From an uncultured Bacteroidales bacterium (lineage in GTDB: Bacteria > Bacteroidota > Bacteroidia > Bacteroidales > Paludibacteraceae): a stretch of 64,000 bases of DNA. Below, in pieces: positions 1-64,000 of the stretch (the stretch's first letter is position 1; every line of letters starts with the position of its first letter). The notes under the pieces are model-generated. The model saw nothing but the letters and a program-made list of their open reading frames with translations. It did no database searches and was not told the DNA's origin. The position numbers were made by a program, and so were the translations under genes. Location of the stretch: contig ONJT01000012.1 in the NCBI GenBank assembly GCA_900318245.1, positions 89,473 to 153,472 of the forward strand, given 5' to 3'.

Positions 1-111
1 AATATCATTAATGTTAGAAAAATATGAAATTTACTTTACCATCTTTCCTTGGACGTCGAAGATGTGATCTGCGCATTTGCAACAGTTGCAGCTAAAAGAG
101 TTGCTTCGTTG

Positions 112-143
112 CAAAGATACGAAAAAAAATATCACGTATGCAA
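112..143 (-). promoter_or_regulatory. Leftward promoter at the window edge
   Basis: On the minus strand a TTG at 143-141 and TATCTTTG at 119-112 are separated by 21 bases, which fits the Bacteroidota housekeeping promoter. It points out of the window to the left. Only about 100 bases follow and no convincing gene start is visible in them, so the target lies mostly beyond the edge. Confidence 0.55.
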
Positions 144-180
144 GTTTTTTAAAGAAAAAACACAAAAAAATGCAGAAAAA

Positions 181-212
181 TTTGGTCATGTCAAAAAAAA
201 GTAGTACCTTTG
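181..212 (+). promoter_or_regulatory. Promoter of the rplM ribosomal operon
   Basis: TTTG at 181-184, a 20-base spacer, and TACCTTTG at 205-212. Transcription should start near 219 and produce a leader of about 180 nt before rplM. It is divergent from the promoter at 112-143. Confidence 0.8.
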
Positions 213-400
213 CACGCTTTTTTGCGTGAACGTGCGTAATGCACGTGCGGAAAGGCGCGTAAAAACAATAATTATAAATCGTAAAATTGGGCGGTGGATA
301 ACGTAGGGAAATCCAGTAAAAACGAAAGTTAACAAAGAAATCCCGTAAATCGAAAGTCGTAAAGGATGTCCGTCGATTTTACCTAAAAACAACAAAATTA
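213..400 (+). promoter_or_regulatory. rplM 5' leader with hairpins
   Basis: About 180 nt separate the promoter from rplM. Two short hairpins follow the start site: CACGC/GCGTG with a T-rich loop near 213-228, and ACGTGC/GCACGT around 230-246. Close to the gene, GTAAA-TCGA (about 345-355) can pair with TCGATTTTAC (about 373-382). Ribosomal-protein leaders are often autoregulated by their own product. That role here is inference from length and pairing only. Confidence 0.35.
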
Positions 401-856
401 ATGGAATTCAATTCTTACAAGACAGTGTCTGTCAACAAGGCTACCGCTAAGAAAGAGTGGGTGGTTGTAGACGCTGAGGGCCAGATTCTTGGCCGTATGG
501 CTTCCAAAGTAGCAAAGTTGCTGCGTGGTAAGTACAAACCGTCCTACACTCCGAACGTGGACTGTGGAGACAACGTAATCATCGTGAACGCTGACAAAGT
601 ACAGCTGACGGGTAACAAGTGGAACGGTCGCGTTTATGTACGCTACACCGGTTTCCCGGGTGGCCAACGTGAGTTCACCCCGGCTGACCTGATGGCTAAG
701 GGCGCAGAGAAGCTCGTTCGCAAAGTAGTAAAAGGTATGCTGCCGAAGAATCGCCTCGGTGCTCGCCAGATCACGAACCTCTATATCTTCGAGGGTCCGG
801 AGCACAACATGCAGGCTCAGCAACCGAAACAAATTGATATTAACACCCTCAAATAA
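401..856 (+). CDS. rplM: 50S ribosomal protein L13
   Basis: 151 aa, the normal length for bacterial L13, an early-assembly protein of the large subunit that binds 23S rRNA. The family core is readable: WVVVDAEGQILGRMAS near the N terminus, the central NVDCGDNVIIVNADKV stretch, and PKNRLGARQI toward the end. It opens the classical L13-S9-S2-EF-Ts order and is followed nine bases later by rpsI. The start ATG follows A-rich DNA without a strong Shine-Dalgarno, as is usual in Bacteroidota. Expression should come from the promoter at 181-212. Confidence 0.97.
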   Translation: MEFNSYKTVSVNKATAKKEWVVVDAEGQILGRMASKVAKLLRGKYKPSYTPNVDCGDNVIIVNADKVQLTGNKWNGRVYVRYTGFPGGQREFTPADLMAKGAEKLVRKVVKGMLPKNRLGARQITNLYIFEGPEHNMQAQQPKQIDINTLK

Positions 857-865
857 TAGAAGTAC

Positions 866-1252
866 ATGGAAACAGTTAATGCATTAGGACGTCGTAAAGA
901 GGCAGTAGCCCGCGTTTATGTAAATGAAGGTGCCGGCAAGATCGAGATCAACGGCCGCGACATCGAGAAATATTTCCCGTCTTCTATTCTGCGCTATATC
1001 GTGCTCCAGCCGCTGAACAAACTCGGCGTAGCTGAGAAATACGATATCAAGGCCAACCTTGATGGCGGTGGCTTCAAAGGACAGGCAGAGGCTCTGCGTT
1101 TGGCTATCGCTCGCGCACTGGTGAAGATCAATCCGGAAGATAAGGCTGCGTTGAAGGCAGAAGGCTTCATGACTCGTGACGCTCGTGAGGTTGAGCGTAA
1201 GAAACCGGGTCAGCCGAAAGCTCGTAAGCACTTCCAGTTCAGTAAGCGTTAA
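866..1252 (+). CDS. rpsI: 30S ribosomal protein S9
   Basis: 128 aa small-subunit protein. It carries the N-terminal GRRKEAVARVYV signature and the invariant C-terminal tail ending in FSKR, which in ribosomes reaches into the decoding centre near P-site tRNA. It sits nine bases after rplM, the usual pairing in bacteria. A long hairpin starts nine bases after its stop codon (1261-1311). Confidence 0.97.
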   Translation: METVNALGRRKEAVARVYVNEGAGKIEINGRDIEKYFPSSILRYIVLQPLNKLGVAEKYDIKANLDGGGFKGQAEALRLAIARALVKINPEDKAALKAEGFMTRDAREVERKKPGQPKARKHFQFSKR

Positions 1253-1260
1253 TACGAACA

Positions 1261-1311
1261 ACTCCAAATCGTGTGGACTCCTTCGGGATTACCACACGAT
1301 TGTTTTGGAGT
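1261..1311 (+). other. Long hairpin between rpsI and rpsB
   Basis: The arm at 1261-1276 pairs with the arm at 1292-1311 (ACTCCAAA with TTTTGGAGT, and TCGTGTGG with CCACACGA) with a small bulge. A CUCC-UUCG-GGA mini-hairpin can form in the loop. No T-run follows, so it is not a standard intrinsic terminator. A processing site or a leader for rpsB regulation is more likely. The remaining bases to 1435 are AT-rich and show no second promoter of the common type. Confidence 0.5.
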
Positions 1312-1435
1312 CTCAAACGCATGTGTGCGTGCGCGCACTATTTCTAATGTATTATGCGCGTAAACGGGACACCAAGATACAAGGAGGATTAAATTATTTT
1401 ATATTTAACATTTCAAATTTAACATTTTCATCAAA

Positions 1436-2278
1436 ATGAGAACAAATTTTGATCAATTGCTCGAGGCTGGCGCACATTTCGGTCACCTCAAACGCAAATG
1501 GAATCCGGCCATGGCTCCGTACATCTACATGGAGCGCAATGGTATTCACATCATCGACCTGAACAAGACCGTCGTTAAGATCGACGAGGCTGCAGAGGCT
1601 CTGAAGAACCTCGCTCGCAGCGGCCGCAAGGTGCTCTTCGTTGGTACGAAGAAGCAGGCTCAGGAAGTAGTAGCTGCTCACGCACAGGAAGTAGGCATGC
1701 CGTACATCACCGAGCGTTGGGCCGGTGGTATGCTCACCAACTTCCCGACCATCCGCAAGGCTGTGAAGAAAATGAGCCAGATCGACAAGATGACGACCGA
1801 TGGTACGCTCGATAACGTATCGAAGCGCGAGAAACTGCAGATCGCACGTCAGCGTGAGAAACTGGAGAAGAACCTCGGTTCTATCGCCGACATGACCCGT
1901 CTGCCGAGCGCTATCTTCGTAGTAGACGTTATCAAGGAGAAAATCGCTGTAGCAGAGGCTAACCGCCTGGGTATCCCTGTATTCGGTATCGTAGATACCA
2001 ACTCGAACCCGAATGACATCGATTTCGTAATCCCGGCTAACGACGATGCAACCAAGGCTATCGACGTCATCCTGACCGCTGTTTGCGACGCTATCAAAGA
2101 GGGTCTCGAGGAGCGCAAGGTAGAGAAAGCAGACGAAGGTGCTGCTGAGGAGCAGGCTGCCAGCGAGGCACCCGCACCCAAAGAGCGTCGTCAGCGCATC
2201 CGCAAAGCTGCTCCGAAAGCAGAGGCTGAGAAAGTAGCAGAAGCTAAGGAAGAACCTAAAGCAGAAGAGGAGGCATAA
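1436..2278 (+). CDS. rpsB: 30S ribosomal protein S2
   Basis: 280 aa. The S2 core is clear: an N-terminal [17 protein letters not shown], then [12 protein letters not shown], then [22 protein letters not shown]. From about residue 230 a lysine, glutamate and alanine-rich tail follows that is absent from E. coli S2 (241 aa) but common in Bacteroidota, probably a disordered extension. S2 joins the 30S subunit late and is needed for bS1 binding in organisms that have it. tsf begins three bases after the stop, so the two are co-translated, as in most bacteria. Confidence 0.97.
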
Positions 2279-2280
2279 TC

Positions 2281-3273
2281 ATGGCAGTTACATTAGCTGA
2301 TATCAAGAAATTACGTGACATCACCGGTGCCGGTATGATGGATGTAAAGAAGGCCCTCGAAGAAGCTAACGGCGATTTCGAAGCTGCGAAGGACTTGCTC
2401 CGCAAGCGCGGACAGGCTATCGCAGCAAAACGTAGCGACCGCGAGGCTTCGGAAGGTTGCGTACTCGCAAAGGTAAAAGACAACTTCGGCGCTATCGTTG
2501 GCGTGAAGTGCGAGACCGACTTCGTAGCTAAGAACGAGGACTTCGTAGGTATGGTTAAACTGATCCTCGACGCCGCTTTGGACAACAAAGTACGTACGCA
2601 AGAGGAGCTCAAGAACCTCAAGATCGGTGACTTCACCGTAGCTGATATCATCACCGAGCGCTCCGGCGTGACGGGTGAGAAGATGGAGCTCGCTGACTAC
2701 GCATGCCTCGAGGCACCGGTAGTGGACGCTTACAACCATCTGGGCAACAAGCTCAGCTCGCTCGTTGCTGCTAACGAAGGCGCTGATCACGAGACCGTTC
2801 ACGGTATCTCGATGCAGGTGGCTGCTATGAGCCCGATCGCGCTGGACGCTGATCACGTAGCTGAGGACGTTAAGAAGCACGAGTTGGAGGTAGCTATCGA
2901 CAAGACCAAACAGGACGAGATCAACAAGGCTGTTGAGAACGCTCTGCGTAAGGCTGGTATCAACCCGGCTCATGCGGATAGTGATGACCACATCGCTTCT
3001 AACACCGCTAAGGGTTGGTTGACCGAGGAGCAGGCTCAAGTAGCTCGCGACATCCGCGCTAAGGTGCCCGCAGAAGCAGAGGCTAACCTCGCTGCTCAGG
3101 CAAAGAAGATCGAGATGATTGCACAAGGCCGTCTGAATAAGTTCCTCAAAGAGAACACACTCGTTGAGCAGGCTTATATCATGAGCGAGAACAAAGAGCT
3201 CGTGAAGGATATCCTCAAAGCAAAAGGTGTTGAAATCAAAGATTTCCGCCGCATCACATTATCCGCTGAATAA
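2281..3273 (+). CDS. tsf: Elongation factor Ts
   Basis: 330 aa nucleotide-exchange factor for EF-Tu. The N-terminal UBA-like domain ([22 protein letters not shown]) is followed by the [10 protein letters not shown] motif that inserts next to the EF-Tu nucleotide site. It is longer than E. coli EF-Ts (283 aa), with extra sequence in the dimerisation region, which is usual in Bacteroidota. The stop overlaps the next gene's start by one base (TAATG), suggesting coupled translation with the envelope gene downstream. Confidence 0.96.
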
Positions 3274-5099
3274 TGAAAACATTCTGGAAGATATGTGGAT
3301 GGGGAGCGCTAGTAATAGTGCTCCTCTTTGCATTGATACTGGCCGTCGCTTCGCCGGCAGCCAAATACGTCGTGAACAACTACGGCGAACAGATCGTCGG
3401 CCGACAGATGCACGTGGACCGCGTGATCATCAATCCATATTGGGGTGGAGTGACCATCAACGGCTTTGAATGCAAGGAAGCCAACGGCGAGACGAACTTC
3501 GTCTCCTTCGACCGTCTGTACGTGCATATCGCCTATCCGCAACTGCTCGGCAAGACCGTCAAACTGCGTGCGATACACCTCGACGGCTTCGACGGACAAG
3601 TGCTCAAGTACAACGACAAAGTCAATTTCTCGGACATCATCGAGCGCTTCTCGAAGAATGATTCTGTGCCTGCGGACACTGCGAAGAGTAAGTGGACAGT
3701 TAGTTTAAAGAATATTCGAATTAATAACAGCAATATCCGCTACCGCGACGTAGTGAGCGACAAGCAGTGGAAACTGGAGGATCTGACGCTTCGTATACCG
3801 GGCCTGTATTTCGATAACACGCAGACGAACGCCGGTATCGAATTCGGTTTGCCGACAGGCGGCCGGGTAGGCATCATCGCCGGTATGAAGTTGCAATCCA
3901 ACCGCTATGCGGTGAAGTTAAACCTGCATGATGTGCATACCGATGTCGTCTTGCCGCTTGTTCAGGACTATTTGGATGTCACGGGCCTGGGCGCCAAGAT
4001 GAACGGCTCCATTCATGTGGACGGAAGTCTGGATGTGATTTCCAATATTCTGCTGACCGGAAACCTGTCCCTGACCGGCCTGAGTCTGCGCGACTCGCAT
4101 AAGGACGAGGTAGCGGCGCTGGATGAATTGTGTATCGCCATCAGCAAAGGCGATGTGGCGAACAACACCTTTATCCTGGATAGCCTGACCATCAACGGTC
4201 TGACAGCCAATTACGAGGTACACGAAGGCTGGACGACCCTGACGCGGCTGATGAAGAGCAAAGAGGAAGTGGAGGCCGACAGCGCGGCGACCGACTCGAT
4301 AGAAACACCGGTAGAAGTGAAGAAACCGCGTGCAACCAAACCTCTGGTTTGGATGGCCAAGCGTGTGACCCTGACCGGACATGACATCAGTTACCACGAC
4401 TACTCGATGAAGCATAACTGGAATTATGCGATCCAGACGCTGCGCGTAGACGGTCAGAACGTCGCCAGCAACGGCCGTAATGCCATCAAACTGCAGGCTA
4501 CGCTGCCGAACGGAGGTAGTCTCAATCTGGATTTCAAGGGCGGCTTAGACCTCAAGAACCAAGACACACAGGCGGATCTGAAGGTTCGCGGCGTGCATAT
4601 CGAGGATTTCAGCGCGCTCTGCCGCAATTATACGGGCTATCCGCTGGACGGAGGTCTGCTGACTATTGACAGCCATTTAGACGTTGTCTCCGCCAAACTG
4701 AATGGAACGAATCATATCGAGATTGATCATCCGAGAGTAGGCCGCAAGGATCTGTTAACCAAGGCGCCGTATAAGAATATCCCTGTGCGTCTGGGCTTTA
4801 AGATGCTCACTTCGGCGCAGGACATCATCCTGATTGATGTGCCGGTCAAAGGAGACGTGACGAATCCGAAATTCAAATTGTCGAAAGTGATCGGTCGCGC
4901 GTTGCTGAAAGTGTTCTTCGGCCCGCTGATGGGCGTAAATGACCGTAATAAATCGGTAAATGAGGCAGAAATGCGGGAATTGCAGCAGTTGCTTGGCGAA
5001 GACTCGCTTTCACTCGGCAATGATACGGTGGGTGATCTCGCGACAGACGTCGCAATGACCGCAGGGGATAGCGCTCGTCTCACCGAAGTAAGCGAGTAG
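3273..5099 (+). CDS. AsmA/DUF748-like envelope protein
   Basis: 608 aa. One membrane helix at about residues 8-30 anchors a long periplasmic part made of beta-strand-rich repeats. Phrases such as VDRVIINPYWGGVTINGF and LKAIHLDG-type strands are typical of DUF748/AsmA-like proteins, a group linked to phospholipid transport and outer-membrane integrity. The C terminus is acidic and low in complexity. Its last 90 bases run antisense through the end of recQ, over that gene's zinc-binding codons. Translational coupling to tsf is odd for an envelope protein and may only reflect compaction. The exact substrate is unknown. Confidence 0.75.
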   Translation: MKTFWKICGWGALVIVLLFALILAVASPAAKYVVNNYGEQIVGRQMHVDRVIINPYWGGVTINGFECKEANGETNFVSFDRLYVHIAYPQLLGKTVKLRAIHLDGFDGQVLKYNDKVNFSDIIERFSKNDSVPADTAKSKWTVSLKNIRINNSNIRYRDVVSDKQWKLEDLTLRIPGLYFDNTQTNAGIEFGLPTGGRVGIIAGMKLQSNRYAVKLNLHDVHTDVVLPLVQDYLDVTGLGAKMNGSIHVDGSLDVISNILLTGNLSLTGLSLRDSHKDEVAALDELCIAISKGDVANNTFILDSLTINGLTANYEVHEGWTTLTRLMKSKEEVEADSAATDSIETPVEVKKPRATKPLVWMAKRVTLTGHDISYHDYSMKHNWNYAIQTLRVDGQNVASNGRNAIKLQATLPNGGSLNLDFKGGLDLKNQDTQADLKVRGVHIEDFSALCRNYTGYPLDGGLLTIDSHLDVVSAKLNGTNHIEIDHPRVGRKDLLTKAPYKNIPVRLGFKMLTSAQDIILIDVPVKGDVTNPKFKLSKVIGRALLKVFFGPLMGVNDRNKSVNEAEMRELQQLLGEDSLSLGNDTVGDLATDVAMTAGDSARLTEVSE

Positions 5100-6716
5100 C
5101 ACCTGTTCGCGGCAGAACTGATTCTGCTCGGCATACTCCACCATCGCGTGGAGTTGCTCCGCAAAGAGTTTCTGACGATCATCGAAAATAGCAGGAGAGA
5201 GGTAGATTTCTGCCTCTCTTTCTTTTGTCATCGTCAGGCAGCAACCTACAGAGCGCGGGATATAGGTGATGATGCCGCGTTGCGCCAAAGAGACGAGTAA
5301 CTCGTGATCCTCGGGTTTATCGGCCTCGCGCACATACTGCAGGTCCGTGAAGATACCCGAATACTGACGCATCAGGCGGTCAAGTAACTCGATCTGCGGT
5401 GACGAGAGGTCGTACTCGCCCAATTGGGCACGTGGTACACGCAGACAGACGCGCGGCTGGGTCTCGTATTCCTCTTGGAAATCGATATATCCCGCTTGCG
5501 TCAAGAGATGTAGTGCAGAGTAGGCCTGTATGACGGGCAAGTGCATGACGTGACATAACTGGTCTATATGCAGCGCAAAACGGTGCCCGAGACCGCTTCC
5601 TTCACCTATCTGCAGAAAATCCATCGTCTTATGATAGACCTGCTCCACGAATTCTTTTGGCGGGTAGGTGTCTACCACGCGCTTGCGGGCCTTGGCTTTG
5701 TCTTCGTCGTTATAGAGCAGCACGGCATAAGCCGTCATTCCGTCTCTTCCGGCGCGCCCTGCCTCCTGGTAATAACTCTCTAAATGGGACGGCAAATCAT
5801 GATGGATGACGAGCCGCACATCGGGTTTGTCGATACCCATGCCGAAGGCATTCGTCGCCACGATAACACGCGTACGCCCTTCTTTCCAAGCCTCCTGACG
5901 TTCATTACGCTCGCGGGTAGTCAACCCAGCATGGTAGAAATCGGCGCTCTCGCCGTTGGTTTTCAGCCATTCAGCGAGTTCTTGCGCCCGCTTGCGGTTG
6001 CGTACATAGACGATTGCCGAACCGGGCACTTTCGATAAAATATGCGCGATTTGATCGGGTTTATTCTCCGTGCGGCGCACGATATATTGGAGGTTCTCGC
6101 GGCGGAAGGACATTTTCAGCACATTCGGTTCTTGGAATCCCAAACGGCGCTGGATATTTTCGACTACGGTCGGCGTTGCGGTCGCTGTAAGCGCCAAGAC
6201 CGGCACGTCGGGCAATAGTTCCCGCACGGCAGCAATATTCAGGTACGAAGGCCGAAAATCATAGCCCCACTGCGAGATACAATGTGCCTCATCGACGGCT
6301 ATCAGGCCTATCGGCAGGTCTTTGAGGCGCTTGCGAAACTCTTCGCTCTCTAATCGCTCCGGGGAACAATAGAGAAAATGGTATGGGCCGAAGAGGCAGT
6401 TATCTAAGGCCGCACGCTGTTTGTCAAAACTCTGACCCGTATATATGGCTTCGGAATGGATGCCGCGTGCCCGGAGATTCTCCACCTGATCGCGCATGAG
6501 TGCGATGAGCGGCGTGATAACCAGGCATAAGCGCTTCTCCGGGTTCTCATTTCCCATCACAAGGGCAGGAATCTGGAAACACAGACTCTTGCCGCCGCCC
6601 GTAGGCATCAGGGCCAAGGTGTCGCGATGCGCTAAAACAGAAGCGATGATTTCCGCCTGTAAGGGCCGAAAATCATCGTATCCGAAATACTTATGTAATG
6701 CCTCTTTGGGGGTCAT
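5010..6716 (-). CDS. recQ: RecQ-family ATP-dependent DNA helicase, short form
   Basis: 568 aa. Superfamily 2 motifs are intact: LMPTGGGKS (Walker A), DEAHCISQWGYDFRP (Walker B plus the RecQ loop), LALTATAT, and the second RecA domain with VATNAFGMGIDKPDVR and QEAGRAGRDG. The zinc-binding cysteines (FCREQ, then CGHCDVC) lie at the extreme C terminus. No HRDC domain follows, unlike E. coli RecQ (609 aa). This shortened layout occurs in a Bacteroidota subgroup. The protein unwinds 3'-tailed DNA in repair and recombination. The 3' end overlaps the DUF748 gene by 90 bases. It probably shares a transcript with gltX 28 bases upstream. Confidence 0.93.
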   Translation of the reverse strand: MTPKEALHKYFGYDDFRPLQAEIIASVLAHRDTLALMPTGGGKSLCFQIPALVMGNENPEKRLCLVITPLIALMRDQVENLRARGIHSEAIYTGQSFDKQRAALDNCLFGPYHFLYCSPERLESEEFRKRLKDLPIGLIAVDEAHCISQWGYDFRPSYLNIAAVRELLPDVPVLALTATATPTVVENIQRRLGFQEPNVLKMSFRRENLQYIVRRTENKPDQIAHILSKVPGSAIVYVRNRKRAQELAEWLKTNGESADFYHAGLTTRERNERQEAWKEGRTRVIVATNAFGMGIDKPDVRLVIHHDLPSHLESYYQEAGRAGRDGMTAYAVLLYNDEDKAKARKRVVDTYPPKEFVEQVYHKTMDFLQIGEGSGLGHRFALHIDQLCHVMHLPVIQAYSALHLLTQAGYIDFQEEYETQPRVCLRVPRAQLGEYDLSSPQIELLDRLMRQYSGIFTDLQYVREADKPEDHELLVSLAQRGIITYIPRSVGCCLTMTKEREAEIYLSPAIFDDRQKLFAEQLHAMVEYAEQNQFCREQVLLAYFGETSAIPCGHCDVCREITHRIIAE

Positions 6717-6723
6717 AGGTATG

Positions 6724-6750
6724 CCTAGGTCGTCCTAGGTAGTCCTAGGT
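6724..6750. repeat. CCTAGGT tandem repeat at the gltX stop
   Basis: Three exact copies of TCCTAGGT or GCCTAGGT spaced ten bases apart (6724, 6734, 6744) lie between recQ and gltX. The third copy contains the gltX stop codon. It is one of about a dozen short tandem repeats of different unit sequence seen between genes in this window. Confidence 0.7.
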
Positions 6751-8289
6751 TAACCTAATTAAAGCAGTTTTTACGCGCTTCAGGGTCTCATCTTTGCCGA
6801 GGACGTCGGTAATCGCCCAGATATGCGGACCGCGGGCTGCGCCGACAAGACAGATACGGAAGGCGTTCATCACGATACCTACGCCGTACTCTTTAGCAGC
6901 AATCCACCCCATGACAATACCGTCCAAGGTCTCTGCGTCCCATGAGGGAACACCTTCAAGCACCTCAAGCAACTCGGTCATATGACGCGGCGAGTCTTCT
7001 TTCCAGCGCTTTGCCAGCGATTTCTCGTCGTACTCGGTCGGAGCCACAAAGAAGAAATTCGTCTGCTCCCAGAGTTCCGGCACAAAGTTCACGCGATCCT
7101 TGGTAAGTCCGATGACTTGGGCTACCATTTGCATGTCGGGGTTTTCAATACCATGCGCCGCGAGGGTAGGCAGGAACATCTGAGCGAGTTCTTCATTGCT
7201 GCGCAGTTGCAGATATTGGTGGTTGAACCATTTGCCTTTCTCGTAATCAAATTTTGCACCGGCCTTGGAGACACGGTCAAGCGAGAACTCCTTGATGAGT
7301 TCATCCATCGTGTACATTTCCTGATCGCCTGTGCCGTGCCAACCGAGCAAGGCCAGGAAGTTGATGACCGCTTCGGGCAGGTAGCCACTCTCGCGATATC
7401 CCGATGAAACCGTGCCATCTTTCTGATTATGGAACTCGAGTGGGAAGACGGGGAAACCGAGACGATCACCGTCACGCTTGCTTAATTTGCCGTTTCCATC
7501 GGGTTTTAACAGCAAGGGCAGGTGGGCAAACTCCGGCATCGTGTCTTGCCATCCGAACGCGCGGTAAAGCAGCACGTGCAGCGGAGCGGAAGGTAACCAC
7601 TCCTCGCCGCGGATGACATGCGAGATCTCCATCAGATGGTCATCCACGATATTGGCAAGGTGATAGGTTGGTAGGTCGTCTGCGGACTTATAAAGCACCT
7701 TGTCATCGAGGATATTCGAGTTGATCACCACTTCTCCGCGGATCAGATCATGCACATGCACGTCCTCGTTGGGTTCGACCTTAAAGCGAACGACGTATTT
7801 CTCACCTTTATCGATCAGCGCCTGTACCTCTTCGGCCGGTATGGTCAGCGAATTGCGCATTTCCATACGCGTACGGGCATCGTACTGAAAATTAGGTATC
7901 GCTGCGCGCTTGGCCTCGAGCTCTTCGGGCGTATCAAATGCGATATACGCATGACCGCTATCCAGCAGTTGTTTCACATACTGATGGTAAATCTCGCGAC
8001 GCTCCGATTGACGGTAGGGACCGTGAGAGCCTACGGCTTCAATCTCTTTGGTGCCTTTCTTCTGACGAAGACCTTCGTCAATACCGATACCGAGCCAATC
8101 GAGGGCTTCGAGGATATATTCTTCTGCGCCGGGCACGAAACGGGTGGAGTCCGTATCTTCGATACGAAGCAACATGTCACCGCCGTGTTGACGGGCAAAA
8201 AGATAGTTGTACAAGGCAGTACGTACACCGCCGATATGCAACGCGCCTGTAGGGCTTGGCGCAAAGCGAACTCTTACTCTTCTTTCCAT
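6745..8289 (-). CDS. gltX: Glutamate--tRNA ligase
   Basis: 514 aa class I aminoacyl-tRNA synthetase that charges tRNA-Glu. The HIGH motif is seen as [12 protein letters not shown] near the N terminus and the KMSKS equivalent as KLSKRDGD. An upstream in-frame ATG (8352) lies inside the promoter region. The ATG at 8289 starts the family-like [15 protein letters not shown] and is the better choice. The last three codons lie in a CTAGG repeat. It is divergent from ffh, with the two promoters only 24 bases apart. Confidence 0.96.
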
Positions 8290-8309
8290 AATCAAAACTT
8301 TTGCGAGTG

Positions 8310-8341
8310 CAAAAGTACAATAAAAAAATGACATACGCAAA
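8310..8341 (-). promoter_or_regulatory. gltX promoter
   Basis: On the minus strand TTTG (8341-8338), 20 bases, TACTTTTG (8317-8310). It would start transcription about 15 bases before the chosen gltX ATG, which supports that start over the upstream one. Confidence 0.8.
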
Positions 8342-8365
8342 TATTTGCACATTTTTTCGCTTTTA

Positions 8366-8397
8366 TTTGCATATATGCAAATTTTTTACTACCTTTG
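8366..8397 (+). promoter_or_regulatory. ffh operon promoter
   Basis: TTTG at 8366-8369, 20 bases, TACCTTTG at 8390-8397. The first ATG after the start site is 8422, preceded by GGAG. An in-frame upstream start at 8395 overlaps the promoter box and is therefore rejected. Confidence 0.85.
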
Positions 8398-8421
8398 CGC
8401 CGCAATTTAATTTGGAGTAAT

Positions 8422-9726
8422 ATGTTCGATAATTTATCAGAAAGATTAGAACGCTCATTTAAGATTCTCAAAGGTGAAGGACGTATCACCGAGATTAATA
8501 TCGCGGAGACCGTAAAGGACATCCGTAAAGCCTTGCTGGAGGCCGATGTGAACTACAAGACCGCCAAACAATTTACCGACCAGGTGAAGGAGAAAGCACT
8601 CGGTCAGAACGTCATTACCGCCGTTCGCCCCGGACAACTGATGGTGAAGATCACCCATGACGAGTTGGCAGAGTTGATGGGCGGTGAAGCGCAGGATATA
8701 AACCTAAAAGGTTCGCCCGCGGTCATCCTCATGGCCGGTCTGCAGGGTAGCGGTAAGACGACCTTTGCATCTAAGTTGGCTAATTTCCTTCAGACAAAGA
8801 AGAATAAGAAAGTGATGCTCGTAGCGTGCGACGTGTATCGCCCCGCTGCTATCGAGCAATTACGTGTGCTCGGCGAGCAGATCAACGCAAAAGTCTATAC
8901 TGCGGAAGAGGAGTCTAATCCCGTTAAAAAGGCGCAAGACGCGATATCTGAGGCCCGCAAGTTCGGTTATGATGTGGTGATCGTAGATACCGCCGGCCGT
9001 CTGGCTGTAGACGAGCAGATGATGACCGAGATAGCGGCTATCAAGGAAGCTATCCAGCCGTCCGAGACTTTGTTCGTGGTAGACGCTATGACCGGTCAGG
9101 ATGCAGTAAACACCGCTAAGGAGTTCAACGATCGTCTGGATTTTGACGGCGTGGTACTGACTAAACTGGATGGTGATGCCCGCGGCGGTGCAGCATTGAG
9201 TATCCGCTCTGTAGTCAACAAGCCGATCAAGTTCATTGGTACGGGCGAGAAGATGGAGGCGCTTGATGTGTTCCATCCGAGTCGTATGGCCGACCGTATC
9301 TTGGGTATGGGTGATGTGGTGAGCCTCGTAGAGCGCGCGCAAGAGCAATATGACGAAGCGGAAGCACGCCGTATCTCGAAGAAAATCGCCAAGAACCAAT
9401 TCGATTTCAACGATTTCATCGGACAATTAAACCAGATTAAGAAAATGGGTTCGATGAAAGACCTGATGGGTATGATCCCTGGTATGGACAAGGCGCTGAA
9501 GAACGTCGAAGTGAGTGACGATGCGTTCAAACCGATTGAGGCGATGATCAACTCTATGACGCCTGAAGAGCGCGCCAACCCGAACCTGCTTAACGGCAGC
9601 CGTAAGAACCGCATTGCCAAAGGTGCAGGTGTGGATATTGTAGCGCTCAACCGCTTCCTCAAGCAATTCGAGCAGACTAGCAAGATGATGCGTAAGGTGC
9701 AGCAAATGAACTTTAAAAGACGCTAA
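8422..9726 (+). CDS. ffh: Signal recognition particle protein Ffh
   Basis: 434 aa GTPase that binds 4.5S RNA and targets nascent membrane proteins to FtsY. The N-domain helix bundle precedes the G domain with GLQGSGKTTFASKL, DTAGRLAVDE and TKLDGDARGG. The methionine-rich M domain includes KKMGSMKDLMGMIPGM. It heads a tight operon: the stop overlaps the next start (TAATG), and folD, prfA and rsmE follow. The start follows a visible GGAG, one of the few Shine-Dalgarno-like sites here. Confidence 0.96.
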   Translation: MFDNLSERLERSFKILKGEGRITEINIAETVKDIRKALLEADVNYKTAKQFTDQVKEKALGQNVITAVRPGQLMVKITHDELAELMGGEAQDINLKGSPAVILMAGLQGSGKTTFASKLANFLQTKKNKKVMLVACDVYRPAAIEQLRVLGEQINAKVYTAEEESNPVKKAQDAISEARKFGYDVVIVDTAGRLAVDEQMMTEIAAIKEAIQPSETLFVVDAMTGQDAVNTAKEFNDRLDFDGVVLTKLDGDARGGAALSIRSVVNKPIKFIGTGEKMEALDVFHPSRMADRILGMGDVVSLVERAQEQYDEAEARRISKKIAKNQFDFNDFIGQLNQIKKMGSMKDLMGMIPGMDKALKNVEVSDDAFKPIEAMINSMTPEERANPNLLNGSRKNRIAKGAGVDIVALNRFLKQFEQTSKMMRKVQQMNFKRR

Positions 9727-10226
9727 TGGCAGACGATTTTAAGACATATCAACCCGGGTGGGAAAAGCAGAAAGAGCGCAAACATTATCATCACCATCAT
9801 CATCGCCGCGATGACCAATACACCAACAGTTGGGGCGGTTGGATGAAGATGAGGGATAAACAGGCGTATTACGGCTTGATGCTCATCGTGATAGCTGTGC
9901 TGGGCTTTGGTATATACATGATCGTCAAGATGTATATGGACGAATGGCGCGCTATGCCGCATGATGACCCGACGACGGAGCGAACGGTAGATGAGTTGCG
10001 CATCCATAAGGCCGATGAACGCGACGCGCTGCTGTATTCCGACAGCTTGTCGCAGGCCTATAAACTTGATTCGCTCAAGCGTAATGTCCAGATAGAGACG
10101 CGCCCAGTATATCGTCCGCCACGTAAGGAGGATACATGGTATATCACCCAGCGCGAGTGGAAGGATATATGGAAGAGATTGAAGATTTGGAAAATAAGCC
10201 AATCAAAAGACAAAGATAACGAATGA
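9726..10226 (+). CDS. Small single-pass membrane protein, His-rich N terminus
   Basis: 166 aa, not recognised. The cytoplasmic N terminus is charged and carries five consecutive histidines (residues about 21-25) among basic residues, which could bind metal. One hydrophobic helix spans about residues 49-70 and is followed by a charged C-terminal part. It overlaps ffh by one base and folD by four (ATGA), so it is translated with them. Position next to ffh hints at membrane protein biogenesis, but nothing in the sequence proves it. Confidence 0.7.
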   Translation: MADDFKTYQPGWEKQKERKHYHHHHHRRDDQYTNSWGGWMKMRDKQAYYGLMLIVIAVLGFGIYMIVKMYMDEWRAMPHDDPTTERTVDELRIHKADERDALLYSDSLSQAYKLDSLKRNVQIETRPVYRPPRKEDTWYITQREWKDIWKRLKIWKISQSKDKDNE

Positions 10227-11128
10227 TAATTGACGGTAAACAAATAGCACAAACGATTCGTGGCGAGTTGCGCGAACAGATAGCTGCTCTGCGAGCAGAA
10301 GGCAAGCGTGCGCCTAAGTTGGCGGTCGTTCTGGTGGGACATAACCCGGCTTCGGAGACCTATGTGGCCAATAAGCTGAAGGCTTGCGCTGAGGTAGGTA
10401 TCGAAGCGGAGAAAATCGCGTACGACGAGTATACCACCGAGCAGACACTGCTGAACGAGATCCACCGCCTTAATAATGACGATTCCATCGATGGTTTTAT
10501 TGTGCAACTGCCCCTTCCGGCGCATATTAATGAACTGACTATTCTCTCGGCAATCAACTATCGCAAGGATGTGGACGGTTTGACGCCGGAGAACGTGGGT
10601 CGCACGGTACAAGGCCTGCCGTCCATCGTGAGTGCGACGCCGCGTGGTATACGCGAGTTACTTGCGCGCTACGGTATTCCTACAGAAGGCAAACATGTCG
10701 TGGTGATTGGTCGCTCGAATATCGTCGGTAAACCGATCGCTATGCTGCTGATGCAGCGTCCTTACTTGTCTCTGCCGGGCATGAGTGCCGCTTCATTAGG
10801 TGATGCTACCGTTACGGTTTGTCACTCGAAGACCCAAGACCTCGCATCTATCTGCCGCACCGCCGATATCATCATTGTAGCGGCCGGATGTCCGAACTTA
10901 GTGACGGCCAGTATGGTAAAACCCGGTGCCACCGTCATTGACGTAGGTATTAACCGCATCGATGATCCTGCTTCTCCTCGCGGTTACCGATTGGTGGGAG
11001 ACGTGGATTTCGAGCACGTAGCACCTGTCGCAGGTTTCATCACCCCTGTGCCGGGCGGAGTAGGACCGATGACGATTGTCTCATTGATGCAAAATACGAT
11101 CCAAGCTTATCATGAATATACTCGATAA
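10223..11128 (+). CDS. folD: Bifunctional methylenetetrahydrofolate dehydrogenase/cyclohydrolase
   Basis: 301 aa. It interconverts 5,10-methylene-THF, methenyl-THF and 10-formyl-THF in one-carbon metabolism. The catalytic lysine region reads TYVANKLKACAEVGI. VIGRSNIVGKPIAMLL and the C-terminal TPVPGGVGPMTI are the two classical signatures. The start overlaps the upstream gene by four bases and the end overlaps prfA by 17, so the operon is strongly compacted. 10-formyl-THF is needed for formyl-Met-tRNA, which fits the translation-related neighbours. Confidence 0.96.
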   Translation: MIIDGKQIAQTIRGELREQIAALRAEGKRAPKLAVVLVGHNPASETYVANKLKACAEVGIEAEKIAYDEYTTEQTLLNEIHRLNNDDSIDGFIVQLPLPAHINELTILSAINYRKDVDGLTPENVGRTVQGLPSIVSATPRGIRELLARYGIPTEGKHVVVIGRSNIVGKPIAMLLMQRPYLSLPGMSAASLGDATVTVCHSKTQDLASICRTADIIIVAAGCPNLVTASMVKPGATVIDVGINRIDDPASPRGYRLVGDVDFEHVAPVAGFITPVPGGVGPMTIVSLMQNTIQAYHEYTR

Positions 11129-12212
11129 AATCGACGGTTTAGAGGCTAAGTTCCATGAGGTGAGTCTGTTAATTACCGACCCTTCTGTTATTGCCGATCA
11201 AGCCCGTTATGTGCGTCTGAACCGTGAATACCACGACCTGGAGCGCGTCTTGGAATGTGCACATCGCTATAAGAAAGCCGTGCAGAACCTGCAAGACGCC
11301 AAAGATTTGCTGTATAACGAGTCCGATGCGGATCTCAAGGAAATGGCGCGCGCCGAAGTGGAGGAGTTGGAACCGCAGATTCCCAAGTTGGAGGAAGAAC
11401 TCAAACTCCAGCTCTTACCGCAAGATCCCGAGGATGGCAAGAACGTCGTGATGGAGATTCGCGGCGGCACAGGCGGCGATGAAGCGGCGATCTTTGCCGG
11501 CGATCTCTTCCGTATGTACACCAAATATTTCGAACTCAAAGGCTTCAAATACTCCGTGTCATCCTTCAACGAAGGTGCGGCAGGTGGATACAAGGAGATT
11601 ATCTTCAACGTGACCGGTCAAAACGTCTATGGTACGCTCAAATACGAGAGCGGCGTGCACCGCGTGCAGCGCGTGCCGGTGACCGAGACGCAAGGCCGTG
11701 TACATACCTCTGCGGCCACCGTAGCGGTATTGCCGGAAGCCGATGAATTCGAGGTACATATCAACGAAGGCGAGATCAAATGGGAGACATTCCGTTCGGG
11801 TGGAGCAGGTGGTCAGAACGTGAACAAAGTGGAGTCTGGTGTACGGTTGCGCTATAACTGGAAAAATCCCAATACCGGTGAGGTACAAGAGATATTGATT
11901 GAGTGTACCGAGACACGCGACCAGCCGAAGAACAAAGAGCGCGCGCTGAGTCGTCTGCGTACGCAGATTTACGATAAGGAACACCAGAAATATATCGATG
12001 ACATTGCGGCGAGACGTAAGACGATGGTGTCCACGGGCGACCGCAGTGCCAAGATCCGTACCTATAACTATCCGCAGGGACGTATCACCGACCATCGTAT
12101 CGGCTATACGGTCTATAACCTCGCGGCTTTCATGGACGGCGACATTCAAGGTGTGATCGATGCACTGCAAGTAGCAGAGAACGCAGAACGACTTAAAGAA
12201 TCGGAACTATAA
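11112..12212 (+). CDS. prfA: Peptide chain release factor 1
   Basis: 366 aa class I release factor reading UAA and UAG. GGQ is seen in SGGAGGQNVNKVESG. The preceding VPVTETQGRVHTSAATVAV block is of the RF1 rather than RF2 type. The C-terminal NYPQGRITDHRIGYTVYNL also matches RF1. It overlaps folD by 17 bases and rsmE by one base. No separate methyltransferase prmC is next to it. Confidence 0.95.
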   Translation: MNILDKIDGLEAKFHEVSLLITDPSVIADQARYVRLNREYHDLERVLECAHRYKKAVQNLQDAKDLLYNESDADLKEMARAEVEELEPQIPKLEEELKLQLLPQDPEDGKNVVMEIRGGTGGDEAAIFAGDLFRMYTKYFELKGFKYSVSSFNEGAAGGYKEIIFNVTGQNVYGTLKYESGVHRVQRVPVTETQGRVHTSAATVAVLPEADEFEVHINEGEIKWETFRSGGAGGQNVNKVESGVRLRYNWKNPNTGEVQEILIECTETRDQPKNKERALSRLRTQIYDKEHQKYIDDIAARRKTMVSTGDRSAKIRTYNYPQGRITDHRIGYTVYNLAAFMDGDIQGVIDALQVAENAERLKESEL

Positions 12213-12916
12213 TGTATCTATTCTACGCCCCGGACATACAAACGACGCTGACGCTCCCCGAAGAGGAGAGTAATCATTGTGTGCAGGTGCTTCGTCGTTC
12301 GGCAGGCGATGCGGTACAAGTAACCGATGGAATGGGGAATCTTTATCACTGCGTGATAACAAACCCGCATCGCAAGCATTGTGAGGTGCGCATCGTACGA
12401 GTTGAGACCCCGGAAGCGCTGCACGAAGGATATGTACATATCGCGGTGGCGCCGACAAAAAACATCGATCGGCTGGAGTGGGCGATTGAGAAATGTGTGG
12501 AGATCGGTGTGGACGAGATTTCCTTGATTCTTTGCGAGCACTCGGAGCGTAAAACCGTGAATTTCGACCGCTTGCAGAAGATTCTTGTCTCTGCCGCCAA
12601 ACAGTCCTTGAAAACTAAGTTTCCGAAACTCAATCCGCTGGTGAAGATGACAGACTTGCAAGCGGACGGGGATCTGTTTATCGCGCATTGCATCGAAGGC
12701 TACAAGGCGACGGACCATAAATTCGCGTTGAAATCGAAGATAATACGCGGTCATAAGACTACCGTGCTCATTGGTGCAGAAGGCGATTTCTCACCGGAGG
12801 AAGTGGAGTGGGCTTTGGCGCAAGGCTATCAACCGGTTAGTCTGGGAGCCGCCCGTCTGCGTACGGAAACAGCAGCAGTGGTTGCTTGTCATACCGCAGT
12901 GCTCATTAATGAGTGA
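12212..12916 (+). CDS. rsmE: 16S rRNA (uracil(1498)-N3)-methyltransferase
   Basis: 234 aa SPOUT-class enzyme. An N-terminal PUA-like domain (residues 1 to about 70, with HCVQVLRRSAGDAVQV) precedes the knotted methyltransferase domain. That domain has EKCVEIGVDEISL, IGAEGDFSPEE and the SAM-binding SLGAARLRTETAA. The family modifies U1498 near the decoding site. It overlaps the end of prfA by one base. Confidence 0.94.
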   Translation: MYLFYAPDIQTTLTLPEEESNHCVQVLRRSAGDAVQVTDGMGNLYHCVITNPHRKHCEVRIVRVETPEALHEGYVHIAVAPTKNIDRLEWAIEKCVEIGVDEISLILCEHSERKTVNFDRLQKILVSAAKQSLKTKFPKLNPLVKMTDLQADGDLFIAHCIEGYKATDHKFALKSKIIRGHKTTVLIGAEGDFSPEEVEWALAQGYQPVSLGAARLRTETAAVVACHTAVLINE

Positions 12917-12936
12917 GAGAGTTAGTGAATTAGCAC

Positions 12937-13536
12937 ATGAGTTGGGATGCGAACATATTGCTTTGGATCAACGGTCATCACACGGCATGGTTGGATGATG
13001 TGATGTGGTTGGTGAGTAGTCTCAAGACCTGGCTTCCGCTCTATATATTGCTGATAGCTGCTATCATAGCGCGCTTCCGCAACTGGCGAATCATACTACT
13101 GGTCTTATTGGGATTCGGGATTGCCGTTGGACTAAGCGATTTTATCGCTTCCGGAGTGCTCAAACCCATGGTGGCGCGCTTACGTCCTACGCATGAGCCG
13201 GCACTCGACCCGCTGCACTTGGTTCGGAACTACGTGGGCGGAAAGTATGGTTTTTGCAGCTCTCACGCCGCCAATAGTATGGCTTGTGCATTGCTATTCA
13301 GCCTTATATGGCGAAAAAAAATAGTCACCGCAAGTCTGATGACCTGGGTGGCTATTATGTGCTATAGTCGGATGTATGTCGGGGCACATTACCCCACGGA
13401 TATCATAGCTGGTCTGATAGTTGGTGCTCTTCTCGCAGCGTTGGTTTATTGGGGGCTTCACCGCTGGGTGTTGCCTTCTGTTGAACCACATTCGCCCCGC
13501 GAGGACGGCGCGGTTGCTCCACCGGGTGATTCATAA
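12937..13536 (+). CDS. PAP2-family membrane phosphatase
   Basis: 199 aa with about six hydrophobic segments. The three PAP2 signatures are present: KPMVARLRP, CSSHAANSM (in place of PSGH) and SRMYVGAHYPTD. Such proteins dephosphorylate undecaprenyl pyrophosphate, lipid A or phosphatidylglycerophosphate at the periplasmic face. The sequence does not tell which. A proline-rich tail after the last helix is encoded in a 134-base convergent overlap with the next gene. The gap after rsmE (20 bases) contains GTGA/GAATTAG-type mini-repeats. Confidence 0.88.
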   Translation: MSWDANILLWINGHHTAWLDDVMWLVSSLKTWLPLYILLIAAIIARFRNWRIILLVLLGFGIAVGLSDFIASGVLKPMVARLRPTHEPALDPLHLVRNYVGGKYGFCSSHAANSMACALLFSLIWRKKIVTASLMTWVAIMCYSRMYVGAHYPTDIIAGLIVGALLAALVYWGLHRWVLPSVEPHSPREDGAVAPPGDS

Positions 13537-13834
13537 ATCGCTCGAATTCATCGGGAGTAAGGAGCTGCTTGAGCTCATTGTAAATCGATTGCATGCGCTC
13601 CATGTTCTCCGCACGCGTCAGACCTTTTTGACGAATCCGCGCGTACTTGAGGTGCATTCGATAAATGGTATCGATACGAACGGAATCTTTAATTCCCAAC
13701 TCGCGCACCAAGCGCTCAGTTTGCTTAGAAGCCTCCTCCTCCGGTGTACGTTGAGGACGAACGTTTTGCTCCTGAGCCAATAACATACCTGCTACCAAGG
13801 TAGCACATACAATAGAAAATAGTTTTTTTAACAT
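13403..13834 (-). CDS. Secreted Spy/LTXXQ-like (DUF4890-like) protein
   Basis: 143 aa. A signal peptide (residues 1-20, cleaved after MLLAQ or nearby) precedes a helical region with LLTPDEFERFMNH. That resembles the L-T-x-x-Q/E-F motif of Spy/CpxP-type periplasmic chaperone-like proteins and the Bacteroidota DUF4890 group. The tail from about residue 103 is proline and glutamine-rich, and this is the part antisense to the PAP2 gene. Function inferred from likeness only. Confidence 0.6.
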   Translation of the reverse strand: MLKKLFSIVCATLVAGMLLAQEQNVRPQRTPEEEASKQTERLVRELGIKDSVRIDTIYRMHLKYARIRQKGLTRAENMERMQSIYNELKQLLTPDEFERFMNHPVEQPRRPRGANVVQQKATPSGEAPNKPTLREEHQLSDQL

Positions 13835-13888
13835 TATTCAGAGTGTTCTGATTATTCGGATTAAACTGAGAATTATACAACAAAAATC

Positions 13889-15121
13889 ATGCCGTTTTCG
13901 CCCGAAATAGCACTTGCAATGCGACTTTATTTCTCAGAAGAGGGGAAAAAGCGTCATTCTCGCCCTGCTGTGCGTGTTGCACTGGCCGGAATCATCGTAG
14001 GTGTAGCGGTGATGATATTGACGATTTGCATCGTAGTGGGCTTCAAACAGACGGTTACACAGAAAATCGCAGGTTTTGGAGCGCATATCCAGTTAGTGTC
14101 GTTCGATAATAACAATACTTATGACTTGCAGCCGATAGAAGTATCCGATTCGTTGCTGGCGGCGCTCGGGAACTTTGAGCACGTGACCTCTGCGGCGCCG
14201 TTTATCACGAAACCCGGTATGCTCAAGACCGATGCGGATTTTCATGGTATTGTGCTGAAAGGAACGGATTACTGGGATTTCTTTAGCAGGAATATTGTGG
14301 AGGGTGCTTTGCCGGCAGCCCCGCAAGAGGTGTTGGTGTCCCGAAAAGTGGCGCAGACGATGCAGATCGCTGTAGGTGATGCGGTCAACGCATATTTCGT
14401 GGATGAGATTGATGTCCGTGCACGCCGTTTTCGCGTGACCGGTATTTATGATACGGGATTTGATCAGTTTGATGACCTGTTTGTTTTGGCGCCTTTAGAG
14501 ACCGCACAACGGCTGCAAGGGTGGGAGGAAAATACCTATTCCGGCGTGGAGATTTTAATCGATGAAATCGGTGTCCTGGACGAGGTTGCAGATAATATCT
14601 ATTTTGCGACAATCCGGGTTATGGATGAAGACGGCTATCACGTCTATTACGTACAGACACTCCAAGAACAGAACCCCGCTATCTTTGCTTGGTTAGACTT
14701 GCTGGATATGAATGTAGTGGTGATTATTGTACTGATGCTTCTGGTAGCCGGTTTTAACATTGTCTCGGGACTTATCATTTTGATTCTGGATGGTATCACA
14801 CTGATAGGAACGCTGAAAGCGTTAGGAGCAGACAACCACTTCGTGCGCCGCATATTCTTGACGCAAGCAGCTATGCTGATAGGAAAGGGCGTAGTATGGG
14901 GAAATATCGTCGGTTTGGGTTTGGCGGCGTTACAGTATTTCGCGCACCTGATTCCGCTTGATGCAACTACCTATTACGTGGAGTATGTACCGATTTCGTT
15001 TGCGTGGGGATGGCTCATTCTTCTGAATATTGTAACTATAGCTATCTCGCTGATCATCTTGCTGTTACCATCGATGATTATTACTAAGATAAGCCCCGCC
15101 AAAGTGATGCATTTTGAGTGA
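13889..15121 (+). CDS. LolC/LolE-like ABC transporter permease
   Basis: 410 aa FtsX-type permease. One N-terminal helix (about residues 25-52) is followed by a large periplasmic domain (about 53-270) and three helices at the C terminus, the LolC/E arrangement. LolCDE releases lipoproteins from the inner membrane to LolA. The phrase LIILILDGITLIGTLKALGA is the cytoplasmic coupling segment seen in this family. No LolD ATPase lies nearby, so its partner must be encoded elsewhere. Confidence 0.88.
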   Translation: MPFSPEIALAMRLYFSEEGKKRHSRPAVRVALAGIIVGVAVMILTICIVVGFKQTVTQKIAGFGAHIQLVSFDNNNTYDLQPIEVSDSLLAALGNFEHVTSAAPFITKPGMLKTDADFHGIVLKGTDYWDFFSRNIVEGALPAAPQEVLVSRKVAQTMQIAVGDAVNAYFVDEIDVRARRFRVTGIYDTGFDQFDDLFVLAPLETAQRLQGWEENTYSGVEILIDEIGVLDEVADNIYFATIRVMDEDGYHVYYVQTLQEQNPAIFAWLDLLDMNVVVIIVLMLLVAGFNIVSGLIILILDGITLIGTLKALGADNHFVRRIFLTQAAMLIGKGVVWGNIVGLGLAALQYFAHLIPLDATTYYVEYVPISFAWGWLILLNIVTIAISLIILLLPSMIITKISPAKVMHFE

Positions 15122-15122
15122 T

Positions 15123-15977
15123 ATGAAGTTGCAAACGATTGTAGATATTCAGCCAAGCGCATGGAAGATAGGCTACGGGGATAAGATTCTTCTCGTAGGT
15201 TCTTGTTTTGCCGATTCCATCGGACAAATGATGGCGCAGCGAGGACTACATGTGACCTGCAATCCGTTCGGAACACTCTATAACCCCGTTTCTATTGTGC
15301 AGGCCTTGCAGATGACCGACATTCCACCTTTGGTGGAGCATGAGGGCTTGTGGCACTCGATGGCGCATCATGGTTCATTTTCCCGTGCTACGAAAGAGGA
15401 GACCCGTGAGGCGGTAGCTCAATCGATTGAAACCATGCAGCACACTCTCAAAGAGGCAAATGTGGTTATTGTGACGTTTGGCACGGCGTGGGTGTATGAG
15501 ATGAAAGATCCCGCATGGCTAACCGGCTCCGGAGCCTCTCCGGTAGTGGGGAATTGCCATAAATTGCCGGCGGAGCAGTTTGCTCGCAGACGGCTTTCTG
15601 TCGATGAAATCGAGGTTTTGTGGCGCCCGCTTATAGCCAAATATCCCGATAAACACTGGCTATTTACCGTCTCGCCGATTCGGCATATCAAGGACGGCTT
15701 GCATGAGAATCAACTCAGCAAAGCGACCTTATTACAAGCCGTAGAAGACCTTAGAACTCAGTTGTCAGCCATCAGTTATTTCCCGTCCTATGAAATCATG
15801 CTGGACGAGTTGCGGGACTATCGGTTCTATGCGGAAGACCTGGTGCACCCTTCGCCCGTAGCGATTCAGTATATCTGGGAGCGGTTTGCCGAGAATTATT
15901 GTACGTCGCAGACGCGAAACGAGATGCAAATACAGCTCAAACAGTGGAAATTTGAGCATCATATTCCGCTGCATTAG
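15123..15977 (+). CDS. GSCFA-domain protein
   Basis: 284 aa. The family-defining GSCFADSIG motif is near the N terminus and is followed by NPFGTLYNP. FGTAWVY and the histidine in DLVHPS lie further on. GSCFA proteins belong to the SGNH/GDSL hydrolase fold. The biological substrate is not established. The TTG at 15114 would overlap the permease stop, but the ATG at 15123 directly after that stop is preferred. Expression is probably coupled to the permease gene. Confidence 0.88.
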   Translation: MKLQTIVDIQPSAWKIGYGDKILLVGSCFADSIGQMMAQRGLHVTCNPFGTLYNPVSIVQALQMTDIPPLVEHEGLWHSMAHHGSFSRATKEETREAVAQSIETMQHTLKEANVVIVTFGTAWVYEMKDPAWLTGSGASPVVGNCHKLPAEQFARRRLSVDEIEVLWRPLIAKYPDKHWLFTVSPIRHIKDGLHENQLSKATLLQAVEDLRTQLSAISYFPSYEIMLDELRDYRFYAEDLVHPSPVAIQYIWERFAENYCTSQTRNEMQIQLKQWKFEHHIPLH

Positions 15978-16020
15978 ACCAGCCAATTCAAATTATTTTC
16001 GAAAAAAATGACGTGCGCGC

Positions 16021-16051
16021 TTGCGTATGTTATTTTTTTTATGTATCTTTG
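16021..16051 (+). promoter_or_regulatory. Promoter of the EF-G-like gene
   Basis: TTG at 16021-16023, 20 bases, TATCTTTG at 16044-16051, about 44 bases before the predicted start of transcripted codons at 16102. It probably also serves the propionate operon downstream, since no further consensus box is visible before mce. Confidence 0.85.
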
Positions 16052-16101
16052 CAGCGTTTTTGCAAACTTGACTTTACAAAATCTTAAATACTAACACAAT
16101 T

Positions 16102-18258
16102 ATGGCTAAAGTTTATCAAGCAAATGAGATCAAGAATGTCGCTATGCTTGGCGGCAGTGGATCCGGTAAAACGACTTTGATGGAGTCAATGTTGTTCGAG
16201 TGCGGGGTGATTAAGCGCCGCGGTTCTATTGAGGCACAATCTACGGTATGCGACTATTTTCCGGTAGAGAAGGAGTATGGCTATTCGGTTTTCTCGACCG
16301 TCTGCAATGTAGAATTCGAGGGTAAGAAACTGAATATCATTGATTGCGCAGGTTCTGATGACTTCTGCGGCGGTACGGTAGCAGCGCTCCAGATGTGCGG
16401 CTCGGCACTTATCGTCCTCAGCGCAAATGGCGGAGTAGAGGTTGGTACCCAGAATAACTTCCGTCTCGTAGAGAACGCTAAGAAACCGTTGGCATTCGTA
16501 ATCAACAAGTGCGATCATCCGGACGCAGACTTCGAGCGCACGTTCAACCAGTTGAAGGATAACTTTGGCAATAAGTGTACGCTTATCCAATTCCCGGTAA
16601 ACGCAGGTGCAGGCTTCAACGCTGTTATCGACGTGCTGAAAGGCAAGATGCTCGTTTGGAAACCCGAAGGCGGTGCTCCTGAATTGAAGGACATCCCTGC
16701 AGAGTATGTAGATAAGGTAGAAGAGATGCGTTCGCAACTGAGCGAGGCTGCTGCCGAGGCAGATGAGACGCTGCTCGATAAGTTCCTGGGCGAAGGCCTT
16801 ACTGACGAAGAGATCATGCAGGGTCTGAAATCCGTTTATGCAGACGGTTCGATGTATCCGGTTCTATGCTGCTCGGGTGCGAAAGATATGGGTGTTCGTC
16901 GTCTGATGGACTTCCTCAACGGTATGGCTCCGAGTCCTGCTCAGTTCAGTTATCCGACCGTGGACGGCAAGAAAGTAAGCCCGGATGCGAAGGCTCCGAC
17001 CAGCCTCTATGTCTTCAAGACTTCCGTAGAGCCGCATATCGGTGAGGTGAACTACTTCCGTGTAATGCAGGGTACGGTACATAACGGCGATGACCTCGAG
17101 AATATCGAGCGTGGTTCGAAGGAACGTATCTCGCAGTTGTACAGCGTAGCCGGTTCGATCCGTGTTCCGGTAGATGAGTTGGCCGCAGGTGATATCGGTG
17201 CTACCGTAAAACTGAAAGATACACGTACTGGCAATACATTGAATGTCAAGGGCTGCGATTTGCAATATGTGCCGATCAGTTATCCGCAACCGCGCTACCG
17301 CCGCGCTATCAAGCCGGTAACGGAAAGTGATGCCGAGAAACTGGCTGCACTGCTAACCCGCATGCACGAGGAGGACCCGACATGGGTGGTTGAGCAGAGT
17401 AAAGAGTTGAAGCAGATGATCGTTTCCGGGCAGGGTGAGTTCCACCTTCGTACCCTCAAATGGCGTCTGGAGAACAACGATAAGATGCCGATTGAGTTCC
17501 TCGAGCCGAAGATTCCGTATCGTGAGACTATCACCAAGGCCGCTCGTGCCGACTATCGTCATAAGAAACAATCCGGTGGAGCAGGCCAGTTCGGTGAGGT
17601 ACACCTGATTGTTGAGCCGTATGAGGAGGGTATGCCGGTTAAGGAGACCTACAAGTTCGGCAACCAGGAGTACAAGATTTCCGTCAAAGACCAGCAAGAG
17701 ATTAACCTTGAGTGGGGTGGTAAGTTGATTATCATCAACTCGATTGTCGGTGGTGCTATCGATGCACGCTTCATCCCGGCTATCGTAAAGGGTATCATGG
17801 ATCGTATGGAGCAAGGACCGCTCACCGGTTCTTACGCTCGTGACGTGCGTGTGATCATCTACGATGGTAAGATGCACCCGGTTGATTCGAACGAAATCTC
17901 CTTCCGCCTGGCAGGCCGTAATGCGTTCGCACAGGCCTTCAAAGAGGCAAATCCGAAGGTGCTCGAGCCGGTTTATGACCTCGAGGTGTTCGTTCCGTCG
18001 GAGATCATGGGTGATGTCATGTCCGATATCAACGGCCGCCGTGGTATGGTAATGGGTATGGAGACCGAGAAGAGCTTTACACGCCTCAAAGCCCAAGTAC
18101 CTTTGAAAGAACTATCGAGCTATTCGACTACACTGTCGTCGCTGACCGGTGGCCGCGCTACCTTCACGATGGCATTCAACAGTTATCAACTCGTTCCGGC
18201 AGACGTACAGGAGAAGCTGCTTGCTGCTTATGCCGCTACGCAGACGGATGAAGATTAA
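16102..18258 (+). CDS. EF-G paralogue lacking the catalytic histidine (EF-G2 type)
   Basis: 718 aa, full five-domain EF-G layout. The P-loop GGSGSGKT (residues 17-24) and NKCD (135-138) are kept, so GTP binding is plausible. The G3 motif, DTPGH in true EF-G, reads DCAGS at residues 81-85. Ser85 replaces the histidine that activates water. Switch I is also altered (YGYS in place of RGIT). Bacteroides thetaiotaomicron has a second EF-G (EF-G2) reported to drive translocation without GTP hydrolysis and to matter for gut colonisation. By motif loss this gene is its likely counterpart. The canonical fusA must lie elsewhere. Confidence 0.88.
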   Translation: MAKVYQANEIKNVAMLGGSGSGKTTLMESMLFECGVIKRRGSIEAQSTVCDYFPVEKEYGYSVFSTVCNVEFEGKKLNIIDCAGSDDFCGGTVAALQMCGSALIVLSANGGVEVGTQNNFRLVENAKKPLAFVINKCDHPDADFERTFNQLKDNFGNKCTLIQFPVNAGAGFNAVIDVLKGKMLVWKPEGGAPELKDIPAEYVDKVEEMRSQLSEAAAEADETLLDKFLGEGLTDEEIMQGLKSVYADGSMYPVLCCSGAKDMGVRRLMDFLNGMAPSPAQFSYPTVDGKKVSPDAKAPTSLYVFKTSVEPHIGEVNYFRVMQGTVHNGDDLENIERGSKERISQLYSVAGSIRVPVDELAAGDIGATVKLKDTRTGNTLNVKGCDLQYVPISYPQPRYRRAIKPVTESDAEKLAALLTRMHEEDPTWVVEQSKELKQMIVSGQGEFHLRTLKWRLENNDKMPIEFLEPKIPYRETITKAARADYRHKKQSGGAGQFGEVHLIVEPYEEGMPVKETYKFGNQEYKISVKDQQEINLEWGGKLIIINSIVGGAIDARFIPAIVKGIMDRMEQGPLTGSYARDVRVIIYDGKMHPVDSNEISFRLAGRNAFAQAFKEANPKVLEPVYDLEVFVPSEIMGDVMSDINGRRGMVMGMETEKSFTRLKAQVPLKELSSYSTTLSSLTGGRATFTMAFNSYQLVPADVQEKLLAAYAATQTDED

Positions 18259-18292
18259 TATGCAATTATCATTCTGAATTTTAATTAATTAT

Positions 18293-18706
18293 ATGAAACC
18301 TACACACATTGAACATCTGGGCATTGCAGTCACCTCTATTGAGGAGGCTGCGCCCTTTTTTGAGTTCCTCACCGGTAACAAATGTTACAGCATTGAGGAA
18401 GTAGCTGACCAAAAAGTACGCACTGCCTTCTTTAAGGTAGGTGAGGTGAAAATTGAACTTCTTGAGCCGACGAGCCCTGAGTCCACAATCGCCAAGTTCA
18501 TCGAGAAGAACGGTGGCCGCGGCGGTGTACACCACGTTGCTTTCAACGTAGAGAACGTAGCAGAGGCGCTCGCAGAATGCGAGGCAGCAGGTATTCAACT
18601 CATCGACAAAGCGCCGCGCAAAGGTGCGGAGAACCTGATGATTGCTTTCCTGCACCCGAAGAGCACCAAAGGCGTTTTGACAGAGCTCTGCCAACAGCCG
18701 AAATAA
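18293..18706 (+). CDS. mce: Methylmalonyl-CoA epimerase
   Basis: 137 aa vicinal-oxygen-chelate enzyme. The N-terminal THIEHLGIAVTSIEEA and the central GGRGGVHHVAFNV supply the metal-binding His and Glu residues of the family. It converts (R)- and (S)-methylmalonyl-CoA, linking methylmalonyl-CoA mutase to the decarboxylase encoded directly downstream. It is the first gene of the propionate module. Confidence 0.94.
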   Translation: MKPTHIEHLGIAVTSIEEAAPFFEFLTGNKCYSIEEVADQKVRTAFFKVGEVKIELLEPTSPESTIAKFIEKNGGRGGVHHVAFNVENVAEALAECEAAGIQLIDKAPRKGAENLMIAFLHPKSTKGVLTELCQQPK

Positions 18707-18734
18707 ATGACCAAATTGTAAATGACAAAATAGT

Positions 18735-18766
18735 AAATGTCTTTATGGATAAATGTCTTTATGGAT
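18735..18766 (+). repeat. Duplicated translation start region of mmdA
   Basis: A 16-base unit (AAATGTCTTTATGGAT) occurs twice head to tail at 18735-18750 and 18751-18766. The second copy supplies the mmdA ATG at 18761. The first carries an identical but out-of-frame ATG 16 bases earlier. The preceding bases 18707-18734 contain looser AAATGAC/AAATAG repeats. Confidence 0.75.
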
Positions 18767-20317
18767 CAAGCAAAATTAGACAAGCTGATTGAGAGCCGCG
18801 CAAAGGCGCAAGCCGGAGGCGGGGAAGCAGCTGTAGAGAAACATCATGCCAAAGGCAGTTATACCGCTCGCGAGCGTATCAATATGCTGTTGGATGAAGG
18901 CTCGTTTGAGGAAATAAATATGTTCCTCACCCATCGTTGTCATGATTTCGGCATGGAGAAGAAAGTGTTCCTGGGTGACGGCGTAGCCGTTGGCTCGGGT
19001 ACTATTGACGGCCGTCTGGTCTTCGTCTTTGCACAGGATGCCACCGTGATTGGTGGTTCGTTGAGTGAGACGATGGCGCAAAAGATATGCAACGTAATGG
19101 ACCAGGCAATGAAACTCGGTGCGCCGATTATCGGTCTGAACGATTCGGGTGGAGCACGTATCCAGGAAGGAGCGTGCGCGCTCGCGGGTTACGCAGAGAT
19201 CTTTGAGCGTAATATTCTGGCTTCCGGTGTAGTTCCGCAGATCTCCGTGATCTTCGGTCCTTGCGCCGGTGGAGCAGTGTATAGCCCGGCGTTGACCGAC
19301 TTCATTATGATGACCGAACAGAACAGTTACATGTTCATCACCGGTCCGAAGGTAGTGAAGTCCGTTACGGGAGAAGATGTAACGGTAGAGCAACTCGGAG
19401 GCGCTAAGATTCATGCGTCCAAATCCGGTGTAACCCATTTTGTAGCGGCAACGGAAGAAGAGGCGATTGCCGAAGTACGCCGTCTCGTTTCCTTTATCCC
19501 GCAGAATAACATGGAGGAGGCGCCGCTCGTTGAGTGTACGGATGATATCACCCGCGTGGATGACAAACTGAACGACATCGTTCCCAATGATCCGAACAAA
19601 CCCTATGACATGCATGAGATCATCAACACAATTGTGGATAACGGTGACTTCATGGAGGTGCATAAGGATTATGCAAAAAATGTCATCTGTGGTTTCGCTC
19701 GTTTCAACGGCCGCTCTACCGGTATCATCGCCAACCAACCTTCTTGGCTGGCGGGTGTGCTGGACTGCGATGCCAGCCGCAAGGCTGCGCGCTTCGTGCG
19801 TTTCTGCGATGCGTTCAATATCCAGATTCTTACACTTGTGGATGTACCGGGCTTCCTTTGTGGAACCGGACAAGAGTACGCAGGCATCATCGATCACGGC
19901 GCAAAGCTTATGTTTGCTTATGGCGAAGCCACTGTTCCAAAAGTTACAATCACCGTTCGCAAATCCTATGGCGGAAGCCATATCGTGATGAGTTGTAAGC
20001 AGTTACGTGGTGATATGTGCTATGCATGGCCGAATGCAGAGATTGCTGTGATGGGTGCCAGCGGTGCAGTAGGTGTGCTCCAAGCCAAGGCTATCAAGGC
20101 TATCGAAGACCCCGCAGAGAAGAAAGCCTTCATCGCGGAAAAGGAGGCGGAATACAAAGACCTGTTCGCAAGTCCGTATCAGGCTGCTAACCGCGGATAT
20201 ATTGACGACGTGATTGAGCCGCGCTACACCCGTAGCCGTATCATCCGCGCCTTCGAGATGTTGCAGACCAAGCGTCTGACGAATCCGCTGAAGAAACACT
20301 CTAATATCCCGTTATAA
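18761..20317 (+). CDS. mmdA: Methylmalonyl-CoA decarboxylase alpha (carboxyltransferase) subunit
   Basis: 518 aa carboxyltransferase of the propionyl-CoA carboxylase beta/MmdA family. The oxyanion-hole segments GLNDSGGARIQEG and, in the second half, PGFLCGTGQEYAGIIDHGAKL are clear. It moves CO2 from (S)-methylmalonyl-CoA to biotin on the carrier subunit, giving propionyl-CoA. With OadG-, carrier- and OadB-like genes following, a Na+-pumping decarboxylase is far more likely than a biotin-dependent carboxylase. No biotin carboxylase gene is present. The ATG at 18761 is preferred to the upstream 18737, which adds eight non-conserved residues encoded by a repeat. Confidence 0.94.
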   Translation: MDQAKLDKLIESRAKAQAGGGEAAVEKHHAKGSYTARERINMLLDEGSFEEINMFLTHRCHDFGMEKKVFLGDGVAVGSGTIDGRLVFVFAQDATVIGGSLSETMAQKICNVMDQAMKLGAPIIGLNDSGGARIQEGACALAGYAEIFERNILASGVVPQISVIFGPCAGGAVYSPALTDFIMMTEQNSYMFITGPKVVKSVTGEDVTVEQLGGAKIHASKSGVTHFVAATEEEAIAEVRRLVSFIPQNNMEEAPLVECTDDITRVDDKLNDIVPNDPNKPYDMHEIINTIVDNGDFMEVHKDYAKNVICGFARFNGRSTGIIANQPSWLAGVLDCDASRKAARFVRFCDAFNIQILTLVDVPGFLCGTGQEYAGIIDHGAKLMFAYGEATVPKVTITVRKSYGGSHIVMSCKQLRGDMCYAWPNAEIAVMGASGAVGVLQAKAIKAIEDPAEKKAFIAEKEAEYKDLFASPYQAANRGYIDDVIEPRYTRSRIIRAFEMLQTKRLTNPLKKHSNIPL

Positions 20318-20319
20318 TT

Positions 20320-20718
20320 ATGGTACTGTTAGCAATTACAGCAGATACATGGATTGTTACCGGTCTGGGATTCGGCATCGTGTTGGCGTTGCTTTTCTGC
20401 TTGGTGTATATCCTCCAGTTCTTTGGATGGGTCATGCAGAAAGCGACAGCACCGCGTGCGCCGAAAGCACCCAAACCCGAGAAGCAAGCGGAGGCCCCAA
20501 AGGCTGTAAAATCCGCTGAGCCGACCGATGAGGGTACAAAGGCCGCTATAGCCATGGCTATCGCCCAAGCTGGCGACGAGGATATGGCAGCTGTCGCTTA
20601 TGCGCTCTTTCTCGCGCAGAATAAGAAACATGATATTCCTACCGCTATGATCTCCTTGCACAAGCACGAGACAGCGTGGAATGAGAAGAGTGTAGGGATG
20701 AACAATGTGGGCTTTTGA
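20320..20718 (+). CDS. OadG/MmdD-like small decarboxylase subunit
   Basis: 132 aa. A single N-terminal membrane helix (about residues 11-38) precedes a proline, alanine and lysine-rich linker and a short helical C-terminal part. Layout, length and position match the gamma/delta subunit that holds the soluble and membrane parts of Na+-translocating decarboxylases together. It starts two bases after mmdA ends. Confidence 0.8.
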   Translation: MVLLAITADTWIVTGLGFGIVLALLFCLVYILQFFGWVMQKATAPRAPKAPKPEKQAEAPKAVKSAEPTDEGTKAAIAMAIAQAGDEDMAAVAYALFLAQNKKHDIPTAMISLHKHETAWNEKSVGMNNVGF

Positions 20719-20770
20719 CCACATTAATCGTGCCCCGTATGGGGCTAAGAACAATGTAAATATTTAAACA

Positions 20771-21220
20771 ATGAAAGAATTCACATTTAAGATCAACGGC
20801 GCGGAATACAAGTGCGCTGTAGAAGAAATCGAAGCCGGTAAGACGAATGTAACCGTTAACGGCAAAGTATACACGGTAGAAACCGAGGCACCTGCTGCTC
20901 CGGAACCCAAACCGGTAGCAAAACCTGCACCTGCGCCTGCACCGAAACCTGCAGCGCCTGCTGCACCGAAAGCAGAGGCTCCGAAACCTGCAGCGCCTGC
21001 TGCCGGTGGGGTTCAGGTGAAGAGCCCGCTGCCTGGTAGTGTAGTCAAGGTACTGGTTAGCGAAGGACAGGCTGTTAAGAGAGGAGATACCCTTCTGACG
21101 CTTGAGTCCATGAAAATGGAGAACGCTATCATGGCTGAAACCGACGGAACGGTGAAGCAAATCGCCGTAACACTGGGTCAAAACGTGATGCAGGATGATT
21201 TACTGATTGTGCTTGGTTAA
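20771..21220 (+). CDS. mmdC: Biotin carboxyl carrier subunit
   Basis: 149 aa. A flexible alanine-proline hinge (about residues 38-78) leads to a biotinyl domain with ESMKMENA. Lys115 is the biotin attachment site. It shuttles carboxyl groups from MmdA to the membrane subunit, where decarboxylation drives Na+ export. The hinge is built from repeated PAP/PAA units typical of these carriers. Confidence 0.93.
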   Translation: MKEFTFKINGAEYKCAVEEIEAGKTNVTVNGKVYTVETEAPAAPEPKPVAKPAPAPAPKPAAPAAPKAEAPKPAAPAAGGVQVKSPLPGSVVKVLVSEGQAVKRGDTLLTLESMKMENAIMAETDGTVKQIAVTLGQNVMQDDLLIVLG

Positions 21221-21250
21221 ATCACAAATCACCAATTACAAATCACAAAT
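21221..21250. repeat. ATCACAA mini-repeat between mmdC and mmdB
   Basis: Four near-identical units (ATCACAA, ATCACCA, ATTACAA, ATCACAA) fill the short gap and begin at the mmdC stop. Same class as the other intergenic mini-repeats here. Confidence 0.65.
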
Positions 21251-21261
21251 AAAAATTCAAA

Positions 21262-22437
21262 ATGAATATTCTGGAATTTTTCCAAGGCATGGGTTTCATG
21301 CAGATGACCTGGCAGCAAGGAATTATGTTGCTGGTCAGTTTCTTCCTGCTGTACCTTGCCATTCATAAGAAATACGAGCCGCTGTTGCTGCTTCCGATTG
21401 CCTTCGGTATGTTGCTCACCAACTTACCAGGTGCAGGGATGTTCCATAGCGAGTTGTGGTCGGCTTTCCTCGATCCGGAAAGTCCTGCCTACCATTCCTA
21501 TGGCGCGATTCTCAAGGAAGGAGGTTTACTCGACGTGCTCTATATCGGCGTCAAAGCCGGTGTATATCCCTGTCTGATCTTCATCGGAGTAGGAGCTATG
21601 ACGGATTTCGGTCCGCTGATTGCCAACCCGAAGTCTCTTTTGCTCGGCGCGGCCGCACAGATTGGAATCTTTGTGACCTTCCTCTGCGCCAACGCGATGG
21701 GATTTACCCCTGCCGAAGCCGGTTCTATCGGAATTATCGGCGGAGCGGATGGACCTACGTCTATCTTCTTGACCTCCAAACTGGCGCCGCATCTCTTAGG
21801 TCCGATCGCTATCGCGGCGTATAGTTACATGGCCTTAGTGCCGGTGATCCAACCGCCTATTATGCGCGCGCTCACGACTAAAAAGGAACGCGCGATAAAG
21901 ATGGGTCAGTTACGTCCGGTTTCCAAGACCGAGAAGATCGTCTTCCCGATCATCATTACCGCCATCGTAGCCCTCATCCTTCCGGACGCCGCGCCGCTGA
22001 TCGGATGTCTCATGCTGGGTAACCTGATGAAAGAGTGTGGAGTAGTGGAACGTCTGTCCAAGACCGCTCAGAACGAACTGATGAACATCGTGGTCATCTT
22101 CTTGGGCCTCTCTGTAGGAGCGACGGCTACAGCCGGCAGTTTCCTTACGCTCAAGACACTTGGTATTCTCGCGATGGGTATCGTGGCCTTCGGTCTCGGT
22201 AGCGCAGGAGGTGTGTTGTTGGCTAAGTTCATGAACCTCTTCCTTAAAGAGAAGATCAACCCGCTGATTGGTTCGGCAGGTGTGTCGGCTGTGCCGATGG
22301 CCGCGCGAGTAAGTCAAACGGTAGGACAAGAAGAGAACCCGTCGAACTTCCTGCTCATGCATGCCATGGGTCCGAACGTAGCCGGCGTGATCGGTTCTGC
22401 AGTGGCCGCAGGTGTCTTGTTAACAATGTTAGGATAA
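21262..22437 (+). CDS. mmdB: Na+-translocating decarboxylase beta subunit
   Basis: 391 aa with roughly ten hydrophobic segments. The OadB family core [20 protein letters not shown] and the downstream [12 protein letters not shown] are readable. They contain the aspartate and polar residues involved in Na+ passage and carboxybiotin decarboxylation. It completes the mce-mmdA-mmdD-mmdC-mmdB module and exports Na+ during propionate formation. Confidence 0.94.
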
Positions 22438-22440
22438 GTC

Positions 22441-22470
22441 CTTTCATTTTTCACTTTTCACCTTTCAATT
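22441..22470. repeat. TTTCAC mini-repeat upstream of the histidine kinase
   Basis: CTTTCATTTTTCAC-type units fill most of the 36 bases between mmdB and the kinase. The same pyrimidine unit recurs at 51244-51281 and 54216-54268. Confidence 0.65.
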
Positions 22471-22473
22471 TAT

Positions 22474-23583
22474 ATGTCTAATCGACAAATTGGCACAATA
22501 GTACTGGTGATCGCCATGTTAATCGTGGTGGTCTCCGTACTATTTACCAACAACCTCGCGCATAAACTGCAAGTCGAGGAGCAGAAGAACATGGCGATTT
22601 GGGCGGACGCTACGCAACAACTGATTGTAGCCGAGGACGACGCCGACATCGATTTCTTCATGTCTATCATCGAGAAGAACACCACCATTCCGGTGTTTAT
22701 CTGCGATAAAGAGGGTAATATCCTCTCCAGCCGAAATGTATCTTCTAAAAGTAAAATCGGCAAGCACGGACCTATCGAATTGAAGATCGATGAGCATACA
22801 ACCCAATATATTTATTGGGATGATAGCCGTCTGCTAACGAGCCTTCGCATTGTGCCTTATGCCCAATTCGCACTGATTTTCATCTTCATCATGATAGCTG
22901 TCGTGGTGATGCTTACTGGGCAACGCAGCGAGCAAAATCGACTCTGGGTGGGCTTGAGTAAAGAGACCGCGCATCAGTTAGGAACGCCGATTTCCTCGCT
23001 CAATGCATGGCAGCAACTCCTCGCTGACAAGTATCCGTCTGACGAGTTTGTGCCGCAGATGAAGCGCGATATAGAACGTCTTCAGATGATTGCAGACCGT
23101 TTCCAGAAGATTGGTAGCGAGCCGGATTTGCAGGAGTGCAACCTGATACCGGTTGTCGAAGAAGCAATCGGATACATGCGTGCGCGCGTTAGCAACCGTA
23201 TCATCATTGATGATAGTTGCTTGGATGGCGTGGAGCGTATCGTAGCGCTGAACGCGCCGCTTATGCAGTGGGTGATAGAAAATCTGCTCAAGAATGCCGT
23301 AGATGCAATTTCCGGCAAGGGCACGATCAGTTTCAATATTCATGAGAACGAACACGAAGTAATGCTCGACATCTCTGATACGGGCAAAGGCATCGACAAC
23401 GCGGTGCAAAGACGCATCTTTGAACCCGGTTTTACCTCAAAAGACAGGGGGTGGGGCTTAGGACTTCCACTCGCCAAACGTATCGTCGAGCAATACCATG
23501 GAGGCAAACTGTTGCTTAAGCAGAGCCAGGTTGGCGTCGGTACGACCTTCCGGATCGTTCTTAAAAAGCCCGAACACCGTTGA
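22474..23583 (+). CDS. Membrane sensor histidine kinase, orphan
   Basis: 369 aa. Helices at about 7-25 and 129-148 bracket a ~100-residue periplasmic sensor domain with no recognised fold. No HAMP domain is visible: the second helix leads straight to the phospho-acceptor helix, SKETAHQLGTPISSL, with His167. The ATPase domain has an N box (ENLLKNAVDA), G1 (DTGKGID) and G2 (WGLGLPLAKRIV). No response regulator is adjacent. The last 126 bases, including codons after the G2 box, are antisense to ispE. Confidence 0.88.
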   Translation: MSNRQIGTIVLVIAMLIVVVSVLFTNNLAHKLQVEEQKNMAIWADATQQLIVAEDDADIDFFMSIIEKNTTIPVFICDKEGNILSSRNVSSKSKIGKHGPIELKIDEHTTQYIYWDDSRLLTSLRIVPYAQFALIFIFIMIAVVVMLTGQRSEQNRLWVGLSKETAHQLGTPISSLNAWQQLLADKYPSDEFVPQMKRDIERLQMIADRFQKIGSEPDLQECNLIPVVEEAIGYMRARVSNRIIIDDSCLDGVERIVALNAPLMQWVIENLLKNAVDAISGKGTISFNIHENEHEVMLDISDTGKGIDNAVQRRIFEPGFTSKDRGWGLGLPLAKRIVEQYHGGKLLLKQSQVGVGTTFRIVLKKPEHR

Positions 23584-24336
23584 ACCGCTTCCTGACATTG
23601 AAGCATAATAAGCACCTGCGTCCAGTAGGTGCTTTTTTATGTCCGCTATAATCGGATGATGCGGGAATACCGTTGCCTCGAAGTCATTGGTGAGTTTATC
23701 TAGGTTCCCTAGGATATCTAGGTCATCTAGTTTTCTTAGTCCTTCTCCCCGCGGCGTTATCCCGCTATACGCTTCTTTGGTAGAGACGCCTTCATCCGGC
23801 TTGATCAGCACGATACGCGTGCCCTTCAAGTCTAAGTCGATAGGCGTAAGAATATCTCCTATGCCTTCGGCATAACAGGGCGTGTTATAGATAAAGAACG
23901 GACAATCTGCCCCTAAAGGTCGCACTTCTTCAGCCAATTGTGCCTTACTGAGCCCTAAACTAAATAGCTCGTTAAGAGCCAAGGCCATGTGCGCGGCATC
24001 GCTGCTACCGCCTCCGAGACCTGCGCCAAAAGGAATATTCTTCTTGAAACGGACAGAAACAGCTCCTATCTGCGGGTATTTGACAGCCATCGCGCGGTAA
24101 CACTTGACAATCAAGTTATCTTCCGCCGGGCAATCCACTTTGATTCCTTCTTGTTCAAACTTCAATCCATCATTGAGCGGCGTAGCCGCGCTCATTTCAT
24201 CATTCTTAATGACCTCGAGCTCATCATGCAGGCCATAGATGGGCACAAAGATCGTCTCCAGGTCATGGTAGCCGTCCGGGCGCTTGCGCACAATGCGCAG
24301 CCCGATATTTATCTTGCAATTCGGATAGAGTAGCAT
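23458..24336 (-). CDS. ispE: 4-diphosphocytidyl-2-C-methyl-D-erythritol kinase
   Basis: 292 aa GHMP kinase that phosphorylates CDP-methylerythritol in the non-mevalonate isoprenoid pathway. The ATP loop is PFGAGLGGGSSDAAH and the C-terminal motif is MSGSGSTVFGLF. An upstream start (24528) would add 64 unrelated residues read through a terminator. The ATG at 24336 just after the promoter is right. Residues around RKLDDLDILGNLDKL are encoded by a CTAGG-type tandem repeat. The 3' end overlaps the kinase gene by 126 bases, including part of the conserved GLF motif. Confidence 0.94.
   Translation of the reverse strand: MLLYPNCKINIGLRIVRKRPDGYHDLETIFVPIYGLHDELEVIKNDEMSAATPLNDGLKFEQEGIKVDCPAEDNLIVKCYRAMAVKYPQIGAVSVRFKKNIPFGAGLGGGSSDAAHMALALNELFSLGLSKAQLAEEVRPLGADCPFFIYNTPCYAEGIGDILTPIDLDLKGTRIVLIKPDEGVSTKEAYSGITPRGEGLRKLDDLDILGNLDKLTNDFEATVFPHHPIIADIKKHLLDAGAYYASMSGSGSTVFGLFKNDPEGRTDANLALLKQQFASMVLLDDTFGEWKS
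23698..23733. repeat. CTAGG repeat inside ispE
   Basis: Four CTAG-containing units spaced about 9-10 bases apart (around TCTAGGT, CCTAGGA, TCTAGGT and TCTAG) lie within ispE codons for a variable surface region. They resemble the CCTAGGT repeat at 6724-6750, so an intergenic-type repeat has been kept in frame in a gene. Confidence 0.6.
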
Positions 24337-24344
24337 AACGCCTG

Positions 24345-24375
24345 CAAAGATACTACAAATATTTGAAATCCACAA
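24345..24375 (-). promoter_or_regulatory. ispE promoter
   Basis: Minus strand TTG (24375-24373), 20 bases, TATCTTTG (24352-24345), just upstream of the 24336 ATG. It almost touches the terminator of the small gene upstream. Confidence 0.8.
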
Positions 24376-24376
24376 G

Positions 24377-24402
24377 AAAAAACGACCCGAAGGCCGTTTT
24401 TT
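24377..24402 (-). terminator. Terminator of the 45-codon gene
   Basis: An 11-base-pair stem, 24377-24387 with 24392-24402, has one mismatch and a four-base loop. A- and T-tracts form its outer arms, so it may work in both directions. It follows the stop of the 24404-24541 reading frame almost immediately. Confidence 0.75.
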
Positions 24403-24403
24403 T

Positions 24404-24541
24404 TTAGTGATGCACTCTGGAATAGGTTCCCAATTGTAAACAACTGGAGTAGTTTTCCGGAGGCAGGGGAGTGGAGGAGTCCACAAACAAACGCACGATA
24501 AAGTTTTGCGTTCGACGATAAAAAACATAGAAATTTTTCAT
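24404..24541 (-). CDS. Predicted 45-aa small protein
   Basis: A short frame that starts MKNFYVFYRR and ends in SRVHH, then TAA. It contains an aromatic and basic N terminus, a central VRLFVDSSTPLPPENYSS stretch and one cysteine. It has no membrane helix and I do not recognise it. Support comes from context: a consensus promoter at 24598-24628, a leader of about 50 bases, the frame itself, and an intrinsic terminator beginning two bases past the stop. Together these form a complete stand-alone transcription unit. It could instead be a small RNA with a fortuitous frame. Confidence 0.5.
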   Translation of the reverse strand: MKNFYVFYRRTQNFIVRLFVDSSTPLPPENYSSCLQLGTYSRVHH

Positions 24542-24597
24542 AATAGCTTAGGTTTAATGGACAATAGTCACTGTATTACTTCGTTTCAATTTCGATG

Positions 24598-24628
24598 CAA
24601 AGTTAATACATTTTTGTGAATTATGCAA
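24598..24628 (-). promoter_or_regulatory. Promoter of the 45-codon gene
   Basis: Minus strand TTG (24628-24626), 20 bases, TAACTTTG (24605-24598). The only thing between it and the terminator at 24377-24402 is the 45-codon frame. Confidence 0.75.
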
Positions 24629-24663
24629 GAAAAAATATAGAAAATTATGCAGAATAAACGTGA

Positions 24664-24843
24664 ACACACAAACAAATAAATTATACACAAATAGAATATT
24701 CACAAATCAAAATTTTATGCCCGGATAGGATCTTTAGGCAAAAGAGAATTCGTGAAGCTTGGAAAAAGCTAACGACCGGAAAATGTTTTATCCTTCCAGA
24801 TGAGAGTAGGGGAGGTATTTTTGTTGATTTTACATCATGCTAA
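24664..24843 (+). pseudogene. Possible gene remnant in an AT-rich gap
   Basis: The gap 24629-25169 holds no normal gene. One stretch of 59 stop-free codons without any start reads like protein (IREAWKKLTTGKCFILPDES) and ends in TAA. It may be the decayed end of a lost gene. I could not identify it. The rest of the gap is AT-rich with no other structure I can support. Confidence 0.2.
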
Positions 24844-25169
24844 TCTGCGTAACTTACTGAATATCAATAGTTATAGGAATTACTTAACGTAAAATTTAAA
24901 TGCACTACAAGGTAAATAGTATGTGTAGTGTGTTATCGGCAATATTCACGGTTGATATGTTTCATAAAGTGCTTAAAATGAGATATTTACACTCCATATA
25001 TAAAGTAAAGGAGGAAGGTGTTACGGCTTGTGTGACTGTAAGATTAACTTAAAGACGTGGTTTGTTGCCAAAATTGTTCCACGCGCTTATTTAGAATGTG
25101 TGCGTTCATAAATCTTTATTTAATATATTCACGGATTACAAAAATATTTTATAAAAATGTTTGCATATA

Positions 25170-25201
25170 TTTGTGTATTTCACATTTATTTTGTACCTTT
25201 G
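25170..25201 (+). promoter_or_regulatory. Promoter of the XRE regulator
   Basis: TTTG at 25170-25173, 20 bases, TACCTTTG at 25194-25201. Between it and the gene lies an ATGGTACATGGTAC-type mini-repeat (25213-25246) that carries several ATG triplets. Confidence 0.8.
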
Positions 25202-25250
25202 CAGCGTTTTTTAATGGTACATGGTACATGACTAAATGGTAAATGGATTT

Positions 25251-25643
25251 ATGAGTGAGAAAGAGCGTATAGAACAAGTCATTAAGTCGATGAACTTGAC
25301 GGCGCGGCAGTTTGCTGCGGAGATTCATGTGCAGCCCGGTACTATCAGTAATATGATGTCAGGGCGCAATAATCCCAGTTTGGAAGTGATGAAGCGTATT
25401 ATGGAGCGCTATCCTACGCTTAATCCGGAGTGGTTGATTGCCGGTAGAGGCGAGATGTGGCGCACAGAGCCCGGAAAAGAACCGGGGTTATTTGATGCCC
25501 AAGCACCTGATCCGAAGGAGAAAGCGCCCCGTGCAGCACAAAAAGAAGAGCCGCAGGTTCCTGCAGCTCCTCCTAAACAAATCAAGAATATCGTCGTCTA
25601 TTACACAGACGGCACCTACGAGGAATTTTCCTCTAAACTGTAG
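25251..25643 (+). CDS. XRE-family helix-turn-helix regulator
   Basis: 130 aa from the ATG at 25251 (25236 also possible). The N-terminal 65 residues form a Cro/C1-type domain (LTARQFAAEIHVQPGTISNMMSGRNNPSLEVMKRI cut here as two helices). A proline-rich linker and a short C-terminal strand pair (KNIVVYYTDGTYEEF) follow. Proteins of this shape are common in Bacteroidota, usually with unknown targets. The mini-repeat between promoter and start provides competing ATGs. Confidence 0.8.
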   Translation: MSEKERIEQVIKSMNLTARQFAAEIHVQPGTISNMMSGRNNPSLEVMKRIMERYPTLNPEWLIAGRGEMWRTEPGKEPGLFDAQAPDPKEKAPRAAQKEEPQVPAAPPKQIKNIVVYYTDGTYEEFSSKL

Positions 25644-25645
25644 GC

Positions 25646-25671
25646 GTAGCCGTCCTGTAGCAAAGCGTCCT
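25646..25671. repeat. REP-like element, copy 1
   Basis: Sits in the convergent gap between the XRE gene and lon. Its core GCCGTCCTGTAGC, then A/G, then AAGCGTCCT recurs at 58606-58632 in the gyrA leader with one substitution in the core. Probably a dispersed palindromic element that may also end transcripts here. Confidence 0.6.
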
Positions 25672-28056
25672 CTATACTAAAGCGATAGCGAGCACTTCAC
25701 TTATGTCATGGACATAGTGCAGTTTCAGGCCTTTGAGGTAGATCGGCGCAATTTCCATGACATCCTTGCGGTTGTCCTCGCAGAGGACGATATCCGTGAT
25801 TCCTGCTCGCTTCGCCGCGAGCAGTTTTTCTTTGACGCCTCCGATAGGCAACACCTTGCCGCGGAGCGTCATCTCGCCTGTCATAGCAATCCTTGGCTTC
25901 ACTAACCGCTTGGTAAATGCACTCACAAGGGCCGTTGTCATCGTGATGCCGGCCGAAGGACCGTCTTTGGGGATTGCACCTTCCGGCACATGGATATGCA
26001 CGGATGTCTTTTCAAAGACTTCGGGCTTGATACCTAACTCTTTGGCGTGCGCTTTTACGTAACCCAAGGCCAGCGTCGCGGATTCCTTCATCACGTCGCC
26101 TAAGTTACCCGTAAGGGTAAGGGTAGGTGCCTTGGCCGCTGAGAGGCTGGTCTCAATAAACAAGATCTCGCCACCCACTTGGGTCCAAGCAAGTCCTGTC
26201 ACCACGCCCACATATTTGTTTGTTTCCCAACTGTCGCGACTGAAACGGGCCTGTCCCAGATACGCGCGCAGGTCTTCAAGCGTTACAGAGACGTTATATT
26301 CCTCGCCGAGCGCCAGTTTGGTATCCACCTTTCGGCAGATCGTCGCAATCTGTCTCTCCAGGCTGCGCACACCGGATTCACGGGTATAATCGTCGATGAT
26401 ATGTCCAAGAATCTCCTTGGTGAACTTCAGCTGGGTCGATTTCAGACCGTGGTTCTTCAGTTCTTTCGGAATTAAGTGCCGTTTGGCGATTTCTTCTTTC
26501 TCTTCCTGCAGGTATCCGGTCATCTCGATCAACTCCATTCGGTCGAGCAGCGGACGAGGAACACTATCCAAGCTGTTGGCGGTCGCGATAAAGAGCACAT
26601 GACTCAAATCGTAATCGACATCGAGATAGTTGTCGTGGAAAGTGCTGTTTTGTTCCGGATCAAGCACTTCGAGCAGCGCTGAGGTCGGATCACCTTTGTA
26701 GTCCGCGCCGATCTTGTCGATCTCATCGAGCACAAACACCGGATTCGACGTGCCGCATTTCCGAATACCATCAATGATTCGTCCGGGCAGCGCGCCGATA
26801 TATGTCCGGCGGTGTCCGCGGATCTCTGCTTCGTCGTGCAGACCGCCCAAAGAGATACGCGCGTACTTACGTCCGAGGGCTTCTGCGACGCTCTTTCCGA
26901 GGCTTGTCTTACCGACTCCCGGAGGGCCAAAGAGGCATAGAATAGGGGACTTTACCGGATTTTGTTCTTTCTCTTTCTTGCTGCGAAGATCGAGTTGACG
27001 TTGTACGGCCAAGTATTCGACCACACGTTCCTTCACTTTGTCCAAACCGAAGTGATCGCGGTTGAGCACTTCTTGCGCGTGCTTCATGTCATAGTTATCC
27101 TCGGAATATATGCCCCAAGGCAACTCCAGAAACGTATTCAAATAGTCCAGTTGGGTAGAGTAATCCGGGGTGAACATATGCATGTGTTCTAAGCGTTTCA
27201 CCTCTTTCTCAAATTGCTCTCCAACCGCCTTTGACCATTGTTTAGTCTGCGCGCGTTCACGCAGTTCTTTAACCGTCTTCTCGTTATCATCATTGGTACC
27301 CAGGTCCTTCTTGATGGTCTCCATCTCTTGCTGTAGGAAGTACTCGCGTTGCCGCTGATCGATCTTCTCGGCAGTACGACGACGAATATCGGCTTTGATG
27401 GTCAACTCCTGAAGATCTTTTTGAAGGATCGTCAGCAATGCCTCGGCGCGTTCCATCATAGAATGAATCTCTAAGAGGCCTTGCTTTTGCTCGGTCGGCA
27501 TTTGGTAAACGGAGCACACATAATTGACGGTCATCTCATCTTCTCTGATGCTCTGAATCGCAGTTTGCAAGCCGGCCGGGGTATTTTCGCGCTCTTGCAT
27601 GATTTTCTCAACGGTCTCGCGAATAGTTGCCACTGTAGCCTTAAACTCCTGTTTCTCAGCTATTTGCGGCATATGTTCCTCCATCGCAAAAGCATGTGCT
27701 TTCAATTGACCTTCATCTTCTATAAAGCCTAAGGCTTGAACACGATGATAACTCTCGAAGATGGCCATCATGGTGTCTTTGCCCATCTCCGGAACAGGGA
27801 TGATCTGCAGCACATGCGCCATAACACCGATTGTGTATAGATCGTCAGCCTTGGGTTCTGCCACTTTGCCGTCTTTCTGCGTCAATAAGATTAAACGGCG
27901 GTTGTCTTTGTTGGCAGCCTTAATCAATTTTAAACTGCTTTTCTTCGATACCGCAATAGGCAACAGCGCACCCGGAAACATCACCGTGTTCTTAATAGGG
28001 AGCACGTCGTAGTAGTTCTCACTCTGCGGTTCTTCTATATAATTGTATTCTTCCAT
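25672..28056 (-). CDS. lon: ATP-dependent protease Lon
   Basis: 794 aa LonA. An N-terminal substrate-binding domain (about 1-230), the AAA+ module with GPPGVGKTSL and a Walker B VFVLDEIDK, and a C-terminal serine protease domain with DGPSAGIT (Ser701) and GVKEKLLAAKRAG (Lys742), the Ser-Lys dyad. It degrades misfolded and regulatory proteins in the cytoplasm. No promoter of the common type is visible upstream, where the start lies beside a structured region (28141-28263). Heat-shock or another sigma control is possible. Confidence 0.96.
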   Translation of the reverse strand: MEEYNYIEEPQSENYYDVLPIKNTVMFPGALLPIAVSKKSSLKLIKAANKDNRRLILLTQKDGKVAEPKADDLYTIGVMAHVLQIIPVPEMGKDTMMAIFESYHRVQALGFIEDEGQLKAHAFAMEEHMPQIAEKQEFKATVATIRETVEKIMQERENTPAGLQTAIQSIREDEMTVNYVCSVYQMPTEQKQGLLEIHSMMERAEALLTILQKDLQELTIKADIRRRTAEKIDQRQREYFLQQEMETIKKDLGTNDDNEKTVKELRERAQTKQWSKAVGEQFEKEVKRLEHMHMFTPDYSTQLDYLNTFLELPWGIYSEDNYDMKHAQEVLNRDHFGLDKVKERVVEYLAVQRQLDLRSKKEKEQNPVKSPILCLFGPPGVGKTSLGKSVAEALGRKYARISLGGLHDEAEIRGHRRTYIGALPGRIIDGIRKCGTSNPVFVLDEIDKIGADYKGDPTSALLEVLDPEQNSTFHDNYLDVDYDLSHVLFIATANSLDSVPRPLLDRMELIEMTGYLQEEKEEIAKRHLIPKELKNHGLKSTQLKFTKEILGHIIDDYTRESGVRSLERQIATICRKVDTKLALGEEYNVSVTLEDLRAYLGQARFSRDSWETNKYVGVVTGLAWTQVGGEILFIETSLSAAKAPTLTLTGNLGDVMKESATLALGYVKAHAKELGIKPEVFEKTSVHIHVPEGAIPKDGPSAGITMTTALVSAFTKRLVKPRIAMTGEMTLRGKVLPIGGVKEKLLAAKRAGITDIVLCEDNRKDVMEIAPIYLKGLKLHYVHDISEVLAIALV

Positions 28057-28140
28057 ATTCTTATTCTATATCACTACTGTCCACTTAAAATATCGCAAAT
28101 GAGCTATAAGTAATTGATATTTTGGTGCCCACTTGGCGGT

Positions 28141-28263
28141 CTTTGTGTGCTTTGTACTCGTAGAGTTGTACTAATTGACAGTAAAAGCTGTCTGGAAGCT
28201 TGCTCACAAGCAGGTTTTAGTGGCAATTTGTACAAGGAGCAATGGCTCCTAAAGCACGCAAAG
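28141..28263 (+). ncRNA. Cloverleaf-like structured element upstream of lon
   Basis: A 13-bp outer stem pairs 28141-28153 with 28251-28263 (one G-U). Inside it 28166-28171 pairs with 28230-28235 and encloses two hairpins: 28177-28181/28188-28192 and 28198-28202/28207-28211. A third hairpin (28236-28240/28245-28249) lies directly against the outer stem. The G-U pair favours the plus strand as the RNA sense. No matching promoter or terminator was seen, so it may be a processed RNA, a mobile-element end or a DNA structure. The rest of 28057-28420 shows nothing else. Confidence 0.4.
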
Positions 28264-28420
28264 GGTTTTGTTGGTTTTTGTTTAATTAGGGACTTTTTTC
28301 TTATAGTAGGGTCTTCCCAAAATATGCTATTTTACATAATCGTGATTAGATTGCAAATCTGCATTTAATCCAATATACTATGTACAATTATTATACCATG
28401 TTTTTGTTTCTGCCAAATTG

Positions 28421-28915
28421 TCAGTTCTGGGAGTTCTTGATTCTTTCTCGTAATATCGCTTGTATAAACGTATCGATCTTTGCATATTGTTTCCGTCTGA
28501 GCACACTCGCGTTGGGCTGCAACTTCTTCTCAAACGGCGCTTCAGGATCCGCTTTCTTGAACTGTGCATAGAATCGCTCGCGAAATTCCTCTAATTCCGC
28601 ACGGAGTCCCAGCGCACGCGCACGGTCTTCCTCATTCATCGCTGCCAACTCTTCCTCTGTCAGTTTTCCGGCACGGATCATCTCGCTTACCATCAAACTG
28701 ATGTCGCCGAACGACCGCATATTAGCCAACTCCGCGCCTTGTGCCGGAGTTCGGTCAAAATCCCTCGGATCACGCGTAAAAGCCTCCTGTGGCCCGCGTT
28801 TCATTACTTTTCCGCTTGGCGCACGGTATTTCTTCTGACGCATCACGACATGACCATTCTTGTCCATCTTGCCGTGAATTCCCTCCGCGATACTTGCTAA
28901 TTCAACTTTTGCCAT
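28421..28915 (-). CDS. Conserved-looking protein of unknown function
   Basis: 164 aa, not recognised. The N-terminal third is basic (KMDKNGHVVMRQKKYRAPSG) and the middle and C terminus are charged and helical with long E/R runs. No signal peptide or membrane helix is seen. Composition fits a soluble nucleic-acid or ribosome-associated protein, but that is a guess. Codon use matches neighbours. Upstream lie the 28981-29081 repeats and a promoter/terminator pair (29155-29302). Confidence 0.65.
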   Translation of the reverse strand: MAKVELASIAEGIHGKMDKNGHVVMRQKKYRAPSGKVMKRGPQEAFTRDPRDFDRTPAQGAELANMRSFGDISLMVSEMIRAGKLTEEELAAMNEEDRARALGLRAELEEFRERFYAQFKKADPEAPFEKKLQPNASVLRRKQYAKIDTFIQAILRERIKNSQN

Positions 28916-28980
28916 ATTTTCATGTCGTTTTTAAGGTGTTTGTTTAGTGTGTTGTGCGTTCTTGTACTCGTCGGTTACTC

Positions 28981-29081
28981 TTTTTCTGGCTCCGCGAACC
29001 TTTTTTTCTGGCTCATTGACCCCTTTTTTCTGGCTCATTGACCCCTTTTTTGTGGCTCCGCGAACCTCTTTTTCTGGCTTC
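28981..29081. repeat. Five-unit 20-23 bp repeat with symmetric variants
   Basis: Units of T-run plus CTGGCTC followed by either CGCGAACC or ATTGACC run in the order CGCG, ATTG, ATTG, CGCG, then a partial unit. The order is mirror-symmetric. On the minus strand it would be an A-rich repeated leader for the gene at 28421-28915. Not CRISPR: no conserved palindromic repeat with unique spacers. Confidence 0.7.
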
Positions 29082-29154
29082 TTCTCAGGTTTTTACTATG
29101 TTTTTCTTAGTTTTTTTCCAGGTTTTTAGTAGGTTTTTCCATGGTTTGGAGAAT

Positions 29155-29264
29155 AAAAAAGCGCGTTATTAGCGCGTTCTTTGCTGGTTCTTACCTTGTT
29201 ATTAGCCCGATATTAAGCCTAGATCAACTCTCGAACATTCCCCGGAGGCTTCTTTTATTTAATT
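29155..29264 (-). ncRNA. Candidate small RNA, about 110 nt
   Basis: Starts just after the promoter at 29271-29302 and ends in a GC-rich hairpin (29161-29177) followed by six U. An internal stem pairs 29246-29251 with 29215-29220 (AAGCCT/AGGCTT). GCTAATAAC occurs twice, once inside the terminator. Only trivial reading frames are present. It could be a free small RNA or an attenuated leader of the 28421-28915 gene. Confidence 0.45.
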
Positions 29265-29270
29265 CGACTG

Positions 29271-29302
29271 CAAAGATAATACTTTTTTTTGATATATGCA
29301 AA
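29271..29302 (-). promoter_or_regulatory. Promoter of the 110-nt candidate RNA
   Basis: Minus strand TTTG (29302-29299), 20 bases, TATCTTTG (29278-29271). The spacer is identical to that of the promoter at 35207-35238, which drives the other candidate RNA. Confidence 0.75.
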
Positions 29303-29344
29303 TTTTTTTGTTATTTATTTAGGAGACTGACAATCCTTTTCTGT

Positions 29345-29803
29345 TTATTTGCCGATGAAATCGTCGGTATCCAATAGGATGGTCACCGGACCATCGTTGA
29401 TAAAATCGACCTTCATATCTGCTCCAAAGCGGCCGGTTTCAACACGGAGGTCGTACTGAGTCCGCATCATGTCATTGAAATAATCATATAAAGGGGCAGC
29501 TGTTTCCGGTCGTGCGGCGCGGATGAAGGATGGTCTGTTGCCCTTGCGGCAATCGGCATATAGCGTAAACTGCGAGATACTCAGCACAGCGCCCCCTACC
29601 TCATTGAGTGACAAGTTCATTTTACCTTCGGCATCCTCAAAGACGCGCAGCTGCGCTATTTTCTTCGCCAGGATGTCTGCCTGCTCATGGGAATCCGTGT
29701 CCGTTATACCGACAAGCAGCACGAATCCCTTCTCGATCTGCCCTACCCTTTCTCCATCAATGCGCACTTCGGCGCGGCTGCAACGCTGAACTACTACTCG
29801 CAT
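29345..29803 (-). CDS. dtd: D-aminoacyl-tRNA deacylase
   Basis: 152 aa, the standard DTD length. The [17 protein letters not shown] block and the C-terminal NDGPVTILL motif form the active-site pocket across the dimer interface. It hydrolyses D-aminoacyl-tRNA and mischarged Gly-tRNA-Ala. It stands alone, with a promoter at 29832-29862. Confidence 0.95.
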
Positions 29804-29831
29804 AATCTATTATTAATGACTTTTGTGAATG

Positions 29832-29862
29832 CAAAGATACATATTTTTGCCGATACCGGCAA
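29832..29862 (-). promoter_or_regulatory. dtd promoter
   Basis: Minus strand TTG (29862-29860), 20 bases, TATCTTTG (29839-29832), about 29 bases before the dtd start. Confidence 0.8.
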
Positions 29863-29958
29863 GTTTTTTGAGAAAAAAATCGTTTTTTGCAAAAAAAAGA
29901 CGTTTTCCAGTCAGGGAAAATACGATATTTCTTCATTTTTTTGCCGGAAGCAGTCCAA

Positions 29959-30093
29959 AATGGCAGAGATTCGAGGAAAATTGACCGGGACGGCAAGCAC
30001 GTCTATCGCGGCCGCTCGTCGTATAGCAGCGACATCCTGTACTCGTTCGATGGCGCCCTGCCCCTTCCCATCCTGATGATGATTATTCAATAA
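29959..30093 (+). pseudogene. 3' remnant of a repeat-type protein, copy 1
   Basis: A frame without a usable start that ends GKHVYRGRSSYSSDILYS, then FDGALPLPILMMIIQ and TAA. The pattern G-x-x-V-Y-x-G-x-S-S-Y-S-S-D-I-L-Y resembles one blade of Bacteroidota five-fold beta-flower-type proteins. Only a C-terminal piece is left, adjacent to the dtd promoter region. The same ending occurs again after the ATPase gene. Confidence 0.45.
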
Positions 30094-30096
30094 GTA
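30016..30096 (+). repeat. 81-bp direct repeat, left copy
   Basis: Matches 31541-31621 at 79 of 81 positions and has the same orientation. The two copies bracket the AAA ATPase gene. Both encode the same protein ending up to and past the stop codon. Confidence 0.85.
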
Positions 30097-30206
30097 AGCA
30101 ATACAATAAACCCTTCTGTTGGTCGGAATTTGTGGTGATAAATTAAGTGGTTTTGTGCAATAAATATGCTGTACTGAATAAAAAAGTATGTTTTTTGTTC
30201 ATTATA

Positions 30207-30238
30207 TTTGCATAATTGAATAAAAAGTAGTACCTTTG
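30207..30238 (+). promoter_or_regulatory. Promoter of the AAA ATPase
   Basis: TTTG at 30207-30210, 20 bases, TACCTTTG at 30231-30238. It rules out the apparent start at 30236, which lies in the promoter box. Confidence 0.8.
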
Positions 30239-30259
30239 CAGCGGATTTTGAGAAATGAT

Positions 30260-31510
30260 ATGAAAACAATTCTACTTTCACAACGCAAAGAGCGCGATGA
30301 TTTGTTAGCGCAAAACTACATTAGTCGTCATATAACGCTCAACGCAGATGAGTTGTTGAGTAGCCATCTCATCAAGTTAATAACAGGTCCACGACGCGTA
30401 GGTAAATCGACGCAAGCGTTACTGATGCTTCGTAACAAGAACTTTGCGTATCTCAATTTTGATAAGCAGGAGTTGTTGGACAACTGGAATGCAGATCTGG
30501 TGATGCGCCTGCTCGACGAAGTATATCCAGGCTATGACTATCTGCTGCTGGATGAGGTGCAAAATCTGCCGCATTGGGATATATGGGTAACAGAACTCTT
30601 CCGGCAAGGAAAGAACATGATTATCACCGGAAGTAATGCCAACATGCTTTCAAGTGAGATGGCAACCGTACTTACCGGTAAATATCTGCCTATAGAGATG
30701 TTACCCTTTAGTTTGGCGGAGTTCTTCGAATGGCATCATCTGGATCAGAAAGCCATCTTACCTGAACAGCGCAATGAAGCAACAGTCCTTGAGGATGATT
30801 ATCTCCGTTTAGGCGGTTATCCGGAAACGGTGGCTGCACGTACTTTGGCAACCAGTTACCTCAGCACACTCTTTGACTCGATAATCTGGAAAGATGTAGT
30901 GAAGCGCCATAAAATCCGCAAGACGGAAGATATAAATAACATGGCGCTATATTTGCTGACTAATTTCTGCAATCAGTTAAGTGCTAATGATATAGCAAAC
31001 GCGCTCAATATCGGTAGTGTTGCAACTACACAGAAGTTTATGGGCTATCTCCATGAGCCTTTCCTGTTCTATTATATGCCGCGCTATAATAACAAACTCA
31101 AACTGATGACAAAGGCGCCGCGTAAGATATATGTGGTGGACAATGGTTTTGTAGCCGCAAAGGCATTCTCTACCAGCGATAACTTAGGACGGTTGTTGGA
31201 GAACCAAGTCTTTGTCAACCTGCTACGAAAAGGCTATGATCCGGAAAAATCAATGTTCTATTACCGTACGCGTAACGATAAAGAGATTGATTTCGTGCTG
31301 CGTGAGAACAACCGCGTGAAGCAACTGGTTCAAGTCAGTTATGAGATGACATCCGAAAAGACAATCCGTCGCGAGTGCAGCGCCTTGACAGAAGCCGCTC
31401 AAGAACTGCATTGTAACGATTTGTATGTGCTGACATATAATGAGAAACGAACTATAGAATGGGAAGGTTGTACAATCCAGGTCCTACCTTCTTCGGAATG
31501 GTTTCAATAA
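30260..31510 (+). CDS. AAA ATPase with DUF4143-type C terminus
   Basis: 416 aa. Walker A GPRRVGKST, Walker B DYLLLDEVQN and the sensor-like IITGSNANML belong to the AAA_14 group. The C-terminal half (RTRNDKEIDFVLRE) has the D-x-V core of DUF4143, related to restriction-endonuclease-like folds. The family is often present in many copies in Bacteroidota and its role is unsettled. Defence or toxin-antitoxin-like functions have been suggested. It has its own promoter and sits between two 81-bp direct repeats, so it looks like an inserted cassette. Confidence 0.82.
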   Translation: MKTILLSQRKERDDLLAQNYISRHITLNADELLSSHLIKLITGPRRVGKSTQALLMLRNKNFAYLNFDKQELLDNWNADLVMRLLDEVYPGYDYLLLDEVQNLPHWDIWVTELFRQGKNMIITGSNANMLSSEMATVLTGKYLPIEMLPFSLAEFFEWHHLDQKAILPEQRNEATVLEDDYLRLGGYPETVAARTLATSYLSTLFDSIIWKDVVKRHKIRKTEDINNMALYLLTNFCNQLSANDIANALNIGSVATTQKFMGYLHEPFLFYYMPRYNNKLKLMTKAPRKIYVVDNGFVAAKAFSTSDNLGRLLENQVFVNLLRKGYDPEKSMFYYRTRNDKEIDFVLRENNRVKQLVQVSYEMTSEKTIRRECSALTEAAQELHCNDLYVLTYNEKRTIEWEGCTIQVLPSSEWFQ

Positions 31511-31525
31511 AAATCCATCCCCAGC

Positions 31526-31618
31526 GGTTACCGTGGAAAGTCGTCGTATAGCAGTGACATCCTGTACTCGTTCGATGGCGCCCTGCCCCTTCCCATCCTG
31601 ATGATGATTATTCAGTAA
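31526..31618 (+). pseudogene. 3' remnant of a repeat-type protein, copy 2
   Basis: Reads GYRGKSSYSSDILYS, then FDGALPLPILMMIIQ and a stop, nearly identical to the remnant at 29959-30093 but with a different upstream joint. No start codon fits. It begins 15 bases after the ATPase stop, so the ATPase gene replaces whatever preceded it. Confidence 0.45.
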
Positions 31619-31621
31619 GTA
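31541..31621 (+). repeat. 81-bp direct repeat, right copy
   Basis: Second copy of the repeat at 30016-30096, two substitutions. Both substitutions are silent in the remnant reading frame (AGC/AGT and CAA/CAG). Confidence 0.85.
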
Positions 31622-31642
31622 CGCGACACATTTACATAAAAC

Positions 31643-31672
31643 AATCCCGTCGGATTTATGTCCGGCGGGATT
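31643..31672. repeat. 12-bp-stem palindrome
   Basis: AATCCCGTCGGA and TCCGGCGGGATT pair over six loop bases with one G-U. No T-run directly follows on either strand. It abuts the truncated RAYT frame and is best seen as a REP-type palindrome rather than a terminator. Confidence 0.6.
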
Positions 31673-31786
31673 GACAAGTTTTCCTAATAACGGCTCACGA
31701 CTTGGCACGGTCAAGGTCACATGGTAGATGCCGACACCTTTCCATGCTGTTCCTGATTCCTGCCAATGCCAATTGCCGTTTGCCAT
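31673..31786 (-). pseudogene. N-terminal remnant of a RAYT/Y1 transposase-like gene
   Basis: Starts MANGNWHWQESGTAW and continues KGVGIYHVTLTVPSREPLLG, the N-terminal signature of REP-associated tyrosine transposases in Bacteroidota. After about 38 residues the frame runs into the palindrome at 31643-31672 and into the 81-bp repeat. The HUH pair and catalytic tyrosine are gone, so it cannot be active. Confidence 0.6.
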
Positions 31787-31802
31787 AAAATTATGCCTTT
31801 TT

Positions 31803-31862
31803 GTCCATTATTCCGAATGCCATTCGGTCATACGTCGTCTATTATCCCGAATGTTATTCCGG
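31803..31862. repeat. REP doublet beside the RAYT remnant
   Basis: Two copies of a ~25-base unit (31803-31827 and 31837-31862) share GTC-ATTAT-CCGAATG-ATTC with five differences. The first contains CCGAATG/CATTCGG hairpin arms. REPs next to a RAYT gene are the expected arrangement. Confidence 0.6.
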
Positions 31863-31866
31863 AGAC

Positions 31867-31903
31867 AAAAAAAAGGTGAGGTTTTTGTAATGACCCCACC
31901 CTT
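31867..31903 (-). terminator. Terminator of the caspase operon
   Basis: On the minus strand the arm 31903-31893 pairs with 31882-31873 (one bulge, one G-U), followed by eight U (31874-31867). It lies about 20 bases after the caspase stop codon. Confidence 0.75.
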
Positions 31904-31924
31904 ACTTTAAGAATAATTTATATC

Positions 31925-33277
31925 TTATTTTAATTTCATGGACTTCCATGAAGAAGCTGCTTTCGGACTGGTAGCGACTACTGGAGTCTGCGGTTTTTCG
32001 TTAATCAAGAATGCTTCTTTCTTTACGTTTTTATTAATGTATCCCGCAAGTTCATCATAAGTCACGTCACCACTTGTCTCTTGCAGTTTTTTGAGCAAGA
32101 AATAGGTGAATAATCCGTGTCCTTTTTCCGGGTAAGTCATAGCCGTCTCATCAGCACTGGAGGCGGAGAAAACGACGGCATTACCATCCAATTTCTCTTT
32201 CTTTGCTTCCCGCGCAACACCACGTGCAGCAACCAGCATACTTCCCTCTTTGTTAGCACCTGTAAAGCAAGCGTCCATGAAATAAGTAACGTTAACTGCT
32301 TTGGTGGCAGCCAAAGTGGTGTACAGTTTGTTGAGGCTATAGCAGGTTGCGGTGTTCGTACCCTTGCCATCTACCGGTACGATGTACGCATCACCCGTTT
32401 TCTCGTCTGGAATACCATGACCGCAGTAATAAACTATGGCTTTGCTGCCCTCAAAGTTATTCAGCGCATATTTGAGCCAATCTACGCCACCTGAAATCAC
32501 GCCATAAGAAGCATTGGAGCAATAACGTACTTGCTTTTCAGGAATACCCAAAGTTTTGATACAATACTCTTTGAATACCTCGCCGTCATGGGAAGCAAAG
32601 TTCACGGGGTCAACAAACTGGTAGTCCTCATTGGCAATGATAAGTGCATAAGTATTATCTGACTCTTTCTTAGTTTGTGGAATATTTGAATCTACATCCG
32701 ATTGTATAGTTTTTGCCTTTTGAGCCGACTTACCTGCTTGAGCGAGATGTGGCTGCGAATAATCACCTTCAATGACTTTTCCAGTCTTTTCATCAATTTG
32801 TTGTCCTTCTTCGTTATAAAATTTCTCATCTTTAAATGCTATAAAACCAGCATACTGTACGGGGTTCGCACCTTGCTGAAGTTTCATGAATTTATTCTTG
32901 TCAATTTGAGCAATTTTAAACTTCTTTTCATCAATTTTCACATAATAATCCTGTCCGGCTAAAGCATTAATGGTTAAAGAATAGTTCGGCTGATTTTTTT
33001 TAATATCATCATAAGGGAGGTTTCCTACATAGCCAGTAATGTTATGGCTACCGGGCTGAACTTCCAACTTATAATATGTTAATGAATTAACTACTCCAAA
33101 TTTATGACTATCAAGATCTATCCAATGCTGCATTTGGTAGTACTTTTTCCCACCATACACAGCAGCCATTGCTGCTCCAAAATCAAATGGGCGCACCAGA
33201 TAGATATGGGCACTTTCTTCAGCAGCTATATTACCTATCATAAACAAGGCAATTAGCATTAGTTTGATTTTTTTCAT
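31925..33277 (-). CDS. Secreted caspase-family (C14) peptidase
   Basis: 450 aa. Signal peptide 1-19, then a ~120-residue beta-rich N-terminal domain. A linker (about 150-207) leads to a caspase/metacaspase p20-like domain. The catalytic dyad is seen as YYCGHGIP (His287) and FMDACFTG (Cys337). The preceding SNASYGVISGGVDWL is typical of bacterial caspase homologues. Most bacterial caspases are cytoplasmic effectors. This one should act in the periplasm or at the outer membrane. It is the last gene of an operon with a DUF4384-like and an LPP20-like gene, both also exported, and is followed by a terminator. Confidence 0.88.
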   Translation of the reverse strand: MKKIKLMLIALFMIGNIAAEESAHIYLVRPFDFGAAMAAVYGGKKYYQMQHWIDLDSHKFGVVNSLTYYKLEVQPGSHNITGYVGNLPYDDIKKNQPNYSLTINALAGQDYYVKIDEKKFKIAQIDKNKFMKLQQGANPVQYAGFIAFKDEKFYNEEGQQIDEKTGKVIEGDYSQPHLAQAGKSAQKAKTIQSDVDSNIPQTKKESDNTYALIIANEDYQFVDPVNFASHDGEVFKEYCIKTLGIPEKQVRYCSNASYGVISGGVDWLKYALNNFEGSKAIVYYCGHGIPDEKTGDAYIVPVDGKGTNTATCYSLNKLYTTLAATKAVNVTYFMDACFTGANKEGSMLVAARGVAREAKKEKLDGNAVVFSASSADETAMTYPEKGHGLFTYFLLKKLQETSGDVTYDELAGYINKNVKKEAFLINEKPQTPVVATSPKAASSWKSMKLK

Positions 33278-33283
33278 AATAGA

Positions 33284-34126
33284 TTATTTTTTGATTGTTA
33301 ATACTATTTCTTCTGCTTGCGCAGTGGTATCATAGACTCGCAAACCGTGAAGCCATTTTTGAAATTTAGAGTTTTCTACTTCGGGAACAAACTCCCCTTT
33401 GTTACTCAATGAAATATGGAATTTCTTTTGCGAGAAAACCACAATGAGGGTGTTGTTTTCAATGCTTTTCGAAGTCGTAAGAATGGTTTCTTCGTCGTAC
33501 GGATATTCTGGATCTTTCGTACAAAGGAAAAAATACTCCTTATTGCTTTTGACCTCGCGCGCATTACCATCGCTTCCATCATAAGGCATCATCACATTGA
33601 CAATATCGTTGTTGTCATCGCGGATAAAAACGGCTACGTAACCGCTTGCCGCAGACTTAAACGAGACAGAGAAACGGTCGTTATTCTTGAAATTGGTACT
33701 TTCAAATCCATTGTTTAGTGGTCTTACTTGCAGTTCTACCATTTCACGCTTCTGCTCGCGCACTTTGCCGCAAACTTCAGCATGTATAACCATCATGTCA
33801 TTGCGGTATTTTACTTCTACCTCCGGCTCTTTCGTATCGCTGATCCATATACCACGCACCTCATTCTCGCTGAAAGAATTGAAACTACTGTTTGTTTTTC
33901 CGTTGCTGGTGTGCATAGCAGTAGTATTCGTTTGTGAAACGATTGTTCCGAACTCGTCTGCGATCGCCTTTAAACGCGCTTGAGTTATAGCAGTTTTTTT
34001 TGCTTCAACCAGCGTTTGTGTCTCGGGTACAATGTAATCCACCTCACCGCAAGCGTTTTCTGTCCGTTGTGCGAGGACTGCCGTACTCCCCAAGAACAAA
34101 AGCAATATGAATAGTTTTGTTTTCAT
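33284..34126 (-). CDS. Exported DUF4384-like protein
   Basis: 280 aa with a signal peptide (cleavage after VLAQ, about residue 19). The N-terminal half (KKTAITQARLKAIADEFG) looks like the TolB-N/LPP20-like helical-strand unit found in surface lipoproteins. The C-terminal half (RFSVSFKSAASGYVAVFIRD and on) matches DUF4384, often found with caspases or kinases in bacterial signalling proteins. It is separated from the caspase gene by six bases and overlaps the upstream gene by one base. DUF4384 and caspase are often fused in one protein. Here they are split. Confidence 0.75.
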   Translation of the reverse strand: MKTKLFILLLFLGSTAVLAQRTENACGEVDYIVPETQTLVEAKKTAITQARLKAIADEFGTIVSQTNTTAMHTSNGKTNSSFNSFSENEVRGIWISDTKEPEVEVKYRNDMMVIHAEVCGKVREQKREMVELQVRPLNNGFESTNFKNNDRFSVSFKSAASGYVAVFIRDDNNDIVNVMMPYDGSDGNAREVKSNKEYFFLCTKDPEYPYDEETILTTSKSIENNTLIVVFSQKKFHISLSNKGEFVPEVENSKFQKWLHGLRVYDTTAQAEEIVLTIKK

Positions 34127-34803
34127 TAGAATCCGAGCACCTTATCCAATTGCGCATGCAAATCCATTCCCTTCTTCTCCAACTCCTCTCGTACCGCATT
34201 TTTGGTCGCCTGTTTTGCCATCTCGCCATTATAGGCGATACGAACTAGAACTTCGTAGTTTTTGTTTTTAACTCGTCTGTACATCTCTGTAACAGGAATA
34301 ACACGACCGATGGATTGTGCGATAGAGTTTTTACTTGCCATAACGCTTTCCGTAATGGATGCGGCATCCTCAGGTGCTAATTGCTTATTGCCGACGGTGT
34401 TCTCAATAAGTGCGCTTACTTCAGTCTGAATCTGTCCTGCGAGGTTAGTAATTGCCAACGACATAGCAGCAGTCTTGGCTGCATCGTAGTTTTCTCCGAT
34501 TGAAGAAGCCTCACCCATAATATACTTCGGATAATTATTCTCATCGTATTCAAACTGCATCAAGTAACTTCTCTCTAATTGTTTCTCAATCGGAAGAGCA
34601 CCCGGCTTTACTTCCCATCCTTCTTTGATGTACTTCTTTGCGGCTTTTTTAGTTGTTTTGTCAACTCTGGCCTTCAACTCGCTTTTTGCTAATTTGCGAA
34701 TTTCCTGACGCTCCTTGTTGAGTTCTTTTTGCTCGTTTTTGTCGGCAAAAGCCAAACCACATGCAACGATTAAGGCCATTGCTACCATCATGATTTTTTT
34801 CAT
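34126..34803 (-). CDS. Exported LPP20-like protein
   Basis: 225 aa. Signal peptide 1-20 (ends GLAFA), then a charged helical linker and an LPP20-type domain. The characteristic AKTAAMSLAITNLAGQIQTEVSALIE cut is split between two helices at about residues 110-135. The family includes surface antigens that bind the outer membrane, and its function is unclear. It is the first gene of the caspase operon. No TAnnTTTG promoter lies in the 92 bases before it. The nearest is that of the RNA at 34896-35201. Confidence 0.72.
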   Translation of the reverse strand: MKKIMMVAMALIVACGLAFADKNEQKELNKERQEIRKLAKSELKARVDKTTKKAAKKYIKEGWEVKPGALPIEKQLERSYLMQFEYDENNYPKYIMGEASSIGENYDAAKTAAMSLAITNLAGQIQTEVSALIENTVGNKQLAPEDAASITESVMASKNSIAQSIGRVIPVTEMYRRVKNKNYEVLVRIAYNGEMAKQATKNAVREELEKKGMDLHAQLDKVLGF

Positions 34804-34895
34804 TGTTGTTTGATTTTTGGGGTTAATAATTATGGTTAACTTTCGTTTTATATAATTCTATATCTCGTTAATCCGATTTCTCGGAAAACATATAC

Positions 34896-34931
34896 AAAAA
34901 AAAGCGGGACTGCAATATTGCTGTTCCGCTT
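34896..34931 (-). terminator. Terminator of the structured RNA
   Basis: Stem 34931-34923 with 34910-34902 (one mismatch), inner GCAATATTGC palindrome, then eight U. It lies 92 bases before the LPP20-like gene. Readthrough could therefore control the caspase operon. Confidence 0.75.
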
Positions 34932-35201
34932 CTTGAGGCTCTGGTATTGCCTTTTGTTCCAAACAGCAACACCGTAGCCCACGCTGTATGTATATCATTA
35001 ATAAGGTACGCGATATGCGCACACGATGTATATACACACCATGGACATCTTAGTGTCGCAATGTTTTGGAACAATGAATTTACCAGATTCCAAGAAGCCA
35101 AAACAAAGCGCGTAAGACGCCTTTTTCAATATGTCCTGTATCTCCCGCCCGAAAGACATATTCCCTCAGCGCGGGCTCGATACGGCAAAACTTTCGTTTT
35201 G
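34896..35201 (-). ncRNA. Candidate structured RNA, about 306 nt
   Basis: Bounded by a consensus promoter (35207-35238) and a terminator (34896-34931). From the 5' end it has a GCAAAAC-GAAA-GTTTTGC hairpin (35202-35185). A pseudoknot follows: 35179-35183 pairs with 35138-35142, crossing 35155-35162 with 35128-35135. Then comes a 171-nt irregular rod (35098-34928) made of at least five aligned helices. These are 35091-35098/34928-34935, 35081-35087/34940-34946, 35062-35073/34955-34965, 35053-35059/34966-34972 and 35030-35039/34986-34995, two using G-U only possible in this strand. Rod length recalls 6S RNA but I found no diagnostic match. Confidence 0.6.
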
Positions 35202-35206
35202 CGCTG

Positions 35207-35238
35207 CAAAATTAATACTTTTTTTTGATATATGCAAA
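35207..35238 (-). promoter_or_regulatory. Promoter of the structured RNA
   Basis: Minus strand TTTG (35238-35235), 20 bases, TAATTTTG (35214-35207). Spacer sequence is the same as at 29279-29298. Confidence 0.75.
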
Positions 35239-35269
35239 AAAAATGTATGAATTTTATAAATTAATAAAA

Positions 35270-35294
35270 AAATCTGCACTTTTGATGCAGATTT
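35270..35294. terminator. Bidirectional hairpin before the RhuM remnant
   Basis: AAATCTGCA pairs with TGCAGATTT over a seven-base loop with A- and T-rich flanks. It probably once ended the transcript of the RhuM-like gene reading leftwards. Confidence 0.5.
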
Positions 35295-35318
35295 ATCATT
35301 TTTGTGGACTATAGCGGA

Positions 35319-35537
35319 TTATTTGTCACTATTAAGGGGGAATGTGGGCAACTGCTCGTATTCCTGACCTGTTGACCCCATATGTCGGAATTTCCGACAT
35401 ATGGTATTCATATCCAATTCTCCAGACTGATAGATATTTCTCAGGTGTTCTGTAATGGTTGACCGACCTTTGTCAAAAAGGATAGCAATCGCTTCTTGCG
35501 TTGCCCAGATAGACTCGTCTTGGTAGAAGACTTGTTT
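35319..35537 (-). pseudogene. RhuM-family fragment
   Basis: A 72-codon stop-to-stop frame reading DESIWATQEAIAILF, then DKGRSTITEHLRNIYQSGEL, then CRKFRHMG. This is the N-terminal helix-turn-helix part of RhuM-type virulence/mobile-element proteins. It lacks a start and the rest of the domain. Its codons contain a 27-bp near-perfect palindrome (35378-35404). Not functional as read. Confidence 0.6.
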
Positions 35538-35565
35538 TCAATTATGCAAATATATGTAGAAATAA

Positions 35566-35597
35566 TTTGGATATTTGCAGAAAAAGCAGTACTTTTG
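35566..35597 (+). promoter_or_regulatory. Promoter of the SprT-like gene
   Basis: TTTG at 35566-35569, 20 bases, TACTTTTG at 35590-35597. The first plausible start after it in the SprT frame is the GTG at 35625. Confidence 0.8.
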
Positions 35598-35624
35598 CAC
35601 CTGCAAAAAGCATCGATTTATTCC

Positions 35625-36032
35625 GTGAAGCCGACATTAGAATACATTCAGGCGCATTTTGACGCGTATAACCGGCAGTTTTTCGGCGGTCAGTTGCCGC
35701 CTTTGCCGATTAAACTGAGCCATGCCAAGGGATTTCTGGGCAAGGTGACGTTTGTGCGTCGGCGGCAGTGGTTATTCGGACCGTTCAGGAATGAGCATTT
35801 TGTGCTGCGCATCAATGTAAAGATCGATTTGCCGGAAGAAGTGGTACAAGACACCATCCTGCACGAGATGATTCATTATTCGATCGCCGTAAAGCAGATA
35901 CGCGACACCTCAGCGCACGGAAAACTCTTTCGGGCCGAGATGGCGCGTATCAATGCTGAGGGCAATCGACATATCCGGATTTCTTATCGGCTTTCGCCGG
36001 AACAAATTGCGGCAATTAGTCAATGTAAGTGA
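35625..36032 (+). CDS. SprT-like zinc metallopeptidase domain protein
   Basis: 135 aa from a GTG at 35625. The longer frame to 35496 runs through the promoter and the RhuM remnant. The HEMIH motif with the later SAHGKLFRAEM provides the SprT/Spartan-type zinc site. SprT-like proteins are linked to repair of DNA-protein crosslinks in eukaryotes. Bacterial roles are little known. Its last 17 bases overlap the next gene convergently. Confidence 0.78.
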   Translation: MKPTLEYIQAHFDAYNRQFFGGQLPPLPIKLSHAKGFLGKVTFVRRRQWLFGPFRNEHFVLRINVKIDLPEEVVQDTILHEMIHYSIAVKQIRDTSAHGKLFRAEMARINAEGNRHIRISYRLSPEQIAAISQCK

Positions 36033-36630
36033 CGTACGAGCCGCGGATGCATTTCCAACTGCCGTTGTTGAGGAGCGTTACATCGTCGCCATAGACGCCA
36101 TCGATCTTATCGCCGTCGCCATCCACGGCATACCAGTATTTGCCTTGCTTGATGAGAAAACAGCCGTTCCAGAACATGAGCGGACATTCGTCGGAATAAC
36201 AATCCACCTTACGGCCGGAACAATGGTATATATCCCAATAGCCGGAACCGCGTTGGAGCGTCACATAGTCGAACGGGAAGTAATAGATGGCTTTGCCGTA
36301 GATGCCGCTCACGAGATCTCCGTCTTCATCGGCCAGATACCATGTATTTCCTCGTCTGACGCGGTAATAGCCGTTGTAGAGAAGGTTAATCTCGTCGCCA
36401 TAAAGGATGGACGATGAACCGCGGTAGATGTATATCCTACTGCCGGAAGTCTTCACATAGCAGCCATTCCATAGATCCTGGTAGTTATCCGTACAATCTA
36501 CAGATTTGCGGGTTGTCACTTCATGGCCGGTGTCCTCGAAATACAGGTTATACTTGTCGGACACCACATACTGCGCGGACATCGAGACCGCGGCAAGAAG
36601 GGCTACTATGAAGGAATAAAAACGTTTCAT
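36016..36630 (-). CDS. Exported WG-repeat-like protein
   Basis: 204 aa from the ATG at 36630 (a TTG six bases upstream is less likely). Signal peptide 1-20 ends in SMSAQ. The mature part has several repeats with aromatic and glycine pattern (LWNGCYVKTSG, LYNGYYRVRRGNTWYLAD, FWNGCFLIKQGKYWYAVD), spaced about 40-45 residues. This is typical of WG/beta-hairpin repeat proteins on the Bacteroidota surface. Partner and function unknown. Confidence 0.68.
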   Translation of the reverse strand: MKRFYSFIVALLAAVSMSAQYVVSDKYNLYFEDTGHEVTTRKSVDCTDNYQDLWNGCYVKTSGSRIYIYRGSSSILYGDEINLLYNGYYRVRRGNTWYLADEDGDLVSGIYGKAIYYFPFDYVTLQRGSGYWDIYHCSGRKVDCYSDECPLMFWNGCFLIKQGKYWYAVDGDGDKIDGVYGDDVTLLNNGSWKCIRGSYVTYID

Positions 36631-36656
36631 ACCCAAAGTCCTACAAGTATCGTGCC

Positions 36657-36678
36657 AAAAAAGCGGGGCAAAAGCCCC
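36657..36678 (-). terminator. Terminator of the V-ATPase to DUF456 operon
   Basis: Minus strand GGGGC/GCCCC stem (36678-36674 with 36669-36665), then GC and six U (36662-36657). It lies directly after the DUF456 stop. Confidence 0.8.
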
Positions 36679-36684
36679 ACCAGT

Positions 36685-37182
36685 TTACCATATTGCTTGT
36701 ATCAGCGCGAGCGTCATAAGGCCGCAGGCAATGAGTTTGATGATTGTACCAAACAGGATGCCAATGAAACTACCCCAGCCTGCCCGAAGGGCAGCAGAGA
36801 GGGCTTTGTCGGTTATTTGTCCATGCAGCGCGACAGGTATCAGTTCAAAGAGGATAGCACCTACCAGTGGGCCGAGGATGACACCAAAAGCGCCGAAGAA
36901 AAGGCCTACAAAGACGCCTATCGTACTTCCCCATACGCCCCATTTTGTGCCGCCAAACTGCTTCGTACCCCAAGCAGGAACAACATAATCCAGCACGGAG
37001 ATAACTATCGTGACAATTCCCCAGACTAGCAGGAATTTCCAACTGAAGTCCACATACTCCGTAGCTTGCGCAACCCAAAGGCCGGCATAGGCTATCGGCG
37101 TGCCCGGAAGACCGGGCACTATACAACCGATAATACCTATCAGCATCAAGATAAATGCTATAACAAGAAGTGCGATATCCAT
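36685..37182 (-). CDS. DUF456 membrane protein
   Basis: 165 aa, almost entirely hydrophobic with five or six helices. PGLPGTPIAYAG near the N terminus and the glycine-rich FVGLFFGAFGVILGPLVGA are family hallmarks. Function is not established. The gene starts two bases after ferritin ends and closes the long operon. Confidence 0.82.
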   Translation of the reverse strand: MDIALLVIAFILMLIGIIGCIVPGLPGTPIAYAGLWVAQATEYVDFSWKFLLVWGIVTIVISVLDYVVPAWGTKQFGGTKWGVWGSTIGVFVGLFFGAFGVILGPLVGAILFELIPVALHGQITDKALSAALRAGWGSFIGILFGTIIKLIACGLMTLALIQAIW

Positions 37183-37184
37183 GC

Positions 37185-37706
37185 TTATGCCTTAGGAGCT
37201 AAGGGTGAAGGCGTCGCATACACGCGGGCAGCGAGTTCCTGATCAAGAACATAGAGTCCGTAGGAATTGCCGTCCAAGAGTTTGAGTTTGTTGATGATGT
37301 CCACGGCATTTTCTTCCTCTTCCACCTGCTCGTCGATGAACCATTGGAGACGGCTCTGAGCGGCAAAATCTTTCTCATCTACGGCAATCTGCATAAGATT
37401 GTTGATGAGAGAGGTCACTTGCTGCTCGTGCTTGTACGTAGCCTCGAAAGCAGCAAGCGGAGATGCCCATTCCGTCTCCACCGCATCAATCGCCTTCAGC
37501 AGCACACGGCCACCACGGCTGATGAGGTAGTTGTAGAAAATCTGCGCATGGTCTTGCTCCTCCTTGAATTGGATGAAGAACCAGTTCGCCATGCCGGCAA
37601 AACCTTTGTCTTGGCAATAAGCAGACATACTGAGGTATAAATACGCCGACCACATCTCGGCATTGATTTGGGCGTTAATAGCGTCCTCTAAACGTTTGGA
37701 AATCAT
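37185..37706 (-). CDS. ftnA: Ferritin
   Basis: 173 aa non-haem ferritin. The four-helix bundle supplies ferroxidase residues in AEMWSAYLYLSMSAY, FKEEQDHAQIFYNYL and the later EQVEEEENA. It stores iron as ferric mineral and protects against peroxide. Position between pfkA and DUF456, at the far end of the V-ATPase operon, gives no clue to regulation, and no Fur-like box was identified. Confidence 0.93.
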   Translation of the reverse strand: MISKRLEDAINAQINAEMWSAYLYLSMSAYCQDKGFAGMANWFFIQFKEEQDHAQIFYNYLISRGGRVLLKAIDAVETEWASPLAAFEATYKHEQQVTSLINNLMQIAVDEKDFAAQSRLQWFIDEQVEEEENAVDIINKLKLLDGNSYGLYVLDQELAARVYATPSPLAPKA

Positions 37707-37737
37707 AATGATAATGTTTAAAGTTTAATTTTTGTAA

Positions 37738-38712
37738 TTATATACTTAGGGTGAGAAGGGCTTGCCATGAGTCTTCCTTGACATCCTTTTTCTGATGAAT
37801 GGCCTTACTCAGGGGAATGAGTACTATGTCATCATTCTGGATACCAACCATGACGTTGCGCTGGCCGTCCAACAGGGCTTGTACAGCAGCTACGCCCATT
37901 CGGGAAGCCAGAATGCGATCGTAGGCCGAAGGACTTCCACCGCGCTGTAAATGGCCAAGCACCGTGACACGCGTCGAGAACTCCGGATGGATCTTCTCAA
38001 TCATCTTCGCTACGGTCGCTGCACCGCCTTCTACGGCATGTTCCTGGACTAAGATGATGGATGAGTTCTTGGTCTTGCGTTTTCCGCTACCGATGGCTTC
38101 TTCGATCTGCTCTTTAACCGCCTTGCGCTCCGGGATGATAGCTGCTTCACAGCCTCCGGCAATCGCCGCATTGAGCGTCAGGAAGCCCGCATCACGGCCC
38201 ATGACTTCCACCAGGAATACGCGCTCGTGCGAGGTAGCGGTGTCACGCAGTTTGTCAATGCACTCGGTGATCGTACTGAGCGAGGTGTCGTAACCAATCG
38301 TGGCGTCTGTGCCCCAGAGATCATTGTCGATCGTACCCGGCAGACCAATCACCGGCACGTCATACTCCTGCGCAAAGAGCCGGCCACCCGTGAAGGTGCC
38401 ATCTCCGCCGATAACGACGAGTGCGTCTATCTGCTCCTTCTGAATGGTCTTAAACGCTTGTTTGCGGCCTTCGGGCGTCTGGAACTCCAAACAACGCGCG
38501 GACTTGAGGATGGTTCCGCCGCGTTGGATAATACCTGACACATCTTGGGAAGTAAAACTCTTTACTTCGCCGTCTATAAGACCTTTGTAGCCACGATAAA
38601 TGGCTTTCACTTGCAGTCCTTGCGCGATAGCTGCACGTGTCACCGCACGGATGGCTGCATTCATTCCCGGAGCATCTCCTCCGGAAGTTAATACACCAAT
38701 TGTTTTGATCAT
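37738..38712 (-). CDS. pfkA: ATP-dependent 6-phosphofructokinase
   Basis: 324 aa. The N-terminal [15 protein letters not shown], the GGDGTFTGG loop and [19 protein letters not shown] (catalytic Asp in the last) are those of bacterial ATP-PFK. GGDGT with a Gly rather than Asp after the loop supports ATP rather than pyrophosphate use. It commits fructose-6-phosphate to glycolysis. Confidence 0.95.
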
Positions 38713-38757
38713 TGTTAATGTTTAGTGAATGAGAGAATTAATGAGTGAGTGAATTAG
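38713..38757. repeat. GTGAATGAGAG-type mini-repeat
   Basis: Units TAGTGAATGAG, AGAATTAATGAG and TGAGTGAATTAG fill the gap between fabD and pfkA and reach into the fabD stop. A related repeat is seen at 12905-12936. Confidence 0.55.
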
Positions 38758-39626
38758 CCCACCTGCACTTCTGGATTAATCTTCCGAATCAGTCCTTTAA
38801 GGACGTCTCCCGGGCCAAACTCATAGAACTCTGTTGCGCCATCCGCAATCATATTTTGCACCGACTGCGTCCAGCGAACGGGGGCTGTGAGTTGTTTGAG
38901 AAGGTTTTCGCGGATAATTTCCGGTTCAATTTCTGCTTTTGCAGAGACATTCTGATAGATTGGGCAGAAGGGTTTTCTGAACTCCGTTTTGAGGATCGCA
39001 GCCTTCAGTTCTTCGGCTGCGGGTGCCATGAGCGGAGAGTGGAAAGCACCTCCTACGGGGAGACGCAGCGCACGGCGTGCACCGGCTTCCTTGAGTGCCA
39101 CACAAGCGGCATCAACCGCTTCTATCTCACCGGAGATAACGACTTGTCCCGGGCAGTTGAAGTTAGCGGCAACTACTACCCCATCCTTCTGCTCTTGGCA
39201 AATCGCATCAACCTGTTCGTCGGGCAGACCAAGTACGGCTGCCATCGTTCCGGGATTTGCCTCGCACGCAGCCTGCATCGCCTGTGCGCGCGCGCTCACT
39301 AATAATAAGGCGTCTTCAAAACGCAGAGCGCCGCACGCTACGAGCGCGCTGAACTCACCCAGACTATGTCCGGCAACCATGTGCGGCGTCTCAATCGTCA
39401 TAAGACGTTGTGCTACTACCGAGTGCAAGAAGACAGCGGGTTGCGTCACTTTGGTCTGTTTGAGGTCCTCTGCTGTGCCTTCGAACATCACATCGGTAAG
39501 CGAGAAGCCAAGCAGCCTATTGGCTGCCTGACACATCTCGCGTGCCTCTACATGCGCATCGTAGAGATCTTTGCACATACCCGGGAATTGGCTACCCTGC
39601 CCCGGGAAAACGAATGCTTTTGTCAT
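38754..39626 (-). CDS. fabD: Malonyl-CoA:ACP transacylase
   Basis: 290 aa. VFPGQGSQFPGM at the N terminus, the nucleophile elbow GHSLGEF and the downstream GGAFHSPLM with the active histidine are clear. It loads malonate on ACP for fatty acid synthesis. It begins three bases after the V-ATPase K gene and shares its transcript, an unusual pairing with no obvious functional reason. Confidence 0.95.
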   Translation of the reverse strand: MTKAFVFPGQGSQFPGMCKDLYDAHVEAREMCQAANRLLGFSLTDVMFEGTAEDLKQTKVTQPAVFLHSVVAQRLMTIETPHMVAGHSLGEFSALVACGALRFEDALLLVSARAQAMQAACEANPGTMAAVLGLPDEQVDAICQEQKDGVVVAANFNCPGQVVISGEIEAVDAACVALKEAGARRALRLPVGGAFHSPLMAPAAEELKAAILKTEFRKPFCPIYQNVSAKAEIEPEIIRENLLKQLTAPVRWTQSVQNMIADGATEFYEFGPGDVLKGLIRKINPEVQVG

Positions 39627-39628
39627 GA

Positions 39629-40117
<489 letters not shown>

Positions 40118-40123
40118 TTATTA

Positions 40124-41884
40124 TTATTTCTTAAAAGGTTTATACTCTTTTCCTCCTCCTTCGAAACCGGCGTTCTTGTAGAACTCAACGAAGGTAAGAC
40201 GCATCGGGTGTACTACCGATGATATGAGACACAGCGCGAAGTTCAGCGAGTGGCCGAATACCAGAATGAGCAGTGTCGGCAACCATCCTATCCAGCCCGG
40301 CAGAGATCCTCCGGCCTGCAAAGCCAAGGCATTGAAGACATTTCCGAGAATACCTCCGGCGAGACCCAGCGCGAACAGACGGATATAACTGAGCACATCG
40401 CCCAAGAGTCCGCTGACCATGTTATACGTTCCCCAGAGACCTCCGCCCAGATTGAGGAGCAGGATCTTCCGATCCGGGTCTTTGTAGAACAATATGAACA
40501 ATGCGCAGAGACCCAATATACCATAAATGGTATATAGACCGATCGTATTCAGTGAACCGGCAAGGGCAAACCATACGATAAGTGTCACAAGGGCTACCAG
40601 CCAAGCGCAGTCATAGGCTGCATACTTAAAGCCGTCACGGAGCGTGATCTTCACCACCTTAAAGCCCATTGCAAAGAGGATTTGGAAGATACCGATGAGG
40701 ATAGCAAAGACCATCATCGGGTGGTATGCGCCGCCCATGAAATGCACGGTTGCATTGGTCTCGGTAATGAAATACTGCTTGACAGGCGCAAGCACAGCTA
40801 CTTCTTCGAGGTTGATACCGAAGAACATACCCGTGAGGATACCTACGACCATAGTCGTGATACCCATAAAGACGCCCAGCCAACCCCACTCTTTGAGTTT
40901 CGGAGCCTTGAGGATGACCGCAAGTCCTGCGAGGAGGACTACCAAGCCATAACCGCCATCTCCCAAACAGAGACCGAAGAAGAGCATGAAGAACGGCGCA
41001 AAGAACGGCGTCGGGTCTATCTCTGCGTAGTTCGGCAAGGAATAGAGCCGCGTGATAGGTTCAAACAAGCGCGTGTAGAAGTTATTCTTCAACTCAATCG
41101 GCGTATTATCCTCTTTGCTTGGTTCTTCCGCCTCGTAATAAACCTGCGCGGATTCGAGCATCTCGTTGAGTGCGGGTTCTTTGTCTATCGGACAGAAACC
41201 CTCGATGAGGCATAACGCGCCATCGGCCAGTTTGTCCGTTGAGAGTTGCACGCGCTGCCAGTCTATTTGCTGACGTGCCTCGACGAGTTGAGCCTTTATA
41301 TCCTCGATATTTGCCTTCTGCCAAGCCTCTATGCGGCCGTTGGCGGCTGCGAGCAGACCATTGAGGTGCTCCACTTCCTGCAACCACTGTTTCTCCGATT
41401 TCTCGGGTTGAGCGATCTCGGTGACAGGCAATTCGGAATAATCCGAATTTTCCGAACACTCCGAAACAGCCACGAAGTACGTCTTGCCTTCTTTCTCATT
41501 CACCTTAATACCCCATCCTTCCTCGAAGGATTTGCTCGAGCACTGGAAGAACCGAAGGGTATAACCGGCTTCTTTGAGGGCTTCGATACGCGCGGCATCG
41601 AAATCGCCCCATACTGCAGCCTGTTTGGCGGCTTCCTGCGCAGCAGCGATACGTTCCTCGACCGCCGTGCGCTCTTGAATCAATTGATCCGGCGCACCTT
41701 GCGCAAGCAAGTGACGCAGTTCATCCTCGTGCTGAAGGGCAGCCTGCAAGTCCTCGTTGTCTTCGATAAGACCTGCTGCCTTCTCGGTGATATGTACGAC
41801 GCCCAGGTCGCGTAATTGCGTTAAGAAAGTGTCGTAGTCACGATGGAATACCAAGAAGGTATATTTCTTCATCTTACTAATCAT
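40124..41884 (-). CDS. ntpI: V-type ATPase subunit I (a)
   Basis: 586 aa. A cytoplasmic coiled-coil half (about 1-300) is followed by about eight membrane helices in the C-terminal half, starting at FFAPFFMLFFGLCLGDGGYG. It provides the ion half-channels against the K ring. The start at 41884 overlaps the subunit D stop by eight bases. The ATG at 41872 (MKKYTFLVFH) is an equally good start. Confidence 0.93.
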   Translation of the reverse strand: MISKMKKYTFLVFHRDYDTFLTQLRDLGVVHITEKAAGLIEDNEDLQAALQHEDELRHLLAQGAPDQLIQERTAVEERIAAAQEAAKQAAVWGDFDAARIEALKEAGYTLRFFQCSSKSFEEGWGIKVNEKEGKTYFVAVSECSENSDYSELPVTEIAQPEKSEKQWLQEVEHLNGLLAAANGRIEAWQKANIEDIKAQLVEARQQIDWQRVQLSTDKLADGALCLIEGFCPIDKEPALNEMLESAQVYYEAEEPSKEDNTPIELKNNFYTRLFEPITRLYSLPNYAEIDPTPFFAPFFMLFFGLCLGDGGYGLVVLLAGLAVILKAPKLKEWGWLGVFMGITTMVVGILTGMFFGINLEEVAVLAPVKQYFITETNATVHFMGGAYHPMMVFAILIGIFQILFAMGFKVVKITLRDGFKYAAYDCAWLVALVTLIVWFALAGSLNTIGLYTIYGILGLCALFILFYKDPDRKILLLNLGGGLWGTYNMVSGLLGDVLSYIRLFALGLAGGILGNVFNALALQAGGSLPGWIGWLPTLLILVFGHSLNFALCLISSVVHPMRLTFVEFYKNAGFEGGGKEYKPFKK

Positions 41885-42476
41885 CGCTCTGTCCTCCTTT
41901 CTTTGCTTTTACGATCTTCTGGCTGGACTTATTGAGGTTCTCCTCGTCCTCCATGAAGCGCTTGATCTTACGAATCGCGTCTTGGTAACCCGGGATCTGT
42001 ACTTTCTCAAAGAGGTTCACTTTCTGCGTGGTTTTCTTACGCGCATACTCAAGCAAATCCACTTTGCGCCGCACAAACTCCTGCCGGATACCTACGTCCG
42101 CTATCGTTTTGAGTTGGTCAAAGCCGTCGGCGAACCATTTCGGACTTGAGAAGAGTGAGAACTCTTTGGTCGTGTAGACCACTTCATCCAACACGGGAAC
42201 ACGTACGCCGGCAATCTTTTTAATCGACATACGCACGTCATCCACGTGAATGAGTGAAGTGTCAAACTCGCCCCAAAGCGCTATCATCTGGTTATAGTCC
42301 TTGATGCGGCGCTCGACTTCTTTATCCAAGTCCTCGAGTTCTTTCTTTGCCTTCTTCACTTCGAGACGTAAGGCCGTCTCTTTGCTTTGCAAAGTAGGCA
42401 AAGTTCGTTGCCGCATCTTGAGGTCCTTCTCCAGGCTCTGCAACGATGTTTTATTGAATTGATACGTTATAGCCAT
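41877..42476 (-). CDS. ntpD: V-type ATPase subunit D
   Basis: 199 aa central stalk subunit. Long coiled coils at both ends (KTSLQSLEKDLKMRQRTLP and the C-terminal ARKKTTQKVNLFEKVQIP) flank a short globular part. It turns inside the A3B3 head and transmits torque to the rotor. Confidence 0.93.
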   Translation of the reverse strand: MAITYQFNKTSLQSLEKDLKMRQRTLPTLQSKETALRLEVKKAKKELEDLDKEVERRIKDYNQMIALWGEFDTSLIHVDDVRMSIKKIAGVRVPVLDEVVYTTKEFSLFSSPKWFADGFDQLKTIADVGIRQEFVRRKVDLLEYARKKTTQKVNLFEKVQIPGYQDAIRKIKRFMEDEENLNKSSQKIVKAKKGGQSDD

Positions 42477-42479
42477 AAT

Positions 42480-43808
42480 TTATGCTTTTGGCCAATATTT
42501 ATCCACTAATGCTTGTTTGATATTTACCTCTTCCGGCTTGAAGTACTTGCCGAAGAGTTGCCAAGCGATGTCGAGCATCTCAACGGTGTTGATGTTCACG
42601 TCAATCGCTAGGATCTCGCGGCTATAGTCGCGTGCGAAGCTCAAGCAACGCTCATCGTAGTCGGTCAGGTCGAAACCGTTCTCTTTCTTCGTCTTGGCGT
42701 TGGCAGCATCGGCGTACAGGCGAACAGCCGCATTCATTACTTGCGGATGGTCTTCGCGGGTCTTCTTGCCGGCTACCAATTGTTTTAGACGGCTCAGTGA
42801 GCGGAACGGATCGACGATGACTTTACCGATATCGGAGTCACGGCGGAGGTAGAGCTGACCTTCCGTGATATAACCCGTGTTATCCGGAATAGCGTGCGTG
42901 ATATCGCCGCCCGAGAGGGTCGTCACGGCGATAATGGTGATTGAACCGCCACCTGCTTCCTCCGGGAATTGCACGGCCTTCTCGTAGATCTTAGCGAGGT
43001 CGGAATAGAGCGAACCCGGCATGGAGTCCTTAGAAGGAATTTGGTCCATACGGTTCGAGACGATCGCCAGCGCATCGGCGTAGAGCGTCATATCCGTCAG
43101 CAGCACAAGCACTTTTTCGTGTTTCTCCACAGCGAAATACTCTGCGGCCGTCAAGGCCATATCGGGGATTAGCAGTCGCTCTACCGGCGGGTTCTCGGTC
43201 GTGTTAACGAACGAGATGATGTGGTCGAGCACACCCGCGTTGGTGAACACGTTCTTGAAATAGAGGTAGTCGTCGTTGGTCAGACCCATACCGCCGAGGA
43301 TGATCTTATCGGCCTGCGCACGCAGCGCTACGTTCGCCATCACTTGGTTGTACGGCTGGTCCGGATCGGCGAAGAACGGGATCTTCTGACCGGATACCAA
43401 GGTGTTGTTCAAGTCGATTCCGGCGATACCTGTCGCAATAAGCTCGGACGGCTGTTTACGACGTACGGGGTTCACGGAAGGACCACCGATCTCGACCTCT
43501 TTACCCTCGATAGCAGGTCCGCCATCAATTGGGTCGCCGTAGGCGTTGAAGAAACGGCCGGCTAACTGGTCACTTACCTTCAGGCTCGGAGCCTTACCAA
43601 GGAATACTACTTCTGCGTTGGTCGGAATACCTTCGGTACCTTGGAACACCTGTAGCGTTACCTCGTCGCCGAGGATCTTCACTACTTGCGCCAACTTACC
43701 ATTCACCAGCGCCAACTCGTCATTACCTACTCCTTCGGCCTTAAGCGACAGCGTCGCTTTGGTTATCGCAGAGATCTGCGTATATATTTTTTGAAAAGCC
43801 TTTGCCAT
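42480..43808 (-). CDS. ntpB: V-type ATPase subunit B
   Basis: 442 aa non-catalytic head subunit. The degenerate nucleotide site and conserved PSVNPVRRKQPSELIATGI and PGSLYSDLAKIYEKA stretches match the V/A-type B family. It alternates with subunit A. Confidence 0.94.
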   Translation of the reverse strand: MAKAFQKIYTQISAITKATLSLKAEGVGNDELALVNGKLAQVVKILGDEVTLQVFQGTEGIPTNAEVVFLGKAPSLKVSDQLAGRFFNAYGDPIDGGPAIEGKEVEIGGPSVNPVRRKQPSELIATGIAGIDLNNTLVSGQKIPFFADPDQPYNQVMANVALRAQADKIILGGMGLTNDDYLYFKNVFTNAGVLDHIISFVNTTENPPVERLLIPDMALTAAEYFAVEKHEKVLVLLTDMTLYADALAIVSNRMDQIPSKDSMPGSLYSDLAKIYEKAVQFPEEAGGGSITIIAVTTLSGGDITHAIPDNTGYITEGQLYLRRDSDIGKVIVDPFRSLSRLKQLVAGKKTREDHPQVMNAAVRLYADAANAKTKKENGFDLTDYDERCLSFARDYSREILAIDVNINTVEMLDIAWQLFGKYFKPEEVNIKQALVDKYWPKA

Positions 43809-43813
43809 AGTAC

Positions 43814-45571
43814 TTAATCTTTAATTTGTTTTTCAGCTAACAGTTCATCGAGTTTCTTGCGATAGTCCTCGAAATCGGGGCTGTGGAACTCACAGTAGTT
43901 CATCTGTTTGCAGAGGTTGATGATACGCTTGAAGTAGTCCACTACATCAAGGAAGTTATCGAAGTCGTAGTCGTGCTTGCAGATATCCATCACAAGGCGG
44001 AGCATGTACTGCTGACGCTCGAGCGGACATACGGCGTCGATCTTATCGAACGCATCTTGCTGTAGGATCACGAAGTCAATCACCTCGGCTTTCCAGAATG
44101 CCTCATGGTAGTCCACAGGCACACCGTCATCACCAAGGATGTTGATCTGCTCCTGAATCTCCTTACCGCGCTGCATGTAGGTCTTCATATCATTGACCAT
44201 CGGCAGCCAGTCTTTATCGATCAATTGCGAGATATACTCCTCGAACTCCGGATATTCTACGTATTTCGAATAACTGTCGATCGGGTTCACAGCCGGGTAG
44301 CGCTTACGGTCGGCACGTGCCTGCTCCAAAGCATAGAAACAACGTGCCACTTTCTTCGTACCCTCCGTCACAGGCTCTTTGAGGTTACCTCCGGCCGGAG
44401 AAACAGTACCCAGGAAGGTGACCGAACCTGTTGCGCCATTATTGAGGTACACGTATCCTGCGCGAGCGTAGAACGCACCGATAATAGCGGACAAATCCAT
44501 CGGGAAAGCATCCTGTCCGGGAAGCTCCTCCAAACGGTTCGACATCTCACGCAGCGCCTGTGCCCAGCGGGACGTAGAGTCCGCCATCAGCAGCACGCGC
44601 AGACCCATCGAGCGGTAGTACTCCGCGATGGTCATAGACGTATATACTGACGCCTCACGGGAAGCGACCGGCATGTTCGAGGTGTTAGCGATGATGATCG
44701 TACGCTCCATCAGTTTGCGGCCTGTATGCGGGTCATCGAGCTCCGGGAACTCCGTAAAGGTCTCTACGACCTCATTCGCACGCTCACCGCAGGCTGCGAT
44801 GATCACGATATCGGCTGCCGCTTGCTTGGAGATGGCATGCTGGAGCACGGTCTTACCTGTTCCGAACGGGCCCGGGATGAAGCCTGTACCTCCCTCGCAG
44901 AGCGGGTTGGCGGTATCGATGGTACGCACGCCGGTCTCCAGAAGTTTGAAGGGACGCGGTTTCTCGCGGTAAGCGAGGATCGCTTTCTTCACCGGCCATT
45001 TCTGTACCATCGTCACCTCGTGGTCATTACCTTCTGCGTCGGTCAGCACAGCCATCACTTCATTGATGGTGTACTCACCTGCTTTGGCAATCGACTTCAC
45101 GGTGTACGTGCCTTCGAACACGAAGGGCACCATAATTTTATGCGGCTGATGGTTCTCATCCACTTCACCGAGCCACGAAGCAGCTTCTACCTTATCGCCT
45201 ACTTTGGCGAGCGGTTGGAAGGACCATTTCTTCTCGGTGTCCAGCGGGAAGTTATACTCACCGCGCTTGAGGAATACGCCTGTCAGTTTGTCGAGGTCGT
45301 TCTGCAGACCGTCGTAATTACGGCTGAGCAGACCCGGACCGAGCGTTACTTCGAGCATGTGTCCGGTGAACTCAACTTTGTTGCCTACTTTCAGGCCACG
45401 GGTGGACTCGAACACCTGCACGTACACATTCACACCGATGACTTTGATGACCTCCGCCATCAGTTTGGTCTCACCGATGTAGATGTAGCAAATCTCATTT
45501 TGTGCTACAGGACCATCTACGCCCACCGTCACGAGGTTCGAGATGATACCTTTTACTTTTCCTGTTGTCAT
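43814..45571 (-). CDS. ntpA: V-type ATPase catalytic subunit A
   Basis: 585 aa. The P-loop GPFGTGKTVLQH and the ERANEVVETF (catalytic glutamate) region are intact. The ~90-residue non-homologous insert of V/A-type A subunits is present (about 115-200). In anaerobes such enzymes often run as ATP-driven ion pumps or as synthases. The sequence cannot decide direction. Confidence 0.95.
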   Translation of the reverse strand: MTTGKVKGIISNLVTVGVDGPVAQNEICYIYIGETKLMAEVIKVIGVNVYVQVFESTRGLKVGNKVEFTGHMLEVTLGPGLLSRNYDGLQNDLDKLTGVFLKRGEYNFPLDTEKKWSFQPLAKVGDKVEAASWLGEVDENHQPHKIMVPFVFEGTYTVKSIAKAGEYTINEVMAVLTDAEGNDHEVTMVQKWPVKKAILAYREKPRPFKLLETGVRTIDTANPLCEGGTGFIPGPFGTGKTVLQHAISKQAAADIVIIAACGERANEVVETFTEFPELDDPHTGRKLMERTIIIANTSNMPVASREASVYTSMTIAEYYRSMGLRVLLMADSTSRWAQALREMSNRLEELPGQDAFPMDLSAIIGAFYARAGYVYLNNGATGSVTFLGTVSPAGGNLKEPVTEGTKKVARCFYALEQARADRKRYPAVNPIDSYSKYVEYPEFEEYISQLIDKDWLPMVNDMKTYMQRGKEIQEQINILGDDGVPVDYHEAFWKAEVIDFVILQQDAFDKIDAVCPLERQQYMLRLVMDICKHDYDFDNFLDVVDYFKRIINLCKQMNYCEFHSPDFEDYRKKLDELLAEKQIKD

Positions 45572-45574
45572 ATC

Positions 45575-46186
45575 TTAGTCTAATTTAATTCCTTTTTTCA
45601 TGTCTTTCACTAACTCGCGGAATACTTTCTCGCCTTCTTCGATGGTCAGGATACTCCATCTATGCAGCATCACCGCTTCGAGGTAGTACGCAAAGACCAT
45701 CTCTGACGAGAAGAAGTCGAACTCCGTGCGGTCTTGGAGCCATGTAAACCGAATCGCGTCTTGCGCTTTCTCGCGCTGCATCAGGTCTTCGATACCTGCC
45801 AGCGCAAGAATCTCCGTCCAGTCGCCGTCCACCTCGTTCAGACCGAAGTCTTTTTGGGTGGCGTGCGTGCGCAATTGCTCCGCAACCTCCCCTTCTCCGA
45901 CGATCTGGGTCTTGACGTCAAAGCCGTGCTTGCGGCATATCTGCGCCACCAGGACGTTGTTCATGTCCTGATTGAACGCAAACCACTCGCGCACGAACGT
46001 ATTGTTTGCTTTCAGCCCTTCCGCCAGCGTCGCTTCGTCCATCGGAGCACGCAATAAGTTAAGCTGCGCTTTATCCGACGCCGTCAAGCACTCGTCGAGC
46101 AACTCGTTGAGTTTGTCCAGCGAGATAGGAGCGTCTGAGCCTGCTTTTAACTCAGGTAGTCCGGCCAGTAAATACTCGTACGTCAT
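45575..46186 (-). CDS. DUF2764 protein of the V-ATPase operon
   Basis: 203 aa, soluble and largely helical, starting MTYEYLLAGLPEL. DUF2764 proteins occupy this slot between subunits E and A in Bacteroidota V-ATPase operons, where subunits C and F would be expected. It may substitute for the C (d) socket subunit. That is inference from position. No subunit G or F gene is visible. Confidence 0.82.
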   Translation of the reverse strand: MTYEYLLAGLPELKAGSDAPISLDKLNELLDECLTASDKAQLNLLRAPMDEATLAEGLKANNTFVREWFAFNQDMNNVLVAQICRKHGFDVKTQIVGEGEVAEQLRTHATQKDFGLNEVDGDWTEILALAGIEDLMQREKAQDAIRFTWLQDRTEFDFFSSEMVFAYYLEAVMLHRWSILTIEEGEKVFRELVKDMKKGIKLD

Positions 46187-46187
46187 A

Positions 46188-46772
46188 TCAGAACAGTTCT
46201 TCTACGAGTTGGGGACGAAGCATTTCCTTGAAATATGCGATGAACTCGGCATCGCCAAAGGCAAGTTTGTAGCCGCCCTTGGCCGGCTGGATGGTGAAGT
46301 CGGTCTTGATACCTTTCACCTCCGCGATCTTCACGCCTTTCTCGAGCAATCCTTTTGCGTTCGCGGCAAAGTATTTCTTCAGCGCGTCGGCATCCTTGGC
46401 CTCGATGATAACCTCGCCGTTCTTAGACAGCTGCTCCGCCAATTTGGCGATCAGGCCCTGCATGAACTTCGCGTCTGCCGTAGCGGCTTTCACGCTGTCT
46501 GCTGCTATCTTATCGGACAGCAGGTTCACGATCTCGGTCTTCACCGCGTTGACACTCTGCTCGGCGTAGAGCTTCAACTCCGCGCGCGTCTTCTTGTCCA
46601 GGTCCGCAGACTTACTCTCTGCGTCGGCGATGATAGACGCAGCTTTTTTCTCTGCTTGAGCAATGATCTCTTCGGCTTTCTTGGTCGCATTCTCAACGAT
46701 TTGTTTCGCCTCTACATTGCCTTTCTCTACGCCTTCTGCGTAGATTTTGTCAGTTAATTCAGAAAGATTCAT
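46188..46772 (-). CDS. ntpE: V-type ATPase subunit E
   Basis: 194 aa peripheral stalk subunit. The long N-terminal helix with AAxKxxAE repeats (KKAEEIIAQAEKKAASIIAD) and the small C-terminal globular part are typical. It is the first gene of the operon, one base before DUF2764, with its promoter at 46809-46839. Confidence 0.9.
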   Translation of the reverse strand: MNLSELTDKIYAEGVEKGNVEAKQIVENATKKAEEIIAQAEKKAASIIADAESKSADLDKKTRAELKLYAEQSVNAVKTEIVNLLSDKIAADSVKAATADAKFMQGLIAKLAEQLSKNGEVIIEAKDADALKKYFAANAKGLLEKGVKIAEVKGIKTDFTIQPAKGGYKLAFGDAEFIAYFKEMLRPQLVEELF

Positions 46773-46808
46773 TGTATAGATATTTTATATGATATGCAAA
46801 TTTGCGTG

Positions 46809-46839
46809 CAAAGTTACACAAAAAAAATGACATACACAA
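46809..46839 (-). promoter_or_regulatory. V-ATPase operon promoter
   Basis: Minus strand TTG (46839-46837), 20 bases, TAACTTTG (46816-46809). Its TTG box lies in the loop of the upstream operon's terminator hairpin. Confidence 0.85.
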
Positions 46840-46848
46840 TAGTGTATG
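46821..46848 (-). terminator. Terminator of the gyrA-phosphoesterase operon
   Basis: CATACAC/GTGTATG stem (46848-46831) followed, after three bases, by seven U (46827-46821) on the minus strand. It overlaps the next promoter completely. Confidence 0.7.
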
Positions 46849-46873
46849 CCACTTTTTCACCTTTTTTGTCAAT

Positions 46874-48385
46874 TTATTGAGCAATTTGCTGTCCTTGCGG
46901 GGTGTAAATACGATCGCCCTTTTGGATGAACAGCTGTCCGTTGAGGATGTATTTGGTAGCGCGCGATGCGCCGTCTTCTACCTCTTCTACTCCTTGCGAC
47001 GCGGCATTATTGATCACCAATATCGGGTGCAGGTCGTCGGTCACATCGGCAAAGGACGAGTAGCGCAAGGTCTTGTCTTCCACCAGCGACTGTACCGGCA
47101 CTTCTGCGGCGGTGCGGGCGATAGTCTTGAACGTAGGAATTACGGACGCGAATATGCCGAAGAGATCATTAATCATACCTTCCATACCTGCGTACACAGC
47201 GTCTGCGAGTTGTTGACCTTCTGCCGGGTGCTCGTTCTCGTTGGCCTCGGAATGGAAGAGGTACAGATTAGCCGCCGGTTCTCCCAGGTGTTTCTGCGTG
47301 ATTTCGATCTGTTTTTCTTCGTCTTGCGGCAACAGCATCTTGATACCTGCTATCACGTACGACGGAATACCTGCCTGTTGCATCATTGGTACGATTTTAT
47401 CGTCCCATTTACTCAACACTTTACTCCAAGCTCTGGTAGCGAGTGCGGGAATCATATTCTGGGTATGCATATACATCCAGTCGCGGCTGTAGGTCGTGAG
47501 GTCCGCGATGTTTTCTAAGGAGCGGATATAGTCGGTCTCCACCGCCACACTCTTGCGGTCCTTCGAGATGGTCAGCCATCGGTACGGGCACGGATAAGTG
47601 ATCGGCGAGCCGGTGGTGATCTCTACGAGACTATCGTTCGTCAGACCCGTCGTGTCGCGGAAGGTCGTGATACCGTTCACGTGGAAATGGCCGGTGAGCA
47701 CGAGATGTACACCATGGTGCATCAATTGGTCACGCAGCTCGTCCGCGTTGCTGAAACGGCACGAACTCTCGAGCGTTGCTTGCTCATCAAAATGCTCCAG
47801 AATCTGCCAGTGCGTCATCGCGATGATCATATTGCCTTTGGCAACAGCGGCGTCTGCCTGCTCCATGATCCAAGCCTGCGTCGTGGCCGATAACTTACCG
47901 ATAGGGGCCTTGCCGTCCGATCCGTCAATACCAATCACCGTCAGTCCTTTGAGCGGTTCTACGGCAAACGAATGCGAGTCGGCGTCCTTCTCGGCATCCA
48001 CAAACGTACCCGGGTAAAGGCTCTCCCAATTATCGCCCGGAAGGTCGTGATTGCCCGGGATAACCAACGTGCGAATGCCAGCTTCTTGCAAACGGGCAAT
48101 GCCGTTCGAAACCATCTCGTGTGCCGCACTTTCACCATCGCGGGTAAGGTCGCCGGGGATAAGCACTAACTCCGGTTTGTGCGCCAGGGCCGTGTCCAAT
48201 AAGGCTTTCCAGATCGGTTCACTCAGGTCCAGCATCTTACGCTGGGTCTGCATGTACTCGTCAAAATTAGCTGTTTGGTCAATAACCGACTGCGGTAGTA
48301 CGTGCGGGTCAGCAATGACCATGATGCGTTCTTGAGCAAAACTCAACAGGGGCAGCAAAGCTGCTAAAAAGAAGATTTTTTTCAT
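46874..48385 (-). CDS. Exported metallophosphoesterase
   Basis: 503 aa. Signal peptide 1-17 (LSFAQ). Calcineurin-like motifs in order: VIADPH, GDLTRDG, GNHD, THWQ and GHFHVNG. The C-terminal tail (ATKYILNGQLFIQ and on) resembles the short conserved ends of exported Bacteroidales proteins, possibly a surface-sorting signal. Substrate unknown. It closes the gyrA operon. Confidence 0.82.
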   Translation of the reverse strand: MKKIFFLAALLPLLSFAQERIMVIADPHVLPQSVIDQTANFDEYMQTQRKMLDLSEPIWKALLDTALAHKPELVLIPGDLTRDGESAAHEMVSNGIARLQEAGIRTLVIPGNHDLPGDNWESLYPGTFVDAEKDADSHSFAVEPLKGLTVIGIDGSDGKAPIGKLSATTQAWIMEQADAAVAKGNMIIAMTHWQILEHFDEQATLESSCRFSNADELRDQLMHHGVHLVLTGHFHVNGITTFRDTTGLTNDSLVEITTGSPITYPCPYRWLTISKDRKSVAVETDYIRSLENIADLTTYSRDWMYMHTQNMIPALATRAWSKVLSKWDDKIVPMMQQAGIPSYVIAGIKMLLPQDEEKQIEITQKHLGEPAANLYLFHSEANENEHPAEGQQLADAVYAGMEGMINDLFGIFASVIPTFKTIARTAAEVPVQSLVEDKTLRYSSFADVTDDLHPILVINNAASQGVEEVEDGASRATKYILNGQLFIQKGDRIYTPQGQQIAQ

Positions 48386-48392
48386 AAATAGT

Positions 48393-51242
48393 TTATTGTA
48401 TTGTTATCTCTACGCGTCTGTTTTGTTGGCGACCTTCTTCGGTCTCATTGGAAGCCACAGGCTTGGTGTCTCCGTAGCCGAAGGCTTTGATTTTCGCTTC
48501 GTCACAACCGTATTCTACCAGTTGGCGTTTTACGGACTCTGCGCGGCGCTGCGAGAGGTCTTTGTTATCTTCGGATTTACCGATATTATCCGTGTGTCCG
48601 GCGAGGCGTACGGCATAGCCGTAAGTCTGCACAAAAAGGGCGATACGCTTCAGTTCCGGCAGCGAGACCGGAAGGATCTTGTCGCTGGCGGTCTCGAAGA
48701 GCAAGTTATTGATCGCTACAGCTTCGTTCCGGCTAAGTATCGTAATAGGTTCCGGGCGCTTGTCTTCCGGCAGAGTGACGGAATAGATATCGTGTCTGCG
48801 GCCGTTTTTCTGGGCATAGTAAGCCGTCTTGCCGTCCGCCGAAATCTTATACCAGCAGTCTCGGCCGGTGGTGTTGATAGTCGCACCCAGGTTCTCGGGT
48901 TCAGACCAGCAGTTCCAGCACGTGTCGGCCAAGCGGCGAGTCACCCACACATCGAGTTCGCCGAGTGTGCCTTCCCGGTCCGAAGAAAAGTAAAGAGTCT
49001 TCATATCGGGGTGCAGGAAGGGCGAACGCTCCATGCCGGCGGTGTTGATGACAGGTCCGATGGAGTACGGTGTACTCCACCCGCTTTCGGTGCGCTCACT
49101 GATGAAGATGTTCAGGCTCGCTTTTTCCTCGCCTTCCGCCGGATAATTGGCGGCAAAGAGCAAGGCGCTGCCGTCAGCGGTGATCATCGCGTCCGCTTGC
49201 CAGTTACCTAACTGCAGGTGTCGCGGTAGCGGACGGGGTTCGGACCATCCTTGCGGTCCGCGGGTCGAGAAGCACATACGGCCTTCCACAAAGACCAGCA
49301 TCGTGCGGCCGTCGCCGGAGATAGAGGTCGGCGCTTCGTTGCGATACGGAGTACTTAATCCGGGCACTATCTGCGCGGCACTCCACGCGCCCGTTTTGCG
49401 ATCGCGACGAGAGACGAAGATATCTTCCGTGACGTTCGTCTCTCCGCGGTTCAGGCCTACGAAATACAGTGTGTTATCGTCTATCGTGAGCGTCGGTCCG
49501 TACTCTTCGCCTATCGCCGTATTGACGCTATTCGGCAGGGCTTGCGGCGCGAGCGTGTCTGCTGAGGTAAAGGAGCAGAAGATCAGTACCAAGAGTTGGG
49601 CTGCCATCACACGCAGGAAGGTCGTAAACGGATAGACGGTAGCGTAGCAAACCGATGCCTGGTTGTTCTCCGACGAGAGTGACTGCGCGTAGGGCAAGGC
49701 CATCGCCGAGGTCATCGAACCGATCAATAGACCCACTACGTTGAAGAAATTGACATGCAGCCATTTATACGCGATGCCGCCCACCACAAACAATGGTACG
49801 ATGGTGATGATAAAGCCGTATCCTATCCATAGATAACCGCCATTGACGAGCGTCGGCACAAAGTTCTCTCCTACGGAGAGACCCAAGGCCGCCAGGAAGA
49901 GTGTCAGGCCCACTTGCCGCAACATCATGTTCGCCGAAGTAGTAGAGAAAGTGACCATGTTATAATACGGTCCGTAGTGGCCGATGAGGATAGCTACGAT
50001 GAGTGAACCGCCAACGAGGCCCAACTTAAAGGTCGAACCCATACCCGGCAGCGGAATAGGCAGCAGGCCTACGCATATACCAAGTACCATACCGAAGAAC
50101 ACCGGCAAGAGATGCGGTACGTCAAGGCGTTTGAGCTCATTTCCGAAGGTCTCTGCTACTCTACCCACATCGTCTTTGTCGCCGACCACCATCAGTCGGT
50201 CGCCCAGTTGCAGAATCATATCAGGCGTAGCAAGCAGGTCTATACCTGCACGACTGACGCGCGTGATCGTCGCATGGTATTGCTGACGCAAGTTAAACGA
50301 ACGGATACGCTTGCCGTTGCATTCCGGCCGCGTGACGGCGATACGGCGGGAGATGAGGTGGTTCGATTTCTCGCTCTGTACATGCAGGTCGTAGTTCTTC
50401 ATATGGCCCAGCAGACGCAGCGTATCGACATGTTGTTTGTCGGTTAATACACGTAGTGTATCGCCGTTGCGGAAGGTTGTCTGTTCGTTCACTAACTCAT
50501 CCGAACCATCCGTCCGAATGACGCGACTGACGATCATCTCTTTCATCGGACAGAGCCGCTGCAGTTCGGTCAAAGTAAGGATGTCTATCTGCGGATTATT
50601 AAGCGTCAGATCCACGCAAATTGGCTCTTCCGTCGTCTCTCGCGCCGCATCTTTGAGGCGCTTCTCTTCTTCGGGAAGACTAACCTTAAAGGACTTACGT
50701 ATGAGTTCGAAGGCCAGAATCACACCTACTATACTGAGGGGATAAGCGACGGCATAGCCGGTCGCGATATCGGGGTTAGACGTGCCGGTCAGGTCAAAAT
50801 AGGCCTGTTGGGCAGCGGCCAGAGAAGGCGTAGAGGTCGTCGCGCCGGACATCACACCCGCGAGTGTGGACATGTCGATACCCGTGATATAATGAAGCGC
50901 GATCGTACATACACAGCCGAGCAGCACGATAGCCGCCGCCAGCATGTTGAGTTGCAATCCTCCCTTTTTAAAGGGAGAGAAGGACGGTCCGACCTGCAAA
51001 CCAATGGAATAGACGAAGAGTATGAGACCGAAATCTTTAGCGAACTGCCCTACCGCATGGTCGATCTTCACGCCCAAAGACGCGAGGGCGATACCAATAA
51101 AGAGCACCCATGTAACGCCCAAGGAGAAATGACCGATCTTGGCTTTCTCTCCCAGCCATAGACCGATGGTCATCACGATCGTCAGCCACAAGAGCGACTG
51201 CGTGATTGACGGCTCAAACAGAAATTGCGTTAACTCATTCAT
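48393..51242 (-). CDS. YidE/AspT-type transporter fused to PD40 repeats and OmpA domain
   Basis: 949 aa from the ATG at 51242. Residues about 1-560 are a complete AspT/YidE-like antiporter: two sets of helices around two TrkA-C (RCK-C) domains (about 215-290 and 295-375). Without a stop the frame continues through CSFTSADTLAPQ into beta-propeller PD40-like repeats (YGPTLTIDDNTLYFVG, RSPFLHPDMKTLYFSSDREG). It ends with an OmpA C-terminal domain (VRLAGHTDNIGKSEDNK, LSQRRAESVKRQLVEYG) that should bind peptidoglycan. An in-frame ATG at 49607 could start the second part alone with the transporter's last helix as signal peptide. Confidence 0.85.
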   Translation of the reverse strand: MNELTQFLFEPSITQSLLWLTIVMTIGLWLGEKAKIGHFSLGVTWVLFIGIALASLGVKIDHAVGQFAKDFGLILFVYSIGLQVGPSFSPFKKGGLQLNMLAAAIVLLGCVCTIALHYITGIDMSTLAGVMSGATTSTPSLAAAQQAYFDLTGTSNPDIATGYAVAYPLSIVGVILAFELIRKSFKVSLPEEEKRLKDAARETTEEPICVDLTLNNPQIDILTLTELQRLCPMKEMIVSRVIRTDGSDELVNEQTTFRNGDTLRVLTDKQHVDTLRLLGHMKNYDLHVQSEKSNHLISRRIAVTRPECNGKRIRSFNLRQQYHATITRVSRAGIDLLATPDMILQLGDRLMVVGDKDDVGRVAETFGNELKRLDVPHLLPVFFGMVLGICVGLLPIPLPGMGSTFKLGLVGGSLIVAILIGHYGPYYNMVTFSTTSANMMLRQVGLTLFLAALGLSVGENFVPTLVNGGYLWIGYGFIITIVPLFVVGGIAYKWLHVNFFNVVGLLIGSMTSAMALPYAQSLSSENNQASVCYATVYPFTTFLRVMAAQLLVLIFCSFTSADTLAPQALPNSVNTAIGEEYGPTLTIDDNTLYFVGLNRGETNVTEDIFVSRRDRKTGAWSAAQIVPGLSTPYRNEAPTSISGDGRTMLVFVEGRMCFSTRGPQGWSEPRPLPRHLQLGNWQADAMITADGSALLFAANYPAEGEEKASLNIFISERTESGWSTPYSIGPVINTAGMERSPFLHPDMKTLYFSSDREGTLGELDVWVTRRLADTCWNCWSEPENLGATINTTGRDCWYKISADGKTAYYAQKNGRRHDIYSVTLPEDKRPEPITILSRNEAVAINNLLFETASDKILPVSLPELKRIALFVQTYGYAVRLAGHTDNIGKSEDNKDLSQRRAESVKRQLVEYGCDEAKIKAFGYGDTKPVASNETEEGRQQNRRVEITIQ

Positions 51243-51243
51243 T

Positions 51244-51281
51244 CTTTCAACTTTCACCTTTCACCTTTAACCTTTCACCTT
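51244..51281. repeat. CTTTCA/CCTTTCAC repeat between the fusion gene and cinA
   Basis: Six units of CTTTCAAC, CTTTCACC or CTTTAACC. The cinA stop and its last four codons lie inside, as does the possible GTG start extension of the fusion gene. Confidence 0.7.
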
Positions 51282-52508
51282 CTGTATCATTCCCACTATT
51301 GCTTTGATACATGCGCGGTTGGTGATCTGCTCGCGCAGTTTGCCGAGATGGAAGCATTCGGCGGTCGTTCCTTCGGGTGTTGCCCAAGCGATCCAAACGG
51401 TGCCGACGGGCTTCTCTACAGAGCCTCCGGAAGGACCTGCGATGCCGGAAGTAGCAATACCATAATTGGTATTGAGGCTTTTGCGAACGGACTCTGCCAT
51501 CACGCGCACCACTTCTTCGCTTACCACTCCGTGCGCTTTTATCAGTTCTGACGGCACACCTAAAAGATGCTCTTTGACGCTGTTATCGTAACTGATGACA
51601 GAGCCCCAATAGAAGGCCGAACTGCCGGCATGTTTATTGAGTAAGGACGCCAGTTTACCGCCCGTACAACTCTCTGCCGTAGCGATCGTCTGACCTTTGG
51701 CTTTGAGCAAATTGCCTAAGATCACCTCCAAGGGTTCGTCCGTATCGGCGATGAGATAGTCGGCTACCAAGGTCTTCAATTCCTCAAACCAGCGGTCCAT
51801 CTCCTCTTGTGCCAACTCGCCGTAGGACGAGAGCCGCAGACGGATGATGCCGTCTTTCGGCAGATACGCCAAGTGCAGACCGGCGGGCATGGATGCCTCG
51901 TAGTTCTCCAGCAGGATTGCTAACGAACTCTCCGGAATGCCCGTCACCTGTAAGGTGCGATGGATAATGGCTGATGTCTCGTGATCTCGAGATATCGATG
52001 TCTCGAGATACGGCAGTATTTGTTCCTCCATTGCGATCTTCATCTCGTATGGCACGCCGGGCATGGAAGCCAGGATTTGCGCGCCATGATGAAAGACCAT
52101 CAACGGGGCGGACCCTACCCGATTCTCCAGTATCTCGGCGCTCTGAGGCACAAGCCACTGCGTCGCGGTCAGGCGGTTGAGCACATCCGGGCGCTCGCGA
52201 TAGAGCTCCATAATATGCGCGCGCACGCGTTGATCTTCTATAAGGTGTGTATCGAAATACTCGCACAGCACGTGCTTCGTGATATCATCGTTGGTGGGAC
52301 CTAAGCCACCGGTCGTCAGCACGATATCGGCCCTACTGAAAGCCTCATCCAGCGCCGCGATGATATGCTCGCGCTGGTCGTGAACGGACGTTATTTGGTA
52401 TAACTCAATACCTATCTCATTCAGCCGCTCGGCCATCCAGGCGGAGTTGGTGTCCACCACTTGACCGATCAGCAGTTCATCTCCTATGGTAATTATCTCT
52501 GCGCGCAT
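51267..52508 (-). CDS. cinA: CinA-family protein with NMN deamidase domain
   Basis: 413 aa. The N-terminal molybdopterin-binding-like domain (IITIGDELLIGQVVDTN, GGLGPTNDDITK) is followed by the nicotinamide-mononucleotide deamidase domain (TAESCTGGKLASLLNKH, GIAGPSGG). The enzyme recycles NMN in NAD metabolism. The ATG at 52508 is chosen over 52520, which lies inside the DUF3109 frame. The C-terminal KVKG is encoded by a mini-repeat. Confidence 0.92.
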   Translation of the reverse strand: MRAEIITIGDELLIGQVVDTNSAWMAERLNEIGIELYQITSVHDQREHIIAALDEAFSRADIVLTTGGLGPTNDDITKHVLCEYFDTHLIEDQRVRAHIMELYRERPDVLNRLTATQWLVPQSAEILENRVGSAPLMVFHHGAQILASMPGVPYEMKIAMEEQILPYLETSISRDHETSAIIHRTLQVTGIPESSLAILLENYEASMPAGLHLAYLPKDGIIRLRLSSYGELAQEEMDRWFEELKTLVADYLIADTDEPLEVILGNLLKAKGQTIATAESCTGGKLASLLNKHAGSSAFYWGSVISYDNSVKEHLLGVPSELIKAHGVVSEEVVRVMAESVRKSLNTNYGIATSGIAGPSGGSVEKPVGTVWIAWATPEGTTAECFHLGKLREQITNRACIKAIVGMIQKVKG

Positions 52509-53080
52509 TGTTTTTTCCACTCTGTAGCGGTTAGTTCTAATTCATCGTACCAGGCTTGTCCGAACCGGCGTATCAGGGGTTCTTTGAGGAATTGATACAG
52601 CGGCAGGTGCAGTTTCTTGCCCTTTTGCCGCGCACAATGGCATATATCCCAGCGATGGTATTCAAGCCCTATATACTCCCCTACCTGCGTCAGCCGTATC
52701 GGATAGAGGTGACACGAGATAGGTTTCTTAAAATCAATCTTTCCGGCGTTGTACGCTTTCTCTATCAGGCAGTAGCACCAGCCGTTGTGGTCCGTACGGG
52801 CAAAGACACAGTCTTTGTTGTTGACGATAGAGGTCACGCGTTCGTTCGACGGGTCGTTATAAGCAATACCCTGCGCTTCTACGACGGCTTTCGCTTCTTT
52901 GGTCATATCCGGCAGCAGGATCGGCAGTATCTCGTTGATCTTCTTCTCTTCTTCGGCCGTCAGCGGCGCACCTGCGTCACCTTCGATACAGCAGCATCCG
53001 CGGCAGGTGTCGAGGTCGCAGCAGAACTCTTTCTCGAGTACATCCAGACTGACCAATGTGTTATCGCCTATTATAAACAT
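52493..53080 (-). CDS. DUF3109 cysteine-rich protein
   Basis: 195 aa, soluble. A cysteine cluster near the N terminus (CCDLDTCRGCCC) and two later groups (DCVFA...WCYC, SCHLYP with DICHCA) suggest a zinc- or iron-sulphur-binding domain of the YkgJ type. Function unknown. The gene overlaps both neighbours by a few bases. Confidence 0.85.
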   Translation of the reverse strand: MFIIGDNTLVSLDVLEKEFCCDLDTCRGCCCIEGDAGAPLTAEEEKKINEILPILLPDMTKEAKAVVEAQGIAYNDPSNERVTSIVNNKDCVFARTDHNGWCYCLIEKAYNAGKIDFKKPISCHLYPIRLTQVGEYIGLEYHRWDICHCARQKGKKLHLPLYQFLKEPLIRRFGQAWYDELELTATEWKKQCAQR

Positions 53081-53628
53081 AAGAATCCTTCTGCCCAGAT
53101 CTTGATACCCAAGCCGATGAGCACAAGGCCACCGATGAGTTCCATATTAATCTTCAGTTTTCCTACGAACACGCCTACCAGGTAGCCGCCTAAGGAGAAC
53201 AGGGCCGTGATGGCGCCGATCGTTACTACCGAGGGGAAGAGCCAGTCGGGGTACGGCACGAACAATAGTCCGGTCGCCAAAACGTCCACACTCGTAGCGA
53301 CAGCCAGCAGCAAGAGGTTCGACACCTGCCAATTGGCCTTTTTCTCGGCTTCTTTGTCCTCGTGATAGGACTCCCATATCATCTTTCCGCCTAAGAAGCC
53401 CAGCAATACCAAGGCAATCCACGGGGCATAGACCCGCATGAAGTCCACGAAGAGTGAGCCGGCGTAGTAGCCGATGATCGGCATGCCCATATGGAAACAG
53501 CCGAAGATGAGCGCCATCAGCAGCGCCAGCGGGTTCCATTGACGGGCATTCAAGCCCTGCACAGCGGACACGGCGCAGCAGTCCATCGCCAAGCCGATGC
53601 CCATAATGATGACATTCAACCAATCCAT
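53071..53628 (-). CDS. mntP: Mn2+ efflux pump MntP
   Basis: 185 aa, six helices in two inverted halves. Asp16 in GLAMDCCAVS and Asp115 in ATSVDVLATG match the acidic metal-path residues of MntP. It exports manganese. Overlaps the DUF3109 gene by ten bases. No yybP-ykoY-type riboswitch is visible, since the gap to def holds only mini-repeats. Confidence 0.92.
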   Translation of the reverse strand: MDWLNVIIMGIGLAMDCCAVSAVQGLNARQWNPLALLMALIFGCFHMGMPIIGYYAGSLFVDFMRVYAPWIALVLLGFLGGKMIWESYHEDKEAEKKANWQVSNLLLLAVATSVDVLATGLLFVPYPDWLFPSVVTIGAITALFSLGGYLVGVFVGKLKINMELIGGLVLIGLGIKIWAEGFLCL

Positions 53629-53658
53629 ACCACTAATCCACTAATCCACTAACCCATT
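53629..53658. repeat. CCACTAAT repeat between mntP and def
   Basis: Three CCACTAAT/CCACTAAC units and one CCATTAAT. The repeat ends at the def stop codon. Confidence 0.7.
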
Positions 53659-54205
53659 AATTCCTTTTATATTTATAACGAGCGACGGTTTTGCCTTTGG
53701 CGATAGCCAGCAGTTTGTTACGGGTGAAGGTCTTACGGATGGGCGAGATACGGTCGGTGAACACGTGTCCCTCCAGGTGGTCGTACTCATGCTGCACGAT
53801 ACGCGCCCGGAAGCCCGTAAAGGTCTCTTCATGCTCGTTAAAATCCTCGTCCAAGTAACGCAGGCGCACCGATACGGGACGAACTACATTCTCGCTGATG
53901 CCGGGCAGCGAAAGGCACCCTTCGCTGTATGTACAAGTCTCTTCGCTCTCCTCAATCAGCTCGGGATTGATGAATGCGCGCTTGAATCCTTTGCACTCCG
54001 GATAGTCTTCTGCCAACTCGTCGCCGTCCACTACAAACAAGCGCCATGGCTTACCTACTTGCGGCGCCGCGAGACCGCAACCTTCTGCTTGCGTGAGCGT
54101 CTCGTACATGTCTGCGATGAACTGCTTGAGTTCCGGCGTCTGCGCTATTTCCTCAGCCTGCTTACGAAGTACCGGCTGACCGTACAAATATATAGGAAGT
54201 ATCAT
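53657..54205 (-). CDS. def: Peptide deformylase
   Basis: 182 aa. The three family motifs are intact: GCGLAAPQVG, EGCLSLPG (metal Cys) and QHEYDHLEG (two metal His and the catalytic Glu). Removes the formyl group from nascent chains. Depends functionally on the formyl-THF made through FolD encoded elsewhere in this window. Confidence 0.96.
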   Translation of the reverse strand: MILPIYLYGQPVLRKQAEEIAQTPELKQFIADMYETLTQAEGCGLAAPQVGKPWRLFVVDGDELAEDYPECKGFKRAFINPELIEESEETCTYSEGCLSLPGISENVVRPVSVRLRYLDEDFNEHEETFTGFRARIVQHEYDHLEGHVFTDRISPIRKTFTRNKLLAIAKGKTVARYKYKRN

Positions 54206-54215
54206 AACTTATTAA

Positions 54216-54268
54216 ACTTTCAACTTTCAATTATCTTCTTTCACTTTTCAATTTTCACCTTTCAACTT
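54216..54268. repeat. CTTTCAA/CTTTCAC repeat between def and ruvX
   Basis: Seven or eight degenerate units. The ruvX stop and its final six codons (KLKGEN) are part of it. Same unit as at 51244-51281. Confidence 0.7.
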
Positions 54269-54670
54269 CTCGAGGTAGCCCTCGAGAATGATGCACGCGG
54301 CGATCTTATCGACCACGGCTTTGTTCTGTCGGTCTTTTTTCTTCATGCCCCCATCTATCATCGCCCGGTGCGCCAGAACCGACGTAAAGCGCTCGTCATA
54401 CATAGTTATCGGTTTATCGGGAAAGGTCTTCTTAAAGACTCCCAAGAACGGGCGGATATAGTTCATCGACTCCGACTCCTGCCCGTTCATCTGGGTCGGA
54501 TGTCCGATCACTACTTCGTCCACTTGCTCTTTGGCGAAGTAGCCAGTTAGCCAATTCATCAGTTCGCTCGTCTCAATCGTAAGCAACGGATTAGCCGTTA
54601 TGCGGAGCATATCCGTAACGGCTAATCCTGTGCGTTTACGACCGTAGTCTATTGCGAGAATTCGTCCCAT
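54248..54670 (-). CDS. ruvX: Putative Holliday junction resolvase/pre-16S rRNA nuclease
   Basis: 140 aa YqgF/RuvX family, RNase H fold. Catalytic aspartates lie in ILAIDYGRKRTGLAV and near the C terminus (KAVVDKIAACIIL). The ERFTS motif follows the central DE. E. coli YqgF processes 16S rRNA ends. Overlaps the TPR gene by one base. Confidence 0.93.
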   Translation of the reverse strand: MGRILAIDYGRKRTGLAVTDMLRITANPLLTIETSELMNWLTGYFAKEQVDEVVIGHPTQMNGQESESMNYIRPFLGVFKKTFPDKPITMYDERFTSVLAHRAMIDGGMKKKDRQNKAVVDKIAACIILEGYLEKLKGEN

Positions 54671-55923
54671 TAGAGGTTGTTCAGTTTCTCGCTTGCTTCG
54701 TTGTACTTGGCTTCCATACCCGGCTCGTTACGGAAGCGGTAGTACAAAGTCTTAAGGGTCTGCAGATAACTGCGATCTTGCGGAGCCATCTCGTGTGCTT
54801 TCTCGAAGAACGGCAGCGATTTGCGGAATACCTCGTTCATCTCGTCGAGGGCTTTCTTGTAGGCCTTGTTATCGGAGATGAGCGCAGCAGCCTCGTTGAG
54901 TTTGACAGCCTGGTTGTAGTATACACGACCCTTACCTGCCATCGCGTCAGCCATCGTCGGGTCGAGCGCCAGCGCTTTATCGAACTCCGACAGCGCTACC
55001 TCGTAGTTACCTTGGTTCTCATCGAGGTTACCCTTGATAAGATGGTACTGCGCTACGTTCGGCTCGCGCTCGATAGCGGTAGCCAGGTAGTCGATAGCTG
55101 TCTGCTCCTGTCCGGAGAAGATGTAGAAGTTGATGAGGTTCTGGAGGAACCACGGCTCTTGCGGGAAGCGGGCAGCTGCTTCTTGCAGCGTAGCTACGAA
55201 GTTAGCGGTGTCCTTGAGGGCCAAGTACTCCTGATAGAGGAATTGGTTTACTGCGATAGCCTCGTAGTCACCATCCTTGAGTTGCTTGAGTACCTCGATA
55301 GCCTCCGGGTGCATCTCTGCCTGAACGGCGAAGATAGCAGCGTAGTACTTATACTGCGTATAAACCGTATCACGCGGCATCTCTTTCTGCAGCTTCGGAT
55401 CCTGCATCATCTCCAGATCAGGGATCTCGATGTGCAGTTTGAATGCATTGTACGCACCGGCGTAGTCACGCGTCTCGTTGAGGTGGATACCATACTTGAC
55501 GAGTTCCTGGTTCGTGTAGTACTCGAGCATGTACTTGCTTATTTTACCGCGCATCTTCGGGTCGGTCGGCACGGTATTGCCTTTCTTGTCGAGTACAGGA
55601 ACCTGAGCCAGTTCGTCGGCTTTGAGCCAGTACTTGTAACTCTCCTCGCAAGCAGCACCTTCGGCAGCAGCATCTACGCCCTGTCCCATCATCTGGTTGT
55701 AGAGCTCGCGCTGTACCTCTTTGTAGCCGATCATACCTGCCCAGTAGTAGTTCTCTGCCGTCGGCTCAGCTACCAGGGCTTCTTCGATGAAGTCACGTGC
55801 TGCGCGGAAGTCCGGGGTCTCGGAGTTCATCGCGCTCTTAGCTTTCTTTACTAACGGGTTTTTCTGTGCGAAGCAGCCTGCGCTCATAAGCACCAGAGCT
55901 GCCAAAATCAAAGTCTTTCTCAT
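54670..55923 (-). CDS. Exported TPR protein
   Basis: 417 aa from the ATG at 55923 (the longer frame reads through the gyrA tail). Signal peptide 1-20, with SAGCFAQ allowing either a lipoprotein Cys18 or a normal cleavage. The mature part has at least six tetratricopeptide units (for example YEVALSEFDKALALDPTMADAMAGKGRVYY). Such proteins scaffold outer-membrane or cell-division complexes. The partner is unknown. Starts one base after gyrA ends. Confidence 0.82.
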   Translation of the reverse strand: MRKTLILAALVLMSAGCFAQKNPLVKKAKSAMNSETPDFRAARDFIEEALVAEPTAENYYWAGMIGYKEVQRELYNQMMGQGVDAAAEGAACEESYKYWLKADELAQVPVLDKKGNTVPTDPKMRGKISKYMLEYYTNQELVKYGIHLNETRDYAGAYNAFKLHIEIPDLEMMQDPKLQKEMPRDTVYTQYKYYAAIFAVQAEMHPEAIEVLKQLKDGDYEAIAVNQFLYQEYLALKDTANFVATLQEAAARFPQEPWFLQNLINFYIFSGQEQTAIDYLATAIEREPNVAQYHLIKGNLDENQGNYEVALSEFDKALALDPTMADAMAGKGRVYYNQAVKLNEAAALISDNKAYKKALDEMNEVFRKSLPFFEKAHEMAPQDRSYLQTLKTLYYRFRNEPGMEAKYNEASEKLNNL

Positions 55924-55924
55924 A

Positions 55925-58561
55925 TTATTCTTGATTTTCATTGTTAATTTCACCATTCTCACCATTAAGCGAAGCGTCACCATTTTCACCATTAAGCACG
56001 GAGGATTGCCTGTGGCCATCCGAATCGAGCAAGTCGCCATTCTCCTCGTCGTCTTTCGGAACGATACATCCGCTGACGAGGGTGTCGTTACGTTTCTGGA
56101 GTTCGATGAGCTTGACGCCTTGTGCGGCGCGGCCTGTCTGACGGATGGTCGAGATATCCATGCGGATAGCCGTTCCGGACTTAGTCATCAGCATCAGGTC
56201 GTCCTCGTCGGTGACTGCTTCGATACCTACCAGGTGACCGGTCTTCTCGGTTATCTCGATGGTCTTTACACCCTTTCCGCCGCGGTTGGTGACGCGATAG
56301 ATCGGGTTGCCGTCCTCATCGTCCAGTGGCGTACGCTTGCCGAATCCGTTTTCAGAGATCACGAGAATAGTCTTCTCTGTACCCTTCTCTACACAAACCG
56401 TGCCAATTACGCGATCTTGTCCATCTTCTTCCAAAGTTATTGCCTTTACACCGCTTGCTCCGCGGCCCATCGGGCGAACGCCTGCCTCGTTGAAACGGCA
56501 CACTTTACCGTTGTACGAAGCCACGAGCATTTCGCTCTGTCCGTCAGTCAGGGTGACACCGATCAGTTCGTCGCCTTCACGCAGACCGAGCGCGATGATA
56601 CCGTTAGCGCGCGGACGGCTGTAAGCCTCGAGCGTGGTCTTCTTCATGAGTCCGTTCTTGGTGATGAAGATGAGGTAGTGGTTCTCTACGTACTCCGGAT
56701 CGTTGAGGCCTTTGACGTTGATACAGGTGCGGACCTTATCGCCCTTCTGGAGGTTGATCATGTTCTGGATAGCGCGGCCTTTGGACTGCTTGTTACCCTC
56801 CGGCAGGTCATATACTTTCTGCCAGTAGAGACGGCCCATCTCGGTGAAGAACATCATGGTTGAGTGCATCGAAGCCTGATATACTTTCTCGATGAAATCC
56901 TGATCGCGGGCACTGCCGGCCTTCGAACCGATACCGCCACGCGTCTGCTGACGGAAGTCGGCCAGCGGCGTACGCTTGATATAGCCGAGGTGCGAGATAG
57001 TGATGACCATGTCGTCGTCGGCGTACATATCTTCGGGGTTGAACTCGGTCGCCATCTTGACGATCTGGGTCTTACGCTCGTCGCCGTATTTCTCTTTGAT
57101 CTCTTGGAGCTCGGCGCGGATGACGTCGTAGCGCATCTCCTCGCTGGCGAGCAGCTCGTTGAGGTGCGCGATGAGTTTCTCTATCTCCTCGTAGTCGTGC
57201 TTCAACTCGTCGATACGCAGGCCGGTGAGCGCCGACAGACGCATATCTACGATGGCTTTCGACTGCAGGTTATCGAGATTGAAGCGTGCCTCGAGGTTTG
57301 CCTGAGCGTCGGCCGGCGTGCGGCTGGCGCGGATGATATGTACTACCTCGTCGATATTATCTACGGCTATGATCAAGCCCTCTAAGATGTGCGCTTTCTC
57401 CTCGGCTTTCTTGAGTTCGTAGCGGGTACGGCGGGTTACGACGTCCATACGGTGCTCGATGAAGTATCCGAGCAGCTGCTTGAGGTTCAGCAACATCGGA
57501 CGACCCTTGACGAGGGCGATGTTGTTCACGGCAAAGCTGGACTGCAGCGCGGTGAACTTATAGAGTTTGTTGAGCACTACCTGTGCGTTCGCGTCGCGTT
57601 TTACCTCTACGACGATACGGATATCGCGTTTCGAGTGGTCATTGATATCGGAGATACCTTCTATCTTCTTGTCGTTGACGAGTTCGGCGATGTTCTTCAC
57701 CAGGTCGGATTTCACTACGCCGTACGGCAGCTCGGTGATGATGATGCGCTCGCGGCCGTTGTCGTCGGTCTCTATCTCCGCGTTCGAGCGGATGACGATA
57801 CGTCCGCGGCCGGTCTCGAAAGCGTCCTTGACGCCCTGATAGCCGTAGATGGTACCGCCCGTCGGGAAGTCCGGAGCCTTGACGAACTCCATCAGGTCCT
57901 CGACCGTGATATCCTCTACGCTCGCGTCGTGCATGCGTGCCTTGATATTATCGATATACGCGCAGCATCCGTCGATGACCTCTGAGAGGTTATGTGTCGG
58001 CATGTTGGTCGCCATACCTACGGCGATACCACTGGCGCCGTTCACCAGCAGGTTCGGGAAGCGGCAAGGCAGCACAGCCGGCTCGAGCAGCGAGTCATCG
58101 AAGTTCGGCACCATATCTACGGTGTCTTTCTCGATATCGCGCAGCATCTCCTCGGCGAGCTTCGACAGACGCGCCTCGGTATAACGCATAGCGGCAGCGC
58201 CATCACCGTCCACCGAACCGAAGTTACCTTGACCGTCTACGAGGCAATAACGCATCGCCCAAGGCTGCGCCATACGCACGAGCGTACCGTAGATAGAACT
58301 GTCACCGTGCGGGTGATACTTACCCATCACCTCACCGACGATACGAGCGGACTTCTTAGTCGGCTTGTCGGAGGTGTTGCCCAACTCGTTCATACCGAAC
58401 AGCACGCGGCGGTGAACGGGCTTGAAGCCGTCACGTACATCAGGCAATGCACGCGACACGATCACAGACATCGAGTAGTCGATATAAGAGGTCTTCATTT
58501 CCTCCTCAATCTTCACCGGAATAATGTGATCATTCTGAATCAAATCGTTGTTTTCTTCCAT
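55925..58561 (-). CDS. gyrA: DNA gyrase subunit A
   Basis: 878 aa. Catalytic Tyr127 lies in AAAMRYTEARL. The quinolone-resistance region reads HPHGDSSIYGTL with Ser88 at the E. coli Ser83 position and Gly92 at Asp87. The C-terminal beta-pinwheel has a GyrA box-like QSKGRAIQN and further blades. The last ~25 residues (SVLNGENGDASLNGENGE) come from an AATGGTGA tandem repeat and are unlikely to be structured. The leader is about 350 nt long. Confidence 0.96.
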   Translation of the reverse strand: MEENNDLIQNDHIIPVKIEEEMKTSYIDYSMSVIVSRALPDVRDGFKPVHRRVLFGMNELGNTSDKPTKKSARIVGEVMGKYHPHGDSSIYGTLVRMAQPWAMRYCLVDGQGNFGSVDGDGAAAMRYTEARLSKLAEEMLRDIEKDTVDMVPNFDDSLLEPAVLPCRFPNLLVNGASGIAVGMATNMPTHNLSEVIDGCCAYIDNIKARMHDASVEDITVEDLMEFVKAPDFPTGGTIYGYQGVKDAFETGRGRIVIRSNAEIETDDNGRERIIITELPYGVVKSDLVKNIAELVNDKKIEGISDINDHSKRDIRIVVEVKRDANAQVVLNKLYKFTALQSSFAVNNIALVKGRPMLLNLKQLLGYFIEHRMDVVTRRTRYELKKAEEKAHILEGLIIAVDNIDEVVHIIRASRTPADAQANLEARFNLDNLQSKAIVDMRLSALTGLRIDELKHDYEEIEKLIAHLNELLASEEMRYDVIRAELQEIKEKYGDERKTQIVKMATEFNPEDMYADDDMVITISHLGYIKRTPLADFRQQTRGGIGSKAGSARDQDFIEKVYQASMHSTMMFFTEMGRLYWQKVYDLPEGNKQSKGRAIQNMINLQKGDKVRTCINVKGLNDPEYVENHYLIFITKNGLMKKTTLEAYSRPRANGIIALGLREGDELIGVTLTDGQSEMLVASYNGKVCRFNEAGVRPMGRGASGVKAITLEEDGQDRVIGTVCVEKGTEKTILVISENGFGKRTPLDDEDGNPIYRVTNRGGKGVKTIEITEKTGHLVGIEAVTDEDDLMLMTKSGTAIRMDISTIRQTGRAAQGVKLIELQKRNDTLVSGCIVPKDDEENGDLLDSDGHRQSSVLNGENGDASLNGENGEINNENQE

Positions 58562-58907
58562 TGTATTTAGTGTTTATTTTAATTAATTTCTACATCCTAT
58601 AGGCCGTAGGCCGTCCTGTAGCGAAGCGTCCTAATTTCTGTTTATCGCCAGGCTCTGTCCCGGGCATTTACCTCCGTTGGAGGTGCGGTTCGCTCTGGCG
58701 GGCTACTGTAAATTTAATTTGCTATAAAATTTATCTCTGTTTATCGCCTCTGGCGGCAATTACATCCTTGGATGTGAGGGTTCGTCCTAACGGACTACGT
58801 TAAATTTATTTATAAGTAGGCTGTTGGGGCGGAGCCTCGGAGCGCTGTAGGCGTATTGCCGCCAGAGGGGTTTATCTTGGTTTATTTTCTTAAACCCCAC
58901 ACCTTTG
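58562..58907 (-). promoter_or_regulatory. Long gyrA leader with two structured repeats
   Basis: Two imperfect copies of a ~95-base unit start with CTGTTTATCGCC at 58638 and 58737 (period 99) and end in GTAAATTTAATTT or GTTAAATTTATTT. Their hairpins differ by paired changes: ACCTCC/GGAGGT against ACATCC/GGATGT. A 14-bp perfect inverted repeat joins 58747-58760 to 58855-58868. A REP-like copy lies at 58606-58632. Together they occupy most of the leader between the promoter and gyrA. Supercoiling-linked or attenuation control is possible but only inferred. Confidence 0.5.
58606..58632. repeat. REP-like element, copy 2
   Basis: Shares the core GCCGTCCTGTAGC-A/G-AAGCGTCCT with 25646-25671. Here it is inside the gyrA leader. 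Confidence 0.6.
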
Positions 58908-58913
58908 CGGGTG

Positions 58914-58945
58914 CAAAGGTACAACTTTTCCGCGACATACGCAAA
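58914..58945 (-). promoter_or_regulatory. gyrA operon promoter
   Basis: Minus strand TTTG (58945-58942), 20 bases, TACCTTTG (58921-58914). No other box of this kind lies nearer to gyrA. Confidence 0.8.
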
Positions 58946-58968
58946 TTTTTTGCGATATTTTTGCATTT

Positions 58969-59163
58969 TTATTGATTTTCGACACCCCCTCGGTAAATTT
59001 CCTTGATGCGCTTAGAACGCAAATAAATGCCCTTTATCGCCATTTCTCTCACTCCCGCGCGCACGACTGCATGCATAAGTAAGGTGTAACGGGCTATTAC
59101 CTCCGGTGGTGATCCTCTTTTGCTATTTAGGGGTTGTGGCGTGCGGCGCGCGTTTTTTTTCAT
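58969..59163 (-). other. Unassigned stretch with a protein-like frame
   Basis: Between the gyrA and DUF4160 promoters. A 64-codon minus-strand frame contains EVIARYTLLMHAVVRAG and IYLRSKRIKEIYRGG, which read like a protein. It has no promoter, and its N-terminal quarter crosses the divergent promoter. Perhaps a gene remnant. Confidence 0.2.
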
Positions 59164-59169
59164 TTTTTA

Positions 59170-59201
59170 TTTGCATATATCGAAAAAAATGTATATCTTT
59201 G
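59170..59201 (+). promoter_or_regulatory. Promoter of the DUF4160-DUF2442 pair
   Basis: TTTG at 59170-59173, 20 bases, TATCTTTG at 59194-59201, 26 bases before the first gene. Confidence 0.8.
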
Positions 59202-59227
59202 CGGCGTGAATTAAAACAACCACTATT

Positions 59228-59530
59228 ATGCCTAAAATTTTTGAATATTTTGGATTTGTCTTTTTCTTCTATTCTAATGAGCACGAGCCTATCCACGTGC
59301 ATGTTACGCATAAAGGATGCCAAAGTATTTTCGAGCTTATTATGGATAATGGCATTTTGACGGAAATCCGTGTACGTGAAAAAGCCGGAGAGGAACCATT
59401 ATCTTCCAAAGATCAAAAGACAGCCGAAGAATTCATTAGGAAGTACAGCAAAAACATTATTACCAAGTGGATTAAGTTCTTTGTTTTGAGACAGGCAGTT
59501 AAGAGTACAACCATTAAAACCAAATTATAA
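59228..59530 (+). CDS. DUF4160 protein
   Basis: 100 aa. The N-terminal half with FFYSNEHEPIHVHV (histidine-rich strand) is the DUF4160 core. The C-terminal half is basic and helical. DUF4160 and DUF2442 genes occur together in many mobile regions and have been proposed as toxin-antitoxin-like pairs. The tail after about residue 85 is lysine-rich and may bind nucleic acid. Confidence 0.75.
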   Translation: MPKIFEYFGFVFFFYSNEHEPIHVHVTHKGCQSIFELIMDNGILTEIRVREKAGEEPLSSKDQKTAEEFIRKYSKNIITKWIKFFVLRQAVKSTTIKTKL

Positions 59531-59532
59531 CT

Positions 59533-59784
59533 ATGAGCAAATTGTATATTCAGGAAGCAAAAGATGCGGGCAATTTGTCGGTGGACTTGTTGTTCAGCGA
59601 TCAAACGACCCGGAGAGTGGATATAGGTGACTTCATTCGTCGTCACCCGCATCCGCAGTATAATAAATACCTTGACCCACGTAAGTTCCGTCAATTCTCC
59701 ATTGAGAACGGTAATGTAGTGTGGGGCAAGAGTTGGGATCTTATATTCCCTATTGAGCAATTACACGCAGGCGTAATCGCGTAA
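59533..59784 (+). CDS. DUF2442 protein
   Basis: 83 aa, starts two bases after the DUF4160 stop. Core strands (LSVDLLFSDQTTRRVDIGDF) and FRQFSIENGNVVWGKSWDL match DUF2442. Presumed partner of the DUF4160 protein. Confidence 0.75.
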   Translation: MSKLYIQEAKDAGNLSVDLLFSDQTTRRVDIGDFIRRHPHPQYNKYLDPRKFRQFSIENGNVVWGKSWDLIFPIEQLHAGVIA

Positions 59785-59788
59785 CACT

Positions 59789-60201
59789 ATGACAACACAA
59801 AATCAAATGTTCAATTTTACCCCCACAGTAAGGGAAATGTCGCAAAGCACGTCTCGCTTGCGCTGTTAGGATTATTCTTTATTGGTATCTTTGTGTGCGG
59901 TTATCGTGCCGCTTCTTCTCCGGTCGAGGTCAGCAGTTCTGTTTTCTGTGACCCCGATTCTCTTCGCGCGTACATGGACGAGGACCCGCGCGGTCTGTTC
60001 ATCACCGGTGCGGCTGCGTACCTGAAATGGCAGGGCGACCTGCCCGACAGTCTCGGTCTCACTACTGTCAGCCGCGACGAGGCGGATATCATGCTCCTCC
60101 GCGCAGCGGACCTCGGCAACCCCGATGCCCGCCAACTCATCCTCTGCCTCCACAAGAATGGGGTGTGGCAGCATTCACTTCCGGAATGGAATAATAAATA
60201 A
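59789..60201 (+). pseudogene. Frameshifted Sel1-like membrane protein
   Basis: The ATG at 59789 opens a frame (MTTQNQMFNFTP) that meets a stop after 26 codons. The main frame, open from 59785 to 60201, has no ATG, GTG or TTG before GTG 59893. Its upstream part encodes a good membrane helix (HVSLALLGLFFIGIFVCG). One extra C in the C5 run at 59820-59824 would join both frames and give a ~138-aa protein: cytoplasmic start, one helix, periplasmic Sel1-like repeat (ADIMLLRAADLGNPDA). Real frameshift, phase variation or a sequence error are all possible. A 102-aa product from 59893 is the fallback. Confidence 0.5.
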
Positions 60202-60213
60202 TTATCGTGCCTT

Positions 60214-62868
60214 ATGTACTCTCTCAAGGACAAAGAAGGCACGATTATTAATAACGTGCGTGAAGATTTCTTCAAGGAATACGACTGCCGCAAACTCATC
60301 GGCAACATTGATTTTAGTGTAGCTATCCCTCAAACCGGCAAGGAACTTTTTCCCGAGATTGAATATGTATTATGGGCGGAAGCCAAGAAAGGAGCACTTA
60401 CGCCTTCGGCGTTCCATGATGCCTTTATCCAATTGATTTTTACGATAGGCCGTGAGCGCACGTTCGACAAGAACCTGCCGCCTAAGTTCCTCGGTGCGTT
60501 CGATGCGGAGAAGATTGCCTTCATCCCCTTTAGCGCAGTAATGGAAGTCTTCTCTCAAAATGATTTCGACTGGACGGTTGCGCCCTCTGACCATGAGTCC
60601 AAAGAGTTCAAACAACTCAAAGAGATGGTTAAGAAACAACTGACCGAGACAGGAAAAGAGAACGAGAACGTTTATTTCTTCAATTTCTTCAATGACAAGA
60701 AGGATCTGCAGCGTTTTATCAAACGTAACTTTGTCAGCGGTCGCGACAGCGTACAACGCATGCGTATTACCTATAATAACTTCACGCACATATACGAGAA
60801 ATGGCGCAAAGAGGTAATGCCGTCTATTGCCGTTAATTGGGATAATGCCAAGAAGAACGGACTGCTTGATGCGGATTTCTATTTGGCTGATATCATGTCC
60901 GGCGACAATGAAACGCTGCTTGAGAACCTGCATGTATTGCTCAAATCGAACCATTACGAATTGGACCGCAAGATAGACACCGATGGCCTTTGGGCGTCTA
61001 AGTCCGTGCCGTTCAATGACAACATGGCGGCGCACTCTCGTTTTTGGTCGAAATACACAAGACCGCCTAAAAAGGAGTATTGGGATAAGATCGTGGAGCG
61101 CCGTGATTTATTGGTACCGCAGGATATCCGTGAGCGCAAAGGCAGCTACTTTACGCCGCGTATCTGGGTGGAAAAAAGTCAAGAATACCTCGCAAATGTG
61201 CTCGGTGAGGATTGGCAGGAAAATTATTACGTATGGGACTGCTGTGCGGGCACGGGAAATCTGCTTGCCGGCCTTACCAACAAATATAACATCTGGGCTT
61301 CAACCCTTGACAAAGCTGACGTAGATGTTATGCACGAACGTATTGAGCACATGGGAGAGCGTTCCAATCTTCTCAAGGCACACGTCTTCCAATTCGATTT
61401 CTTGAACGGCGATTTCGCCGATCTTCCGCAAGGTTTACGAGATATTATCAATGACGAAGAGAAACGCAAGCATCTTGTCATCTATATTAATCCACCTTAT
61501 GCGGAAGCAGGAAATAAATCTGTAATGTTTGGAAATGGCGTTCATAAGACAAATGTAGCTGTAGTACATAATACATACAAGAAATACTTGAGTGAAATCG
61601 GCATAGCTGGTAGAGAATTATTTGCACAGTTTTTCATTCGTATATATCATGAAATACCTGGATCTATATTGGCAAATTTCTCGACTTTAAAGCCATTGCA
61701 AGCACCTAACTTTGCCGAGTTCAGACAGGTTTTTAGAGCAAAACTTAATAGTTTATTTGTAGTTCCGGCTGATACATTTGATAATGTAAGAGGTAAATTT
61801 CCAATAGGATTCTTTATATGGGATACATCTGTGGATGAATTATTCAAGGAAATAAGAGGTGAGGTATATACATCTAAAGGAGAGTTTAATGGAACAAAAA
61901 TTTTTGCATCATATGCTGACGATGAAGGAAATATTACGAAATGGATTTTGACTCATAAAGATGAGAAGGGAAATCATATTGGTTTTATGAGTAATGGTCG
62001 AAATGATTTTCAACATCAGGGCTACAATTATATATTAAACTATAAAGAACAGATGCCAGTGCCGAGAGGTTGGTGGATAACAGATAAGAATATTATACCT
62101 ATATGTATCAATTATTCCGTGCGTCATTCCATAGAAGCTACGTGGCTTAATGACCGCGACCAATTCTTATACCCTAACGAAGGTTGGAAACTCGACCGCG
62201 ACTTCCAATCGGACTGTTTGGCTTATACCCTTTTCCATGGACAGAACCGCATCACCTCTGCCGAAGGCATCAACCATTGGATTCCGTTCACAGAGCAACA
62301 GGTAAATGCCCCCGACAACTTCCAATCGCATTTCATGTCGGACTTCATAAATGGCAAACTCAAACCACAAAACGCAGATACATTGTTCGGTGAGGAAGAA
62401 AGCCTTATCCCTACAGAGCCGATACAATTCACACCTGCGGCGCAAGCAGTCATGGAAGCCGGGCGCAAACTTTGGGAGTATTACCTGCATAAGAAAGATA
62501 ATGAACTTTACGCAGAACCCGTAAATGTCAACGCCTCTTTCTATGACATCCGTGCCTACTTCCAGGGATTTGAGAATGGCAAAATGCGTAACAAGAGCGA
62601 TGATGAGAAATACAACGAACTCCTTCGTGACCTCCGTACCTATCAGAAAGTCCTCGCCAAGCAGATAGAAAAGAAAGTCTATCTATACGGCTTCCTCAAA
62701 GGAGAAGCAGAGGTAGATCCGGCGGAGCGCCTGCATGAGTTAGAGCGACAAAACGCCGAACTCCGTCACCAACTCCATGCCCAACAAAGTCAGCAGGTGA
62801 CCGTCCACATCGACCACCTTGACACCCTCAATTTGGGCGACAATGTAGAGAATAAATTCACAAAATAG
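60214..62868 (+). CDS. Type IIG-like restriction-methylation protein
   Basis: 884 aa. An N-terminal PD-(D/E)xK-like site (Asp33 in NIDFSVAIP, then WAEAKKG with Glu56 and Lys58) is joined to an adenine-N6 methyltransferase: motif I VWDCCAGTGNLL at about 340-351 and NPPY at about 426-429. A putative recognition domain and a coiled coil (HELERQNAELRHQ) follow, with a final strand VTVHIDHLDTLNLGDNV. Single-chain nuclease-methylase fits type IIG or Eco57I-like enzymes. Bases about 61500-62130 (residues about 430-640) are much richer in A and T than the rest, as if the recognition part had been exchanged. Starts twelve bases after the Sel1-like frame. Confidence 0.78.
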   Translation: MYSLKDKEGTIINNVREDFFKEYDCRKLIGNIDFSVAIPQTGKELFPEIEYVLWAEAKKGALTPSAFHDAFIQLIFTIGRERTFDKNLPPKFLGAFDAEKIAFIPFSAVMEVFSQNDFDWTVAPSDHESKEFKQLKEMVKKQLTETGKENENVYFFNFFNDKKDLQRFIKRNFVSGRDSVQRMRITYNNFTHIYEKWRKEVMPSIAVNWDNAKKNGLLDADFYLADIMSGDNETLLENLHVLLKSNHYELDRKIDTDGLWASKSVPFNDNMAAHSRFWSKYTRPPKKEYWDKIVERRDLLVPQDIRERKGSYFTPRIWVEKSQEYLANVLGEDWQENYYVWDCCAGTGNLLAGLTNKYNIWASTLDKADVDVMHERIEHMGERSNLLKAHVFQFDFLNGDFADLPQGLRDIINDEEKRKHLVIYINPPYAEAGNKSVMFGNGVHKTNVAVVHNTYKKYLSEIGIAGRELFAQFFIRIYHEIPGSILANFSTLKPLQAPNFAEFRQVFRAKLNSLFVVPADTFDNVRGKFPIGFFIWDTSVDELFKEIRGEVYTSKGEFNGTKIFASYADDEGNITKWILTHKDEKGNHIGFMSNGRNDFQHQGYNYILNYKEQMPVPRGWWITDKNIIPICINYSVRHSIEATWLNDRDQFLYPNEGWKLDRDFQSDCLAYTLFHGQNRITSAEGINHWIPFTEQQVNAPDNFQSHFMSDFINGKLKPQNADTLFGEEESLIPTEPIQFTPAAQAVMEAGRKLWEYYLHKKDNELYAEPVNVNASFYDIRAYFQGFENGKMRNKSDDEKYNELLRDLRTYQKVLAKQIEKKVYLYGFLKGEAEVDPAERLHELERQNAELRHQLHAQQSQQVTVHIDHLDTLNLGDNVENKFTK

Positions 62869-62876
62869 CAAAATTA

Positions 62877-62908
62877 TTTGCATATATCGTAGAAAAACAG
62901 TAATTTTG
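62877..62908 (+). promoter_or_regulatory. Promoter of the 63116 gene and its leader
   Basis: TTTG at 62877-62880, 20 bases, TAATTTTG at 62901-62908, giving a ~200-nt leader. Confidence 0.75.
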
Positions 62909-62985
62909 CACCCAGTTTCGTCAGCTCTTTAGACGTTAAATAGGAGGACATATTGAAATAATAGGCATATTCCTTTGTAAACGAA

Positions 62986-63071
62986 TTCGGCAAATTTTTG
63001 TAAAGAAAAGAAATATGTCCCAACAATCCATGTTTGCATGGGTAGGTGGGGCATCTTTACGCTTTGCCGAA
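62986..63071 (+). ncRNA. 86-nt interrupted hairpin in the leader
   Basis: Nested stems: 62986-62994/63063-63071 (9 bp), 63000-63005/63055-63060 (6 bp), 63015-63022/63047-63054 (8 bp, one G-U) and 63028-63032/63037-63041 (5 bp, TTTG loop). The two innermost stems are separated by a symmetric 5x5 internal loop. A five-codon ATG frame (63106) overlaps the gene start. Either a leader regulator or a small RNA. Confidence 0.5.
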
Positions 63072-63115
63072 AGCCGTTTACTGTCCCACTTATCCGTGCT
63101 TTTTTATGAAGGAAT

Positions 63116-63472
63116 ATGAATAACGAAGACATCAAACGACAGATTGTAGAGGCGCTTGCAAGCGGCAAGTTACAACCCACAAACATCATTATCGGTGACC
63201 AAATCCAACACCAGCACAATATCGGCAAAGTGGAAGCCGGTGGTATAGGAGTTCAAATCATGCAACCCGGCACAAGTAGTATAGCCCGCCCGAAAGAGAA
63301 TGACTACAACGGAGTACGCGAGTATATCGAGCAACGAAAAGCACAAGATGCCGTCTTTAAAACCTACTGCAAAAGCCATACACGCAAACAAATTTGCGAG
63401 CGGCTTTCGGATGAGTTCGGATGGACGGTTGACGCACACAATTTAGGTGTGAATATAGGAAGAAATAGATAG
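63116..63472 (+). CDS. Small protein next to the type IIG-like gene, unknown function
   Basis: 118 aa, not recognised. The N-terminal part is helical (DIKRQIVEALASGK). A beta-rich middle (NIIIGDQIQHQHNIGKVEAGG) resembles the last strand of the upstream methylase protein (TLNLGDNVENK). The C terminus (SHTRKQICERLSDEFGW) looks like a helix-turn-helix. It could regulate or bind the upstream enzyme. Terminator follows. Confidence 0.6.
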   Translation: MNNEDIKRQIVEALASGKLQPTNIIIGDQIQHQHNIGKVEAGGIGVQIMQPGTSSIARPKENDYNGVREYIEQRKAQDAVFKTYCKSHTRKQICERLSDEFGWTVDAHNLGVNIGRNR

Positions 63473-63496
63473 ATTTTCCCAAAAAGGATACGAATT

Positions 63497-63522
63497 AAGC
63501 GACCATTTTGGCCGCTTTTTTT
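63497..63522 (+). terminator. Terminator after the 63116 gene
   Basis: AAGCGACC pairs with GGCCGCTT (one mismatch, ATTTT loop), followed by a run of T to 63522. Confidence 0.75.
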
Positions 63523-63538
63523 GTGCAATTTTCATTAA

Positions 63539-63566
63539 GTCACAAAAGGTCACAAACAAGTCACAA
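63539..63566. repeat. Three GTCACAA iterons
   Basis: GTCACAA starts at 63539, 63549 and 63560, that is 10 and 11 bases apart, so all face one side of the helix. This is an operator-like arrangement in front of the HNH-like gene. Confidence 0.5.
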
Positions 63567-63602
63567 CTGTGCCTCGTTTTACGCCCCTAAACCTCTACTT
63601 TT

Positions 63603-63643
63603 GCACCGCCTTTCGGAACAAACATCCCTCCGATTGGCGGTGC
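63603..63643 (+). promoter_or_regulatory. Leader hairpin of the HNH-like gene
   Basis: GCACCGCC (63603-63610) pairs with GGCGGTGC (63636-63643) and inside CGGA (63614-63617) with TCCG (63629-63632). It ends two bases before the ATG and could occlude ribosome entry. A TACTTTTG box lies just upstream (63596-63603) but no TTG is at the right distance. Confidence 0.5.
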
Positions 63644-63645
63644 TT

Positions 63646-64000
63646 ATGAATAAAATTTCTAATCAAAAAGGGCTGCGACAACGCAGCTTTGAAATCATCC
63701 GCAAGCCGGATCTGATCGGCTCGTCCTTCCTCTTTAACAACGTCGAAGTGCGCTATGTCGCTACCTGCCCCGAAACAGGCATCTCGTTCTATGTCAACAA
63801 TGGCCAGGGTGGTGTTATCGGTGTGCGTGTCTATTCCGATGGACGAAAAGTATTGGTGAATGCATTTGCGACAACTCGCGAGAATAGCAAGAATGTTTAC
63901 GATGCCAAGCGCAAACAGCGGTATCTGAACTTCAGAAATGCTTTCGGTCATAAGAAACATATCCTTGCTTCCCATGCCGTCTATATGGCTTGGCGTAACA
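63646..64000 (+). CDS. HNH-like protein, N-terminal part (cut by window end)
   Basis: At least 118 codons open to the edge. MNKISNQKGLRQRSF leads to a strand-rich region (GVIGVRVYSDGRKVLVNAF). The last visible residues HILASHAVYMAW resemble the HNH homing-nuclease phrase V-H-R-L-V-A-x-A-W. Most of the catalytic part, if present, is outside the window. Could be phage or mobile-element cargo. Confidence 0.45.
   Translation, partial: MNKISNQKGLRQRSFEIIRKPDLIGSSFLFNNVEVRYVATCPETGISFYVNNGQGGVIGVRVYSDGRKVLVNAFATTRENSKNVYDAKRKQRYLNFRNAFGHKKHILASHAVYMAWRN

Follow-up and report, generated by a model that had tools for sequence, protein, structure and literature searches.

A structured RNA ahead of a caspase operon is one copy of a Bacteroidales-wide, multi-copy family of probable cis-acting leaders

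The DNA immediately upstream of an operon that encodes a caspase-domain protein in an uncultured Bacteroidales bacterium raises the question of whether an RNA transcribed from it governs the operon, and of what kind this RNA is. We analyzed the locus within a stretch of 64,000 nucleotides (the window). A preliminary description of this DNA had placed a structured RNA ahead of the operon, and the RNA is real, lies on the minus strand and occupies the position given there. The minus strand of window positions 34896–35201 folds at -118.7 kcal/mol (z -7.4, 0 of 100 shuffles as good), and the plus strand folds more weakly (z -4.3, likewise 0 of 100). The elements of the locus are listed here in the order of transcription.

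35207–35238, minus strand: promoter motif TTTGC-N19-TAATTTTG (motif scan)
34896–35201, minus strand: structured RNA of about 306 nt, a probable leader (fold z -7.4; homologues and covariation)
34904–34929, minus strand: intrinsic terminator hairpin, -10.8 kcal/mol
34896–34903, minus strand: U8 tract (motif scan)
34126–34803, minus strand: first gene behind the RNA, 225-aa protein of unknown function that satisfies a crude signal-peptide rule
33284–34126, minus strand: second gene, 280 aa, LPP20-like (below the Pfam cut-off)
31925–33277, minus strand: third gene, 450 aa, caspase domain (Peptidase_C14, Pfam E 1.1e-16)

The promoter, which we take to be of the Bacteroidales type, and the terminator with its eight U residues stand as previously described, and both recur among homologues. 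A like promoter motif precedes 61 of 95 copies of the RNA, where letter shuffles lead one to expect 1.08, and a terminator follows 91 of 96 copies, against 12 in letter-shuffled sequence, and in 90 copies the 5′ arm of this terminator begins no more than 25 nt before the end of the covariance model (eight extra copies were added for the promoter and terminator counts). No second promoter motif of this type was found by the motif scan from the terminator to the ATG at 34803, in agreement with the earlier statement that the caspase operon has no standard promoter of its own. The absence of a credible protein frame was also confirmed: the reading frames that overlap the RNA are not conserved, the aligned span of the minus-strand frame being free of stops in only 4 of 39 homologues and that of the plus-strand frame in only 2 of 39, and the region does not behave as a protein-coding gene. 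Just 5′ of the promoter, on the minus strand of window positions 35320–35520, a remnant of a RhuM/ORF6N-like reading frame was noticed by eye.

The RNA is one copy of a large family found across the Bacteroidales and is not peculiar to the caspase operon, an aspect that the preliminary description had missed. In 61 genomes of the genus, blastn returned many related copies, often several per genome (short matches to bases 1–44 represent the common promoter). Forty genus copies were fetched with their flanks on the basis of blastn score, and further copies were picked by model score; one copy cut at a contig end (L050) was left out of alignments A1 and A2, and both L050 and L036 were left out of A3 and hence of the covariance model R1, which was built from 39 copies. 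R1 detected 8 copies in the genome of origin, a ninth match being the reverse strand of the window copy. It had matches in 110 of 200 sampled genomes of the bacterial family (19 of 33 genera; at least 12 matches in the richest genome), in 77 of 393 sampled genomes of the order Bacteroidales (42 of 204 genera) and in 4 of 392 sampled genomes of the phylum, namely the genome of origin, one other from the order and two from the same class; these three samples overlap, and the order and phylum searches may miss distant members because R1 was used there with stricter filters. The two copies from outside the order are compact (147 and 143 nt) and keep the L1 helix described below along with other helices; the gene behind the compact copy L303 starts like a signal peptide, as does, by eye, that behind L304. 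A pattern for the 3′ part of the RNA had at least 119 matches in named genomes, and among the matches listed 79 of 80 were labelled Bacteroidales or Paludibacteraceae and one Bacteroidia, many of them being of animal-gut origin according to their labels. The copies are neither a random nor an independent sample, many being close relatives. Those in the genome of origin diverge down to about 50 bits, and the structure is kept across the family.

Rfam 15 had no match over the window RNA at the gathering score, and at E up to 10 the 12 matches in the region were at chance level, far below their cut-offs, with neither 6S nor Bacteroidales-1 RNA among them. No match at cut-off lay over the RNA in 20 sources with copies or in a set of 20 sources, 17 of which hold the whole RNA or part of it by R1; six more sources searched at E up to 0.5 had none over the RNA, the only matches lying elsewhere in L302. 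Article titles, the opening parts of abstracts and passages of PMC8040213 and PMC9723704 contain no description of the RNA, and supplementary tables may hide one; the family is apparently undescribed.

The way in which homologues vary supports the helices of the RNA. In the wide alignment (59 copies, fitted to R1), both partners vary in 51 of 57 pairs, and there are 679 double-change cells compared with 215 in shuffles. The genus alignment has 97.6% of cells paired and 195 double-change cells compared with 57 in shuffles; it counts the base helix as A:C, a pairing that hardly varies and is no longer favored. Individual helices were examined by a swap test, in which the duplex energy of two strands from the same copy is compared with that of strands exchanged among 46 distinct copies (out of 48 diverged copies) in 5000 permutations, which do not allow for relatedness. 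The elements of the core and the results for each are as follows.

35108–35121, minus strand: hairpin Pa (GGCGUCUUACGCGC), 98.7% of cells paired in the wide alignment
35098–35109, minus strand: strand A (GCUUUGUUUUGG), partner of B; swap A:B z -8.7, 78.2% of cells paired
35090–35098, minus strand: strand X5, partner of X3; swap z -25.3, among the top mutual-information pairs
35076–35090, minus strand: hairpin GAAU..AUUC with loop L1 (UCUGGUA), the loop being the partner of L1′; 100% of cells paired, L1:L1′ z -11.7
35068–35073, minus strand: strand Y5, partner of Y3; swap z -22.6
35058–35069, minus strand: strand B (CCAAAACAUUGC), partner of A (swap test)
34971–35057, minus strand: apical rod R, conserved helices beneath a variable tip; 88–93% of cells paired
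34959–34970, minus strand: strand D (GUUGCUGUUUGG), partner of C; swap D:C z -8.4, 78.4% of cells paired
34955–34960, minus strand: strand Y3 (swap test)
34940–34946, minus strand: strand L1′ (UACCAGA; swap test)
34928–34935, minus strand: strand X3 (swap test)
34918–34927, minus strand: strand C (GGAACAGCAA), common to the D:C helix and the 5′ arm of the terminator; D:C as above, terminator pairing C:T z -5.5

For each of X, Y, L1, A:B and D:C, and likewise for C:T (46 distinct copies), none of the 5000 permutations equaled the true partners. A MAFFT alignment, made independently and analyzed for mutual information, places X5:X3, L1:L1′ and Y5:Y3 at the top. Rival pairings are weaker and non-zero (A:C, z -2.7, 19 of 5000; core of B:D, z -2.0, 91 of 5000), and control pairings gave z values of 1.1 (A:D), -0.9 (B:C), -1.1 (D:T), -0.7 (A:T) and -1.5 (B:T); D:C itself had first been entered as a control pairing and was spotted post hoc because it scored highest. 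The A:B and D:C columns are just 78% paired in the wide alignment. In the independent alignment, position 34964 in D can pair with 35063 in B in 91% of cases and with 34923 in C in 92%, and position 34928 covaries with X5 and also with the 3′ arm of the terminator.

The swap tests favor two pseudoknotted hairpins, and the best-supported core would consist of hairpins A:B and D:C with their loops joined through X, L1 and Y. The preliminary description had drawn this part as a rod; helices X, L1 and Y and the apical helices of that drawing are real, and its base is better explained by A:B together with D:C, so that a pseudoknot appears to describe the core better than a simple rod does. The simple rod, with A:C as the antiterminator, was dropped as the main pairing since the diverged copies favor A:B and D:C; R1 still leans towards the A:C rod, as do the alignments that were fitted to this model (A4, A5 and A7). 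The weaker signals for A:C and B:D would still allow the four strands to exchange partners between the pseudoknotted form and the rod. Three column pairs of the apical helices (88/191, 109/170 and 101/180) are G-U or U-G in 18, 18 and 12 of 40 rows, respectively, and A-U or C-G in some other rows; as had been proposed, these one-sided changes fit G-U pairing in the minus sense. The RNA shares with cis-regulatory leaders of the terminator type a conserved structure backed by covariation.

The 5′ part of the RNA forms a domain of its own.

35186–35201, minus strand: 5′ hairpin CAAAACGAAAGUUUUG, found in part of the homologues only
35129–35176, minus strand: 5′ H-type pseudoknot (swap test of the second stem)
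35176–35171 with 35148–35144, minus strand: first stem of the pseudoknot, GCCCGC with GCGGG
35161–35155 with 35136–35129, minus strand: second stem of the pseudoknot, AUAUGUC with GGACAUAU

The two-stem pseudoknot of the preliminary description was upheld: in the swap test, the second stem gave z -5.4 with 0 of 5000 permutations in 77 distinct copies, drawn from 94 with enough upstream sequence, of which 16 were without the anchor motif (seven extra copies were added for this test). The crossing stem reaches -4 kcal/mol or lower in 37 of 60 listed copies, a count without a control, and the domain takes at least two forms among the copies by eye. The 5′ hairpin is present at the locus, and its GAAA cap, which had been described, is by eye not conserved among homologues.

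For gene context, 88 of 95 cmsearch matches were used; the remaining seven scored low and lay on the strand opposite to copies that had been included. In 77 of 79 copies the next called gene downstream runs in the same direction as the RNA, and in two it is opposite (9 of the 88 copies have no called gene there); upstream genes are co-directional in 55 of 78. The RNA thus also shares with terminator-type leaders its position ahead of a co-directional gene, and the earlier suggestion that readthrough controls the operon gains support by inference from these counts. The downstream start lies within 149 nt of the end of the model in 46 of 77 copies and more than 500 nt away in 14 of 77, in part because nearer short reading frames escaped the gene caller, which had these same loci as its training set and overlooks short genes. 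By a crude, home-made rule, 48 of 77 downstream proteins carry a signal peptide, compared with 98 of 410 other genes. A Pfam search of 71 downstream proteins (those starting within 600 nt, trimmed to 450 aa) found BspA-type leucine-rich repeats in 11 and outer-membrane barrels in 2, as well as other surface repeats, a C10 peptidase and restriction-type and kinase domains. In function these genes are a mixture that points to no particular ligand.

Small proteins with a twin-arginine-like start, together with a radical-SAM-like protein, were seen by eye behind three copies (L029, L030 and L031), an arrangement that resembles a peptide-maturation cassette. Six other copies (L107, L109, L063, L040, L058 and L064) have RelE-, PIN- or RhuM-like neighbors upstream or downstream; by eye, these genes resemble parts of toxin-antitoxin systems.

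The first gene of the caspase operon offers a view of the same gene with and without the RNA. Matches to the 225-aa protein occur in 53 of the 178 genus genomes searched, and 30 orthologous loci were fetched. R1 matches upstream of 14 of them, at 31.6 to 198.6 bits, and in one more (L281) the 3′ half of the RNA is visible by eye next to a run of N. When the 330 nt upstream of the remaining 15 genes were inspected by eye, 12 of these genes proved to sit closely behind another reading frame; one is preceded by a promoter but not by the RNA, and two by a DUF805b element in its place. The RNA is mostly absent where the orthologue follows another frame and thus seems tied to genes that head a transcription unit.

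The DUF805b RNA (RF02914), which is cis-regulatory according to its Rfam label, is present in the same genome as the new RNA; it has 35 positions only and shows no match to the new RNA in the Rfam scans. Two of its three matches in the genome of origin sit 44–48 nt behind copies of the new RNA, at G000:C21:126262-126296 (behind L111) and G000:C35:10083-10117 (behind L109, just under cut-off). At L044 a DUF805b element likewise lies behind the new RNA, and at L293 and L296 one lies ahead of the orthologous gene, where R1 has no match.

The terminator helix and the alternative D:C helix share strand C, and both are conserved, with exceptions. Among the eight copies of the genome of origin, three (L107, L108 and the L109 copy at 10161) have a terminator hairpin with hardly any overlap with C, so simple mutual exclusion is not universal and is weaker there. 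Just past the terminator, four copies (L029, L033, L036 and L051) have a second similar short stem (approximately AAGCGGAACAC...GCTTTTT), perhaps a duplicated terminator.

What the computation shows, namely a fold backed by covariation, a strand common to two helices, motifs for a promoter and a terminator, and genes that run in the same direction, would suit transcriptional attenuation with the folded domain as the antiterminator. We consider it probable, at roughly 0.6, that the window RNA is a cis-acting leader of a Bacteroidales-wide family and governs whether polymerase reads through into what follows, in this case the caspase operon. In our best reading, the leader would be an attenuator that works like an ON riboswitch, the fold blocking the terminator. 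Transcription would start at the RNA's own promoter; the 5′ pseudoknot would fold first, followed by the core hairpins A:B and D:C, with helices X, L1 and Y joining their loops. Should the pseudoknotted fold form early enough, D would hold C, no terminator would form and RNA polymerase would read on; otherwise C would pair with the 3′ arm of the terminator and transcription would stop. We infer that the RNA is transcribed as drawn and that the two pairings of C constitute a regulatory switch, set by a ligand or a protein, with the fold as the ON state.

Several other readings have to be weighed against a cis-acting leader. A free-standing, trans-acting small RNA that merely lies beside these genes would account for the complete and compact fold and for the promoter and terminator motifs that accompany most copies, and we regard it as unlikely in view of the nearly uniform orientation of the next genes and, by eye, of the RNA being mostly absent where the orthologous gene follows another frame. 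Processive antitermination of the put or EAR kind, with the RNA loading onto polymerase so that later terminators in long operons are read through, appears unlikely as well: the large pseudoknotted fold and some very long downstream genes (for example, 1381 and 1821 aa, open at the fetched end) would suit it, but a terminator placed directly behind the RNA and sharing strand C is more simply understood as a local switch.

The many dispersed copies, the restriction-type genes behind some of them, the toxin-antitoxin-like genes beside others and recombinase-like genes seen by eye near L055, L056 and L067 are what a mobile element, such as a MITE-like or integron attC-like palindrome carrying or flanking cassette genes, might leave. 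This origin is nonetheless very unlikely, given the one-sided substitutions that yield G-U pairs in the sense of the RNA, the retention of promoter and terminator motifs, the preservation of structure in copies that diverge to about 50 bits, and the lack of any exact pattern match in viral contigs or blastn match in plasmids and phages. The likeness to 6S RNA suggested in the preliminary description drew on length and the rod-like drawing. Bacteroidales-1 RNA (RF01693) and 6S RNA (RF00013) indeed fall in a similar size range, but neither of these Rfam models matches at the locus, the 6S model has no match anywhere in the genome of origin, and eight copies in that genome also speak against a divergent 6S RNA, which is hardly credible. 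At another place in this genome, G000:C21:149373-149586, the Bacteroidales-1 model matches weakly (29.7 bits, cut-off 60), and this is the best candidate that we saw for the genome's 6S-like RNA. The preliminary interpretation was, overall, partly supported.

Terminating riboswitches and attenuators are 5′ leaders with a covarying fold, in which a helix and the terminator share a strand, and they precede different genes. A cis-acting leader of the kind favored here resembles them in its position as a 5′ leader, its compact covarying fold, the shared strand and the varied genes behind it. It differs from known attenuator leaders in its size of about 300 nt, its two pseudoknot domains and its enrichment ahead of genes of the exported type, and in having neither an Rfam match at cut-off nor a known ligand. 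EAR and put are antitermination RNAs, structured and located early in the transcript. The new RNA is likewise structured and would lie early in the transcript, with long genes behind some copies, whereas its local terminator shares a strand with the fold. The new RNA would work like the known attenuator leaders, yet it stands outside every described family with which we compared it.

More tentatively, the family might constitute a new class of sensing RNA that places a scattered regulon of surface, exported and defense genes under one common signal, which might be a second messenger or an RNA-binding protein. Such a class would extend across the Bacteroidales, where genomes would carry several copies, with compact forms in another order of the class. 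Elsewhere, c-di-GMP riboswitches tie scattered regulons to one signal.

The members of this family are likely gene-control RNAs. If this is true, one order of abundant gut bacteria has a large overlooked class of such RNAs ahead of genes that often encode exported proteins, and the family adds a new pseudoknotted RNA architecture with a shared strand supported by covariation. It would also help to find out how the choice of surface proteins is made in these bacteria and would offer a way to test for a common signal. If the attenuator reading holds, the copy in the window would switch the caspase operon.
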